A DNA stretch of 64,000 bases from Spiroplasma mirum ATCC 29335 (lineage in GTDB: Bacteria; Bacillota_I; Bacilli_A; Mycoplasmatales; Mycoplasmataceae), in NCBI RefSeq assembly GCF_000565195.1, contig NZ_CP006720.1, positions 124,001 through 188,000 of the forward strand. Reading direction: 5' to 3'. Below, one piece after another: positions 1 through 64,000 of this stretch. Position 1 is the stretch's first letter. The number at the start of each line of letters is the position of its first letter. The position numbers and the translations under genes are program-made. The notes under the pieces were generated by a model that was not told where the DNA came from, did no database searches, and worked only from the letters and a program-made list of their open reading frames with translations.

Positions 1-1
1 T

Positions 2-316
2 TTTGTTAAGGATTATTTAGTTAAAATTGATGGCAAAAATTTTTCGTGTTTAGACCGGGGATTTGGGGAAAATGAAGATCGGATTGATATTATTATTCGC
101 CCCGAAGATATTGATATTGTGGCAAAGGGGGACGGTTATTTTAATGGGACAGTGGAGTCGTTAAATTTTAAGGGAGTCCATTGAGAAATTGTGGTGGCAA
201 CTAAACATCGAAAATATTTAATTCATACTACCGACCATGTTGAAGAAGAAAGCGAAGTTGCGGTAAAGTGAAATCCCGAAGATATTCATGTCATGTGAAA
301 AGAAATTGATGATTAG
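2..316 (+). CDS. potA: Spermidine/putrescine ABC transporter ATP-binding protein PotA, C-terminal end
   Basis: This is the last 104 codons of a gene that begins before the window. The visible part has the RPEDI motif at about residue 33 of the fragment, typical of the C-terminal TOBE-like regulatory domain of PotA-type ATPases; the Walker motifs lie outside the window. PotA would energise polyamine uptake at the inner face of the membrane. Three TGA codons are read as Trp and the frame ends at TAG. The next gene, potB, starts 9 bases after the stop, followed by potCD, which is the usual potABCD order. The assignment rests on the domain and on this context. Confidence 0.88.
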
Positions 317-324
317 GTTTCGTA

Positions 325-1308
325 ATGAAAAAAAATCTAGATAAAAAAGAATTCAAATTCTGAATTAAAACTAAAAAATGATTTAAAAAAACTAAATCAA
401 AACTTCGTTCTTTCTTTCAAACATTATCCGCGTGATGTAAAACTCGCTACCATAACATTATTTATAATACCCAAAAAACTAAGTGATTCCAACGAGGAAT
501 TAACCTATTAATCTGACCATACATTATTTTAATGATTTTATTAATTGTAGTTCCACTGTTAATTATTTTATTGTATTCGTTTATTCAACCAACAGGAAAC
601 AGCTTAGTTTTTGAATTTAATTTTGCTAACTTTGCGGCCTTCTTTTCCCAACAAGCCTTTGTGGTGTCCTTATTTTTATCATTAGGTTATGCTTTAATTG
701 CCGCAATTATTGCAATTATTATTGCTTATCCAGTTGCCTATGTCATGGCTTTTTGTAAATCAAAATTATTATCTAAAAATATTTGAATTTTAGTAACTTT
801 ACCAATTTGAATTAACATGTTACTAAAAATTATTGGGTTGAAAACATTATTCCATATGATTGCCCCGGGGCTGTTAGGAACTCCGGTTTCCATTGTTATT
901 GGGATGGTCTATGCTTTTATTCCCTTTGTGATCTTACCGATTTATAATAGTTTGGATAAAATTGATCATTCCTTAATTGAAGCATCACGTGATTTAGGAG
1001 CAAATGGTTTTACGACCTTTTGAAAAGTCATTTTTCGCCAGTCAATTCCGGGAGTTATTACTGGGGGAACTTTATTATTAGTGCAAGCAGCAACTTCGCT
1101 GTTAATCGTAAAATTTATGGGAAATGGTCAAATTAGTATGATTGTTGAAGTTATTAAATCCTACTTTTTTAAAGGAGGTAACTTTGGGTTAGGGGCTGCC
1201 ATCTCGGTAGTATTAGCTGTGATTGTCTTTATCATTATTATTGTTTCAAATTGAATGTCAAAAGTATTTGAAACTAAAAGGGGGAAACGAAATGAGAAAC
1301 TTTCTTAA
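325..1308 (+). CDS. potB: Spermidine/putrescine ABC transporter permease PotB
   Basis: Inner-membrane permease half for polyamine import, 327 residues with TGA read as Trp. A basic N-terminal stretch of about 60 residues precedes the first membrane segment. Several hydrophobic helices follow. The [10 protein letters not shown] sequence near residue 220 is the EAA loop that docks on PotA. The start is the ATG just after the potA stop; no strong Shine-Dalgarno is visible there, so translational coupling is likely. The stop overlaps the potCD start by 17 bases in another frame, again suggesting coupled translation. Length and loop agree with the PotB/PotC family. Confidence 0.93.
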
Positions 1309-3901
1309 ATGTTCTTACATGGGAATTATCTTATTATTTATCTATGTTCCCATTGTAATTTTAATTTTATTTTCTTTTAATAATAGTGATAGTATGGGAA
1401 TTTTCACTGGCTTTTCTGATCGCTGATACCATGAATTATCCCAACAACAATCATTTTTACAAAGTATTATTATTTCGGTCTTTACCGCGGTGATTGCCAC
1501 ATTAGTGTCAACTATTTTGGGAACCTTAGCTGCAATTGGCTTAAGTCGCGCTCGTAAAGTTACCCAAAAAATAACATTATCAATTACTAACATCCCCTTA
1601 ATTAATGCTGATATTATTACTGCGGTTTCATTAATAATGTTATTTATTGCACTAGGAGCAAAATTTGGGTTCTTAACTTTAGTGCTAGCCCATATTTCGT
1701 TTGATGTTCCTTATGTTATTATCACAGTGTTACCTCGTTTACGAAAAATTGATCCGCGTTTAATTGAGGCATCTTTAGACTTAGGTGCGAAGCCATCGCA
1801 AACACTATGAAAAATTATTTTACCAATTTTAAAACCAGCAATTATTTCAGCCGCCGCGATTGCTTTTGCGATGAGTTTTGATGACTTTATTATTTCTTAT
1901 TTTACAGGGGGTGATGATGTTAATGTGGCAACTTTCATTTATACAATGAAGAGAATTAAACCCTTTGTGAATGCTTTTGGAACAATTTGTATTGCAATTA
2001 TTGGTTTTGTAATTATTGGCTGAAACGGGTGAAATATTTATAAGGCAAGTCATGAAAAATTCCGAAAAGAAATGTTAAAAGGAACTTATAAAGATAAAAC
2101 AATGTTGCGTTATGAAATGCGCTTGGCTATGTTATACCATAGTTTAAACAACCAAACTTTAACATATGAAAAAGTTAAAGAACGCTTGCGCACAAAAATT
2201 ATTTATTGAGAAGATAAATATGCCAAAGGACTCGCCTGGGCTAAGAATAAAAAAAATAATTTTATTCTCAAAGAAGAGCGCCGGGAGACAATTAGTGAAA
2301 TTTCGCGGAATAAGTTCCGCTGGTTTATGAAAACTTGAAAACCGATTACTTTAGTAATAATTTGTGCTGGTTCGATTAGTTTGCTAACAGGAGTTTATAT
2401 TACAAACAATATTTATGACCTTGTGGTTGCTAATTGAAGTGGTTATATTACAGATAGTGTCTTAAATGGATTCCAACAAAAATACCATGTTAAAGTTAAA
2501 TATGTTGTGTATGATAGTAATGAAACTCTATACAACAAGTTATACACGACTAAATACGATGTGATGGTTCCTAGTGATTATATGGTTGCCAAATTAGGGG
2601 GGCAAGGAGACTTAGCAAAAATTAATTATATTAAATTAAATGCGGTCGATCCTAATTTCCACCTTGTAAAACCAAATCCTAATTTTGATAGCAAGATTGC
2701 GGGCTATGATGTGAGGTTTAACCAATGGTTTAATGATAAAAATGTTGATGTTAATTATTATCAAAATAATGATATTCAGTTCTATAATACTTGTATTAAT
2801 ACAAATGATAAAAAACCGCCAGCAAGTTGTTTTGACAAAAATAAAATAGTTATGGTTAATAATGGCCTATTAGGAATTCAAAATAAAAATAAAATTGCTA
2901 GCCCTACAATTAATGCTTCAATTACTGACTATAATATTCCATTATTTTGGGGTGATATGTCGTTAGTTATCCGTCCATCTGCTGATAATATTGCTTTTAT
3001 TCGAAATATTTTAAATGAAGAAAATAAAAACCTGCCAGGGACAATTGCTAAATTTGGGATTAGTGAACAAGCATGAACAGCGGACCGCCAACAATATGTT
3101 ATTAATGATGTTTATGATCCCAAAAATGTTACATATTCGAACGGGATTTCATGGGATATTTTATGAAAAGCAGCCCAAGCCGGTAAAAAAGTTCTGTTAA
3201 ATAATGATTATAAAAATCTATTCATGATTGCTAGTGAAAAAAATCGCCAGCAAGTCTTACCAACAACACAGCAAGAAGTTGACAAAGATTTTAATGATTT
3301 AAAAACCTTGTTAAAATATAATAATGTTGCTTTAAAAAATGATGAAATTATTAATGATGTTGGGGATGGCCGTTTTGACTTTGCGTTTATGTATAATGGC
3401 GATGCCATTGCTGCTGACGCTGGTGATAATGGCGAAGGTGGGTTTGCAAATAGTGGACAAGTCGGCAGCGACCACAAATTATTAATAACACATCCTCGTT
3501 TTGCAAAATATAATGCCATCCAACAGAAATTTACTAATATTGAAGGAACCAATATTTGGAGCGATAACTTTGTAATTGCCAAAAACTCAAGACATCAGGA
3601 CTTAGCTTATAAATTTATTAATTATGTAATTCAACACCAATCAGAATTAACTGAAAATGCTGGGTATACTTCTCCATATCAACAAGTGATGGACTATGAA
3701 ATTAACCCGGTCGTAAAACCTGGTGATGAATTAGGACCAATGCTGGACTATAATCGTGAATATGTGCCCGTCTCAAAATGGGATAGTACTCTTAATAACT
3801 ATGTATCTGATCCGATTGCCGCTGATGGACCATTCTATAATGGTAGTCTTGATGACTATCTGGTTAATAAATATAATATTTTAATTGCCAGTAAAAATTA
3901 A
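1292..3901 (+). CDS. potCD: Fused spermidine/putrescine permease and substrate-binding protein PotC-PotD
   Basis: An 869-residue protein joining two subunits that are separate in most bacteria. Residues 1 to about 260 form a PotC-like permease with an EASLDLGAKP EAA loop for PotA. About 90 charged residues follow, then one further hydrophobic helix near residue 355, and then a PotD-like solute-binding domain (for example the segment around YDVMVPSDYM). The fusion tethers the receptor to the outer face of the membrane, replacing the lipoprotein anchor that a cell without periplasm would need. Fused PotCD is known from mycoplasmas and spiroplasmas. ATG 1292 lies behind GGGGG inside the potB end. 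A hairpin terminator follows the stop directly. Confidence 0.93.
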
Positions 3902-3927
3902 AAGATAAGAAGATCTTATCTTTTTTA
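3902..3927 (+). terminator. Rho-independent terminator after potCD
   Basis: Perfect 9-bp stem AAGATAAGA/TCTTATCTT with a 3-base loop followed by a T run, starting right after the potCD stop. Confidence 0.85.
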
Positions 3928-4034
3928 TTTTCACTTTATTTAATATAATTATTTTGGATAAGATACACTAAAATATTGGTTTTAAGAAAGGCATAATAAA
4001 AATAATTACTTAAATTAGAAAGAAGGTTTTTATT

Positions 4035-5118
4035 ATGAAAAAATTACTAAGTTTATTTAGCGCACTAGTTTTTACAACTATTGGTGTGAACAATGTTTTT
4101 GATAACGATAGAATTGAAAAAACAGCAAATAAGATAAAAGAGTTGTATGTTTTAGGAGATAGTTTTTCAGATGTGGGGGTTTTAACAGGAGCAGTTTCTA
4201 GTTTTTTTAGCTGACCACAAGGTTTTAACTGCCAGCAAATTACAGTTAGGGGCTCCTTTTTATAAAAATAGTTCGTTTTCAACGGGACTGGTTGCGGTCG
4301 AAGTTTTAGCAAAAGAATTAAATCTTGATTTAACCATCAGGATGGGAATATCAAATTTCGAGCAATTCATGGTTTCTTAATAAAGAATACTCACATTATG
4401 GTAATAACTACGTATTTGCTGGTTCCCAATTAACACCCCAAGGGAGGTAAGTTTTTATAAACATCCAATTGAATGAGTTAAAAATAATATCTTAAATAAA
4501 TTTGATTTAACTTCGCAATTTCATATGCTTTTAAAACAACATTCTATTAATAAAGATAGTTTGTTTATTGTGGAGAGTAGTAATAATGATATTTTTAATC
4601 AAATGGACAATGAGCAAACTGATGATAATAAATTAGTAGATCAATTAATTAAGACGCTTGGTTCTGTTCTTGACAAGTTAATTAATTCAGGATCTCAGAA
4701 AATTTTGGTTGCCAATGTTGTTAGTCTTTCGAAGACACCGCGATTTGTTAATTATCAAACAGCGTGAATTAAGAAAATTGTTGATAACTATAATAACCAA
4801 TTAAACAACTTACTAAAAAACAAAAAGTCAAAATATGTTCATTTATTTAATTTAGAAAAAGAACTAAATAATTATATCGAATTAGCAAATAAAAGAGGGG
4901 TGGACACCAAAAATGCTGTAGTCCATAAAAATTTGGATAGAGTGAGTTTATTGCGCAGCCTTAGTCTATTTGGGACAGGAGAAATTACAATGAGTTATAT
5001 AAATAATAAAAGTGTAAAAGATCTTAATAATACTTTTTTTCTGGATGATGTGCACACCACCCTGTGAGTTCAAAATCTAGTTGGGAAAGATATGCATCAA
5101 TTTATAAAGAACTGATAA
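4035..5118 (+). pseudogene. GDSL-family lipase/esterase, frameshifted
   Basis: A secreted or membrane-bound SGNH hydrolase in pieces. From the ATG a signal-like hydrophobic N-terminus leads to LYVLGDSFSDVG, the GDSL nucleophile block. The frame shifts near 4250 (into APFYKNSSFSTG), again near 4372 (NNYVFAGSQL) and again near 4443, after which it is open to the stop. The C-terminal block reads FFLDDVHTTLW, the family's D-x-x-H catalytic block, with Thr where the family usually has Pro (DVHPT). A 1-kb reading frame with at least three shifts and family motifs in order is a decayed gene. A basal esterase role is known for the family; nothing suggests that this copy works. Confidence 0.75.
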
Positions 5119-5241
5119 ATTTACCATTTGATTATTTATTTAAAAATGAAATTTTATTTGCATTTTTTTATTTTTTAAAATTTATTTAAAAGGAAATGAT
5201 AACTTTATTTATTAAATAAAAAATAAGTGAGGTGATTTTTA

Positions 5242-5708
5242 TTAAAAAGAAATGATATTTTTTATTAATTCCGTGAAAACAGTGGACCCTGATTCTTTAA
5301 GCAATGGTGATTCTCCCAATGGGACAACCGTAGCAGTGATTTTTCAAAATAAATATCGCTTGCCATTAACAAATGAAAAAGTTATTTCCCCACTCTTATC
5401 CAGTTACTGCCACTCTGTTAGGAACAAGTGTTAACGAAATTTTAGTTAATTATCATTTTGTTTTTTATAATTTTTATCCGTTAGACAAGCAACTTTTAAC
5501 AAGGAAAGTCTTAACAAGTATAACAGTTATTCTCTTATCCAAAGAACAGTTTATTAAATAACATTCTCAAAAACTAATAACAGAAAAACTATTAGAACAG
5601 TTAAATTTTCCGCGGGCAATTATTCCCAATTTATTAAAAATTTTACATAGTAATTTTTTAACAACTTTCCAGATAAAAAGTAACTTACAAAATTATTTGG
5701 GGCCGTAG
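5242..5708 (+). pseudogene. Possible ComEA-like relic
   Basis: Short open stretches in several frames behind a good Shine-Dalgarno (GAGGTGA at about 5229). The first begins KKKWYFLLIPW, like a membrane anchor. Near 5575-5700 the segment ITEKLLEQLNFPRAIIPNLL resembles a worn helix-hairpin-helix repeat. Position immediately upstream of a decayed comEC and intact holA matches the Gram-positive comEA-comEC-holA order. The identification is inference from order plus weak similarity; the stretch could be something else. Confidence 0.35.
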
Positions 5709-5814
5709 TTATAAAAAATACTATAATATTTTATTATTGTTTGTAGTAATTTAATGTTATTAAAACTAAGAAAATTTTAACAGTAATGGTTTTTAATTGT
5801 TATTAATTTTATTA

Positions 5815-7410
5815 TTACTAAGTTAATCATTATTAATAATTTATATTATTTATTATCGTTACCATTAAGTTTCTTGATTTTGTTAGGATGTTGGCAAAAA
5901 AAATTTTGATATATTTTTTTGATAGGGATTGTTGTTATTAGTCATTTAATGATTATTAAATTTAGTTATAGACCACCCTTACATAAAACATTAATGTGTT
6001 ACTTTTTCTCTTAAATAAATTATTAATGTCCATTTTTCCATGACGGAGAACTTGAATCTTAACTTGCGGATTGCATTTTTCTATTTGTATTTAATAAATT
6101 TTAATCTGACAACCTTAAAGGCGGTCATTGTTTTATTTGTAACTTTGTTCAACAATAATTTTTGTAAAAAGAAATTTGATCATAATCAACGATGATGTGC
6201 TAGTTTTTTATTAACATTAGGAGTTTACCCGTTTGCTTTTTAACAGTTGGTTTTATTTATGGTTTTTCAATTACGCTACTTTTTACTAGTATATGGCGGC
6301 AAATAAAACACTTACCTTATTAAAAACAGGTTATTATTCTTAATGCCTTCATTTTTTTAATTGCTAGTGGTTGAAATATTTACTTTAATTTTAGTATTAT
6401 TTTTACGAGCATGTTATTTAATATTATCTTAACGCCCCATTTATGGCAATTATTTTTTTAGCTAATTTTATAATTGTTTTTATTAAACCATTACATTTTT
6501 TCTATTCCTGGTTTTATTTTATCTTATGGCATTATTCTTTGGTATTATTAAAAATTAACTTTAAATGGAATCTTGGCACCCTTAATTTTGTTTTTATTTG
6601 TTGTTATTATTTAATTTTTCTGTTGGCTTGTTACTATATTAAGTGGCTTAAAAAAAATATTAATTATTTTATTCATTATTTTAATTGGAATCATGCTTTC
6701 ATTTAATTTTTTGAGTAAACCAGCGGTTTCTTTAACAATGTTAAATGTTGGAAATGGTCAAACAATTATTATGGAAGATAAATGACATTCAAAAGTTATT
6801 GCTTTTGATTTGGGCTGGGCGCCGGAACAGGATTCTCACCAACTATGGTCAGTGATTATTTACGATGAAAAGGAATCAATTAAATTAGTAAGGTTTTTAT
6901 TTCCCATCATCACCAGGATTATAACAATAATCTGAGCGATGTCCAAAAGAAACTATGGGTTTTTAACTTTTAAATAATAATTTAACAGAGAAAAAATATC
7001 AAATTGACGATTTTACCCTGCAGATTTTGCACCGTAATGAAAATGCTTATAATGAAAATAATAATAGTTTAGTTATTCTGATAACAGTTAAAAATCAATA
7101 TTTTTTGTTGATGGGAGATGCTAGTAAAACAATTGAAGATAAGTTATTAAATTTTGCCTGGCCCCCAATTGATTTATTGCAGGTTAGTTATCATGGTTTA
7201 AGCACTGCTTTTAGTGAAGAATTTATTAGTAAAATTAAACCTAAAACTTGTTTTATTTCAGCGACCCATGACTACCAGCAAAATTTTCCGACTGCTAAAA
7301 CGCTTGCCACATTAAATAAATATCATTGTCAAATTTATCAAACTAATATTTCTCATAATTTAGTTTATAATATTAATGAAAGAGCAAAAAGTTATCTAAC
7401 AACTTTTTAA
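5815..7410 (+). pseudogene. ComEC/Rec2 DNA-uptake channel, decayed
   Basis: Hydrophobic segments in shifting frames (5870-6000, 6443-6706) are followed by a degraded metallo-beta-lactamase-like domain. That domain shows SLTMLNVGNGQTIIM (about 6730), FISHHHQDYNNN (about 6895, the metal-binding motif with Tyr for the usual second His) and MGDASKTIEDKLL (about 7110), the usual C-terminal order for ComEC. The last stretch, 7027-7410, is open for 127 codons. At least four frame changes separate these pieces. In competent bacteria ComEC forms the inner-membrane channel for incoming single strands; this copy cannot. holA begins 23 bases after the end, as in the classical comE locus. Confidence 0.7.
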
Positions 7411-7433
7411 CATATTAATGAAAGGAAAGGCAC

Positions 7434-8402
7434 ATGTTTTTAATATACGGTGAAGATAGTTTTTTGATAAAAACTCAAAAAAATAAGATTTTGGCTAAAA
7501 TTAATCTTAATGATGAATATGAAGTTGAAGAATATAGTTATTTGGAATCACCATTATTAGATATTATTAATGATGCTAATACTGTTGCAATGTTTTCAGA
7601 TAAAAGAATTATTGTTATTAATGATTGTTTTTTCTTAACTGAAGAAAAAATTAAGGCAAAAGTAGATAATAAAAAATATTTGCCTAATTTATTAGAATAT
7701 TTAGAAAATCCCAATCCTAATACTTATTTAATATTTATCTGTCCTGTTAATAATATTAGTAATCGGCTAAAAATCACTAAAAAAATGTTGGCTTTAACTA
7801 GTGTTTTAAAAGCAATCAACTTATCATACCCCGAGTTATTCAAATTTGTTAATGATTTTATTGCTAAACATCATGCTACCATTTCTCAACACGGAGTTGA
7901 AAAAATTATTGAATATTTACCAAATAATTTATATATTATTCAAAATGAATTGCAAAAATTAATCCTGGTTGACTCTCATATTACAGAAGAGATTATTGAA
8001 AATAATATTACTAAGTATTTAGATACGGACATCTTTAAGTTAGTTGATTATTTATTATATAATGATTTAAATAATTTTTTAATTAATTACCATTATTTAC
8101 AAGAACGGGGGTTAAATAATATTGCATTATTGGCCTTAATTGCTAATAGTGTTATTTTAACGCGCGATATCATTATTTTATCGGCCACTAAAAAAACATA
8201 TTCTGATATTGCTAGTACTTTAAAAATTCATCCGTATCGAATTAAAAAAATTTCTGAGTGTTTAAATAAATTTAATATAGAAAAAGCAAATAAAATTATT
8301 ATAAAATTATTTGAAATTGATTATAAAATAAAAAAAGGTATAATAAATGAAGACATTAGTAGTGATTTATTTTTAATTAATTTATTTGATTTAAATGAAT
8401 AG
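7434..8402 (+). CDS. holA: DNA polymerase III delta subunit
   Basis: Clamp-loader delta subunit, 322 residues, close to the usual length. The N-terminus MFLIYGEDSFLI is the standard family start (F-L-x-Y-G-E-D), and the domain continues through an AAA+-like fold without a functional Walker A, as expected. AAAGGAAAGG precedes the ATG at good distance. It sits behind the comEC relic, the conserved position for this gene, and its intactness contrasts with the decay upstream: the essential replication gene was kept and the competence genes were lost. Confidence 0.88.
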   Translation: MFLIYGEDSFLIKTQKNKILAKINLNDEYEVEEYSYLESPLLDIINDANTVAMFSDKRIIVINDCFFLTEEKIKAKVDNKKYLPNLLEYLENPNPNTYLIFICPVNNISNRLKITKKMLALTSVLKAINLSYPELFKFVNDFIAKHHATISQHGVEKIIEYLPNNLYIIQNELQKLILVDSHITEEIIENNITKYLDTDIFKLVDYLLYNDLNNFLINYHYLQERGLNNIALLALIANSVILTRDIIILSATKKTYSDIASTLKIHPYRIKKISECLNKFNIEKANKIIIKLFEIDYKIKKGIINEDISSDLFLINLFDLNE

Positions 8403-8441
8403 ACTATAATGAAAAGATGTTATGGAGATGGTTCAAAAAAA

Positions 8442-9929
8442 ATGAAAGAAAATAAATTATATACCTACATTGCTTATGCTTTATATAATACATTTAAAGA
8501 CGATAACATTAAAGCACAAATTATTGTTAATTCTGAGTTTAAAGCGTTAGTAATCAAACAAATTTGTTCTTTATTAACTTTAGAAAAAGAATTTGATGCA
8601 TCATTTAACGATGAAAAATATACCGTGGCATTTGCGCAAGCGTTAGCCAATGTGACAAATGAATCAGCCACAATTGAAAAAATTGATGGGACAACTTTCA
8701 ATCAATTAGATGAAGACTATGTTGAATATATTAAATATATTTGTGATAATTTTAAAGTTAAAAAAGACTATATTACGCAGGAAAATGTTGTTACCATTGA
8801 TGCCATTGACAAAATTGCTGATTTTGTTGATGAAAAAGCAATTGATAATGCTCGTGATCAGATGAATAAAAAAGCGGCTAAAGGATTGGAAAAAGAACAG
8901 CAGCAAGATTCTGCCCAAAGTACCGGACCGATGATGGGGACTGGAATGGGAATGAATGCTTTTGATCCAAGCAAACTAGACATGGGCCAAATGATGCAAC
9001 AGATGGCTAATATGCCAATTCATCCCCGTTTAGATCCGCGTTTTTATCCTTACCGCACAAAACCTAAATTTATGCCATTATTTAAAAAGATTGTGGCGGG
9101 ATTAGTAATTCTTGCTGCTGTTGGTTTAATTATTTTATGATTATTAGGGTCATTTCTTGGAATTATAATTGATACAAATGTAATTGTTTATAAGTGAAAC
9201 GGTTCTGTCATTATTGTTGGTGGTGGCGCTGACGCGGGCATTCATGTTGGGAATAATAATTTTGTGGGACCATTTCCATTTTCTTCCAAGTTAAAATTAG
9301 CGTTGACTGGCGCTGGTTCAATGAGTTTATTTAGTGGACTATTACCAATTATTCCTGCAATTTTCATGGGCTATGAATTATTAGGAGCAAAGCGTTTTAA
9401 AAGAGATAATTATACTGTTAAAATGCTAACAGTCGGAATTAGTGTTATTATTTTATTATATTCTTCTCTTTCATTAATTAGTATTTTGTTACATAATTAC
9501 GTTAGCAATATTGTTAATGGACTAGGAGTTCCCAAAAGTGGTATTAATGTTGGTGATTCAAGTTTATTTGGTGGAATCCTAACACCCGATTCTGACCTGC
9601 AACAAACGTTAAATAATATTATCAATGAAATTAATAATAGTTCTTCATACAAATTAATTTATGCATTTAGTATTATCTTTATGATTGTGGGATTAGTTGC
9701 TTCAATTGCGACCATTGCCCTAATGATTGTTGCACCTAAACTTGACCGTAATAAATTAGTCCGAGCTAATGAAGAATACCAAAAAGCAGTTAACGCCGCA
9801 ATGCATGGCAAAAAATATATAATAGATCCTTCTTTATTTGACGAAGAATTTAGAGAAGATAATCCGTTTAATTCCTTTGGAAATAAGGATGAAAATAAGA
9901 ATAATAACCAAGATGATGAAGATAATTAA
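8442..9929 (+). CDS. Membrane protein of unknown function
   Basis: I do not recognise the family. From ATG 8442 the protein has 495 residues. Residues 1-140 are soluble and charged, 145-205 are rich in Met, Gln and Pro, then come hydrophobic helices near 218-243, 300-320, 330-352 and 418-440. The tail is hydrophilic and ends in an Asn/Asp-rich run. ATG 8442 is preferred because GGAGATGG lies upstream; an in-frame ATG at 8409, 6 bases after the holA stop, has no Shine-Dalgarno but would give 11 more residues. The gene probably shares a transcript with holA and ends at a strong hairpin. Confidence 0.75.
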
Positions 9930-9952
9930 AGTTCTAATTATCTTTTTAAATT

Positions 9953-9988
9953 AAAAAATAGTAACTACTTTCATAGCTACTATTTTTT
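9953..9988 (+). terminator. Terminator between the membrane protein and rpsT
   Basis: Stem AAAAAATAGTA/TACTATTTTTT extended inward by CTA/TAG with one mismatch. The A and T runs on both sides let it serve both converging transcripts. Confidence 0.8.
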
Positions 9989-10018
9989 ATTTAACACCAG
10001 CCTAATTATTTCCTAAAA

Positions 10019-10271
10019 TTAATTTACACGGATCATTAATTTACTTTTTATTCTCGCTGCTTTATTAGCATGATAAATCCCTTTAGTTACAGCTTTGTCA
10101 ATTAATGAAACAGCATTGTTTACTAAATCATTAGCATTTTCTTGTTTTTCTGCAATTGCTAAATTAGCTTTTTTAATTGCTGTTTTAATTGAAGATTTAA
10201 ATGATTTATTAGCTAAATTAGCTTTTTCATTTTTTTTTGATTCTTTTAACTTGTGATTTGATATTTGCCAT
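10019..10271 (-). CDS. rpsT: 30S ribosomal protein S20, with a +1 frameshift in a poly-A tract
   Basis: Reads MANIKSQVKRIKK, then continues in the next frame as NEKANLANKSFKSSIKTA to a TAA stop, giving an 83-residue S20 of normal length. The join is a run of nine A (nine T at 10230-10238 on the given strand); eight would keep the frame. S20 binds 16S rRNA early in assembly of the small subunit and is normally retained. Shine-Dalgarno AAAGGA precedes the ATG and a good promoter lies upstream. Because the gene is otherwise perfect, I regard the shift as a probable sequence error or slippage site, not as decay. Confidence 0.85.
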
Positions 10272-10308
10272 TAATATTTATTCCTTTCATTTACTTAGAC
10301 ACAAAGGA

Positions 10309-10337
10309 ATTATAGCAAATAGATATATGCGTGTAAA
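10309..10337 (-). promoter_or_regulatory. Promoter of rpsT
   Basis: On the minus strand, -35 TTTACA (10337-10332) and -10 TATAAT (10314-10309) are separated by 17 bases and lie about 38 bases upstream of the rpsT ATG. Confidence 0.7.
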
Positions 10338-10542
10338 TATAAAAACTTAGTTTTTTAGAGAATTTATAATTTTTAGGGTAATAATTATTTTTCTAAATTA
10401 TGAAACTTATTGTTTTTTTATTGTTTAGTTAATTAAGATATTAGCAGGGAAAGTTAAAAACTTATTAACTTTATTTATAACAATTGTAATAACTATATTA
10501 TTTTATTTCCCTAAAATTTTTAAAAGAAAGGAAAATAAAGGA

Positions 10543-11025
10543 ATGGAAAAGTTATTAGCAATTTTTGGCGCTGTTGGTTTAACAGCAACCGGAGCAATCA
10601 GTATTATTGCTTGCCATAAAGAAGAAGCCACAACAACAAGACTTACAGAAGAAGCACAAAACGCTATTAATAGTTACAGTTACATTACATTTACTTTTGT
10701 TAGTAATTTATTTACTAAAGATGGTGCTGGTACTTATTTATTAGTTCAGAATGGTCAAGGAACATTATCATTAATGCCTGATAATATCATTGGTATGAAT
10801 TTGAGCAAAATTAATGGTGTTGACATACCAATGAGTATCTTATCTGCTATGGGTATGGGTAATTTAGTGAGTTTTATAAATAGTCTTAATTTATTAGACA
10901 ACGGAATAGAAAATATATGAAAACAAAGACACATATATAAGAGAGGTTTTCCCTGATGATTACTATTTATAAAATTAAGGAAGCACGACATAGAATCAAT
11001 GATTATATTAATTCTGATAATATAA
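10543..11025 (+). CDS. Truncated surface lipoprotein
   Basis: Starts with a typical mollicute lipoprotein signal ending in the lipobox IIAC, Cys24, so the product would be lipid-anchored on the cell surface. About 100 residues of unrecognised extracellular sequence follow. Reading TGA as Trp, the frame runs past position 10920 and 70 bases into the next gene before meeting TAA at 11025. No lipoprotein terminator is seen. The simplest reading is that the 3' part of a longer lipoprotein was deleted and the stump now abuts the threonine dehydratase relic. AAAGGAAAATAAAGG precedes the ATG. Confidence 0.6.
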
Positions 11026-11925
11026 TTCATGATCTTACATTATCAAAAATGCTTAATATGGAAATATATTTAAAAGTAGAGAATTTACAGCGAACAGGAA
11101 GTTTTAAAATTCGAGGAAGTTTAAAAAAGATACTTTCTTTAAATGAAACCGAACGTGCTAAAGGGTTTATTGCTGCATCTGCTGGCAATCATCCTCAAGG
11201 TGTTGCATTGGCATGCTTATTAACAAATACTAAATGTACAATAGTAATGCCAGAAAATGCACCAAAGTCAAAAATTGAGGCAACCAAATTATTATGGTGC
11301 AGATATTATTTTATCTGGTTCTAATTTTGATGAGGGCGTTAAAAAATACATTAGAAGTTCAAAAATTACAGCAATTAACATTTGTACATGCTTTTGATGA
11401 TGAAGATGTTATTAGTGGGCAAGGTACTATTGGATTAGAATTAATTGAACAAATCCAAGGTTTATATACAATAATTGTTCCCGTTGGTGGAGGCGGTTTA
11501 ATTTTAGGCATTGCTATTGCTGCAAAAACATTAAATCTAGAAATTAAAATTATTGGTGTTGAAGTTGAAAATGTACCATCTTTAACAAAAGCCTTTCAAT
11601 TTGGTAAATCAATTGAAGTTGAACCTAGTAAAACAATTGCTGATGGTATTAATGTTCAAAAAATTGGTTTAATTACTTTTGAGATATGTAAACAGTATGT
11701 TGCTGAAATTGTTACTGTTTCAGAGAAAAGAGGGTAAAGGAAACAATTTAGTTCTTATTGGCAAAAGATAAAATTTTAGCAGAAGGTGCTGACGCTTCAG
11801 CTTATGCAGTAGTACTATATAAAGAAATTAAATTAATTCAAAATACTAATGTAGCAATCATTATGTTGGTAGGAAATATTGATTTATCTAAATTGAATGA
11901 AATTTTAAATGAAAATATAAATTAA
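10956..11925 (+). pseudogene. Threonine dehydratase (catabolic type), frameshifted
   Basis: A fold-type II PLP enzyme that would deaminate threonine or serine. Visible family blocks are SFKIRGSLKK near residue 50 with the PLP-binding Lys, SAGNHPQGVALA, VPVGGGGLILG (the phosphate-binding Gly loop, about 11480) and EGADASAYAVVLY (about 11790). The frame shifts near 11293, between 11298 and 11390, and near 11735, so no full product is possible. There is no terminator between it and the lipoprotein stump, whose reading frame overlaps its first 70 bases. The tail ends with TAA at 11925. Confidence 0.8.
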
Positions 11926-12029
11926 CTTTAGTAGTTTATTTTTTTAATTTAAAAATGAAAAATTTTGATTTATTTATAATATAGTTTAAGTATGAAAGAT
12001 ATTGATCTTTCAAAAATTAAATAAAATAA

Positions 12030-12182
12030 ATGTGGTTTTTAATTAGGGAATTGTGTTAAAAGCACAAGCTGTACCAGCAACTGTAGAACTGACGAAAGCT
12101 GTAATATGTAATAACCACTGAGAAAATTTCTTGATAAGGGCAGTAAGTAAGATGAAGTAAAGCCAGTAGACCTACAATGTTT
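12030..12182 (+). promoter_or_regulatory. Cobalamin (adenosylcobalamin) riboswitch
   Basis: The conserved cobalamin-aptamer blocks occur in order and at normal spacing: AGGGAA (12045), a TTGTG/CACAA stem, CTGTACCAGCAACTGT (12069-12084, consensus CTGTCCCGCAACTGT), AACCACTG (12113-12120, consensus GCCACTG) and AGCCAGTAGACCTAC (12161-12175, matching the AGxCxGGAGACCxGCC box). A TATAAT hexamer at 11975-11980 may be its -10. The downstream genes are nrdD and nrdG, the B12-independent anaerobic ribonucleotide reductase, a known type of target in organisms that also own a B12-dependent reductase. In that arrangement adenosylcobalamin turns the downstream genes off. Confidence 0.85.
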
Positions 12183-12191
12183 TTGAAATTT

Positions 12192-12317
12192 GATTACTTC
12201 TGGAATAAAGTAATCCTGTAATTTATTTAATTTTTGTATTTTTTACAAAAATGAAAAATAATAAATTATTGAATTTTATTAATAAAGATAACAAAAATAA
12301 TATTAGTTATTTTTGTT
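12192..12317 (+). promoter_or_regulatory. Hairpins downstream of the riboswitch (possible expression platform)
   Basis: Two perfect hairpins follow the aptamer: GATTACTT/AAGTAATC at 12192-12215 with an 8-base loop, and AACAAAAATAA/TTATTTTTGTT at 12290-12317 with a 6-base loop followed by a T-rich stretch. The first is at the right place for the kissing-loop hairpin of cobalamin riboswitches; the second could act as the terminator. Their function is inferred from position only. Confidence 0.45.
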
Positions 12318-12367
12318 TATTTAAAGTACTTAAATAATAACTAAAATAGAAACGGGGAAAAGTGGGA

Positions 12368-14481
12368 ATGAAATTAAATGATAAAAAGTTTTTATATAAT
12401 AAATAAACTGATGGGGGATCTACTTCAACAATAAGTAGTATTAGTTAGTAACTCGTTTGCTATTTTTACTAAAGAAAATCCTTTAAATTCATATAATAAT
12501 GATTTATTAAAAAGAAGAAATGATGAAAATTGTTAATGTTGAAAAAAATGATTCAACTTATGAAAATGATAATATGTCAGCAGATACACCAGCCGGTCAA
12601 ATGATGAATATGGCTGCAACAGCTGCCAAAGAATATGCTTTACGCTTTTTATTAAGTAAAGAATATCGTGATGCTCATCAAAATGAGGATATTCATATTC
12701 ATGATTTAGATTATTATCCATCAAAAACCACAACTTGTGTGCAATATGATTTAAAAGATATTTTTTGCTAATGGTTTTTGAACAAAAAATGGAATGGTCC
12801 GCGAACCACAAACTATTTAGTCGTATGCGACACTATCAGCAATTGTTTTTCAATCACACCAAAATAAACAACATGGTAGTCAAGAAATTCCGGCTTTTGA
12901 TTATTTTTTAGCTCTTGGTGTTTTAAAATCATTTCGTAAAAATTTAGTTAAACAATTAGAATTTATTTTAAAATTAAATAATTTAGAAAATTAAAAAAAT
13001 TGACAAGCACTAATCCAAGAAAAATTTAATACTATTGATTTACATCTTAACGAAGAAGTACAACTTGAAATTAGTAAATTATTAGATTTAAATATAAACC
13101 AAGTTAAAATTGCATTTTAGGAAGCATATCTTACAACAGAAAAAGAAACTTTTCAAGCAATGGAAGGATTTATTTATAATTTAAACACAATGCATTTCAT
13201 GAGGAAAAACCAAGTTGTTTTTTTTCATCAATAAATTATGGAACCGATACTTCTTCCGAAGGAAGAATGATGATTCGCCAAGTATTATTAGCAACTCAAA
13301 AAGGACTTGGAAAAAATAAAACACCAATTTCCCAATTTAAATTTTTAAAGTTAAGGAAGGAATCTTTTACTCTGAAGAAGATTTTAATTTAGCAATTAAT
13401 AATTGAAAACAAGCTAAACAGGAAATGCTAAATTATAAAACTAAAAACTTTGATTTATTAATTCTTGCTTGTCAAACAAATTCAACCCGATTATTTCCTA
13501 ACTTTGTTTTTTAGATACACCATTTAATAAGCACGAAAATTGAAATCCTGCTGATCCAAATAATTATTTAAATGAAGTTGCCACGATGGGTTGTCGCACA
13601 AGAACATTTGAAAATATTAATGGGTATAAAACACCAGTTGGTCGTGGTAATATTTCTTTTACCGCTATGAACTTATCTCGTTTAGCCATTGAAGCGGTAA
13701 AAGAAGTTAAAGAAGAAAATTTATCATATGATGATTTTTTAAAAAAAGTAAGTGCCTCATTGTATGAAAACATCATAAGGACATATCAAAAGATGAATAT
13801 CTGGTAAATATGATTAACCAGGGTAGTTTAACAATTGGTTTTATTGGTGGACACAATGCCATGAAAATGATTTTTGGGGAAGGCCATAGTGAATTAGAAG
13901 CAGCATATGATTTGTTATACCAAGCAGTATTAACAATGAACGAGATTGCTAATCAATATAAACAAAAATATAAATTTAAACTATTCAGTTATTGCCACTC
14001 CGGCCGAAGGATTACCTGGGCGTTTTACTAGAATGGATGTTAAAAAATACGAAATTATTTCTGGTGTTAATGATAGTAATTATTATATTAATTCATTCCA
14101 TGTTGATGTTAAACAAAATATTAGTATTTTTGAAAAAATAAAAAAGAAGTACCATTCCACGCAATTACATTAGATGGACATATTAGTTATGTTGAATTGG
14201 ATGGAGCTATGAAATATAAAATTCCTGTTATTTTAAAAATACTTAAATGTATCTTTGATAATAATATTGGTTATGGATCAATTAATCACCCCGTTGATGT
14301 TTGTTTAGAATGTCAATTTTCAGGAATTATTCCTCAGGCATATGATAAATGTCAAAGCAATAATATCCGTCGCATTCGTCAAATTACTGGTTATTTAACT
14401 GGTGATTTAAATAGTTGAAATTCAGCGAAAAGATCAGAAGAACATGATCGGGTTAAACATGGAATTAACGAAAATAAATAA
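12368..14481 (+). pseudogene. nrdD: Anaerobic (class III) ribonucleoside-triphosphate reductase NrdD, heavily decayed
   Basis: Family blocks occur in order across shifting frames: NDNMSADTPAGQMM (12570), HIHDLDYYPSKTTTCVQYDL (12690), a QEIPAFDYFLALG segment (12880), SSINYGTDTSSEGRMM (13230), YMGCRTRT-like block (13590), PVGRGNISFTAMNL (13640), GFIGGHNAMK (13845), TPAEGLPGRFTRMD (13997) and [12 protein letters not shown] (14380), which carries the glycyl-radical site near the C-terminus. The zinc site is partly lost: CLEC is kept but the second pair reads CQSN. At least eight shifts plus TAA/TAG stops break the frame. The intact enzyme reduces NTPs without oxygen; this one cannot. Confidence 0.88.
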
Positions 14482-15058
14482 CTTTAACATTAAAGTTTTA
14501 AAAATTTATCCTGAAACAACTAGTGATGGCCTTGGGTTATGTTATAGTATTTATTTAGTAGCGGGTTGCCGGCATGCTTGTTTTGGTTGCCACAATGTCA
14601 GAAGTTGAAATCATAATAATGGCCAACTTCTAGATGATAAATATCTTGCTGAAATTATTGACCAAATTAATGCTAATTCGTTATTGGAGGGTGTTACGTT
14701 ATCGGGAGAGGTGATCCGTTTTTATGACTCCCTATTTTTAAGACAATTGTTAGAATATTTTAAAAAATATACTAACAAAAATATTTGATGTTATACAGGC
14801 TATACGTATGAACAAATTATAAACAAACCAGAGTTAAATGCGTGTTTAAAATATATTGATGTCTTAATTGATGCGTGGTTCGTTTTAGAATTAAGAGATA
14901 TTTTACTTCCTTTTAAAGATAGCAGTAACCAGCGAACAATTTATTTAAAAAATTGTAAACTTGATTTTATTGATAATTATTTGGAAATTATTAAATCAAG
15001 TATTTTTATTTTTAAAGGAATTCTTTTTTTATTAGTTAAATTATTTATGAGAAATTAA
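14459..15058 (+). CDS. nrdG: Anaerobic ribonucleotide reductase activase NrdG, motif-damaged
   Basis: A radical-SAM activase that would install the glycyl radical on NrdD. The 199-codon frame is open from an ATG inside the nrdD end. The cluster motif [11 protein letters not shown] near residue 40 keeps the C-x3-C-x2-C ligands, and [11 protein letters not shown] and [11 protein letters not shown] are normal family blocks. The SAM-contacting SGGDPFY motif is replaced by SGEVIRFY: the bases carry two extra (GA) before and one extra T after, so the frame recovers but the motif is lost. I infer that the protein is inactive, consistent with its dead partner; the open frame alone would hide this. 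Confidence 0.8.
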
Positions 15059-15077
15059 TAAAAAACGAGGATTATTA

Positions 15078-15577
15078 ATGAATAAACTACTAGCAATTAT
15101 TGCAACCAGCATTTTTTTAATATTAACCCCACTTTCTTTCGTCCTTGAACAGACAGTTAATGGTCAAGTTTCGAACATCCTGAATAATGAAACTAATAAT
15201 CTATAAAATAAAAACAATTTAAAAATATATTTATCAGGTGTAACTTATACTAAAACTTTAAATCAAACCGAATTAAATAGTAAACAAAAAACTTATTTTA
15301 ATGCTAGTTCAGCTGTCACTATTTTAGATTTAGATAACTATGGATTAACAAAAAAAAACAGTTTCTTGATTTAGTACCAACAGTTAATTTTTCACTTGCC
15401 AAAAATAAAATTGTTATTAATAATCATAAGGTTAAAGGTAAAGAAAACTTTAATTATATATTAGATATTGCTAATAATTTTGATCTTGCCAAAAAAAGTA
15501 CTGCAGTTCGTGGAAATTCTTCTATTGATGATTATAGAAAATTAGCATTATATTATTTATGATTTTCATTATATTAA
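15078..15577 (+). pseudogene. Secreted protein of unknown family, broken
   Basis: ATG 15078 follows ACGAGG and begins a clear signal peptide (residues 1-28, no lipobox Cys). An in-frame TAA ends it after 42 codons, but the same frame continues as NLKIYLSGVTYTKTLNQTEL for about 50 codons more. Inside a run of nine A at about 15350 it shifts and continues as FLDLVPTVNFSLAKNKIVIN to a TAA at 15577. I do not recognise the family. The product would have been exported. Confidence 0.6.
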
Positions 15578-15678
15578 GAAAATAATAAAATAAAATTAAG
15601 AATGGAGTATTTATATAAAAAAAATCATTATTAAATCCTAGTGAATTAAATGTAACATTTAATTTAAAATTTAAATAT

Positions 15679-16403
15679 ATGAAATTAATACCCTCTGAAT
15701 TTTATTTTAAAAAATTCAATAAAATAATAATGTCAAAATTTCCTCATATAGTTGACTTTGATAAGAGAGAAGGCACTATTACAAATGATGAATTTAAAAG
15801 TAAAATAAAAAATAAATTAATAATTTTGTTGCAAAGTATTTTAGAAAAACTGAAGGAAAAATATCCTTCTCAAGTCATAAATTTTAGTTATGATTTATCA
15901 ATTCAAGATAATGTTTATGACTTATTTCGTTCTGTTAATAGATACCGAATATTAGTTTATTAATTAATAATGTGCAGAGTTTGCTAACTATAGGAATTAT
16001 AACAAAGTTAACATTGATACCAATCTGAATTTAATTGATTTAAATATCAAGACCGTACTCCTTTTAACAAAGTTATTTTTAGAAAAATTTACAAAAGAAA
16101 ATATTATTGGGCGAGTTTTAAATGTGGCATCATTAGTAAGTTTTACACCGAGTTTGTTTTTATCTTCATATGCTGTTTCAAAAGCATATGTCTTAAATTA
16201 TTCAGTTGCTGTAAATACCGAATTAAAAAAAACAAAAGTCATTAAATAAGGTAATTTGTATTTGCCCCCAAATCTTTAAAACAAAGTTTAAAAAAAGAAA
16301 AAACTACATCATTGTTGGTTTTGCAAATAAAATATTGCGATTTTTAATTAAAATTGCCCCACAAAAATGAGGTACAAATATTATGTATAAAATATTTCGT
16401 TAA
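15679..16403 (+). pseudogene. Short-chain dehydrogenase/reductase relic in a chimeric reading frame
   Basis: The open frame 15679-15963 begins with about 45 residues of unknown origin, then from about 15817 reads SDR-like sequence (EKLKEKYPSQVINFSYDLS). The next frame gives FANYRNYNKVNID, IIGRVLNVASLVSFTP and SSYAVSKAYVLNYS, which hold the Y-x3-K catalytic pair of the family. A last shift near 16249 leads to VICICPQIFKTKFKKR and a C-terminus ending at TAA 16403. The N-terminal nucleotide-binding G-x3-G-x-G block is missing. So a truncated SDR gene has been joined to another fragment and then decayed. Confidence 0.65.
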
Positions 16404-16477
16404 TAACTAGTAAATTAGGTATTTATTTAATATAATAAATAAAGGTAAAATTTATTGAAAAGCAAGAAAAAACAACA

Positions 16478-16702
16478 ATGATTAAACAATACATCAAGCC
16501 TGATAAAGATGATAAAATGTGAATTTATGATAATGGTCAAAAAACCAAAAACTTTAAAACAAAAGAAAAGTAGTACGGTATGGAATTAGAAAAGCTAGAA
16601 AGGTGGCTAAACATGTGGATGTGGGGCTATGAATTATGCGCAAAAATAGTACTTTTTAGGAAGAACGAACTTACCATGCTCGTAAACCATTATAAATAAA
16701 GA
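16478..16702 (+). pseudogene. Short relic, possibly an integrase N-terminus
   Basis: A 31-codon stretch from ATG 16478 reads MIKQYIKPDKDDKMWIYDNG and ends NFKTKEK before TAG. It resembles the N-terminal arm-binding domain of tyrosine-type phage integrases, which commonly begin with a similar basic, aromatic motif and then a FKTK segment. Further short open pieces in other frames follow to 16702, but no catalytic domain is seen. The identification is weak. If right, it marks an old mobile-element scar beside the graveyard region. Confidence 0.25.
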
Positions 16703-16713
16703 TCAAAACAAAT

Positions 16714-16740
16714 AAAAACTAAGTTTAAAACTTAGTTTTT
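16714..16740. terminator. Bidirectional terminator next to pepA
   Basis: Stem AAAAACTAAG/CTTAGTTTTT with a 7-base loop; A and T runs on both flanks allow termination of pepA (minus strand), which ends 5 bases away, and of plus-strand readthrough. Confidence 0.85.
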
Positions 16741-16744
16741 ATAT

Positions 16745-18099
16745 TTATTTAAACATTTCGAAGATTGTTTTAATCATTACGCCCGTTCCGTGCCCGTTCC
16801 CTGTATCAGATGTTCCTGCAATATCTAAATGAATATATGGTTTATCTTCTACAAATTCACATAGAAAGGCAGCCGCTGTTGAACTTCCTCCCATTCTTGA
16901 TGGTTCAGCATTTGTTAAGTCAGCAATAGGAGTTTGCCGCATTACTGCAATATTGTCTTCATGAATTGGCATTCTTCAAATTTCTTCGTGTGAATTTTCA
17001 CTAGCTTTTTTAAATTCTTCATATCATTCGTCATTATTGGCAAAAACTCCGGTCATAAATCTTCCCAAAGCCACTAACATAGCGCCAGTTAATGTTGATG
17101 CTTCAATTAATTTATTAACATTTAATTTACGAATTGAATAAGTAATTCCATCGGCTAAAACTAATCTTCCCTCAGCATCTGTGTTATCAATTTGGACTGT
17201 TTTACCGTTCATTGAAGTTATTACTGATTCTGTTAAAGTAGCTTTCCCACCAATGCGATTTTCTGTTAAACAAGCAACGGCTGAAATATTAACTTTTGCT
17301 TTTACTTTTGCTAAGGCTAATACTGTCGCACACATAATAGCAGCCCCGGACATATCAAACTTCATTCCAACTAGAGCATTTGATGGTTTTAGGTTATATC
17401 CTCCACTGTCAAAAGTAATTCCTTTTCCTACTAGACCTACTTTTTCTTTACTATCTGGGTTGCCATGATATTCAAGAACTACAACCCGAGGTTCTAAATA
17501 ACTTCCGGCGTTAACAGCCAATAATAATTCCATTTTTTCTTTTTCAATTTCTTTTTTATCTAAAATTGTAATTTTTAAATTTGGGATTTTTTTTAGCTTC
17601 TTCTTCTACTTTTTTTTGCAAAAATTTCAGGATACATTAAATTTGGGGGAGTATCTTGTAAGATTCTTGCAAAATTAACATATTCCATTTTTGTTGTAAT
17701 TTCTATAAATTTGTTATTTGCGTTAGGGCAATCATGAACCAAATTATAAATTACATCTTTTTCTTCTTTTTTATTTGTTGTTTTTAAACTATAGTTTTTA
17801 TTTAAACTATAATATAATCCTTCTGCTAATGCTTTAAATAAGTGACTATTTGGTTCAGCATTTTTTTTAAAACTATCAACATCAATATTAATATTGTATT
17901 TATTAGTTTTAGTAAAATTAGTAATAAACTTATATACTGATTTGAATGTTAATGGTTTTTCAAAATAAACATAAATAGTTTTATCTTCGGAAATTAAAGT
18001 TGTTCTTTCATTTTCTTTAATTACTAAATTGTTTACTTGATCATTTTTAAAAATAGCTTTTAATGTCAGAACTTGTTTTTTATCATTTAATACAATCAT
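16745..18099 (-). CDS. pepA: Leucyl aminopeptidase (M17), with two +1 homopolymer shifts
   Basis: Cytosolic zinc aminopeptidase that trims N-terminal residues from peptides. The N-terminal part (168 codons from ATG 18099) ends in the wrong frame after EIFAKK. Two A8 runs (T8 at 17610-17617 and 17587-17594 on the given strand) each need one base fewer; correcting both restores KKVEEEAKKIPNLK and joins the catalytic domain. That domain has VGKGITFDSGGYNLKPS and NTDAEGRLVLAD, which carry the metal ligands and catalytic Lys and Arg of M17, and runs cleanly to TAA. AGAAGGATG precedes the ATG. Corrected length is about 450 residues, normal for the family. I think a working gene with sequence errors is at least as likely as a pseudogene. 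Confidence 0.85.
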
Positions 18100-18242
18100 T
18101 ATTTACTCATCCTTCTTTCTAAATAATCTAATATATAAAATTATAGCATTAAAATAAAGCGCTATTTACTATATAATCAGATTATTTGAGATATAATAAG
18201 ACTTAGAATAATAATTTATGCAGATAAAGGAGAAGATGGGAA

Positions 18243-20051
18243 ATGAAAAGAAATGAAGCACCAGCCCAGTATAAATGAGATTTTACAAATTTATACCCCA
18301 CAATTGATGATTGAAAAAAAGATTTAAATATTATTGTTGAAAAGTTAAAAGAAATTATAGCATTTAAAGGAAAATTAAATAATAAAGATATTTTTAAAAA
18401 ATATTTACAGTTAGATGATGAAATTGATTTAATTGTTAGTAAATTAGGGCAGTATTTACATATGGGTGATATTGATACAACTAATTTAGTTTATCAAGAA
18501 TTATCAGGAATCTTTGCCAATACTATTAATGAACTTTCAAGTCAATTAGCTTTTATTTCTCCCGAATTAAAAGCAATTGGTGAACAAATTATTATGGGAT
18601 GAATTAAATCAGATTCTGAGTTACAGAAATACGAATATGGATATCGGAAATTCTTCCGCGAAGCGCAACATATATTATCTGAACGAGACGAAGAAATTTT
18701 ATCATTAGTATCACGAAGTCGTGGAGCAGCTTATGATATTTATGATTTATTAGCATATGCTGATAAAAAACCAGCTTATGTAAATTATCAAGGCAAAGAA
18801 CAAAAATTAACTCAAGCCTTATATAGTGAAATTACTGAAGAGACTGACCCACTGGATGATCAAAAATTAAGAGCAGAAACAGCAAAATTATTTGTGCAAC
18901 ATTTAACAGATAAAAAACATTCCTTTGCGAGAGTTTATGAAGCAATTTTACAAAGAAGTGTCGAATCAGTAAAGTTAAGAGGCTATAAAAATACTTTGCA
19001 AGCATCATTATCAGGTGATGATGTTACCGAAGACATTTATGAAAGTTTAATTAAGTATGGTCGTCAAACAAGTCATTTAAATGTTCGCTATAATGAAATT
19101 TTGAAAAAATATTTTAAATTTAATAAATATTATGCATCAGACAGCCGCTTAAAATTAGTAAAAAATGTGCCCAGTGTTAATAAAAAATATTCAGTTGAAG
19201 AAGCAAAAAACATTATTCGTGAATCATTAAAAATGTTAGGACCAGAATATTTGAGCCAACTAGAGATTGCGTGAAGTGATAATCGAATTGATTATTTTGA
19301 AGATACTAATAAAAGAGCCGGCGCATATTCATCAGGAGGGAATGGTGTTGAACCAATTATTTTGATGAACTGAGATAATACAATCTCATCGGTTAATACA
19401 TTAGCCCACGAAGCTGGTCACTCCGTGCACACCTTACTAGCAGATGCAAATAATCCCCGCCCATTATCAAACTATCCAATTATTTTAGCGGAAGTAGCTT
19501 CAACTGTTAATGAACACTTATTATTTGATTATTTATATAAAAATGCTCAAAGTGATGATGAAAAAATTTATTTATTACAAAATCGCATTGAAGAAATTAC
19601 TGGAACTTTCTTCCGACAAATTCAATTTGCTGATTTTGAATGAACTGCTCATAAAATGGTTGAAAATAATAAACCCCTAGATGCTGATAAGTTGGCAGAT
19701 TTATTTGAAAAAATTAGTAATGATTTTGGAAGTTCAGTCTTTGATAAATATGAAGAAAATTCAAAACAGTATGGGTGAACAAGAATTTTACATTTCTTTA
19801 ATTCACCATATTATGTTTATAAATATGCAACATGTATTGTTGCCTCATTCAAACTATATAATGATGTTTTAAATAATAACCCTGAGACATTAATTAACTT
19901 CTTAAAACAGGGGGGACGCAAAGAACCATTATTAATTTTAAAAGATATTGGAATTGATTACACTAATGAAAAAGTTTATGATGGTTTAATTAATAAATTA
20001 ACTTCCTTAATTGACAACTTAGAAGCACTATTAAATAAAAAAGGAAATTAA
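18243..20051 (+). CDS. pepF: Oligoendopeptidase F (M3 family)
   Basis: Cytosolic zinc oligopeptidase, 602 residues, full length for the family. The zinc motif HEAGH is at residues 389-393 and the downstream segment FRQIQFADFEW is typical of PepF. Internal TGA codons are Trp. AAAGGAGAAG precedes ATG 18243, and TATAAT at 18192-18197 may be its -10. The gene converges on the cobalamin adenosyltransferase gene, and the two stop codons overlap by four bases without room for a terminator hairpin. With pepA next door it supplies amino acids from imported peptides. Confidence 0.93.
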
Positions 20052-20587
20052 AATTCAATTCCTTTACGCGCAGGGATCTTTTCATAAAAGTAGTGTTTAA
20101 TTAATTTAACATTACTTACTAGATCAACATTATCAATTAAGTTTTGGGTAATATGATGTCCGGAAAAAGCCAATTCAATATTTGGCTTTTTTGTTTTAAT
20201 AACAGCAATTAATTCTTCTTCAGTTATTAAACCATTAACAATGCATCCTAATAATTCATCAACAATAATTAAATCCACATTATCACTCTGAACTAATTTT
20301 TGTAAAATAGCAAACCCACCTCGCATCTCTTCTTTTAAGATTGCTTTTTCTTGGTCATTCATTTCCCAAAAGAATTTTTGACTAGAAGAATAAAAATCAT
20401 AAATTTCTAAGCGGGGATGATTAATTTGTTCAAAAAACAACATTTCTCCTGATTGACGATTTTTTAAAAATCGTAAATATTTAATATTTCAACCATAACC
20501 AAGCGCTCGAATTGTCATTCCGTTCAAAATTGAAGTTTTTCCTTTACCATCACCGTAATATATATGAGTATAACCTTTTTTCTGCAT
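20048..20587 (-). CDS. cobO: ATP:cob(I)alamin adenosyltransferase (CobA/CobO/BtuR type)
   Basis: Transfers the adenosyl group of ATP to cob(I)alamin, making adenosylcobalamin. The 179-residue protein has the P-loop GDGKGKTS at residues 12-19, DLIIVDELLGCIVNG as the Walker-B-like strand, and the family's C-terminal signature ARKGIEF. The frame is intact with one TGA Trp. AAGGTGG precedes the ATG, and TATAAT (20620-20615 on the minus strand) may be the -10. Together with the cobalamin riboswitch 8 kb away it argues for an adenosylcobalamin-dependent enzyme elsewhere in this genome, for example a class II reductase. No cobalamin synthesis gene is seen in the window. Confidence 0.9.
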
Positions 20588-20628
20588 TTTACTGAACCAC
20601 CTTTTCTTAGTTATATTATAGAACAAAA

Positions 20629-20651
20629 AAATAATCCTCCTCGGATTATTT
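20629..20651 (-). terminator. Terminator downstream of the YitT relic
   Basis: On the minus strand AAATAATCC/GGATTATTT with a 5-base loop runs into a T tract; it lies at the end of the YitT frame and just upstream of the cobO promoter. Confidence 0.7.
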
Positions 20652-22045
20652 AATATTTTATTTTTTTGGGCATTTGATAAGTTTTATAAGTTGTTTGGGC
20701 GCGGATAATAGCATCAGGATCAGCTAATAAGATAGTTTCCCGCACTCGTTTAAAACTAATTAACGAAATAGTAATCATTACAATGTAATTATTATCTGAA
20801 AATTCGTTATTAAGATTTTTAGAAACTTTTTAGATGGTATTATTACGATAACCATTTTCTCGTAAACGGTCAATAATCACTTGGGGGTTGCTTGTAATTA
20901 CCATCAAAGTTGTGTTGCAATATTTTGGGAAAATTTTATTTGACACAATACCACAGACAATAATAACCATAAAGGCCGCAAAGAATGTAGCTGAGAAATA
21001 GAAGGTAATAAAATCAGGGTTAGGAGTTGGTGGTTTAAAAGCATAACTCATTGCCCATGTTATTAACATTACCAAGGTATTAACTAGGATTGAAACATTC
21101 CCAACTGGTTTTTCTTTGTTCTTGAAATATAGTTATTTACAAAGTCTGTACCTCCTGGACAGGCATCACCAATGTATAAGAAATCATAACCAATTCCATT
21201 TAAGATCGCTCCAATTAATCCAAAGAAGAAAATTTATAAATCACGAACACTAGACTTATCAATATCATTTAGATTTTGTAAAAAATGGAAGTCTGTTGAA
21301 TTGATAACAGGGATTCCATGATAATCCCCAATTCCCGTTAATAATAATATGGAAAGCCGTTTGACAAACCATAAAAATTAATGTATTTATGATAAATCTC
21401 CGACCAACAATTATTGAACTAAAAATAATTAAAGGGATATTATTAACAATGTAAAAAACATAATACATTAAGTTAGCATTATTAATATTTGAATCATTTA
21501 ATGGAGGGAAAATATATTGGACAAAGATTTTCCCGACCGCTCCCAACCCCGGTGGAAGAACTTTTGAAGGAGTTAAGAAATAATCAAAAGCAATCGTACA
21601 AATTAAACTAGCTAAAACAAAATAGATATAAACTTTATTTTGAGTTTTTTTAAGATAGTTTTTTTGCTTTGAGTAATAATTAATCTTTTTTTATTTGTTC
21701 TTCATTATATTCGCTCCAAAGAGTACTGATTTTTTCTTTAACATCTAATTTATTTTCAAGTTCAACAAGTTGTTTTTCATAAGCAACTATTTTATTAACA
21801 AATTTATTAATAATTTGTTTTTTTGTAGTCAAATTGTTCTAATTTTAATTTTAGTTTAATTTTTTTGACTGATCATGGTTCTTACTTAATTTTAATAATT
21901 TTTGCTCTAGTTGATTTTTATATTCGCTGGTTTCATTAATATATTATTTCATCATTTGTTCTGTTTACCGAATATTTTTCTTAATATTTTCGTAGAGCTC
22001 TTCATCTACTAACTTTTGCTTTTTCGTTTCTTTCAATTTAATCAC
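20650..22045 (-). pseudogene. YitT-family membrane protein with coiled-coil N-terminus, decayed
   Basis: Reading the minus strand from a GTG at 22045, a charged, coiled-coil-like extension of about 120 residues leads into KTQNKVYIYFVLASLICTIA and PGLGAVGKIFVQYIF, then the membrane blocks NNIPLIIFSSIIVGRRF and GDACPGGTDFVNNYISR (the family's G-G-T-D motif), and a C-terminal cytosolic domain with ITSNPQVIIDRLRENGY. The frame shifts near 21300 and 21110, and the extension has further breaks near 21840. In-frame TAA codons occur at several places, including before the last 60 codons. YitT proteins are poorly understood multipass proteins. The lesions make this copy dead. Confidence 0.65.
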
Positions 22046-22198
22046 ACTCACTCTTTTATTAATACAATAACAAGGTTATTATATTCCTTTTTATTATTTT
22101 TGTTCTTAAAAATTTTCATAATTTATTAATATTTATCTAAAAAAATGTTTTAATTAAAAAGAGTATAGATAAAAAAAGATAGTAAGGATTGAAAAAAC

Positions 22199-23191
22199 AT
22201 GAAAACCAATAGTTTACTTTTTTTAAGAGCAGTTGAATTAGCAGTGATTGCTTCTTATGAATTAGTTGGAAAGCAAGATAAAAATAATCTGGATAAGAAG
22301 GCCGTCGATATTATTAATTTATTATTAACTAACCATAATGCCAAAGCTAAAATTGCTATTGGGGAAGGCGAGTTAGACGAAGCACCAATGCTTTATCAAG
22401 GGCAAACTTTTACTAATAACCATCCGATTACAATTGATATTGCAGTTGATCCCATTGAAGGAACTTCTCCCGCTAGTAAAAATGAAGAGGGCTCAATTTC
22501 TTGTATTGCTATCGCTAAAAACGATTCAATGTTACAAATTCCGGAAATGTATATGGAAAAATTATTTATTGCCAAAAAAGATGAGGGGAATATTGATTTT
22601 ACAAAAGATATTAAGTGAAATTTAGATAATTTATTAAAAATTAAGAAAACTTTAAAAGTTATTATTTTAGATAAGCCTCGCCATCAAGAAATTATTCAAT
22701 ATATGGAAGCAAATAAAATAGAAGTTATTCGTATTAAAGAAGGGGACGTCTTAGGAGCCATTGATGTTGTTTTAGGGCGCGCAGATTTATTATATGGGAT
22801 TGGTGGTGCGCCCGAGGGAATCTTAATGGCTTCTTTGGCAATTGCTACTAATCATATTATGTTTAATCGGTTAGTACCATATCAACAAATTTGACCATCT
22901 GAGAAGGAAACTGCTGAAAGAATGAAAATTGAAGCGAAGGGTATGCAACTAAAAAAATTAAATTATGACTTAATTTTACGAGAAAATGATTTAGTTAAAG
23001 ATAATAACACAATGTTCTTTGCAGCTAGTTTAACCGGGGGGTCATTATTAAAACCATTAATAGTTGAAAATAATGAATTTATTGTTAATTCATTTATTGG
23101 GTATAATAATATTTATCATCAGATTGTGTCAAGATATCCAATTGTTAAGGATATTAAATACTTATTAACTGAATATAGTTTTTGCAAATAA
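22199..23191 (+). CDS. glpX: Fructose-1,6-bisphosphatase, class II (GlpX type)
   Basis: Hydrolyses fructose-1,6-bisphosphate in gluconeogenesis. The 330-residue frame is intact with TGA as Trp. GEGELDEAPMLYQG at residue 54 and IDIAVDPIEGTSPAS at residue 82 are the metal- and substrate-binding blocks; the family usually has GEGEID. LLYGIGGAPEGILMA near residue 195 is the other family signature. AAGGATTG precedes the ATG. It stands alone between the YitT relic and a small hypothetical. A sugar-building step is sensible in a cell that also feeds on arginine, but that role is inferred. Confidence 0.92.
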
Positions 23192-23240
23192 TTATTTAAT
23201 AATCTTCTATAAATATTGTTTTCTGACTGTTGTTTTAAAA

Positions 23241-23269
23241 TTGTTTTAATTTTAATTCTTAGATAAAAT
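23241..23269 (+). promoter_or_regulatory. Promoter of the small gene at 23305
   Basis: -35 TTGTTT (23241-23246) and -10 TAAAAT (23264-23269) separated by 17 bases, 35 bases upstream of the start. Confidence 0.5.
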
Positions 23270-23304
23270 TATAGTATGTAATTAAATAATGAGGTGAGAG
23301 TCAG

Positions 23305-23579
23305 ATGGCCAAAAAAAACAATGGGAGAAATTTTAGCCGCCGCTAAAAAAACCAAAACAGCAGTGGATATTGAAAAAATTGAAATTGCTGATGGTGAAAC
23401 TTTTGATTTAGTAAATTTAACCTTAGAACAAAAATTAAAATTGCTAAAAGCAGCAAATAATCCTGCAAATCCAAATTATTAAATCTGATTACAACTAAGT
23501 AAGGAAAAAACGAGAAATTGACAAAAAAATTGATAAAAAAGATATCAAAAATTTATCAGAAGATAACGAAAATGAATAA
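23305..23579 (+). CDS. Small hypothetical protein with frameshifts
   Basis: ATG 23305 follows GAGGTGAGAG at ideal distance and reads MAKK, but a run of eight A at 23311-23318 takes the frame to TAA after a few codons. With seven A it reads MAKKTMGEILAAAKKT, continues for 58 codons to NNPANPNY and a TAA; a further stretch ending KKDIKNLSEDNENE to TAA 23579 lies in another frame. The composition is charged and helical with no membrane segment. I do not know the family. A promoter upstream and a strong terminator overlapping the last codons make a real transcription unit likely. Confidence 0.5.
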
Positions 23580-23601
23580 GAATGATCTTATTCATTTTTA
23601 A
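23571..23601 (+). terminator. Terminator after the small gene
   Basis: Perfect 10-bp stem AATGAATAAG/CTTATTCATT with a 6-base loop and a T run. Confidence 0.85.
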
Positions 23602-23715
23602 TTAAAATTGAATTGCTATTTTAAGATAAAGGTTTATAATTAGTGAAACTAAAATTCAGGAGATGAGAATTAGTTTTAATTAAAATTAAGAGAGAAATTT
23701 ATTAGAGGTATTATT

Positions 23716-24799
23716 ATGTTTAATCATATAGTATTTTAGCAAATGATAGTTCAAGGATTTTAAATCAAATAGAAAATTGGCATCCAATTAAGTATTTTAT
23801 TTAATTTATTTTTTTATTAATAGCAACAGGGACCTTTTTTGGAGCAAAATTATCCTCAACATATTTATCGGCCCTTACCCAACAAACACAGTTAGGAACC
23901 GCCGTGGCTGAGGGGATTATTTTATCTTTTATTAGTGCAAGTCGGGAATTAACAGCCGCCTTAGTTTCGGGAATTATTGGTCACCCAGAACTGTCGGTAT
24001 CCGATGTAATTGGTTCAAATTCAGTAGTTACTTTTTGTTTAGTATTAGCAAATATTATTTTTTAAGAAAAAAATTATTTGCTAATACAACCAAATAAATA
24101 ACATTATGATGTGATTATTACTAGGATTTGTTTTATTATTAGTAATTACCTTAATTCCGATTAAGGAATTTGCCTTTATGCGTGTTACGATTCCAGGTAT
24201 CCGCTTGTCGTGAGTTAACTTAGTAATTTTTATTGGTTATATCATCTTTTTTGTTTTATTCACTAAACATTGCTAGTAAAGAACAAACAACCGAAATTGA
24301 TTTAGATACTGAAAAATTAGCCATGAGTTATCTAAAGTTAAAACGGATTTATACTATTTTTGGTTTGGGAACGGGATTAATTATTATCTCCGCCTTTATT
24401 TCCTCAACTTCGGCCGGTGGTTTATTATTAGGATATGTTACATGTTTACCAGAGTTAACATCCTTATTCTTTTTAGCAAAATTAGGGCAAGGAACCAGGT
24501 CCATTAGTGCGACAGTTGGAACAAATTTATTTCATTATTTCTTTGATTTCTTTTCAGATATTGCCTATTTTAACGAAGGGGAGTATAAAACCATTGCCAC
24601 AAATAATCTTCGCTATGAATATTTTTAATAATTTGTATTGAAGCGCTGTTAACAGGATTATTAATTTTAAATACACAGAAAAAAAATTAGTAATAATAAA
24701 ATAATGTTAATAACAATTAGTGTGGTTATTATGTTAGTTTATGCAATTGGTTGAATTGCCAATATTGCCTTAACTTCGACAAATGTTATAATTAAGTAA
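23716..24799 (+). pseudogene. Sodium/calcium-exchanger-like membrane protein, decayed
   Basis: Pieces of a multipass cation exchanger. An N-terminal anchor (MFNHIV, then shifted) is followed by QLGTAVAEGIILSFISASRE and DVIGSNSVVTFCLVLANI, the first alpha-repeat-like half (compare G-x-x-I-G-S-N in CaCA exchangers). After a shift near 24062 comes a helix block and then a second half, SSTSAGGLLLGYVTCLPELT with SATVGTNLFHYFF. Lesions include a TAA near 23806, a missing T near 23742, shifts near 24062 and 24270, and an A8 (24679-24686) where seven are needed. The final piece runs to TAA 24799. Too many lesions for a working gene. Confidence 0.6.
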
Positions 24800-24834
24800 A
24801 TTAAAAGAAAAAAATAATTAAGTGGAGGAATGTT

Positions 24835-25965
24835 ATGGCCAAAAAAGCATTTAATTGATTAATGATAATTACCTTAGTAATTGGAATTGTGCTCGTAGTA
24901 TTATTGGGAGTTGTGGCTTGGTATGTTTTAAAAGTTAAAGTGGAAGAAACTGGAAATAAGTATAGTCCTTGTGTTTTATACGAAGAGCATTCTCCTGATA
25001 AAGTTAGTTCTGATCGTGGTCAAAAAGCGGAATTAATTTATCAGTTACAAAACCCTAATTTTAAAATCTTACAAAAACAAAAGTTAAATTATAATGATTT
25101 TACAACAGATGATTTTAATTTAATTAGAGCTTGTGAAAGTAATATGGTCTATAAAGCTAGCCAAGCCGCAATTAATACTTTCCAAGATTTATCAACTCCA
25201 ATTGTTTTCAATAGTATTGCTGATTTAGAAGGCAAATTGAAAAATAATTATGTTTTAGATTTTACCAGTTTAGTTAATTCAACAACTGGTGATAAAGTTT
25301 CTTTTGCCAATAATATCCTTGATTTTTTTAATAAACTTAATAACTTATATGGAAACAAAATGTTAAAATCAATTTTATATAATCTTGAAGAAGGTTCAAT
25401 GGTTAATAACCAAGTTGTTGCGGTAACAAGATTTGGGGGCTGGAATTCGTATGGGGTTTATCAATGTATGGTGTTAGGACCCCAAGCAGCTGATGTTAAT
25501 TTAGTAAGACAACAATATGATATTGGCTATTGGCCAACAAAAATAGATATTAATATTTTAGTGCATGAAATGGGCCATGCAGTATCAAATTATTTATGAA
25601 CTTATGCGTCTGATCGCCAGTATTTTAATAAAAACCTTGATGGCATTTCTACTTGCCAAAGTCTTAAATATAATAATCCAACAAGAGTAAGATTTTATAA
25701 CAAAAGTCCTAATGATTATTTAGTTCATTATTTAGGACAACGTGCGGGAATTGGTAATGGTTATCCATTGCAACAAAAATTGGCAGCTTGGTCCTTTGTA
25801 CAATCTGGTTATGGTCGTGAAGGTAGTGATATTGGTGGGAATGGTGAATTATTTGCCGAAGCTTTTGCCCAATGACTTTTAACACCAGATAGTCAAAAAG
25901 GATTAAATTGACAAGTATTAAATGATTTTTATACCAATGCGTTAAAAAAAGAATATGCTTTGTAA
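24835..25965 (+). CDS. Membrane-anchored zinc metalloprotease-like protein
   Basis: 376 residues with one N-terminal membrane helix (about 8-32) and an extracellular domain. LVHEMGHAVSNYL places an HExxH zinc motif at residues 244-248, and GNGELFAEAFAQW at 336-348 supplies a Glu-rich helix that could give the third ligand, as in gluzincins. I cannot name the family. AGTGGAGGA precedes ATG 24835 and the frame is clean with TGA Trp codons. The topology suggests a protease facing outwards, held at the cell surface. A terminator follows 4 bases after the stop. Confidence 0.75.
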
Positions 25966-25968
25966 TAT

Positions 25969-26001
25969 AAAAAAGTTTGAACCTTAGATTCAAACTTTTT
26001 T
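25969..26001. terminator. Bidirectional terminator between converging genes
   Basis: Perfect 13-bp stem AAAAAAGTTTGAA/TTCAAACTTTTTT with a 7-base loop. It ends the protease gene and, on the other strand, overlaps the stop of the HAD phosphatase gene. Confidence 0.9.
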
Positions 26002-26860
26002 ATACTTCTTCACCATTTAAAAGTTTTTCAAGATAATCACCAACCCCACCCTCATTATTTGTTAAATAAGTAATTCCGCGGGCGAGTGCTTTTAAGTTAT
26101 CATTACCATTTTTCATTGCAATTCCATAACCAACTGTTTGTAGCATTTCACGGTCATTCATTTCATCCCCAAAAGCAATGACATCGCGGATGTCAACATT
26201 ATAATATTGGGCTAAAATTCTAGCCGTAAAACCCTTGGAAACTAATTTATTATTAATGTTTAACATAATAGTATTGCTGTTTAGTTTTTTCCCAATATTA
26301 ATCCGAACTGAGTTTTTATAATTATCAAACATTCTTAAAACTTGGTATTTATCATTATCATTTTTTAGATACAAGGCCATATTACTAGCCGGTCCTTTTC
26401 AATTATCAAAGGGGTCCGTGATGAAGTATTCATTATCAGCCACATCATCTAAATGGAAGTAGTTTTCGACTGCTTTATCTTTTTTTCAACAAATTGCTTT
26501 GTCATAATGTTCAATCAAAATGTTATCTAATGAATTTTTAATTTGGGGATTATTAATAATATCCATAATTACATCATATGAAATTGAAAAAACAATTCGT
26601 TTAAAATCCCGTTTTAACGGATCATGTATATGTCCTCCGTCAAAATTAGTCAATAAGGTTGTTAGCCCTAATTCTTGGTAAAATCGGATACTAGCCCGGT
26701 GCGGGCGCCCAGTAATAATACAAATATGGTGTCCATCATTAGTTGCCTTTTTTAATACTTCAATTGTTTTGGGATGAATTGATATGCCATCATCCATTAA
26801 GGTTGTTCCGTCTAAATCAATTAAAATTAAGCGTTTTTTATTTAAGTGTTGTAATTTCAT
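26000..26860 (-). CDS. Cof-type HAD-superfamily phosphatase
   Basis: 286 residues. LILIDLDGTTL near residue 12 is the nucleophile motif DxDGT, CIITGRPHR is motif II, and VIAFGDEMNDREML near residue 225 is the metal-binding motif IV with a C2-type cap between. Such enzymes dephosphorylate sugar phosphates, nucleotides or FMN; the substrate cannot be read from sequence. GAGGAGGTAAC precedes the ATG on the minus strand. The gene converges with the protease gene. A second, unrelated-looking member of the same family lies at 45177. Confidence 0.9.
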
Positions 26861-26939
26861 TGTTACCTCCTCTTTTATTTGCTTGCTACAATATTTATTA
26901 TATAATAAGGGAATATTTTTACTAAAAAAAGATAAAAAT

Positions 26940-26982
26940 TTAGCACTTAATAATTGACAATGCTAATGAGTATTGGTATGAT
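26940..26982 (+). promoter_or_regulatory. clpB promoter with CIRCE-like HrcA operator
   Basis: TTAGCACTT-N9-CAATGCTAA at 26940-26966 matches the CIRCE consensus TTAGCACTC-N9-GAGTGCTAA at 15 of 18 positions with exact 9-base spacing. The -35 TTGACA (26954-26959) lies inside it and the -10 TATGAT (26977-26982) follows at 17 bases, so bound HrcA would block the polymerase. HrcA is encoded just downstream of clpB. Confidence 0.8.
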
Positions 26983-27062
26983 ATAAGTGTTATTATCACT
27001 TAGCATAGTTAATTGCTAATTGACAATTGTCATTTTTATTATTGATAAAGGAGGTATTTATT

Positions 27063-29204
27063 ATGGAATTTACACAACAATATGAGCCGGGGAAAGATCC
27101 TAAAGTCCTTGACAAGTATGCTAAAAATTTAAATAAATTAGCCCATGAAGGGAAAATGGATCCTATTATTGGTCGTGATGATGAAATTAACCGGGTAATT
27201 AGAATTTTATCAAGAAAAACAAAAAATAACCCTGTGTTAATTGGTGAACCAGGAGTTGGGAAAACTGCCATTGTTGAAGGACTAGCCCAGAGAATTGTCA
27301 AAGGTGATATTCCAAGTAACTTAAAAAATAAAATTATTTATGAACTGGACATGGGAGCCCTAATTGCGGGAGCTAAATACCAAGGAGAATTTGAAGAAAG
27401 ATTAAAAGCAGTAATGAATAAAGTAAAAGAATCAAATGGTGACATTATTTTATTTATTGATGAACTGCATTTAATAGTTGGGGCTGGAAAAACGCAAGGA
27501 AGTATGGATGCTAGTAATTTACTAAAACCTTTACTAGCCCGCGGAGAACTTCACTGTATTGGGGCCACAACTTTAGATGAACACCGCCAGTACATTGAAA
27601 AAGATGCTGCCTTAGAACGTCGTTTTCAAAAAGTAATGGTTAATGAACCAACAATTGAAGAAAGTATTTCAATTTTACGTGGATTAAAAGAACGTTTTGA
27701 GTCGTACCATGGGGTTAAAATCCATGATAATGCCTTAGTTGCCGCCGTAAATTTATCATCACGTTATATTACTGATCGTTTTTTACCAGACAAAGCAATT
27801 GACTTAATTGATGAAGCATCAGCAACTATTAAAACGGAAATCGCTTCAGTTCCTACGGAACTAGATAATTTAAACCGGAAAATTTTACAATTACAAATTG
27901 AAAATGCAGCTTTAAAAAAAGAAACAGATAAAGCTTCAAATGAAAGATTAGTAGATGTTAATAATGAATTAAAAATTTTGCAATCAAAACAAGAAGTTTT
28001 GCATAAACAATGAACAAAAGAAAAAGAAAGTATTAAGCAATTAAAGCAAGTAAAATCAACAGTTGAGCAGTTAAAAACAGAATTAGAACAAGCCCAATTA
28101 CGCGGTGATTTTAACCGTGCGGGGGAAATTCGCTACTCATTATTACCAGCTTTAGAAAAACAACTAGAAGAGCAAGAGAAAAAAGCTTCTGAATCACAAC
28201 TTCTAAAAGAAGATGTCACTGAACGTGAAATTGCTTCAATTGTTGCGAAATGAACTGGAATTCCGGTTGACCGCCTAGTTGAATCAGAAAAAACAAAATT
28301 ATTAAATTTAAATAAAATTTTACGCAGAAAAGTTAAAGGACAAAATGAAGCAATTGACGCGGTTAGCGATGCAATTTTAAGAAGCCGTAGTGGAATTAAA
28401 GATCCTAATAAGCCAATTGGTAGTTTCTTATTTTTAGGACCAACTGGAGTTGGAAAAACCGAAGTTGCCAGAAGTTTAGCTTATGTTTTATTTAACTCAG
28501 AAAAACAAATGGTCCGCTTAGATATGTCAGAATATATGGAAAAACATTCAGTAAGTAAATTAATTGGAGCCCCTCCAGGTTATGTTGGTTATGAACAAGG
28601 TGGCCAATTAACGGAAGCTGTTCGTCGTAGTCCATATTCAATTGTCTTATTTGATGAAATTGAAAAAGCTCATCCTGATGTCTTTAATATTTTGTTACAA
28701 ATTTTAGATGAAGGGCGAATTACAGATAGTCTTGGAAAAACTGTGAACTTCCGAAACACAATTATTATTATGACCTCAAATATTGGTTCTGAATACTTAT
28801 TGTCAGAAAACAATGAGGGTGTTGGCGAATTAATTCAAAAAGAATTAGTTCGTAAATTTAAACCAGAATTATTAAACCGGATTGATAATGTTATCATCTT
28901 TAATGCCTTATCAAAAGAAGTTATTAAAGAAATTGTTAATAAAGAATTAACTGAATTAACGACCCGAATTGAAAATACCAAAAATATTCGAATTAGTTTT
29001 TCTGATGATATCTATCAAAAAATTATTGATGAAGGTTATGATCGGGAATTTGGAGCCCGTCCAATTAAACGGTATATTCAAAAAAACATTGAGACAGTAA
29101 TTGCCAAAGCAATTATTAGTGAAGAAATTCAAGAAGGAAAATCTTACACAATGGCTGTTGAAAAGAAAGAAATTGTCATTAAAAATAGTTCAAAATTAAA
29201 TTAG
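27063..29204 (+). CDS. clpB: ATP-dependent disaggregase ClpB, lacking the N-domain
   Basis: Hexameric AAA+ chaperone that pulls proteins out of aggregates with DnaK. 713 residues, about 150 shorter than typical ClpB because the N-terminal double-Clp domain is missing: the start [20 protein letters not shown] leads directly into the first ATPase domain (GEPGVGKT at 61-68). A coiled-coil middle domain follows, then the second ATPase domain (GPTGVGKT near 459, [13 protein letters not shown]) and a C-terminal domain. AAAGGAGGT places the start at ATG 27063. The short form is usual in mollicutes. Its stop codon lies inside the next CIRCE-like site. Confidence 0.95.
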
Positions 29205-29263
29205 CACTTGTAATATTAGAATGATAATTTATAATATTAATTGTTAGCACTAAACTGTGCTAA
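29201..29263 (+). promoter_or_regulatory. hrcA operon promoter with two CIRCE-like elements
   Basis: TTAGCACTT-N9-GAATGATAA at 29201-29227 keeps 15 of 18 CIRCE positions with exact spacing, and overlaps the clpB stop codon. A promoter with -35 TTGTAA (29208-29213) and -10 TATAAT (29230-29235), 16-base spacer, lies in and just after it. A second perfect inverted repeat, TTAGCAC/GTGCTAA with only 6 bases between, is at 29244-29263. Together they suggest HrcA autoregulation. Confidence 0.75.
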
Positions 29264-29303
29264 TTGCCAAAGTTAATTTTATTGAACTATAGGAGGTATT
29301 AGC

Positions 29304-30323
29304 ATGTTAACAACAAGACAAGAAAATATTTTAAAATGTATTGTTGAAGAATACACTAAAACAGCACAGCCTGTAGGAAGTAAATTTATTATGGAATCAC
29401 CATTAATTGATGCTTCATCAGCAACAATTAGAAATGAATGTGTTATTTTAGAAAAACAGGGCTATTTAGAAAAAGAGCACACTTCCTCAGGAAGGATTCC
29501 TTCAACAATGGGTTATCGTTATTATGTTGATAACTTAATGGATAGCAAAAATATTGATGATATTAAAAATCGGATTGAAGGATTATTTGCTAATCGTAAT
29601 ATGTCAATTAATGATATATTAGATCAAACTGGTAAGATTCTAAGTGAAATGACAAACTTAACAACAGTTGTGGTTGGCCCTAACATTGAACAAGAATCAC
29701 TGAAAAAAATTGAATTATTACCAATTAGTAATGATCGCGCTGTTGTGGTCTTTGTATTATCCAACGGTCATGTTGAAAACAAAATATTTGTTACCAACGA
29801 AGATTTTTCAATTAGTGATCTTAAAATATCGATTGAATTATTTAATGATCGCTTGGAAAATACCAAGATTAATGAAATTGAAAAGAAATTCGATCTTATT
29901 CGTCCAATCTTAGAACAACAAGTTAAGCATTATGAAATGATTTTAAAACAATTTGCAAATGCGTTAACAAGTATTGTTAAACCAGCCTATACGACCCACG
30001 GCATGCAATATATGTTGCAAAACCCCGAATACAATAATCCCGAACGGATTAAACAAATTGTTAAATTCATTGAGAATATTTCCCCTTTTGATTATTTTCA
30101 AAAACAACAATCAAAGGAAAAAGAAAACAAAGTAAGTGTACAAATTGGGAAAGAAACAGGATTTAACAATGATGATGTCGCTTTATTATCAACTACTTAT
30201 AGTGTTGATAATATCCAAGAAGGGGGGATTGCTTTAGTTGGGCCCAAAAGATTAGAATACGATAAGGTTTATGAAATTTTAGAATGATTATCAGATAAAA
30301 TAAAAGAGGTTTATAACAAATAG
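29304..30323 (+). CDS. hrcA: Heat-inducible transcription repressor HrcA
   Basis: Repressor of heat-shock genes that binds CIRCE and is kept active by chaperones in many bacteria (GroEL classically). 339 residues, normal length. The N-terminal winged helix reads TARPVGS-like TAQPVGSKFIMESPL and SSATIRNECVILEKQGYLEK with the recognition helix, followed by SSGRIPSTMGYRYYVD, the strongest family signature. GGAGGT precedes ATG 29304. One TGA Trp lies near the C-terminus (30285) and the frame ends at TAG 30323. It heads the hrcA-grpE-dnaK-dnaJ block. No groESL is visible in the window. Confidence 0.95.
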
Positions 30324-30344
30324 AAAAGAAAGGTGAGAAGTGAA

Positions 30345-31010
30345 ATGTCAAATGAAAAGAGAGAAAACTCATCACCAAATCAATTAAAAGAAAAGATTGC
30401 CCATTTAAAAGAAGAATTAGCAAAGGTTAACGAAACTTTTCAAAAACAACTAAAACAAGAATCACAAGATTTTAGATCCGAAAAAGAAACATCACCGGAT
30501 CAACAGTCACCAGTTAAAGAAGAAAAAGTTAGCCCGATGGTTGTGATTGAAGAATTAGAACGAGAAATTGATTTATTATTAAGAGATAACGTCCGACTTC
30601 GCGAAGAAAAATTAGTAGTATTAGCGGATAGTGAAAACTTAAAACGCAGAGTTCAAGAAGAACAAGCAAATGTTCGTAAGTATCGAGCAGCCGGGATTGT
30701 TGAAAAATTATTACCAGCCCTTGATAACTTTGAACGAGCACTACAAGTTGAAAATGTAACTCCCGAAGTTAAAAATTTCTTAATGGGATTTGAAATGATT
30801 TATAAATTAATAAAACTAAGTTTTGGTGAAGAAGGTATTACAGAAATTGAAGTTAACGTTGGCGATGAATTTGATTCAAAAATCCACCATGCAATTGAAA
30901 TTGTTGAAACTGGCAAAGTTAAGTCAGGTCAAATTGCAAAAGTCCTACAAAAAGGGTATCTAATTCATGATCGGGTTTTACGACATGCCGCTGTTAACGT
31001 AGAAAAATAA
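30345..31010 (+). CDS. grpE: Nucleotide exchange factor GrpE
   Basis: Releases ADP from DnaK. 221 residues from ATG 30345, chosen because AAAGGTGAG lies at proper distance; a GTG upstream in frame would overlap that site. The first 65 residues are charged and low complexity, then a long coiled coil (about 65-120), then the beta-wing domain with LPALDNFERAL and the typical end GYLIHDRVLRHAAVNV. It starts 21 bases after hrcA and shares its transcript. Confidence 0.94.
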   Translation: MSNEKRENSSPNQLKEKIAHLKEELAKVNETFQKQLKQESQDFRSEKETSPDQQSPVKEEKVSPMVVIEELEREIDLLLRDNVRLREEKLVVLADSENLKRRVQEEQANVRKYRAAGIVEKLLPALDNFERALQVENVTPEVKNFLMGFEMIYKLIKLSFGEEGITEIEVNVGDEFDSKIHHAIEIVETGKVKSGQIAKVLQKGYLIHDRVLRHAAVNVEK

Positions 31011-31045
31011 TATAAAAAAAGAAATAAAAAAATAGGTATACATAA

Positions 31046-32878
<1,833 letters not shown>

Positions 32879-32887
32879 TTACTAATT

Positions 32888-32915
32888 AAGATAACTAGCT
32901 ATTAGTTATCTTTTA
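32888..32915 (+). terminator. Hairpin between dnaK and dnaJ
   Basis: Perfect 10-bp stem AAGATAACTA/TAGTTATCTT with a 5-base loop and four T. It may lower dnaJ expression relative to dnaK; some readthrough is likely because no separate dnaJ promoter is evident. Confidence 0.7.
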
Positions 32916-32956
32916 ATTCATTTTGCAGTTAATAATTATAGGAGGTTACAATAACA

Positions 32957-34105
32957 ATGAATAATAAAAGAGACTATTATGAGGTGTTAGGAGTTAGCAA
33001 TAATGCTAGTGATGATGAGATTAAAAAAGCTTTTCGAACATTAGCTAAAAAATATCACCCTGATGTTTCAAAAGAAAAAGATGCGGAAGCGAAATTTAAA
33101 GAAGTTAATGAAGCTTACGAAGTTTTATCAGACCCCAACAAGCGGAAAATGTATGATCAGTTTGGTCATGCTGGGGCCCAACAACAAGGTTTTGGTCAAG
33201 GATTTAATGCGAGTGGTTTTGAAGATATTTTTTCGGGGGGATTTAGTAGTTTTGGTGGTTTTGGCGATATTTTTGAAAATTTCTTTGGCGGTGGTAGTTC
33301 TCATCGTAAACAACAAAAACAAGATACGCGTCCCATGAAGGGCCAAGACATTGGCGCTCATGTAACAATTTCCTTAAAAGAAATGATGTTTGGGACAACC
33401 GTTAATTTAAATCTAACATTAGATAAAACTTGTGAAGTATGTAACGGAGCGGGGGCTAAAAACCCTAAAACAGATATTCACACATGTACGACTTGTGATG
33501 GTTATGGTTATGTTAATGTTGAACAACGAAGTTTATTTGGAATTATTCAAACTCAACAAACCTGTCCGGATTGTAAAGGAACAGGAAAAGTAATTACTAA
33601 TAAATGTCCAAAATGTCGGGGGAAAGGGAGATACCAAGCCAAAGAAAAAATTGACTTGGAAATTCCAAAATCAATTATGCCAGGTCAACAATTACGAGTT
33701 TGGGAAAAAGGAAACTATGGTTATAATGGTGGACCGCGCGGAGATATTTACTTAGATATCTCAGTTAAACCAAACAAATACTTTAAACGAGTTAATGAAT
33801 ATGATTTATTTTTAGATTTACCAGTTAATTATTTAGATGCCTTATTAGGTGGTGAAATTATTGTTCCTACTTTTGATGGGGAAGTGCGTTTAAAACTACC
33901 AAGTAATACAAAAACAAATAGTATCTTTAACATTCCTAACTACGGTTTCTTTAAATCACCAAGTTCAAATAAAAGAGGAGACTTAATTGTTAATGTTATT
34001 GTTTCGGTGCCAACTAAATTATCAGCTGAAGAACGCCAAAAACTAAATGAATTAAAAGAAATTAGTACTTATAAAATGGATATGGATTTTATGAAAGATT
34101 TATAA
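32957..34105 (+). CDS. dnaJ: Co-chaperone DnaJ
   Basis: Stimulates DnaK ATPase and delivers substrates. 382 residues with the full type-I layout: J-domain ([23 protein letters not shown] at about residue 35), Gly/Phe-rich linker (75-115), four zinc-finger repeats [27 protein letters not shown] and CPKCRGKGR between about 160 and 220, and the C-terminal barrels. ATAGGAGGTTA precedes ATG 32957. A strong terminator follows immediately and closes the heat-shock block. Confidence 0.96.
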
Positions 34106-34106
34106 T

Positions 34107-34133
34107 AAAAAATGGTTTTACAACCATTTTTTA
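34107..34133 (+). terminator. Terminator of the heat-shock operon
   Basis: Perfect 11-bp stem AAAAAATGGTT/AACCATTTTTT with a TTAC loop right after dnaJ. Confidence 0.88.
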
Positions 34134-34157
34134 TTTATTTTTATTTATGGTTATTCA

Positions 34158-34445
34158 TTAGTTAAATAGCAGGTAAAATTCTCATTGTCATAAAAATAAA
34201 TAGTAGTCGCAAAATTGTAAAGTAAATGCTAAGACCTTAATTCCTTCGCTACTAGTCTTTTCATTTTGCTCAAGTTTTCTTTTCATTAAAACTGTGATTG
34301 GAACTCAAATAAATAACCTTGTTAAAAATGTTAGAATACTAGTAACTCAACAAATGATTACCAAAAGTTGGTATGCTTTTTGCTGGTTATTTTGTAAATC
34401 TATTGTGTTTATTCTTTGATTAATTGTATTCTTGAAATTTTTCAA
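34158..34445 (-). CDS. Small putative membrane protein
   Basis: An open minus-strand frame of 95 codons that appears only when TGA is read as Trp (four such codons). It starts at TTG 34445 with no in-frame ATG upstream, because TAA lies directly before it, and there is only a weak purine stretch ahead. The middle, YQLLVIICWVTSILTFLTRL, is a good membrane helix; the rest is charged, and the end is aromatic-rich. It could be the 3' remnant of a longer membrane-protein gene. Without it, this 370-base gap between dnaJ and the rhodanese gene would be empty apart from terminators. Confidence 0.4.
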
Positions 34446-34464
34446 AAATTACTGCTCTTATTCT

Positions 34465-34494
34465 AAAAAAAATGCAAGAATTTTTGCACTTTTT
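34465..34494 (-). terminator. Terminator of the rhodanese gene
   Basis: On the minus strand AAAAAGTGCAA pairs with TTGCATTTTTT across a 6-base loop with one G-T pair, ending in a T run, 13 bases after the rhodanese stop. Confidence 0.7.
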
Positions 34495-34506
34495 ATTGGG
34501 ATTTTA

Positions 34507-34833
34507 TTATTTGTCTTGTTTATTTTTTCATCGATAATATCCATAAATACCATGGGTTAAAACAAACACATTTTTATAACCAAGTTTTCGTAATTGCGCT
34601 GCGGCATCGCTGCTGCGGTTTCCACCATTGCAAAGGGTTATAATTAATTGTTCTTTGTCCTTTAAATATAAGCTTGGATCTTGCAATAAGTCATAAATAT
34701 AAATATTTTGTGCTCCTGAAATTCCTTGCAATGATTTAAATTCAACTTCCGTTCGCACATCTAATAACAGCGCCTTATCTTTTAACTCTTCAAAAGTTTG
34801 ATTATCCATATAAATACTATTTTGATTGTTCAT
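34507..34833 (-). CDS. Rhodanese-like sulfurtransferase domain protein
   Basis: 108 residues, a single rhodanese domain. LLLDVRTEVEF is the N-terminal signature and ITLCNGGNRSSDAAAQL holds the active-site loop with the catalytic Cys. TGA at 34530 is Trp and the frame ends at TAA 34507. ATG 34833 is chosen because GAGGTGG sits at good distance; a GTG further upstream would overlap it. Such domains carry persulfide sulfur; the partner is unknown. It stands alone between dnaJ and pnp. Confidence 0.88.
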
Positions 34834-34995
34834 TTTGTTTACCACCTCAATCTATCTCTCTTATATTTTAATATAATATTTGATGAAATAACCAAATAAT
34901 AAAATAATTGTATGTTAAAATAAATATGGTTTTAATATTTTTAAATATTTAAGATTGAATTGTGTGCAGTAACAGAGAGGGAATAATATTTTTGT

Positions 34996-37101
34996 ATGGA
35001 TAAAAAAGTTTATGAAACAATTTTAAACGGTCGGAAATTAATTGTTGAATATGGACAATTAGCAAAACAAGCAGCAGGTAGTGTTTTAGTAAGATATGGT
35101 GATACAGTTGTCTTAGTAGCGGTTACTGTAAGTGATCAGGCTAGTGAAAGCGATTTTTTTCCGTTAACAGTTGTTTTTCAAGAGAAATTATATTCGGTGG
35201 GAAAAATTCCTGGCGGTTTTTTAAAACGGGAAGGAAAACCAAGTGAATATGCAACTTTATCAGCGCGAGTTATAGACCGTGCGTTACGTCCGTTATTTTC
35301 TGAAAATTTTCGTAACGAAGTCCAAGTTGTTATTAATGTTTTGGCCGTTAATAATGATAATGATGTGCGAATTGCGGCGTTATTTGCTGCTTCGTTAGCA
35401 ATTTCAATTTCTCCAATTCCATTTAATGGTCCAATTGCGGGCGCCTTAGTAACAATTGATAATAATGGTAAAATAATAATTAATCCTACTTTAGATGAAT
35501 TAAACAATGGCAAAATGGAACTAATTGTAGCGGGAACTAGGGATGCAATTAATATGGTTGAAGCAGGTTGCCAAGAGATTAGTGAAGATTTAGTGTTAGC
35601 AGCCATTTTAAAAGGTCACGATGTTGTGAAAGAATTAATATCATTTCAAGACCAAATTGTTCAAGCAGTAGGTAAACAAAAAATGCAAATTGAATTATTT
35701 AGTGTCCGTCAAGAAATTCAAGATTTTGTAAAGGCTAATTATCAACAGGCTTTAATTACCTCTGCAAATATTGCAAGTAAGCAAGAACGTTATCATCAAA
35801 TTGAAAATATTAATAATGCTGCATTAATGGTATATGAAGAAAAACAATATAAAAATGAAAAAGAAAAAAAACGGGTAATGTTAGAATTAAACACTTGCTT
35901 ACATAATGTTGTTCGTGATGAAGTTCGTCGTCAGATCACAATGGATAAAAAACGCTTGGATGGTCGAAAAGTTGATGAAATTCGCAGTTTAACAAGTGAA
36001 ATTGATTTATTACCCGTTGTTCATGGAAGTGCTTTATTTACACGTGGTGAAACACAGGTAATGACAATTGTGACATTAGGAGCATTAGGAGAAAACCAAA
36101 TTATTGATGGTATTACAGATGAAGAAGGAAAACGTTTTATGCACCATTATAACTTTCCGCCATTTTCAATTGGTGAAACAAGGAGAATGGGATCACCCTC
36201 TCGCCGAGAAATTGGCCACGGAGCCCTGGGGGAAAAAGCCTTAGCGCAAATTATTCCTAGTGAAAAAGTCTTTCCTTATACAATTCGGTTAGTTTCCGAA
36301 GTTCTGGAATCAAATGGAAGTACTTCGCAAGCATCAATTTGTGCATCGACGTTAGCGTTGATGGCGGCTGGTGTACCAATTAGCGCTCCAATTGCTGGAA
36401 TCGCTATGGGCTTAGTAATGGAAAATGATCACTATACTATTTTAACTGATATTCAAGGGATGGAAGATCACTTAGGTGACATGGATTTTAAAGTTGCTGG
36501 TAGTGAAAAAGGAATTTGTGCTTTACAAATGGATATTAAAATTACGGGGATTAGTTCAGAAATTTTACAAGAAGCATTACTGGCGGCTAAAAAAGCTCGG
36601 AAAGTATTGTTAGCCAATATGTTAGCAACAATTGCCACTCCACGTAATCATTTAGCACCAACAGCTCCGAAAATGAAAACCTTTATGATTCCCATTGACA
36701 AAATTAGAGAAGTTATTGGAACGGGGGGTAAAGTTATTAGTGCCTTAATTGAAAAATCTGATGATGTTAAAATTGATATTGAAGATGATGGGCAAGTTAC
36801 GATTTATCATAAAAATTATGAATCAATTGAAAAAGCATACCAATTTATTAAAGACATTGTGTGGCCAGCAGCTGTTGGTGAAGAATACGAAGGTAAAGTT
36901 GTTAAAATTGAAAAATTTGGTGCTTTTGTTAACTTGAAAGAAGGCGTTGATGGTTTAATCCATATTTCAAAACTTTCTGATAAACATGTTGGCAAAACAG
37001 AAAAGATTGTTAATTTAAATGATTTAGTACGGGTGAAAGTATTAGAAATTGATGCCAAAGGAAAAATTAAACTAGGATTAGTAAAGATTATTAGCAAATA
37101 A
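34996..37101 (+). CDS. pnp: Polyribonucleotide nucleotidyltransferase (PNPase)
   Basis: 3'-to-5' phosphorolytic RNA-decay enzyme. 701 residues with two RNase PH domains (GDTVVLVAVT..., then SGSAL-like GSALFTRGETQVM near residue 345), a linking helical domain, a KH domain (IREVIGTGGKVI, about 575) and an S1 domain (EYEGKVVKIEKFGAFVNLKE, about 630-695). ATG 34996 has GAGAGGG 14 bases ahead, longer than usual. The gene stands alone on its strand after the rhodanese gene and before plsX. Confidence 0.96.
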   Translation: MDKKVYETILNGRKLIVEYGQLAKQAAGSVLVRYGDTVVLVAVTVSDQASESDFFPLTVVFQEKLYSVGKIPGGFLKREGKPSEYATLSARVIDRALRPLFSENFRNEVQVVINVLAVNNDNDVRIAALFAASLAISISPIPFNGPIAGALVTIDNNGKIIINPTLDELNNGKMELIVAGTRDAINMVEAGCQEISEDLVLAAILKGHDVVKELISFQDQIVQAVGKQKMQIELFSVRQEIQDFVKANYQQALITSANIASKQERYHQIENINNAALMVYEEKQYKNEKEKKRVMLELNTCLHNVVRDEVRRQITMDKKRLDGRKVDEIRSLTSEIDLLPVVHGSALFTRGETQVMTIVTLGALGENQIIDGITDEEGKRFMHHYNFPPFSIGETRRMGSPSRREIGHGALGEKALAQIIPSEKVFPYTIRLVSEVLESNGSTSQASICASTLALMAAGVPISAPIAGIAMGLVMENDHYTILTDIQGMEDHLGDMDFKVAGSEKGICALQMDIKITGISSEILQEALLAAKKARKVLLANMLATIATPRNHLAPTAPKMKTFMIPIDKIREVIGTGGKVISALIEKSDDVKIDIEDDGQVTIYHKNYESIEKAYQFIKDIVWPAAVGEEYEGKVVKIEKFGAFVNLKEGVDGLIHISKLSDKHVGKTEKIVNLNDLVRVKVLEIDAKGKIKLGLVKIISK

Positions 37102-37148
37102 GAGAATAATCATTTTTCTTTGATTAATTACCAATGTAATACTTCTTT

Positions 37149-37157
37149 TGCTATAAT
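37149..37157 (+). promoter_or_regulatory. Extended -10 promoter of plsX-rnc
   Basis: TGCTATAAT, an extended -10 (TG-n-TATAAT), 28 bases before the plsX ATG. No good -35 hexamer is visible. Confidence 0.5.
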
Positions 37158-37185
37158 TAAAAAGAAATAAGGAGTAGATAATATC

Positions 37186-38190
37186 ATGAATAAAATTGCA
37201 ATTGATATGATGGGGACTGATTTGGGAATCACCCCAATCCTTGGTGCGGTTAAAATTTTTCTTAAAAAATATCATGATATTAATTTTGTCTTTGTGGGGA
37301 ACGAAGAAGAAATTAAACATGAATTAAAAAATTACAAATTAGATCCAGCACGTTATGAAATTTTCCATGCTTCAGAAATTATTGCGATGACTGAAGGACC
37401 CCTTGAAATTAGGCGGAAAAAAGATAGTTCAATGGTACGAAGTGCGGAATTACTAAAGGAACAAAAAGTTAATGCTTTTGTCTCAGGTGGGTCAACGGCG
37501 GCTTATTTAGCAGCGTGTCATTTTATTATTGGGGAAATTGAAGGAATTTCTCGTCCTGCTTTTATGCCTTTTATTCCAACCGTTACAAAGGGTAAATATG
37601 TTATGATGTTGGATGTGGGAGCTAATTTAGAAAATGACGCCCAAGATTTAGTAAATTTTGCGATTATGGCGGATGTTTATGCCCGGGTTATTTTAAATTT
37701 GCCTAATCCTAAAATTGGTCTGTTAAATATTGGCGAAGAAGCAAATAAGGGTAAAGAATATCATAAGAAAGCTTACCAAATGTTAAAAACTAATAACAAA
37801 TTAAATTTTTATGGAAATATTGAGTCTCGTCATATTACAAGTGATCTTGTTGATATTATAATAACTGATGGTTTTACCGGAAATATTGCATTGAAAGCAA
37901 TTGAAGGAATGGCCAAAAATTTAATGACAGTTTTAAAAAAAGAATTAACAAAAAATATTATTCGGAAAATTAAAGCACTAATGTTAAGAAAAGCATTTAA
38001 AGGGGTAAAAGAAACCTTTGATTATCGAAATAATGCTTCAGCTTTAATGCTGGGTCTTAACCAAATTGCAATTAAAACCCATGGTAGTAGTGATCAAAAA
38101 TCATGGATTAGTACCTTAGAAATGACTAGAACTGTTATTAATAATGATGTTGCCAATAAAATTAGAGAAGCGATTAAGGAAACAAACTAG
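37186..38190 (+). CDS. plsX: Phosphate acyltransferase PlsX
   Basis: Makes acyl-phosphate from acyl-ACP (or recycles it) for phospholipid synthesis. 334 residues. The start NKIAIDMMGTDLGITPI is the family's D-x-M-G-G-D-like motif (here MMGTD), and MLDVGANLENDAQDLVNFA, GLLNIGEEANKG and DGFTGNIALKAIEG are all standard blocks. AAGGAG precedes the ATG. rnc follows 18 bases after the stop, the very common plsX-rnc pair. Confidence 0.94.
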   Translation: MNKIAIDMMGTDLGITPILGAVKIFLKKYHDINFVFVGNEEEIKHELKNYKLDPARYEIFHASEIIAMTEGPLEIRRKKDSSMVRSAELLKEQKVNAFVSGGSTAAYLAACHFIIGEIEGISRPAFMPFIPTVTKGKYVMMLDVGANLENDAQDLVNFAIMADVYARVILNLPNPKIGLLNIGEEANKGKEYHKKAYQMLKTNNKLNFYGNIESRHITSDLVDIIITDGFTGNIALKAIEGMAKNLMTVLKKELTKNIIRKIKALMLRKAFKGVKETFDYRNNASALMLGLNQIAIKTHGSSDQKSWISTLEMTRTVINNDVANKIREAIKETN

Positions 38191-38208
38191 TTTTAAAGGA
38201 GTGATTAG

Positions 38209-38943
38209 ATGTCATTTGAAAATAAAACACCAGAAAATTTGGTGTGTGAATTAAAAGAATTTTTTCAGAAATATAACATTGAAATTAAAAATGGAAAATA
38301 CTATTTAGAAGCCTTAACTCATAACTCTTATGCAAACGAAAACAATTTATCATACACATATCAACGGTTAGAATTTTTAGGGGATGCCATCCTTGCCAAA
38401 GAAATTTCGTTATACTTATTTCGAAAATATCCTAATAAAAATGAAGGGGAGATTACTAATTTAAGAAGTAAAGTTGTGCGTGAATCAACCTTAGCTGAAT
38501 TAGTGCGAAAAATGAATTTAGCACAATTTATCTTGTTAGGAAAGGGAGAAATTAAAACAAAAGGGTATGAAAAAGACCGTATTCTAGCTGATATTTATGA
38601 ATCAATGATTGCCGCTTTGTATTTAGATACCGGTGAAGAAACAACACGTCATTTTATTTCCGACACCTTAATTGACTTTGCTGGTTCACCAGCCTTTCTG
38701 GATAAGATTCGTGATTACAAAACAGAGTTACAAGAATTCTTACAAGCCAGTGATTCGCGGGCATTAGAATATAAATTAATTGAAGAAATTATGCCACCGG
38801 AAGGAAACAAAATTCTTTATCGGATTGTAGCTGAAATTGATGGGGTGCGCTATGGCGAAGGGCAAGGCTATACTCATAAAGAAGCTGAACAAATTGCCGC
38901 ACGCAACGCGCTAAATAAATTAGCAAAAAATACAATTGAGTAA
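38209..38943 (+). CDS. rnc: Ribonuclease III
   Basis: Cuts double-stranded RNA, including rRNA precursors. 244 residues: catalytic domain with RLEFLGDAILAKEIS (signature with acidic metal ligands) near residue 48 and DIYESMIAALYLD near 130, then a C-terminal double-stranded RNA-binding domain with YGEGQGYTHKEAEQIAARNAL. AAAGGAGTGA precedes the ATG. Co-transcribed with plsX. Confidence 0.95.
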   Translation: MSFENKTPENLVCELKEFFQKYNIEIKNGKYYLEALTHNSYANENNLSYTYQRLEFLGDAILAKEISLYLFRKYPNKNEGEITNLRSKVVRESTLAELVRKMNLAQFILLGKGEIKTKGYEKDRILADIYESMIAALYLDTGEETTRHFISDTLIDFAGSPAFLDKIRDYKTELQEFLQASDSRALEYKLIEEIMPPEGNKILYRIVAEIDGVRYGEGQGYTHKEAEQIAARNALNKLAKNTIE

Positions 38944-39039
38944 AACTTTGTGGTAGTTTATTAAAGATAAACTATGGTGAAGTTTTACACCTTTGCAAAT
39001 AAAAAAATATTAATTTAATAAAAATAAATGGAGTAAACT

Positions 39040-42000
39040 ATGATTTTGATTAGACACTTATTTAAAAATTTTTGAAAGAGTTTTACCAAAAATACTTTAC
39101 AAGTATTAGGGTTATTTATGATGCTGATTGTTATTATCACAATTTTTTGTGGTTTAATTTTATCGCATAATTTAGCTTATAGCCAACTAGATAAAATTGG
39201 ACAGGGATCATATGATACCAATGTAACTTTTACGATTAGTGATAAATTAAAAATTAAATCACGCGTAAACAACTTATCATACAGTTTAGTTAATATTAAT
39301 TATTTGGATGATAAAAACAACCCTAATATTAATCAAATGGAGAAAGCTAATTTTAGTCTAAAAAAAATCAATGGTTATTACCAAATTATTTTAGATTCAA
39401 AAACAACCCATGTGGGACAATGGTTAGCATCAAATAGTAATAATGAATATTTTCAACAGCAATTAAAAAAGAGTGATACAGTAGCCATTAATTTTCGAAA
39501 TGATATTTTACCAAATAGTGATTTTATCTTAACCGATGATGAATATAATGAATTAATTAGTTATACTGTAACGAATGGAGAGTGAATTCCCTTTGTTAGT
39601 GTTGATGCTAAAACAAAAGATTTATCAGGTTATGAAATTTTTAATAACCAGTATAAAGATTTTAAAACTAACCAGGATAGCATTAATGAGTTAGAGATAA
39701 AATTAATGAATACTGTTATTTTAGGTTCGGTCATTAATAAGGGTTTTATTTATGAAACCCTAGATGTTTATGATATTTTTAAAGCACAGTATTATTATAT
39801 TCAAAATATTAAAACGGGTTATTGGTCAACCCCAATTATGGTTAAGGGGAATTATCAAGAATTTTTAAATTATATTGCGCCCGATGGAATTGCGCCTATT
39901 ATTATTAATCCGAGTTATGCACGTAAAAATGATTTAAAAATTGGTGATGTTATTAATATTTATAATAATTATTATCGGATTTTAGGGTTTGGGACTAGTT
40001 TATTTGTAAACCAAGATGTAAACAATGGTAATTTTGTTTATAATCCCTACCTATGGATGCGAAACCAAGATTTTCTTAAATTAAAATCATATTTACCAAA
40101 TATTACACGGTTAGTGGAAAACCAGTGAACAATTAAGGGTGCTTTTGCTGATAACCAGTTGAACCCTGGTTTTAAGGATAATAAGCAAGGAAGCTGGAAT
40201 AACTTTGCTAATATTTATCAGGATGGGAATATTAATTTAACTGGTAAACCTAACAATGAAATAAATTCAATGTTACTATTAATTATTAATAAAGAAGAAA
40301 TTATTTGATCAATTTTAATGGCGATTTCAATTCTGTTAATTGTTTCATCTTTTATTATGATTAGTATGATTGTTAATAAATTATTATTAGTTAATCGTGA
40401 AATTATTGGAAACTTAAAAGCCCAGGGCTATTCAACGATGGTTATTACAACACTTTTATTATTATGTTTCTTTGTTTTAATGCTCATTATTTCCACGATT
40501 GCGATGGGGACGAGTTGGGTCTTTTCCTTTATTCTTAATATTACATATAGTGGTTTTTTAGAACTAACAACTTACTTTTCAGTTCCAAACTGAAGAATTG
40601 TGCTATATGATTTTGTCATTCCAACAGTCATTGTTTGTGGTTATGCTTTTATCTTCATTTTCTTAGAAGTTCAGAAAAAACCACTGGTTTTAATGAAACC
40701 AAAAGTGGTGAAAGCACCAATTCTCAAAAAAGGTTATTTAACAAAGTTTTTAGGATTCATTAAGCTGAACTTTAAGCAAAAAATCAGTTTAAAATTTGCC
40801 TATGATGCTAAATGAAAATTATTATTAACAATTATCGCAACGACCTTAACGGGGGCAATGCTTTTTACTGGTTTAACAACAATTATTAACTTTTCGCAAG
40901 TTAATCTTAATTTGCGTTACAACATGAATTGAAAATATGCTTATCAGTATGATAATAGTTATCATTATGATTTAAAAAACAAAGCTCCCTATGATTATTT
41001 AGTTTATGATAGTTCCCAAGATGTTATTACTAGCAATGTTGCCGGTTATAACATCCTAGACCCCTCGCAAAAAATAACTACTTCTGAATTAGTCTTAAAA
41101 AAATATCAACTCAATGGGAAGGCTGTTTGTGGGCCATTTGTTGACGGTAGTACGGATTTAAAAAGTTTAAAATATTTATGGTTAAATGCTAATAGTTATG
41201 GATGATATGTTAATAATTGTAAAGGAACAAGCCATTATGACCAAATTACCTCTTTTATTAATTCGAGTACCTATTATTATTTTATTGAAGAATTAAGCCG
41301 TAATAATGGAATTCTTACTTTGGGTTATCAACCAATTATTTATGGTAAGCAACAACAAGAATTATTTGCCCTAAATAGTTATTTATCAACTAATTTTGCT
41401 TTAAATTATGGTTATACCGAAAACTTCTTAAATAGTTATCGCCAAGCTAATTTAAAATCACCAATTGATATTTCAATCCGTAGTTTTTATCAAAATTATA
41501 TTAAACCATGAAACTTTAGTTGGATTAGGGGTAATGCGACCCAATTTTATCAATATGAAAATGATAATTTATTGTTTGTCCCTCGCTTAGAAAACAAAAC
41601 TAATATGGAATGGTTCTTTAATGAGATTACTAGTTTTGATGATCGTGATTCTCAGAAAAGTTTATTATACTATGCACTTCATCCTAACCAGTATACAATC
41701 AATAGACATGTTAAAGAAACAATTTTATTAACTAATAAAATTAAATCATTAATTCAGAATGGAGACTGGTTTTATGCCCATACCCCGGGTTGAAAACCAT
41801 CCAATTTTAAAGTGAATGTTTATCCAATTATTGTCAATAAAGGTTTCCAATTTTTAAAGGGAGTTAATATTGGTAATGTTTTGACAAGCAATTTTAACGA
41901 GAAATCAGTTACGTTCTATATTGTGATGGATGAATTTAACAACGGAATGAAAAATATGATTTTAATTAATAATTACGCCACAAAGGGATTGGTCCAAAAA

Positions 42001-42591
42001 GACTTAAACCAACTTTATTCATCCCTTAATCAAAATGAAACTTACCGCTATATTGGTTTTTATGAGCGGAATAATAATTATACCGTTGATCCTTCTAATC
42101 CAAAAACATATGATACGGCTCCTATTTATAATGGGACGCAAAATTTAACTAATATGTTTGAAAAGACAGTTAATTTACAAATTCTTTTATTCTTAATTTA
42201 TTTGTTAATTTTAGTAGCATCTATTGTAGCATGTATTTTCCAAATCTTTATTATTACTAATATTATTGTAAAAGATAACTTAAAAGTGTTGAACAGTTTT
42301 AAAGCATTAGGATATTCAAACTTATGAATTTTTAACCGGATGTTCTTGGTTTATTTACCAATTATTATTATTAGTTGAGTTATTTCAATTCCAATTGGGA
42401 CATATGTCATTGACATGATTCGCCAGCAAATTATCTGAAATATGCTCGCATATGTTTCTGCAGCTGTTAATGTTGGGGACTACTTAATTAGTTTCTTTGG
42501 CTTAGTAGCAATGTTTATCACCGCATTTGTTTTAAATAAAGGTTTTATGGATCGACGATATCCAATGTTAAAAACAATGAACTGAAATTAG
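39040..42591 (+). CDS. Large FtsX-like ABC transporter permease
   Basis: 1183 residues in one frame with many TGA Trp codons. It has a membrane helix near residue 25, a large extracellular region (about 50-420), three helices with charged loops near 425-580 (including GNLKAQGYSTMVI, the coupling-like loop of FtsX permeases), another helix near 600, a second extracellular region (about 630-1030) and three final helices with LKVLNSFKALGYSNLWIF. So it is a tandem duplication of the FtsX/MacB permease unit fused in one chain. The substrate is unknown and no ATPase gene lies beside it. AAATGGAG precedes ATG 39040. Confidence 0.8.
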
Positions 42592-42620
42592 AACATAAAC
42601 AAAATTTGTTTATGTTTTTT
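42592..42620 (+). terminator. Terminator after the large permease
   Basis: Stem AACATAAAC/GTTTATGTT around AAAATTT, followed by T4, directly after the stop. Confidence 0.8.
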
Positions 42621-42694
42621 ATGCACGACAGGGATATTTTTTAATGATCAAAATAACATTGTGCTATATTTTAGTTGATAAAGTAGAGAACATA

Positions 42695-43153
42695 ATGTGG
42701 ATAAGAACAATAAGTGAGGTTAATTTTAATGGGTTAGTTTTGTTAAAAAAACACCATCAATTTAATGAATTTTATCAACAACAAAGTTATCGGAATGCTA
42801 AATTAACAAAATTATTAAATGAAACGATTGAACATAGTGTTACCATTGAAGAATATAGTCAACACTTTATTAATTTATTAGTGTTGATTGTGGAAGAAGA
42901 TAATCAAGATTTATCAGATGAAATGATGATTCAAATTGGAATGGTAATGTCTTATTGCCATGGGATTACCTTGTTTTGTGAAAAATTAGACCAGGTATTA
43001 CTTAAACAAAAAGAAATTATTCAAGCCTTTATTAACACCGTTAAAGAATTAAATGTGGAAATTATTTTAGAATTAACAAAATACCAAGATTTCCCGATGA
43101 ATATCTTAACTAATATTTTTAATGAAATTTTAAGTTTTAAAACCCTTCACTAA
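42695..43153 (+). CDS. Hypothetical protein, 152 residues
   Basis: A soluble, helical, charged protein from ATG 42695 (MWIRTISEVNFNGLVLLKKH). An in-frame ATG at 42644 would add 17 residues, but it lies only 24 bases after the terminator hairpin, leaving little room for a promoter. No clear domain is seen; the sequence is rich in Ile, Leu, Glu and Gln without membrane segments. Family unknown. The stop is TAA 43153 and about 200 bases without a recognised feature follow (43154-43362). Confidence 0.55.
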   Translation: MWIRTISEVNFNGLVLLKKHHQFNEFYQQQSYRNAKLTKLLNETIEHSVTIEEYSQHFINLLVLIVEEDNQDLSDEMMIQIGMVMSYCHGITLFCEKLDQVLLKQKEIIQAFINTVKELNVEIILELTKYQDFPMNILTNIFNEILSFKTLH

Positions 43154-43362
43154 TTTTTGACAATTTAAGAAAAATTTTGAACAACATTACGAACGCAGGT
43201 GCTAGATTATCAAACGAGTAAGGAGGTTTTTAAACTTTTTATTTTATATTTTTTCACTCCCAAAGCCCTCATTGATTTCTTTAATAAATTATTAGTTAAC
43301 AAGTGCTAGTTTCATTGTTTAAGAATAGTGATATAATATTTATGAATAAGGAGATGACGACC

Positions 43363-43544
43363 ATGAGGGAAGCATTAAAAGGTTCAAGCCTAACTGAAGA
43401 AGAAATTTTAAAAAAATTCAAGAAATTTAAAAAAATTTTGATTGTACACCAAATATGATTGATGGCATTGGGTTTTGTGCCAAATCATTTGGTAAAGATG
43501 GTAAATTAATTACTGAAGAAGTTGTTACTTCTAATTCAAAATAA
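43363..43544 (+). CDS. Small hypothetical protein with a probable missing base
   Basis: ATG 43363 follows AAGGAGATGACG and an extended -10 TGATATAAT at 43329-43337. It reads MREALKGSSLTEEEILKKFK, then leaves frame in AAAAAAA at about 43430. One more A would continue as NFDCTPNMIDGIGFCAKSFG to TAA 43544, about 60 residues in all, with two Cys. The first frame, read with TGA as Trp, ends a few codons later at TAA. A terminator overlaps the stop. Family unknown. Confidence 0.45.
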
Positions 43545-43573
43545 AAACATTATTTTATTAAATAATGTTTTTA
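43543..43573 (+). terminator. Terminator after the small gene
   Basis: Perfect 13-bp stem AAAAACATTATTT/AAATAATGTTTTT with a 4-base loop. Confidence 0.85.
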
Positions 43574-43658
43574 TTTTGGTGATTTCCTGTCCACTTCCTT
43601 TGATAAATTTATATAATTAATACGAAAATAATTGAATGACAAATAAAAGGAGAATAGT

Positions 43659-44345
43659 ATGTTTGGACTAGAAAATAATATGGCAGGTTTAGGGTATTTT
43701 GTTTTTCTAATAATTTTAGGCCTTTTAATATTAGGAATGATAATTATTGGGTTAGTTGATATTTCTTATAAAAGTCAAAAAACAAAATATTATCCCAAAG
43801 AAATTTTACGAAAAATGTTAGATGATAATGATCTGAAAGATGTTAATATTGGAATTTTTAAATTTATTGGGAAGGCGCAGAATTTCAATTATATTAGTAA
43901 CACTATTAAAATTAGAATTCGTGATTTAAATGATCCTAGTGTTTTAAAAATTTATGATATGTTATTTCACTTTTATTATTTATTTCAAATTAAAACTAAA
44001 AAAAACCGTTCATTTTTTTGATTAAAATTTGTTTCGTATTTATTATGTTTTGTATTTGTAATTTTTATTACAACAACAATTTTAATAATTTTATGTAATG
44101 TTATTAACAATAATAACTTAGATATTGATAGCATCACCACCGCCATTCAAGTCCTAGCGATTGTTGGCTTAATTTTATTAATTATTAGTTGGTTTTCATG
44201 GACTAACATTGTTGAAAAATATCGCAAAGATTTAATTGATTTAGCGGATGAGTATTTAGATGACCAAACTGCCAAAAAAATAAAATTACTAACAGCTTTT
44301 AAAGCCTTTTTTCCCTTTTCAGAAAATGTCATCTTTTTTACATAA
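43659..44345 (+). CDS. Membrane protein of unknown function, 228 residues
   Basis: An N-terminal helix (about 10-32), a cytoplasmic or external domain (about 40-118, ending YDMLFHFYYLFQIK), then two helices near 126-148 and 165-183, and a charged tail. The general layout (short anchor, soluble block with YISNTIKIRIRDLNDPSV, later helices) vaguely recalls YugP-type zinc peptidases, but there is no HExxH, so I do not assign it. AAAGGAGAATAG precedes ATG 43659; TGA at 44019 is Trp. Confidence 0.6.
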
Positions 44346-44398
44346 AATTAGCCATCTTTTAAATAAACTATAAAAGATTAAAAAAACAAGAAAAATAG

Positions 44399-44427
44399 TT
44401 GCACGATTTTATTAATTTATATATAAT
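44399..44427 (+). promoter_or_regulatory. Promoter of the tRNA cluster
   Basis: -35 TTGCAC (44399-44404) and -10 TATAAT (44422-44427) with a 17-base spacer, 25 bases upstream of the first tRNA. Confidence 0.75.
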
Positions 44428-44451
44428 GAATAAGGTTGATTATTCAACAAT

Positions 44452-44527
44452 GCCTAGTTAGCTCAGTTGGTAGAGCATTCGGCTGTTAACCGACAGGTCG
44501 CAGGTTCGAGCCCTGCACTAGGCGCCA
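44452..44527 (+). tRNA. tRNA-Asn (GTT)
   Basis: Acceptor GCCTAGT pairs with ACTAGGC; the anticodon loop CTGTTAA holds GTT; GGTTCGAGC is the T arm; CCA is encoded. First gene of a six-tRNA run. Confidence 0.96.
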
Positions 44528-44564
44528 TTTTATTTTAAGGAAGTATATTTAAAAGATCATATTT

Positions 44565-44640
44565 GGCCTGTTGGTGAAGCGGTTAACACACATGCCTTTC
44601 ACGCATGCATTCACGGGTTCAATTCCCGTACAGGTCACCA
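44565..44640 (+). tRNA. tRNA-Glu (TTC)
   Basis: Acceptor GGCCTGT pairs with ACAGGTC with one G-T pair; anticodon loop CTTTCAC holds TTC; T arm GGGTTCAATTCCC; CCA is encoded. Confidence 0.95.
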
Positions 44641-44644
44641 TTGT

Positions 44645-44720
44645 CGAGTGTTAGCTCAGTTGGGAGAGCGCCTGCCTTACAAGCAGGTGGTCAGCGGTTC
44701 AAGTCCGTTACACTCGACCA
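44645..44720 (+). tRNA. tRNA-Val (TAC)
   Basis: Acceptor CGAGTGT pairs with ACACTCG; anticodon loop CTTACAA holds TAC; CCA is encoded. Only 4 bases separate it from the tRNA-Glu end. Confidence 0.95.
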
Positions 44721-44732
44721 TTTTTTAAATAC

Positions 44733-44809
<77 letters not shown>

Positions 44810-44819
44810 TTATTGTTCT

Positions 44820-44895
44820 CTCCTGTTAGCTCAGTTGGGAGAGCAACTGGCTTTTAACCAGTGGGTCAAAGGTTCAAGTCCTTTACAGGAGACCA
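44820..44895 (+). tRNA. tRNA-Lys (TTT)
   Basis: Acceptor CTCCTGT pairs with ACAGGAG; anticodon loop CTTTTAA holds TTT; CCA is encoded. Confidence 0.95.
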
Positions 44896-44937
44896 TTTTT
44901 TAATAAAATATTAATAACAGAGGAAATCCGGGTTTGG

Positions 44938-45012
44938 CGGAATTGGCAGACGCACCAGACTTAGGATCTGGCGAGGCAACTCGTGGGGGTTCAAGTCCCT
45001 TAACCCGGACCA
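44938..45012 (+). tRNA. tRNA-Leu (TAG)
   Basis: Acceptor CCGGGTT pairs with AACCCGG; anticodon loop CTTAGGA holds TAG; a variable arm (GCGAGGCAACTCG) sits between the anticodon and T arms as expected for a class II tRNA; CCA is encoded. Confidence 0.94.
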
Positions 45013-45035
45013 TTATTTAAAATTAATAAAAGTTT

Positions 45036-45059
45036 AATCACTGTGGAGTGATTTTTTTT
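45036..45059 (+). terminator. Terminator of the tRNA cluster
   Basis: Stem AATCACT/AGTGATT with a GTGG loop and a run of T. Confidence 0.85.
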
Positions 45060-45176
45060 ATCGCAAAATTAGTGCAGAAAACCATCATAACTTTATCATT
45101 TCTAATCAAAATTATAGTAAAATTAAAATATAGTAATAAAGATAGGAGCCTTTACGATCAAATAAGGAGGAATCAT

Positions 45177-45992
45177 ATGAAACGTGCCATTTTTACTGAC
45201 TTGGATGGGACTTTATTACAAGACAATCATAAGTTTAGCAAGATTACTAAGAAAACAGTTAAACAAATCCAGGACAAAGGAATTCCCTTTGTAGTTACAA
45301 CGGGGCGTCTTGCGAGTGATGCCATTCGCCAAGCAAAAAAACTAAAAGTTCATAAATATAATGGGTATGTCCTAGCAAATAATGGCTCTGCCGCTTATTC
45401 GTTTGCTACTAACTCATTTTTATGAATGATGATTTTTACAGATGAAGAAATTAAAAAATTATTTAAATTTACTTACAATAAATATAAAGTTCATTTTTTT
45501 AGTAACAACGGAACTTATGTTTATGAAAAGGGCAAAAATTCATTTTACTGATCAAAGATTATGAAAACAAGCTATAAAATTATTGATGCTCCTGACCAGA
45601 TTACAGAAGGCATTACTCATGCTAGTGTTATCACCCATGAACCATTAAGTGACAGTTCTGCGGCGCAACTAGTAGATGAGTTAAAAACATTATTACCATT
45701 ATTAGATGTCACCCAGTATAATAATCGTGTTTTTGAAATTTCAGCAAAAGGAATTTCAAAAGGAAGCGCATTAAGATTTTTATCACACTATTTAGGAGTT
45801 CCGATTGAAAATACCTTCTCATTTGGGGATTCATACAATGATATTGAGTTAATTAAACAAGCAGGAACCGGAGTGGCGGTTAATAATGCAATTGATGAAA
45901 TTAAAGCTTTGGCCAAAGAAATTTCATTATCAAATAAAGAAAACGGGCCAGCACTATATTTAAGAGATAAAATTTTAAAAAATGAGATATAA
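45177..45992 (+). CDS. Cof-type HAD-superfamily phosphatase
   Basis: 271 residues. AIFTDLDGTLL at residue 4 is the nucleophile motif, VVTTGRLASDA is motif II and TFSFGDSYNDIELIKQAG near residue 218 is motif IV; the region between is a C2 cap. Starts at ATG 45177 behind AAGGAGG; longer in-frame starts upstream would run through the tRNA terminator. TGA Trp codons occur at 45423 and 45549. Substrate unknown; trxA follows 40 bases later. Confidence 0.9.
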
Positions 45993-46032
45993 TGATACTA
46001 TATTATAAATATAATGCAAAGGAGAGAAATTT

Positions 46033-46341
46033 ATGGCAATTAAGCATTTAGAAAATATGCAAGAATTTAATAATTTAATAAATAAAAATGAAAAAACTAT
46101 TATTGACTTTTATGCTGATTGATGTGGCCCATGTAAAATGCTTGCGCCAATTTATGAAGAACTAGCTGGTGAAGTTTCTAATGTTCATTTTGCAAAAGTT
46201 GATGTTGATAATTTACAAGATATTGCTCAAGAATATGGTATCGCATCAATCCCAACATTATTAATTTTCCAAGGTGGAAAAGAAATGAATCGTCATGTTG
46301 GATTTGCAACCAAAGATCAAATTAAAGAATTATTAAAATAA
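46033..46341 (+). CDS. trxA: Thioredoxin
   Basis: 102-residue cytosolic disulfide reductant. [20 protein letters not shown] contains the redox motif WCGPC at residues 30-34, its Trp encoded by TGA; YGIASIPTLLIFQGGKE carries the cis-Pro. GGAGAGAAA precedes ATG 46033. It lies after the HAD gene and before a tiny basic ORF, which may share its transcript. Confidence 0.96.
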
Positions 46342-46386
46342 ATTGCGATTAAAATTTAAATAAGTAAGTAGGTAAATATTAAAATT

Positions 46387-46500
46387 ATGGCAATGTCAAT
46401 GAAAAAAAGAGTGAAACTAATGGAAGCAAAAAAATTAGAAAAGGCAAATGCCCGTAAGGAAGCAGCAAAGAAAAATTCACAATCACAAGTTAGTAAATAA
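46387..46500 (+). CDS. Small basic peptide, 37 residues
   Basis: MAMSMKKRVKLMEAKKLEKA is followed by an Ala/Lys-rich tail, all predicted helical and strongly basic. AAGTAGGTAAA precedes the ATG at somewhat long distance. It is set between trxA and a terminator whose stem starts inside its stop codon, which supports a real transcribed end. Function unknown; a nucleic-acid contact is possible from charge alone. Confidence 0.5.
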   Translation: MAMSMKKRVKLMEAKKLEKANARKEAAKKNSQSQVSK

Positions 46501-46528
46501 AAAAGTTAGAACACGGCTAACTTTTTTA
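46499..46528 (+). terminator. Terminator after trxA and the small ORF
   Basis: Stem AAAAAAGTTAG/CTAACTTTTTT with a 7-base loop. Confidence 0.87.
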
Positions 46529-46868
46529 TTTGGTTAATTTTCAGCGTTATTTCCTTGGGGCAATTTACCAAAATTTTCTTTTTACCAATAAAAATAATAT
46601 AAAAATAAAGATACTTTTCGGTAAAATGGTTGCAAATAAATCTAAAAGTGGTTAAATACAAATAGAAGGAAATCAAAACATATTTTATAATGTAGTGACA
46701 AAAACTTAATGATAAAAACTTTTAGGGAATCATCAAATTATAAAAAACATTTTGTAGGAAATTATTATTTTTCTAGATTATTTTTCGCGTATGTTTTTAT
46801 TAACCTTCAGGGAGATTTAGATTATTCAAAATCTAATACTTAGATTTTCTATTTAGGAGGTAATTAAA
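46529..46868 (+). promoter_or_regulatory. Long leader region of the arginine deiminase cluster
   Basis: No gene is visible in these 340 bases. A TATAAT at 46686-46691 is a possible -10. Nearer arcA are three related segments: TTAGATT at 46817-46823, its complement AATCTAA at 46830-46836 and TTAGATT again at 46840-46846, so two alternative hairpins can form 12-20 bases before AGGAGG. A long untranslated leader is likely. Confidence 0.5.
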
Positions 46869-48068
46869 ATGAAAGATAAGTATGCAATTAATGTCTATTC
46901 AGAAATTGGGACATTAAAAAGTGTTATGTTACACCGTCCCGGAGATGAATTATCAAATTTAACACCAGATTTATTAGAAAAATTGTTATTTGATGATACA
47001 CCAGATTTGCCTATCGCACAACAAGAGCACGATGAACTAGCAAAAGTGTTGAGAGATAATGGTGTGGAAGTATTGTACATTGAAAAAATGGTTGCTGAAA
47101 CAATTGCGCAAGATAAAAATTTAAGAACTGACTTGTTAGATAGGTTCCTAAAAGAATCAGGAGCAAAACCAGAACACATTGAACCATTAAGAAAATATTT
47201 AGATAAACTTTCAGACCAAGATATGGTAAATAAAATGATCGCAGGAGTAACAAAATATGAATTAGGTGTTGAAAATACTGATGGTTATCCATTAGCAATG
47301 GACCCATTACCAAACCTATTATTCCAAAGGGACCCATTTGCATCAATTGGAAACGGGACAACTGTGCACCAAATGTTTACTATAACAAGAAGACGTGAAA
47401 CAATTTTTGCGGACTTAGTACTACATCACCACCCAAGATTTAAAGATAAAGTAAACTTCTGATACGATCGTAACGAAGAAGGAAGTATTGAAGGGGGAGA
47501 TGTTTTAGTATTAAACCACAAAACATTAATTATTGGGGCTTCACAAAGAACAAGTATTGATGCAATTAAAAAAGTTGCTAAAAGAGTTATCGAAAGTCCT
47601 GAAATTTCTTATGAAAAAGTTATTGTTTTTGATTTAAAAACTAAAAACAGAGCATTTATGCACTTAGATACAGTCTTTACAAATATTGACTACGATAAAT
47701 TTATTGCACACCCATTAATCTTTGATAACATTAGTGAATTTAAACTTTATGAAATTTCAAAAGACGGGATGACAGAAATTAACAAACAACTAGATGAATA
47801 CTTATCAGATGTTGTTGGTAAAAAAATTCACATTGTAAAATGTGGAGGGGAAAATCCAATTGCCCAAGCCAGAGAACAATGAAACGATGGAACTAATGTG
47901 ATTACAATTAAACCAGGGGAAGTTATTGCTTACAACCGTAACCACATTACAATCGCGGAATTAAAAAAATTAGGTGTTAAAGTACACGTAATTGACAGTG
48001 CTGAATTATCGAGAGGTCGTGGGGGACCACGTTGTATGACAATGCCAATTTGAAGAGAAGATATTTAA
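46869..48068 (+). CDS. arcA: Arginine deiminase
   Basis: Converts arginine to citrulline and ammonia, the first step of the ATP-yielding deiminase pathway. 399 residues, full length. [13 protein letters not shown] at the start, [10 protein letters not shown] (catalytic Asp), FMHLDTVFT (catalytic His) and [12 protein letters not shown] with nucleophile Cys389 are all present. AGGAGG precedes ATG 46869. The next gene supplies the second step of the pathway, 36 bases later. Spiroplasmas are known to ferment arginine this way. Confidence 0.97.
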
Positions 48069-48104
48069 TTAATAACGAAGAAAAAGGAAGGAAGTCATAA
48101 AAAT

Positions 48105-49106
48105 ATGGCCGTAAATTTAAAAGGAAGAAGTTTTTTAACATTATTAGATTTCACACCAAGAGAAATCAACTATTTATTAGATTTATCAAGAATGCTAAAA
48201 GAAGCTAAATATGCAGGAATTGAACAACAACCTTTAAAAGGAAAAAATGTTGTGTTATTATTCCAAAAAGATTCAACAAGAACTCGTTGTGCTTTTGAAG
48301 TTGCCGCTTCTGATTTAGGAATGAACGCAGTGTACCTAGGACCTTCAGGAAGCCAAATGGGGAAAAAAGAATCAATTGAAGATACTGCAAAAGTTTTAGG
48401 AAGAATGTTTGACGGAATTGAATTTCGAGGTTACAAACAAAGTGATGTTGAAGATTTAGCAAAATATTCAGGAGTACCAGTGTGAAATGGGTTAACAGAC
48501 TTATACCACCCAACGCAAATGTTAGCTGATGTTTTAACAATCCAAGAAGTTAAAGGGCCAAATGTTAAAGGAATTAAATTCATTTACTTTGGTGATTCAA
48601 GATTCAACATGGCAAACAGTTACATGATTATTAGTGCAAAATTAGGAATGCATTTTACTGCATGTGCTCCAAAAGATTTATGACCAGATGCAAAACTATT
48701 AAAACAATGTCAAGATATTGCGAAAGAAAATGGGGGATCAATTACTTTAACAGAAGATCACAAAACCGCAGCTAAAGACGCTGATGTTATTGCAACTGAT
48801 GTTTGAGTATCAATGGGAGAAGATAAATCAGTTTGAAAACAAAGAATTGCTGATTTAACACCTTACCAAGTTAATATGGAAAAAATTAAACAAGCTAAAG
48901 AAGATGTGATCTTCTTACACTGTTTACCAAGTTTCCATGATGAAAATACTGATACTGCCCAAGATATTATTAAAGAATTTGGGGGAAATGGTGAATTAGA
49001 AGTAACTAACGAAGTATTTACCTCAAAATACTCAAAAGTATTTGAAGAAGCGGAAAATAGATTACACACTATTAAAGCAATAATGTTAGCAACTTTAAGA
49101 GGTTAA
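48105..49106 (+). CDS. argF: Ornithine carbamoyltransferase (catabolic)
   Basis: Phosphorolyses citrulline to ornithine and carbamoyl phosphate. 333 residues. STRTR at residues 57-61 binds carbamoyl phosphate, [14 protein letters not shown] is the HPTQ block, and [10 protein letters not shown] near residue 270 carries the active-site Cys. AAAGGAAGGAAG precedes ATG 48105. Also called arcB when in the arc cluster, as here between arcA and the antiporter gene. Confidence 0.97.
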
Positions 49107-49187
49107 TGGTGAATTTTTAAACATTTGCTTATTGTTATTATCTTGATTTGAAAAATTAATTTAATGAAAGGAGGGGAGGGAGATTAA

Positions 49188-50678
49188 ATGCCTGCTCTTA
49201 AAAGTGGCAAACGAAGAAAATTTAAATTGCCTGCCGCAATTACCATCTTATTCTTCATTATTGCTATTGTAATTATTGTGTCATGAATTCCAGGGACAGC
49301 CAAACCGTATGATCCAGTAACTGGACAATATGGGAAGGCCGGGGTTTTTGAGCTATTCTTAGCACCCTTAGAAGGTTTTGGAGGTAAATTAGACACTATC
49401 TTATTTGTTCTTGTCTTAGGGGGATTCTTAAACGTTATTATTAAATCCGAAGCGTTAGGCGCTGGGATTGGTCGTTTAATTGTAAGAATGAAAGGGAAAG
49501 AAATTTGAATTATTCCTACTTTAATGTTCTTATTCTCAATTGGGGGAACAACTTACGGAATGGGAGAAGAAACAATTGCGTTATATCCTGTTTTAATTCC
49601 CGTAATGCTAGCTGCAAGATTTGATGTTGTAACATCAGTTATGACAATCTTATTAGGAGCTGGAGTAGGGTGTGTTGGTTCATTCTTAAACCCATTCGTA
49701 ATTGGGGTTTCATTTAGTCGAACAGATACTGCAACTTTTGGAATTACTAACTCAGCTGGGATTATATGACGGATTATTGCTTGATTAGTACTAACGGCTG
49801 TAACAATTGCATTTGTAATGTGATATGCGATGCGGGTTAGAAAAAATCCTGAAAAATCACCAATGTATACTGAACGTGAATTTTACTTAAAAGAATTTGG
49901 GATGCCAGATAGTATTCCAGAATTCACTAAAAAACGTAAAGCAATTATGATTGTCTTTATGTTGACGTTTATCGTCATGATCTTTTCATTAGTATCATGA
50001 AGTTCATTTGGTTATAATGCAGCCACAAATGCTAATGATTGAATTAAAGAACATGCCCCTTATATTGCAAGATTCTTTAGTCCATTTGGGGACTTCTCGT
50101 TATTACAAGTAGCGGTTGTCTTCTTAATTTCTTCAATTGTTATTGTGGCAATTGACTGAAAAGGAGAAGAAGAATATGTTAGAACATTTATCGCGGGGGC
50201 AAGTGATATTTTATCAGTGTGTTTAGTTATTGCAACTGCTGCTGGAATTGGATGAATTTTGAACAAAACCGGAATGCAAATTAACTTAGTTAATGTGCTT
50301 GCTTCGCCAATGAAAAAATTAGTAACAACCGGGTTCATTATTGTTGGATTCTTCTTCTTCTTAATTATTTCAATTTTTATTCCGTCAACCTCGGGATTTG
50401 CCGCAGCAGTGTTCCCAATTATTGGGCCGGTAGCGGAAGGAATTCAACCAGGGTTATGGTCGGGTTCAATTACGGCGTTTTCGTTTGCAAACGGAATTAT
50501 TAACCTAGTTAGCCCAACCAGCTTTATTTTAATGGCAGCATTAAGTATTAGTAAAGTCTCATTAGATAAATATCTAAAAGTAGTGTGACCATACTTAATC
50601 GGATTAACTGCTTTAGCAATTGTCTTGTTGGCAATTGGATCACAATTACCAATTAAACCTGGTGGAATGTGATTCTAA
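49188..50678 (+). CDS. arcD: YfcC/DcuC-type transporter, probable arginine/ornithine antiporter
   Basis: 496-residue multipass membrane protein, a short basic N-terminus followed by about 12 helices. SIGGTTYGMGEETIALYPVL near residue 113, GVGCVGSFLNPFVIGVS near 161 and AFSFANGIINLVSPTSFILM near 430 are signatures of the YfcC/DcuC family. Position between argF and arcC points to exchange of arginine for ornithine, the transport step of the pathway; the antiporter role is inferred from context and not from a substrate motif. Strong AAAGGAGGGG precedes ATG 49188. A terminator lies between it and arcC. Confidence 0.85.
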
Positions 50679-50710
50679 TTTGCGTAACAGATTAATATTT
50701 AATAAAATTG

Positions 50711-50742
50711 AAAGAAAAGATATTGTAATATCTTTTCTTTTC
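50711..50742 (+). terminator. Terminator or attenuator between arcD and arcC
   Basis: AAAGAAAAGATATT pairs perfectly with AATATCTTTTCTTT, ending in T. arcC would need its own promoter or readthrough. Confidence 0.75.
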
Positions 50743-50810
50743 CTAATTTTAAAAAATTAAATTAATAGTAAATCAAATGATGTTAATTAATATCAGAAAG
50801 GAACAATTAT

Positions 50811-51746
50811 ATGTCAAGAATTGTTGTCGCTCTGGGAGGAAACGCCTTAGGAAATTCTCGTGATGAGCAACATGAAATAGTGAAAGTAACAGCCAAAGCA
50901 ATGGTTGATATTATTGTCGATGGTAAAGAACTTGTGATTACCCATGGAAATGGTCCACAAGTGGGGATAATTAATAATGCTTTTGCGCAAGCATCAAAAG
51001 TAAATAGTAAAATCCCAATGATGCCGTTCCCTGAATGTGGGGCAATGTCACAAGCTTACATTGGTTATCATTTACAAAATGCGATTTTAAATGAGTTAAA
51101 CAAGAGAAATATCAAAAAAAATGTGGTAACAATTGTGACTCAAGTGGAAGTTGCTGCTAACGATAAAGCGTTTGAAAACCCAACTAAACCAATTGGTTCA
51201 TTTTATACTGAACAAGAAGCCAAGGATTTAGCAAGTAAAAACGGATTTACTGTTAAAGAAGATGCCGGACGGGGATGACGAAGAGTTATTGCTTCACCCC
51301 AACCAGTTGATATTGTGGAAAAAGACATTATTAAAGATCTAATTAAACAAGGCCATGTTGTAATTACAGTGGGTGGGGGAGGAATCCCTGTTGTGAAAGG
51401 TAAAGATGGTTATCAAGGTGTTGATGCTGTTATTGATAAAGACTTTGCCAGTGCGAAATTAGCCGAATTAGTGGATGCTGATCAATTAATGATCTTAACA
51501 GCAGTTCCAAAAGTGGCCATTAACTACGGAAAACCAAACCAAACAACATTAGATACTTTAACAATTTCAGAAGCCGAAAAATATATTGGTGAAAATCAAT
51601 TTGCCCCAGGAAGTATGTTACCAAAAGTTCAAGCCGCAATGAAATTTGCTCAACTTGATGCCAAAAAATTAGCGGTAATTGCTGAACTTTCATTAGCAAA
51701 AGATGCTTTAAATGGTAAATCAGGAACAACAATTAAATTAAAATAA
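50811..51746 (+). CDS. arcC: Carbamate kinase
   Basis: Uses carbamoyl phosphate to make ATP, the energy-yielding last step. 311 residues. RIVVALGGNALGN at the start, ELVITHGNGPQVGIINNA and VITVGGGGIPVV are the amino-acid-kinase blocks, and TAVPKVAINYGKPNQ is typical of the family. AGAAAGGAAC precedes ATG 50811, and TGA at 51276 is Trp. It closes the arcA-argF-arcD-arcC cluster. Confidence 0.97.
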
Positions 51747-51747
51747 C

Positions 51748-51782
51748 AAAAAAATGGTAATGATCTTAATTACCATTTTTTT
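51748..51782. terminator. Bidirectional terminator after arcC
   Basis: 14-bp perfect stem AAAAAAATGGTAAT/ATTACCATTTTTTT with a 7-base loop; the converging minus-strand gene ends inside it. Confidence 0.9.
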
Positions 51783-52194
51783 ATATTACTTGTAAAATAA
51801 TTGCTAGGATTAAACTGTAAAAAATATTAAGACTACTAATTAGGAGGAACAGATAACCCCGACGGTTATTAAAGTTAATATAACCACTTTTTTCATCTAA
51901 TATTTTCGGATGTAGTTTCATCACCTCAAATCCGATTTCTTCTTCATAATCTGACAAAACTTCTTTTTTGGCAATCTTCTTATTAAGGCGGTTAATCCCA
52001 AAGTAATTGTATAAAACAACACATAAAACAACAAAAACAAGGATCCCAAAAAAGATTTTTGAAATAGTATCATGCGCTAATTTATTCTTATCTTGCAGTG
52101 TTAACAAGATAATTGTTAAAATAACTTGTAATAATAAGAAAATACCATTGGCAATTGAATAAATTGTTAAGTATTTATGCATTTCTTTTTTCAT
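51781..52194 (-). CDS. Small membrane protein of unknown function, 137 residues
   Basis: Hydrophobic helices near residues 10-34, 44-64 and 112-136, with a charged segment between (NKKIAKKEVLSDYEEEIGFE). The start MKKEMHKYLTIYS is a normal positively charged beginning. Upstream on the minus strand is a run of 14 A/T (52236-52250 on the given strand). Family not recognised; it converges on arcC. Confidence 0.6.
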   Translation of the reverse strand: MKKEMHKYLTIYSIANGIFLLLQVILTIILLTLQDKNKLAHDTISKIFFGILVFVVLCVVLYNYFGINRLNKKIAKKEVLSDYEEEIGFEVMKLHPKILDEKSGYINFNNRRGYLFLLISSLNIFYSLILAIILQVI

Positions 52195-52285
52195 AAATTA
52201 ATTCTAACATATTATTATTAATTATCTTAATAATCAAAAAAAAAAAAAAATTTACACGCCTTGTAATTTTTTTTGGTGTGAAAAT

Positions 52286-52498
52286 TTATTCACCTGGAAT
52301 TAATAGTAAAATTCCCGCCACAAGACCAAAAAATCCGGCAAATAAAATTGAACAAACTCCCAACCCAACTGCTGACTCTGAATTCCCAATTTTTCTTTTA
52401 GCTGCTAAGGTCATTGGAATTAGTCAGGCCAAGGGAATTAAAAATAATCCGATTGTACAACATGATAAAATTAACATAATATATGCTGCTTGTTTCAC
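52286..52498 (-). CDS. Small two-helix membrane protein, GTG start
   Basis: 70 residues from GTG 52498, which follows AGAGGTG at proper spacing; no ATG gives the same N-terminus. It reads KQAAYIMLILSCCTIGLFL in the first helix and ends FFGLVAGILLLIPGE in the second, with KRKIGN between. One TGA is Trp, so it is missed when TGA is taken as stop. The pattern resembles small DUF4190-like membrane proteins, but I cannot assign a family. Confidence 0.55.
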
Positions 52499-52628
52499 TT
52501 ATCAAACACCTCTTTCTCTTTTAAAATTGTACTTTTTAATTTTAACATAAAATAATTTTTAGATTAATAATTTAACTTAATAAAAATTTTTAATTTAATG
52601 AAAAAAATTATGCGCATTAACATAATTT

Positions 52629-53277
52629 TTATCGTTCTTGTTTAATAATTGCAAATTCTTCTTGGGAAATTCGAACGCGGGGATAACAAGTTCCTGGTTT
52701 TGTTTCATCAAAATATCCAAACACCATTCCTAAGGCAATGTGATATTTTTGGGGATCAACAAGATTATTATACGCTAAGAACTGCGCGGTACTACTTTTA
52801 ATAACTCCCCATAATTGAAGTTCCAATTTGTAAGTCAGTTGCTTGTAAACTGATAAAGCTAGCAATAATATGGACTTGTCTTCGCTATAAATATCCATAT
52901 TTTTTTTGCCCTTTAACATATTTACTCATGCCCTCAACGCGTTGTTTTAAAGCATCACCTTGAAAAATTATTCCTAAGCGACTAGTTAAAAATTCTCGAG
53001 ATGCTAAATAATCACCATGGGCAAATAAGATTAGTGCCGCAATTGATGCTTCTTTCATCCAATTAATATTTGGTCCCATAAAATATTGTTCGGCAGCTTT
53101 TGCTTTTAATGTTTTATCTTTTAAGAAAACAATTTTTACGGGTTCTAAACCATTTGAAGTTGGCGCTAATATTCCCGCTTCAATAATCATTTAAAAAAAA
53201 TCTGCGGCGCTAATTTCTTTATTAGGATCGTATACCCGCACTGATTTTCGAAATTCAATTGCACTTTTTACACTCAT
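52629..53277 (-). pseudogene. Nitroreductase-family protein, broken
   Basis: Flavin-dependent NAD(P)H oxidoreductase family. From ATG 53277 it reads SAIEFRKSVRVYDPNKEIS, a standard opening. An in-frame TAA follows ADFF at about 53192. The next piece, IIEAGILAPTSNGLEPVKIV, is the family FMN block. A T8 run at 52900-52907 (given strand) needs seven to keep frame, and further shifts bracket SLQATDLQIGTSIMGSY near 52830. The tail is IALGMVFGYFDETKPGTCYP. At least four lesions, so a pseudogene on balance. Confidence 0.7.
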
Positions 53278-53467
53278 TTTATTTATGTTCCTCGTTATAA
53301 CTTTTCAGTACTATTTTTATTATAGCATTATCAAATTAAATAAAATTTAGGAATCTTGGAATTATTAATATATTGCAATTTAATTATCTTTTGAGGAATA
53401 TTAATGTAAAATTAAACGGAAAAATAGCATTAAATTATTTTTTCCCCACCGAAATTCAAAGTGTAAA

Positions 53468-53476
53468 TGTTATAAT
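53468..53476 (+). promoter_or_regulatory. Extended -10 promoter of leuS
   Basis: TGTTATAAT (TG-n-TATAAT) 44 bases upstream of the leuS ATG. No clear -35, and no T-box leader pattern is seen in the 243 bases between the nitroreductase relic and leuS. Confidence 0.5.
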
Positions 53477-53520
53477 CTTAAATAAGATTAGTGAAACAAT
53501 GATTAGAGAGGACTAAATTA

Positions 53521-55941
53521 ATGGAATTTTCACACAAAGCAATTGAACAAAAATGGCAAAAATATTGAGAAGAAAATAAAGTTTTTAAGACAACAAATAA
53601 TAGTAGTAAAAAAGCATATATTTTAGATATGTTCCCGTATCCGTCGGGGATGGGATTACATGTTGGTCACCCCAAAGGTTATACGGCAACTGATATTATT
53701 AGTCGAATGCGCCGAATGCAAGGATATGATGTTTTACACCCAATTGGTTGGGATGCTTTTGGATTACCCGCTGAACAATATGCTATTCAAACGGGAAATG
53801 ATCCCGCAATTTTTACTTTAAAAAATATTGATCATTTTCGGAGCCAGTTAAAAGCGTTGGGGTTTTCTTATGATTATGTGAAAGAAGTTAATACTTCTGA
53901 TCCGAGTTATTTTAAAACAACCCAATGAATTTTTGAACAGTTATATAAACATGATTTAGCAGAGATGCGTGAAGTTGATGTTAACTGATCAGCTGACTTA
54001 GGAACCGTGTTAGCAAATGAAGAGGTATTAGTAATTGATGGGAAAATGGTTTCTGAACGCGGTCATTTTCCGGTGGTTAAAAAACCAATGAAACAATGGG
54101 TGTTGAAAATTACTAATTATGCCGAAAAATTATTAGCAGGGTTGGATGAACTAGATTGACCAGATTCAGTTAAAGAATTACAACGAAATTGAATTGGAAA
54201 ATCAGTGGGCGCTGAAATTAAATTTGCGGTTGAAAATCGCCCCGAAATTATTGATGTCTTTACAACAAGAGCAGACACAATTTTTGGGGTTGAATATATC
54301 GTATTAGCACCTGAGCACCCTTTAGTTGATGTTTTAACAACCGCTGATAATAAACCGGCGGTTGCTGAATTTATCAAAAGTATTGAAAATAAAACAGAAC
54401 TTGATCGGCAAGATACTAGCAAAGAAAAAAGTGGAGTTTTTCTTGGCACTTATGTTATAAATCCTGTTAACAATAAAAAACTTCCAATTTGAATTGCTGA
54501 TTATGTGTTACCATTTTACGGGACAGGAGCTGTTATGGCGGTTCCTGGGCATGACGAACGTGATTTTACCTTTGCAATAAAATATCATTTACCAATTAGC
54601 TACGTAATTGCCGGAGAACATCATAATAATGTTTATGTCAAAGATGGTAAACATATTAATTCAGAATTCCTTAATGGGCTAGACACGAAGTCTGCTATTG
54701 AGAAAGCGCTTGAAGTGCTAGGCAAAAAAAACATTGCAACCCCAAAGGTTAGTTATAAATTACGCGATTGGTTATTTTCCCGTCAACGTTATTGGGGAGA
54801 ACCATTCCCTGTTATCCATTGGGAAGATGACTCAATTAGCTTAGTGGATGAAAATGATTTACCATTAACATTACCAAAAGTAGACAATATTAAACCATCG
54901 CAAACTGGTGAATCACCCCTGGCAAATGTTTCAGAATGATTAACAGTTGTTGATAGCATGGGGAAAAAAGGGCGCCGGGAAACTAATACCATGCCCCAGT
55001 GAGCTGGAAGTTGTTGATATTATTTAGGATACCTTCTAAAACAAGAGGATGGGACAATGTTAGACATTCAAAGTGCTGAAGCCCACGCGTTATTTAAAAA
55101 ATGATTACCAGTTAATTTATATATTGGTGGTCAAGAACATGCTGTTTTGCATTTATTGTACGCGCGATTTTGACATAAGTTTTTATATGATATTAAAGTA
55201 GTTCCTACTTCTGAGCCTTTTTTTAAACTGGTTAACCAAGGTATGATTCTTGGTGAAGATGGTACAAAAATGAGTAAATCAAAAGGTAATATTATTAATC
55301 CTGATAATATTATTCAATCACATGGTGCTGATGCGCTCCGACTATATGAAATGTTTATGGGACCATTAGAAGCATCACTACCATGAAGTACGAAGGGTTT
55401 AGATTCCGCTCGAAAATGATTAGATCGTGTGTATCGCTTAGCAAAAAATACTAATTTTATCACTGTTAATGATGGAACTTTAGACTATGCCTACCATACA
55501 ATGGTGAAAAAAGTTAGTGAGATGTTAGAAAATTTAAACTTTAATACAGCAATTTCACAGTTAATGGTTTTTATTAATGCTTGTTATAAAAATGAAGAAC
55601 AAATTTACCAACCATATTGAAAAGGGTTCCTTAAATTATTAAGTTGTTTTGCTCCCCACTTAGCAGAAGAATTATGGTTTATGTTAGGACATCAGCACAG
55701 TATTAGTTTAAGTGCATGACCAGATTATGAAGAAAAATTCTTAGTTTTAGATAAAATAGTAGTTGCCGTTCAAGTTAATGGTAAATTACGAGCAAAATTA
55801 GAAGTAAAAAAAGATACTAGTGAAGACGAACTGCTAATGCTTGCAAAACAGCATTCTAATGTCCAACCATACTTAGAAAATCGCCAGATTATTAAAGAAA
55901 TTATTGTTAAAAATAAAATTGTTAACTTGGTTGTTAAATAA
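53521..55941 (+). CDS. leuS: Leucyl-tRNA synthetase
   Basis: Charges tRNA-Leu. 806 residues, full length. [19 protein letters not shown] holds the HIGH-like motif (HVGH) near residue 43, [13 protein letters not shown] and the editing domain ([20 protein letters not shown]) follow, and KMSKS is at residues 583-587. An anticodon-binding domain completes it. GAGAGGAC precedes ATG 53521; many TGA Trp codons. A strong terminator follows. Confidence 0.97.
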
Positions 55942-55969
55942 AAAATCACTTTTTTAAGTGATTTTTTTT
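55940..55969 (+). terminator. Terminator after leuS
   Basis: Stem AAAAAATCACTT/AAGTGATTTTTT with a short T loop and a T run, overlapping the leuS stop. Confidence 0.87.
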
Positions 55970-56043
55970 ATTTACATAAATGTTATTCTTTAGTAAAATA
56001 AAATTACTTATTAACTAAAAGTAATAAATAAGGAGAGATGTCA

Positions 56044-57110
56044 ATGCGTTTTATACCGTCAAGTAAAGGACCATGAGGTTTTTTTGACCCCGCGGGTAAT
56101 TATATGCCAAATGCTCCCTGAGGTGAACAATGATTTGTGAAAGGTCATAGCTATGTTTACCAGTTAATTGGGGTTGCAATTTTTCTTTTGCTAATTGGTT
56201 CCTTATTTATTTTTAAAAGATATTATCAAAAAACTGTTAATTTTAAATGGTTCCGAATTTCAATTGGAGTATATCAAATTGCTTCATATTTTGCTTATTA
56301 TATTATGATGGCAATTTATTTAGCAACAGTGCTTCATACCAATTGGTTATCTGGTCCGATGGACCCTTCCCAAGTCCGTAGTTTAAGTGAAATGATGCCG
56401 TTACATTTATGTAGTATCCACCAAATATTATCTGGCTTAATTTTAATTTTTCCTTCAGCTCGCTTTTTTGAAATTTGTGCGCCTTCAGCGTTAATTTTAC
56501 CAATCTTAGAATTATTACACCGGTTAATGGTTATTGAACGCCGGATAATTTCTTCTTTTATAACTATTTTATCTTACACTCATTAATTATTTTTGCTTAT
56601 ATTTATGTTTATAAATATGGTTTAGTAGAACACCGATATAGTGGGTTAATGTTACGTTGAGAATTATTATGACTGACGATGTTTTTATTTGTCGCGGTAA
56701 TTTGAGATGGTGTTTTCCAAACTAACATGTTATATGTTGGTCCTAATGGGAGTGAAGAATGAAATAAAGGTGGTTTTAATGTCGGACTTTGAAATACTAA
56801 TTATTTGGGTGGTAAATATTTATGACCGTTCTCATGAATTCCAATGTTCTTCTTGGGGTTGTCAATTATTTCATTGACGCATATTATGCTATTCTATTTT
56901 GCCCAATCATATCATTATGATCGCAAAACAAAAACTTTTAGTGAAGTTTCAAAAGCCGAAAAACAATTATTTAAATCAAAACATGGGTTTAAATTTATTA
57001 CCCTAACTTTTAAATTTATTTTCTTATCAAATAATAAAATTAAAGAAGCAATCCGCCAGTATGAATTTGAGCGTTATTATGTTACAAATGTGTTAGAAAC
57101 AAAGAATTAG
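56044..57110 (+). CDS. YwaF-family membrane protein, one base short
   Basis: Multipass membrane protein of the TIGR02206/YwaF type. From ATG 56044, the soluble start MRFIPSSKGPWGFFDPAGNY precedes helices; MMPLHLCSIHQILSGLILIF is the family's polar helix. At 56509 the frame changes: reading TTAGA as TTAGGA gives PILGIITPVNGYWTPDNFFF and an uninterrupted tail to TAA 57110. One missing G is thus the only lesion, so I list a probably functional gene, about 355 residues corrected. The family's function is not established. AAGGAGAGATG precedes the ATG. Confidence 0.7.
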
Positions 57111-57129
57111 CAATAATTAGCGGCGACGA

Positions 57130-57177
57130 AAGATGTTAAAAATATTAGTTATTCACTAATATTTTTAACATCTTTTG
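57130..57177 (+). terminator. Very strong terminator after the YwaF-like gene
   Basis: 20-bp perfect stem beginning AAGATGTTAAAAATATTAGT (57130-57149) with a 5-base loop and T run. Confidence 0.9.
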
Positions 57178-57216
57178 TTATATAATAATCACATATAAAG
57201 ACTGGGAGTTGTTAAA

Positions 57217-58008
57217 ATGTTTAAATTTTCAATTATTGTTAATGAGTATGAAGAATCACAAACTTTAGCTCGCGAAATTAACCAGCAATTAACTAGTCAT
57301 GGCTTAGTCGAAGATGTGATTAACCCGGATTATGTTTTTGTGATTGGTGGGGATGGAACATTACTAAAAGCAGTTAATGAATTCCAAGATATTATTGATG
57401 AAGTTTGTTTTGTTATTATTAAATCTGGTTCCCTAGGTTTTTATGCAAACTATACCAAAGAAACCTATTCCAAAGTAATTGCCGATATTGCAAATGATAG
57501 GTGTCATTTAAAACAATTACCATTATTAGAAGTTGCTTATAATAATAATCAAATTAACTATGCGTTAAATGAAGTTAAAGTTGTTGACCATGTTAAAACT
57601 TTACGAACAAAAATTTTTATTAATGATGAATTACTAGAATATTTTCGGGGTAGTGGGTTAGTTTTTGCGACAAGTACTGGTTCAACTGGTTATATGCGTG
57701 CGATTAATGGCTCAATTATTACTACTAATAAATATAAGTTATGGCAATTAAAAGAAATTGCTCCGGTGGCGAATGTTCGTTTTATTACTATTAATGCGTC
57801 ATTAATTTTGGATGATAGCCAAGTTATTGTGCTAGAAGGTGAGTTAATTGACAAACGGTTAATTATTGATACTTTTGAATTTGCCCTAAGCGCAAATGAA
57901 TTAGAAATTAAAATTAGTGAAAAAACTTTAAATATTGTTTATGATGAAGATAATGATTTATCAATGACAGAAAAAATGAAATCATTATTTGCGCATTGCA
58001 TAATATAA
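57217..58008 (+). CDS. nadK: NAD kinase
   Basis: Makes NADP from NAD. 263 residues, short-form like other mollicutes. VFVIGGDGTLLKAVNEF carries the GGDGT motif at residues 44-48, ALNEVKVVDHVKTL is the adenosine block, and FATSTGSTGYMRAING is the second conserved loop. GGGAG precedes ATG 57217. An EIIB-like membrane protein gene begins 16 bases after its stop. Confidence 0.94.
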   Translation: MFKFSIIVNEYEESQTLAREINQQLTSHGLVEDVINPDYVFVIGGDGTLLKAVNEFQDIIDEVCFVIIKSGSLGFYANYTKETYSKVIADIANDRCHLKQLPLLEVAYNNNQINYALNEVKVVDHVKTLRTKIFINDELLEYFRGSGLVFATSTGSTGYMRAINGSIITTNKYKLWQLKEIAPVANVRFITINASLILDDSQVIVLEGELIDKRLIIDTFEFALSANELEIKISEKTLNIVYDEDNDLSMTEKMKSLFAHCII

Positions 58009-58023
58009 GAAAAGAGGAAATTG

Positions 58024-58392
58024 ATGGATCCGTTAAAAATTATTTTAATTGTTGTCGCGATGATAATTATGATTTTATTTATTTTGATGATGATTTTTTG
58101 AAAAAAAATTTTTAATTATCGTAAAGCATTTACCGCAAGCATAAAAATTCCGTTTTCTGTAAATGATTTAATTAGTATTTTAGGTTCAATTAATAATATT
58201 GAAGAAGTTAGAGCAACCTTAACCAGATTAAAAGTAACAGTTAAAAATTTAGATGATGTTAATTTAACATTGCTAAAAACAAAGTTTAAACTAAAAAATC
58301 CTGAAATTATTAAGAATACTGTTATTTTATCCTTTGGGAATATTAGTTTAGAGATTAAAAATATTATTGACCAACAAAAACTAAATAATTAA
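58024..58392 (+). CDS. Membrane-anchored PTS EIIB-like domain without the phosphorylated Cys
   Basis: 122 residues: a hydrophobic helix at about 5-27, then a domain that reads like a glucose-family EIIB: DLISILGSINNIEEVRATLT, then RLKVTVKNLDDVN. In true EIIB the order is G-G-x-x-N-I-x-x-V-x-x-C-x-T-R-L; here the Cys position is Thr65 and the second Gly is Ser. The fold match is by pattern, the loss of phosphorylation inferred. A catalytically dead, membrane-tethered domain suggests a sensor or scaffold role. It follows nadK with AAGAGGAAAT as Shine-Dalgarno, probably one transcript. Confidence 0.65.
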
Positions 58393-58460
58393 TCTTTGAT
58401 ATAATAACAATATACTTATGAAAAAAAATATGAAGGTGTTTTACTAAGGAGGCTCATTAG

Positions 58461-59349
58461 ATGAGCAATAATCTTGGATACAATTTTTTTGCAATTAATT
58501 TAAATCATCTTTTTTATTCTGAACAAGTTCTTTTATTATCCACCATTTGAATATTAACTTTTATTATTAGTTGGAAGTTAATATTTTATACTTTTAATTT
58601 GAAAACTATTAAACAACATTATAAATTATTAACCCGCAGTAGTGCCATTTTAGGGCAGTTATTTATTTACGGTTTTTTAGCAATTAGTTTTGACTATTCA
58701 CCAGCAAACACCTTACCAATTAATATTTCTATTCTTTTAACAGGAATAACTTTTTGTGAATTAATTTTAATGGTGAGTTTGATGGTTACCAATAATAAAC
58801 TATGAAAAGCAATCCGTATTATTAATTTCGTAATTTTATTATTAGGGATTATTTATTTATTCTTTAAATTTATTATTTTAGTTGGCGGGCAATTAGACCG
58901 TCCTTTAGTAACGGGGTTAAACTTAATGGTGTTTTTAATCTGAGCTTTTATAATTATCCAAATTATTGATTATCGTTTTCAATATTCAAAAGGATTACTG
59001 ATTAAATTTTTAATATTACCATTAGTTAAAAATGCAAAAACAATTACTTCGCATCATCACCATAAATTTAATTTTCAGTATTTTTCTTGGCTTGTTTTAA
59101 TACAAATTATTAAGTTATTTGTTGTTTTTAAAATAATTTTAAATAATTTTTATCAGTTTATTAATTTTTTAATTGCCCACTTTAATGCGCACTATCAAAA
59201 AAAATGACGAATGCCATAACAAAACTACGACAAATTTTGAACAATGATTTTTACACCAGTTTTTATTATTAAAAAATATTTTAAATAATAAAACAATTAA
59301 AGAACAGTTTGTAATTATTAATGGTTGAAAACAGGAAGTTTTAGAATAG
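58461..59349 (+). CDS. Membrane protein of unknown function with an A8 frameshift
   Basis: Starts at ATG 58461 behind AAGGAGG. Five or six hydrophobic helices (about 20-45, 60-80, 92-112, 118-140, 150-170) lead to a His-rich loop (SHHHHKF) and a last helix. At A8 (59197-59204) the frame meets CGAATGCCA and stops at TAA 59219; with seven A it continues as NDECHNKTTTNFEQW to TAG 59349, 295 residues in all. The family is unknown. The extra A is the only lesion, so I list the longer frame. Confidence 0.55.
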
Positions 59350-59410
59350 TTTGGTCAGATTATTACTAACTATTTTGACAATATAATTCGAAAAGATAGG
59401 AGTCGATAAA

Positions 59411-61702
59411 ATGTGAAAATTATTAAGTGCATTAGGAGTATTAAGTTTAGCAAGTACTCCGATAACAACAATTATTAGTTGTAAACCAAAAGCAAATTCA
59501 ATAAATAATAATCCTTTTGAGGATAATGAATTAAATAACTTACCAGTCCAAATTAGAAGAATGGTTACGAATACTGATTTTATTACTAAACTAATTTTAT
59601 TGGGCCGTCATGAAAATTTAAACTATAATATTAACGAGATTTTATCAATGTATATCACACCAGTTTCAACTGCCCAATGATTACCATTTTCTTATACTGT
59701 TACTGGTGATGGGACCCACGGAACTGTTAAGGGAAAACAGTATGCTATTAATTTAGGAAAATATATTAATGGATTTTTAGATAACATGACTAATTTACGA
59801 GTAATTGATGCTAGTTATAATGGTTATGGAGGAACCTATGCTAGTTATATCATGGGAATGTATGGTGATAATTTTTACCGTAATTTTGTTAAAAATAAAA
59901 TGTTTAGTGATTTTTCTGATAAGAATGGTGATGTTACAAAACCACTTGGTTATAATGCCGGGGCTGGTTTACAATTAAGTGATTATATGAATCGTCGTAA
60001 CTTGGCATGAGGAATTCAAGATACAGGTGCTTTAACAAACTATTTATTAAATAATGGTTTTCACGGAGGAAATCCCCAGGGAATTGGAGCATCACCTGGT
60101 CCAAGTTCTGTTCCAAAAGGAACTACAAATTATGATGGTTATTTATTTTACAATAGTCATCTCTTTAATCCGGACAAAAATTCAGCAACTATTGGTGATG
60201 GTCAAAAAATTAATAATATTTTAAAATCCCATAATTTAAAAGTTACCCAAGATAGCAAAAACTATGGTGTTACTTTAACTGATCTAAGTGGGAATTATGT
60301 CCTGCCAGAAAACCAACCATATTTTGGTTCAATGCAATCATTTATTACTCAACAAGGTGGTTCATTAAACCGTGCTTCGAAGATTAACCAATACATTTCA
60401 TTAGTTAAAAACTTTACGGAGTCCGTAACGGGAGCCACTTATGGGACAACTTTAATTAGTCAAATGTTTCCGATGGTTGAAAATATCCAATCTCATGAAG
60501 GGTTCTTACTATTTGGAATGTTTTCCGCTGCTGTTGGAGAAACCTTAAAAGAAATGGGAGATATTAATAAATACCCTCAATATAAAGATTTGGGACTAAG
60601 TGATAGTAGTTTTCAAACAATTGTTCAAAATTACCTCGATGCGATGAAAACAGCTGGGACAAAAATGATGGGGAGTTATGATAATAGTACAAGTTGAGTG
60701 ACTCAATTATTAAGCCCATCGGTGGGAATTACGATTCCAAAGTTTATGGATAATGATGCGGATGTTTTTGGTAAATTAAATCTTCTTATTAACCAATTAA
60801 AAACAATTTCCCAAGGTTGAAACCAAACACAAAAAGATAAATTTAGTTTAGATTTAATTGGCTATCAAGAAAATGGTACTCCGAAAGGTTTTTTAGCTAC
60901 TAAATTTTATAATTTAATTTCCCTAGTTCAACCAACCTTAGCTAGCTCATTCTTTAATAAAGACTTTGTAGCATCATTAAATGTTTTAAAATTACTTTCT
61001 GGATTAGGAACAACTGCCAAAGCTCTTAGTGATAGTAAAGACCAAATTTTAGCCCTAGGAAAAAAATTTGATGGCCAACAATATGGACAATTAAGTAATA
61101 CTGACCGAATGTATATTGCTAGTCAACTTGGAAATGATAATGGCAAATATAAGCCAGGATCACTTTTTAAAGTATTATCTGATTCCTTCACTAACCCGCA
61201 AGCAGATGCCTATGATGCAATGGCTAAAATCTTTTATAGTTCTAATGCTCCCTTCCGAACAATGGTGGGGGATCAAATGAAAGATGTGCATGATAAATTC
61301 TTAGTAAATGCAATTGCTAATGATAATTGAAATATTTCGAATGTTAAAGTTAAGGGTGATAGTAGTGCAATTGGTTCAACAATGAGTTATACGATGGACT
61401 ATACTGGGTTAGGTGACCCCACAGTATCGTTATATAAAAAAGCCCAACCAAAAATTGGTGATGATTTTAATCCTTACCAACAAGCAACAACTGCGAAGCC
61501 ATTAGTAGCCTGTGGTAATGAAGATTATATTAAATATGATGGATTGGGTAACTTCCAAGATTATCAAAAAGTTCATCATCGTTATGAAGTAACTTGAAAA
61601 AATATTTCAGATAGTCCAGATAATCCTTATTGGGTAATTGTTGGAATTAATAACTTTGATTTAGCAAGTGGTAAACCAGAACAATTCTATAATATATATT
61701 AA
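59411..61702 (+). CDS. Large surface lipoprotein, 763 residues
   Basis: MWKLLSALGVLSLASTPITT opens a lipoprotein signal ending IISC, Cys24, where TGA codes Trp2. The mature protein is soluble and extracellular, rich in Asn, Gly, Tyr and Ser, with no further membrane helix. The frame is intact with several TGA Trp codons. AAAGATAGGAG precedes the ATG. I do not recognise a domain. It is followed by a large FtsX-like permease, so the two may form an export or surface complex; that is inference from adjacency. Confidence 0.8.
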
Positions 61703-61764
61703 TATATATTCGAATTTTTCAGAATTACTGACTAATTTAAATATTAAGTATTTAAAATGTTAGT

Positions 61765-61802
61765 AATAATTTAAAGTAATGATAATATTACTTTAAATTA
61801 TT
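61765..61802 (+). terminator. Long hairpin after the lipoprotein
   Basis: Perfect 16-bp A/T stem AATAATTTAAAGTAAT/ATTACTTTAAATTATT with a 6-base loop. It is not followed by a clean T run, so a weak terminator or an RNA-stability element. Confidence 0.5.
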
Positions 61803-61855
61803 ATTGGTATTTTATCCAATGAATTATAATAAATGAAAAAAAGGAGTTTTTATAA

Positions 61856-64000
61856 ATGTTATTGATTAAACAGTGTATTATATCTGCTTTTAAAAATAAG
61901 GCCCAAATGATTGTCTTTACAATTTTAATTTTATTATCTTCGTTATTAGGAACAACATTCTATGTAACTTCCAATAGATTAATTGATGGTAATAATTATA
62001 TGGGTTATGGTAATTTTCATTATGATTACTCCTTTAATTATATTTCTTCAGGTTATGATGCTAATAATGTTCAAACAATATCACCATGATATACTTTTGA
62101 TGCTGATTATGCTTCAACAGGTTATGGGGTTGCGGAACTTGATTTTCCAACTTTAACAATTGGAAAAGCTGACTCCGCCTTATTACCAATTAACTTAGCA
62201 GCAACTAATTTTACGCCCGGAAAAACTCCCACTGCATTAGTAAGTAGTTTAGATTTTCAGTTGGATAAAAAAGATGTGGAAAATGGTGTTTTTGGTAGTT
62301 TATATTGTTTTAACTTTAAAAGTCCAAGTTTTTTAAATTCAACAATTGGCCAAATTTACCAACGTGATATTTGAGGAAAACCAACAAGTGCCCAAAAAAC
62401 CAAAGCAATCACTTTAATTTCAAATTATATGGATATGATTAATAATTCACAAATTACAACAAATTTAAAATTAACAATTATTGATTTTATTAATCAAAAT
62501 TATAAAACAACTGGGTGAGATCTTAACCAAGCTGCTGAATTTGCTAATAAATTTATTAATGGTTCAACTTGAGACCCCTTAAAACCAACAGCCTTTGTTA
62601 GTTCAACTGATAGTTGAGAAGTGAAAGGAATTTTAAATGATACGCAAAATATTCCAACAATAGAATATGATAAATCAACAAATAAAGAGATAAGAAATGA
62701 TATTTTAACTTATAATGGTAGTTCAGAAAAATGAGGATTACGAGGGAATATTGGTGTTATTGCACATACTATTAATAAAACAGTGCAAAAATCATCTAAT
62801 TTTAAATTTTATTATGCCAATAGTCAAAATCCAGAGATTATCAAATCAAACCAAGCAATTTTAGAAAAAGGATCATTTCGTGTTCGTAATTTAGATACTT
62901 ATGATTTCTTTGATACTTTTGCTCCATTTCGTGGTTATAAAAATCAAGATTTCTTTAACTTATATTATAACTTAATTGGATTTTTAACAAATTTTGAAAT
63001 TGCAACAAGAAACCAAGCGGTGGTGTGATCAGTAACCGGGAAGAAGTATCGTTTTATTGCGGCATGGTCATCAATTATTGATAGTGAAGGAAAATTCATT
63101 CCTATTTATGATGACCCTGATCAGATAAAAATTATTCAACAGTCAAATTACTGAGATAGTTTAAAAGGAATGCGTGACACGGTAATTGTGTCGCCTCAAT
63201 ATGCTAAGGCTACTGGTCAATCGTTTGATTCAAAGATTAGTGTTGGGCAAAGCCAGGAGTTATATATTGGAGCTTATGGGGGGGGATACTCAAGATATTT
63301 ATCCAACAATCTATGATGATGATGTGATACCTTCTACCGATTCTCAAGCAATTTTATATATTTCGCACCCAATGTTTCAAGAATTATTTGGGGAAAATAA
63401 TGCCACTGGTTATTTGGATGGTGAATTTCAAGATGTTTCCCGGGGATTATTAACCCATACTGGAAATATTAAAAATAAAGATGCTGACTTTCTTAATTTT
63501 AAAAAATATCTAGCGGATAATGTTAATGATTTAAGAAATGTTACCACCGCAATTAATAACAATACTGATAATAATCTTAATAATAATTCAATTTTTAAAA
63601 CCTATGCAGATAATGCAAATGTTAACCGTCGTTATACGTTATTAAACTCAACAATTAAGTTATATTTAATTATTGCTGTTGTTTGTGTAATTTTATTCTT
63701 ATTAGTAATTAGTTTTGTTAGTTTTGTATTATTGAAAAAAATAATTGAAAAACAAAAAACACAAATTGGAATTTTAAAAGCCAATGGGTATACTACTTTT
63801 GAAATTTCTTCTGCCTATTTATTATATTTATTAATACCAATCATTATTAGCGTTCCGATTGGGTGAGCGTTGGGATTGGTATTACAAATACCAATTATGG
63901 ATATCTTTAATAACTACTTTATTATTCCAATTAAATTTAGTTCTAATGCGTTCCCACTTCTATACTTTTTCTTATTATTTATTATATTAATTGGTTTAAT
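61856..64000 (+). CDS. FtsX-like ABC transporter permease, partial, with a G8 frameshift
   Basis: Begins at ATG 61856 behind AAAGGAG: MLLIKQCIISAFKNKAQMIV, a membrane helix, then a large extracellular domain. At G8 (63278-63285) the frame is lost; seven G restore YGGDTQDIYPTIYDDDVIPS and the frame runs through a transmembrane helix near 63655-63730 and the loop IGILKANGYTTFEIS, the same loop type as in the permease at 39040, to the window edge. So it is the N-terminal half of the same large permease family. The 3' end is outside the window. Confidence 0.75.

Follow-up and report, generated by a model that had tools for sequence, protein, structure and literature searches.

What consumes the adenosylcobalamin that an intact cob(I)alamin adenosyltransferase of Spiroplasma mirum ATCC 29335 would make? 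The gene, cobA, lies in the 64,000-nucleotide window analysed here (NZ_CP006720.1, positions 124,001 to 188,000), and an earlier note, made from the letters of that window, had argued that such an enzyme is not useful without a consumer. The S. mirum genome (G000) is a single contig of 1,132,608 bp, and G003 (about 88-95% identical) served as its closest relative. We put a probability of roughly 0.87 on the reading that intact CobA activates imported B12, most likely for a class II ribonucleotide reductase (RNR), NrdJ, that makes DNA precursors.

Integrity and family membership of CobA

The cobA frame on the minus strand is unbroken under genetic code 4, with one TGA read as tryptophan. At its stop it runs 4 nt into the end of the convergent pepF (Table 1). 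All three motifs quoted in the earlier note (GDGKGKTS, DELLGCIVNG and ARKGIEF) occur exactly in the unbroken translation. A whole-genome search returned only this one copy, and an Rfam scan found no riboswitch upstream of it.

Table 1. Coordinates of the features discussed; positions are those of the window unless a genome or locus is named.
Feature	Position	Strand	Description
Cobalamin riboswitch aptamer (RF00174)	12045..12173	+	51.1 bits, model 45-169; leader of the decayed nrdDG
nrdD (class III RNR), pseudogene	12369..14468	+	9-10 frameshifting indels and 5 nonsense codons relative to the intact 740-aa G003 orthologue
nrdG (class III RNR activase), pseudogene	14447..14990	+	2 frameshifts relative to the intact 171-aa G003 orthologue
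pepF	18243-20051		Convergent to cobA; intact, no indel or nonsense change relative to G003
cobA	20048..20587	-	179 aa, ATG start, intact; predicted CobA/CobO/BtuR-family ATP:corrinoid adenosyltransferase
Shine-Dalgarno-like AAGGTGG	20596..20603	-	About 9 nt upstream of the cobA start codon; direct sequence reading
TATAAT	about 20613-20621	-	Slightly further upstream of cobA than the Shine-Dalgarno-like site; direct sequence reading
Pseudogene of a 467-aa protein	20650-22050	-	5 frameshifts, 5 nonsense codons; G003 copy intact
Flanking gene	22199-23191		Intact, no indel or nonsense change relative to G003
nrdJ, main ORF	genome 348071-350428		785 aa
lepA	L009:673-2476 (G000:C1)		Split by one +1 homopolymer insertion, no nonsense codon
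ribF	L009:10939-11857 (G000:C1)		Split by one +1 homopolymer insertion, no nonsense codon
Riboswitch-deoD-deoxynucleoside kinase loci	L048 (G004), L049 (G012), L050 (G007), L057 (G006), L058 (G002), L062 (G009), L065 (G010), L066 (G005)		Relatives within the genus
Riboswitch-led predicted lipoproteins	L051, L052, L053, L143, L154, L157		Candidate B12 receptors
NrdJ genome without detected CobA	L166 (G014:C1:379000-392000)		CobA-type search only

PF02572 (CobA_CobO_BtuR) covers the protein end to end, residues 3-179 aligning with profile positions 1-172 at 157.1 bits (E 6.6e-46; gathering score, 25.7 bits), which, as judged from the sequence, is a family match far beyond chance. The likeness to Salmonella enterica CobA/BtuR (PDB 1G5R, 1G5T, 4HUT) extends to a full-length alignment with 1G5R and 4HUT (E about 1e-12), a homology to solved structures that settles the fold, and to specific residues: when the Salmonella enzyme was aligned with 34 CobAs from Mollicutes, S. 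mirum CobA kept the equivalents of the P-loop residues G36, G38, K41 and T42 and of R51, F91, W93, D127, E128 and H182, all identical, whereas the W93 position varies in a few distant members. F91 and W93 are important for the four-coordinate cobalt state. Compared with that enzyme, S. mirum CobA is divergent, has no N-terminal extension, and would serve salvage only, presumably for NrdJ. Its score against the equivalog TIGR00708 (cob(I)yrinic acid a,c-diamide adenosyltransferase) is 95 bits, short of the cut-off of 167.75 bits; it is therefore filed in the broad family rather than as that equivalog, with a putative corrinoid specificity.

Within a syntenic block common to S. mirum and G003, cobA is under purifying selection. 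The 540-bp codon alignment contains no indel and no nonsense change, and its 8 nonsynonymous and 23 synonymous changes give a dN/dS of 0.078 (nrdJ, 0.033; nrdD, 0.171); 8 nonsynonymous changes among 31 correspond to p about 3e-10 under neutrality, at an assumed neutral share of 0.79. The branch to S. mirum alone holds 4 synonymous and 3 nonsynonymous placeable changes and carries little information by itself. The earlier description of decaying neighbours applies to nrdDG, to the gene at about 20650-22050 and to others, which combine frameshifts with nonsense codons, but not to the two intact flanking genes, pepF and the one beginning at 22199. Assembly errors are the apparent source of several single-homopolymer frameshifts, in pepA and, elsewhere, in lepA and ribF. 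Pyrosequencing is error-prone at homopolymers, and the insertions that split lepA and ribF are of the +1 homopolymer type. For the published S. mirum genome, which was obtained by pyrosequencing, 381 pseudogenes are reported (PMC9666726), and this pattern suggests that part of them are sequencing errors.

Class II reductase, importer and riboswitches in S. mirum

An RNR-barrel search of the whole genome returned NrdE plus a second large RNR at 348 kb. The latter scores 1245.8 bits against NF005991 (cut-off 854) and 556.4 bits against TIGR02504 (cut-off 399.95), whereas NrdE, at 82 and 265 bits, falls below both cut-offs; the search for a class II reductase or other AdoCbl partner proposed in the earlier note thus yielded a class II NrdJ. 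The protein contains the active-site cysteine motifs FNCF, NPCGE and SVCNLA and a C-terminal zinc-finger-like CxxC tail, and it is the only AdoCbl user found in the genome. Two further candidates were discarded: another B12-domain enzyme, on 0 hits in a search confined to the B12-binding domain PF02310 and thereby to part of the AdoCbl enzyme classes (large subunits of diol dehydratase and of ethanolamine ammonia-lyase lie outside it), and a monomeric RTPR-type class II RNR, for which the sole hit was sub-threshold and proved to be the NrdJ already found.

In the S. mirum assembly, an A-run near codon 61 of nrdJ has gained one base (A5 to A6), and this single +1 insertion splits the first ~61 codons from the rest. 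The gene has no nonsense codon and no second indel, and its own branch carries 24 synonymous versus 8 nonsynonymous changes. A pyrosequencing overcall is the likeliest explanation, because lepA and ribF carry a like defect and the published method is pyrosequencing, and we infer a working NrdJ in spite of the split frame; that a real lesion arose very recently is less probable and constitutes the main rival. Programmed -1 frameshifting at the A-run (U UUA AAA AAC) was rejected, as a -1 shift cannot restore the frame and +1 is needed.

Three cobalamin riboswitches (RF00174; 77.7, 71.7 and 51.1 bits, gathering score 31.5) are present in the genome, preceding class Ib nrdFIE, the 5' end of an importer operon and the decayed class III nrdDG. 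The last lies in the window, in line with the earlier note's mention of a cobalamin riboswitch, and the other two lie elsewhere in the genome. The importer S-component matches 6FNP (ECF-CbrT, a B12 transporter) over residues 20-187 (phmmer E 6.8e-7) and is predicted from that similarity to be a CbrT-like ECF B12 S-component (CbrT/CblT). A Pfam search gave no match for this S-component or its small partner proteins; one of the latter, adjoining the importer, resembles a DUF4430 protein, a label that denotes resemblance only.

The aptamer before nrdD is eroded too, with a 7-nt insertion and substitutions relative to its G003 counterpart (81.6 bits). The earlier note had read B12 use despite the loss of nrdDG as a tension. 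This view does not hold: class III is a B12-independent alternative outside the B12 pathway, here with its own cobalamin riboswitch, so nrdDG loss fits B12 use. The living cobalamin pathway that the note proposed gains support from a single genome holding class II NrdJ, a gene for a CbrT-like importer and a class Ib nrdFIE operon under a riboswitch.

Distribution across the genus and order

Of the 14 genomes in the genus, 11 have CobA, which is intact in 9; in the order as a whole it occurs in 49 of 320 genomes and in 17 of 50 genera. The gene had been called unusual for a mollicute, which is true only relative to Mycoplasma and does not apply to spiroplasmas. NrdJ occurs in 39 genomes of the order, 38 of which also have CobA (Fisher 3.6e-38 over 320 genomes, a test that ignores kinship among genomes), and all 15 genera with full-length CobA also contain NrdJ. 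Operons weigh more, because Fisher p-values ignore relatedness: the order nrdJ-cblT-cobA-DUF4430-like-deoD is found in G197 and G199, riboswitch-DUF4430-like-cblT-cobA in G182, and nrdJ-cobA in G200, G080 and G032. Where NrdJ is missing in the genus (six genomes), CobA is absent (G002, G004, G011) or broken (G006, G007) and intact only in G012; G309, G314 and G315 complete the four genomes of the order with full-length CobA and no detected NrdJ. G014 is the sole NrdJ genome of the order in which a CobA-type search detected no CobA (Table 1).

Within the genus, CobA and NrdJ trees show identical branching (G000+G003, G001+G013, G005+G009/G010), indicating that the two genes were inherited together and not recently acquired by S. 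mirum; the deeper tree has weak support and a single distant outgroup. When contigs were scanned with CobA as the sole query, a single Spiroplasma MAG turned up.

In 21 genomes of the order NrdJ was found without any class I small subunit, and within the genus 11 of 14 genomes gave no hit for such a subunit. In eight members of the genus, deoD and a deoxynucleoside kinase follow a cobalamin riboswitch (Table 1), which apparently brings deoxynucleoside salvage under B12 control. Since the class I small subunit was not found in those 11 genomes, salvage would be the alternative to NrdJ there. No prior description was found of the link between riboswitch and deoxynucleoside kinase, of cobalamin or a B12-dependent RNR in Spiroplasma, or of a Mollicute cobalamin riboswitch, in a literature search that excluded most subscription journals. 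Cobalamin riboswitches also precede predicted lipoproteins at six loci; the two tested (L051 and L143) had no Pfam match.

Proposed pathway, alternatives and known systems

In the proposed pathway, cobalamin would enter via the CbrT-like importer and be adenosylated by CobA, and NrdJ, as the client of CobA, would use the adenosylcobalamin to produce deoxyribonucleotides with no oxygen requirement. The coenzyme would double as a signal through the cobalamin riboswitches, which, when it is plentiful, would turn down nrdFIE, the importer and, formerly, nrdDG. With oxygen-poor growth covered by NrdJ plus CobA, class III nrdDG would have become dispensable and decayed in the S. mirum lineage. This scheme draws on direct observations of intact genes, retained residues, genes that occur together, operons that they share in relatives and the position of the riboswitches; it further presumes enzyme activity, B12 uptake and the direction of the riboswitch response. 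We lean, with less assurance, towards a broader view in which spiroplasma adenosylcobalamin is the master signal of DNA-precursor supply: as riboswitches stand ahead of B12-independent routes (nrdFIE, nrdDG and, in eight relatives, deoD with the deoxynucleoside kinase), the cell would run on NrdJ whenever the host supplies B12, and NrdJ loss would strand CobA and the switches.

Alternatively, the pathway may be dying, with a genuine frameshift having just silenced nrdJ, all deoxyribonucleotides coming from class Ib NrdEF and CobA persisting as an intact relic. The A-run insertion, if real, would leave the consumer newly broken or N-terminally truncated; in addition, the genome is heavily decayed by its reported pseudogene count, nrdDG is truly broken, and of the six genus genomes without NrdJ, five have either no CobA or a broken one. 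We nevertheless regard this scenario as unlikely, given that nrdJ remains under strong constraint on its own branch with a single lesion, that the conserved lepA and ribF show like insertions in a pyrosequenced genome, and that the genome has kept cobA together with the importer S-component and the nrdFIE riboswitch.

Less probable again is that CobA serves another corrinoid-dependent enzyme or some other role, NrdJ being incidental. The four genomes with full-length CobA and no detected NrdJ would accommodate it, but no B12-binding domain was found in S. mirum within the limits of the PF02310 search, nrdJ-cobA operons recur in several genera, and the two genes are lost together within the genus. 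That cobA is a lone recent horizontal import we consider scarcely credible: nothing beyond its absence from many Mycoplasma-type genomes speaks for it, whereas CobA occurs across the order, follows the NrdJ tree within the genus and sits in the block shared with G003. The refuting case envisaged in the earlier note, a lone recent import with no AdoCbl partner, is therefore contradicted by the census, the trees and the presence of NrdJ, and activation of imported B12 for NrdJ is the preferred reading.

The coupling of B12 supply to RNR choice has precedents. In Streptomyces, a B12 riboswitch controls the B12-independent class I RNR operon beside class II NrdJ. S. mirum, which also has NrdJ, likewise carries a cobalamin riboswitch before its class I RNR operon, but its switches are placed at class Ib nrdFIE and class III nrdDG and, in relatives, also at deoD plus the deoxynucleoside kinase. 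The Lactobacillus delbrueckii cluster nrdJ-cbrS-cbrT-pduO (PMC5997447) shares B12 import by an ECF S-component, adenosylation and class II RNR use, and its CbrT is homologous to the S. mirum importer. By contrast, the S. mirum adenosyltransferase is CobA-type rather than PduO-type, its genes are scattered (clustered in G197 and G199), and its cobalamin riboswitches precede B12-independent RNRs. The module itself is already known; new are the Mollicute setting, the CobA-type enzyme and, in relatives, the cobalamin riboswitch before deoxynucleoside salvage genes.

A 2009 survey of 17 Mollicutes reported that 88% used neither nickel nor cobalt/B12 and found no cobalt transporter (PMC2667541). Whereas B12 use appeared largely absent there, our results point to B12 salvage linked with a class II RNR as a widespread trait of spiroplasma-like Mollicutes. 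In the 21 NrdJ genomes without a class I small subunit, host B12 would be required for DNA synthesis wherever neither salvage nor class III takes over, a nutritional tie of spiroplasmas to their arthropod hosts that can be tested. Genomes that have lost NrdJ provide a natural experiment on the fate of CobA, importer and riboswitches after loss of their only consumer.
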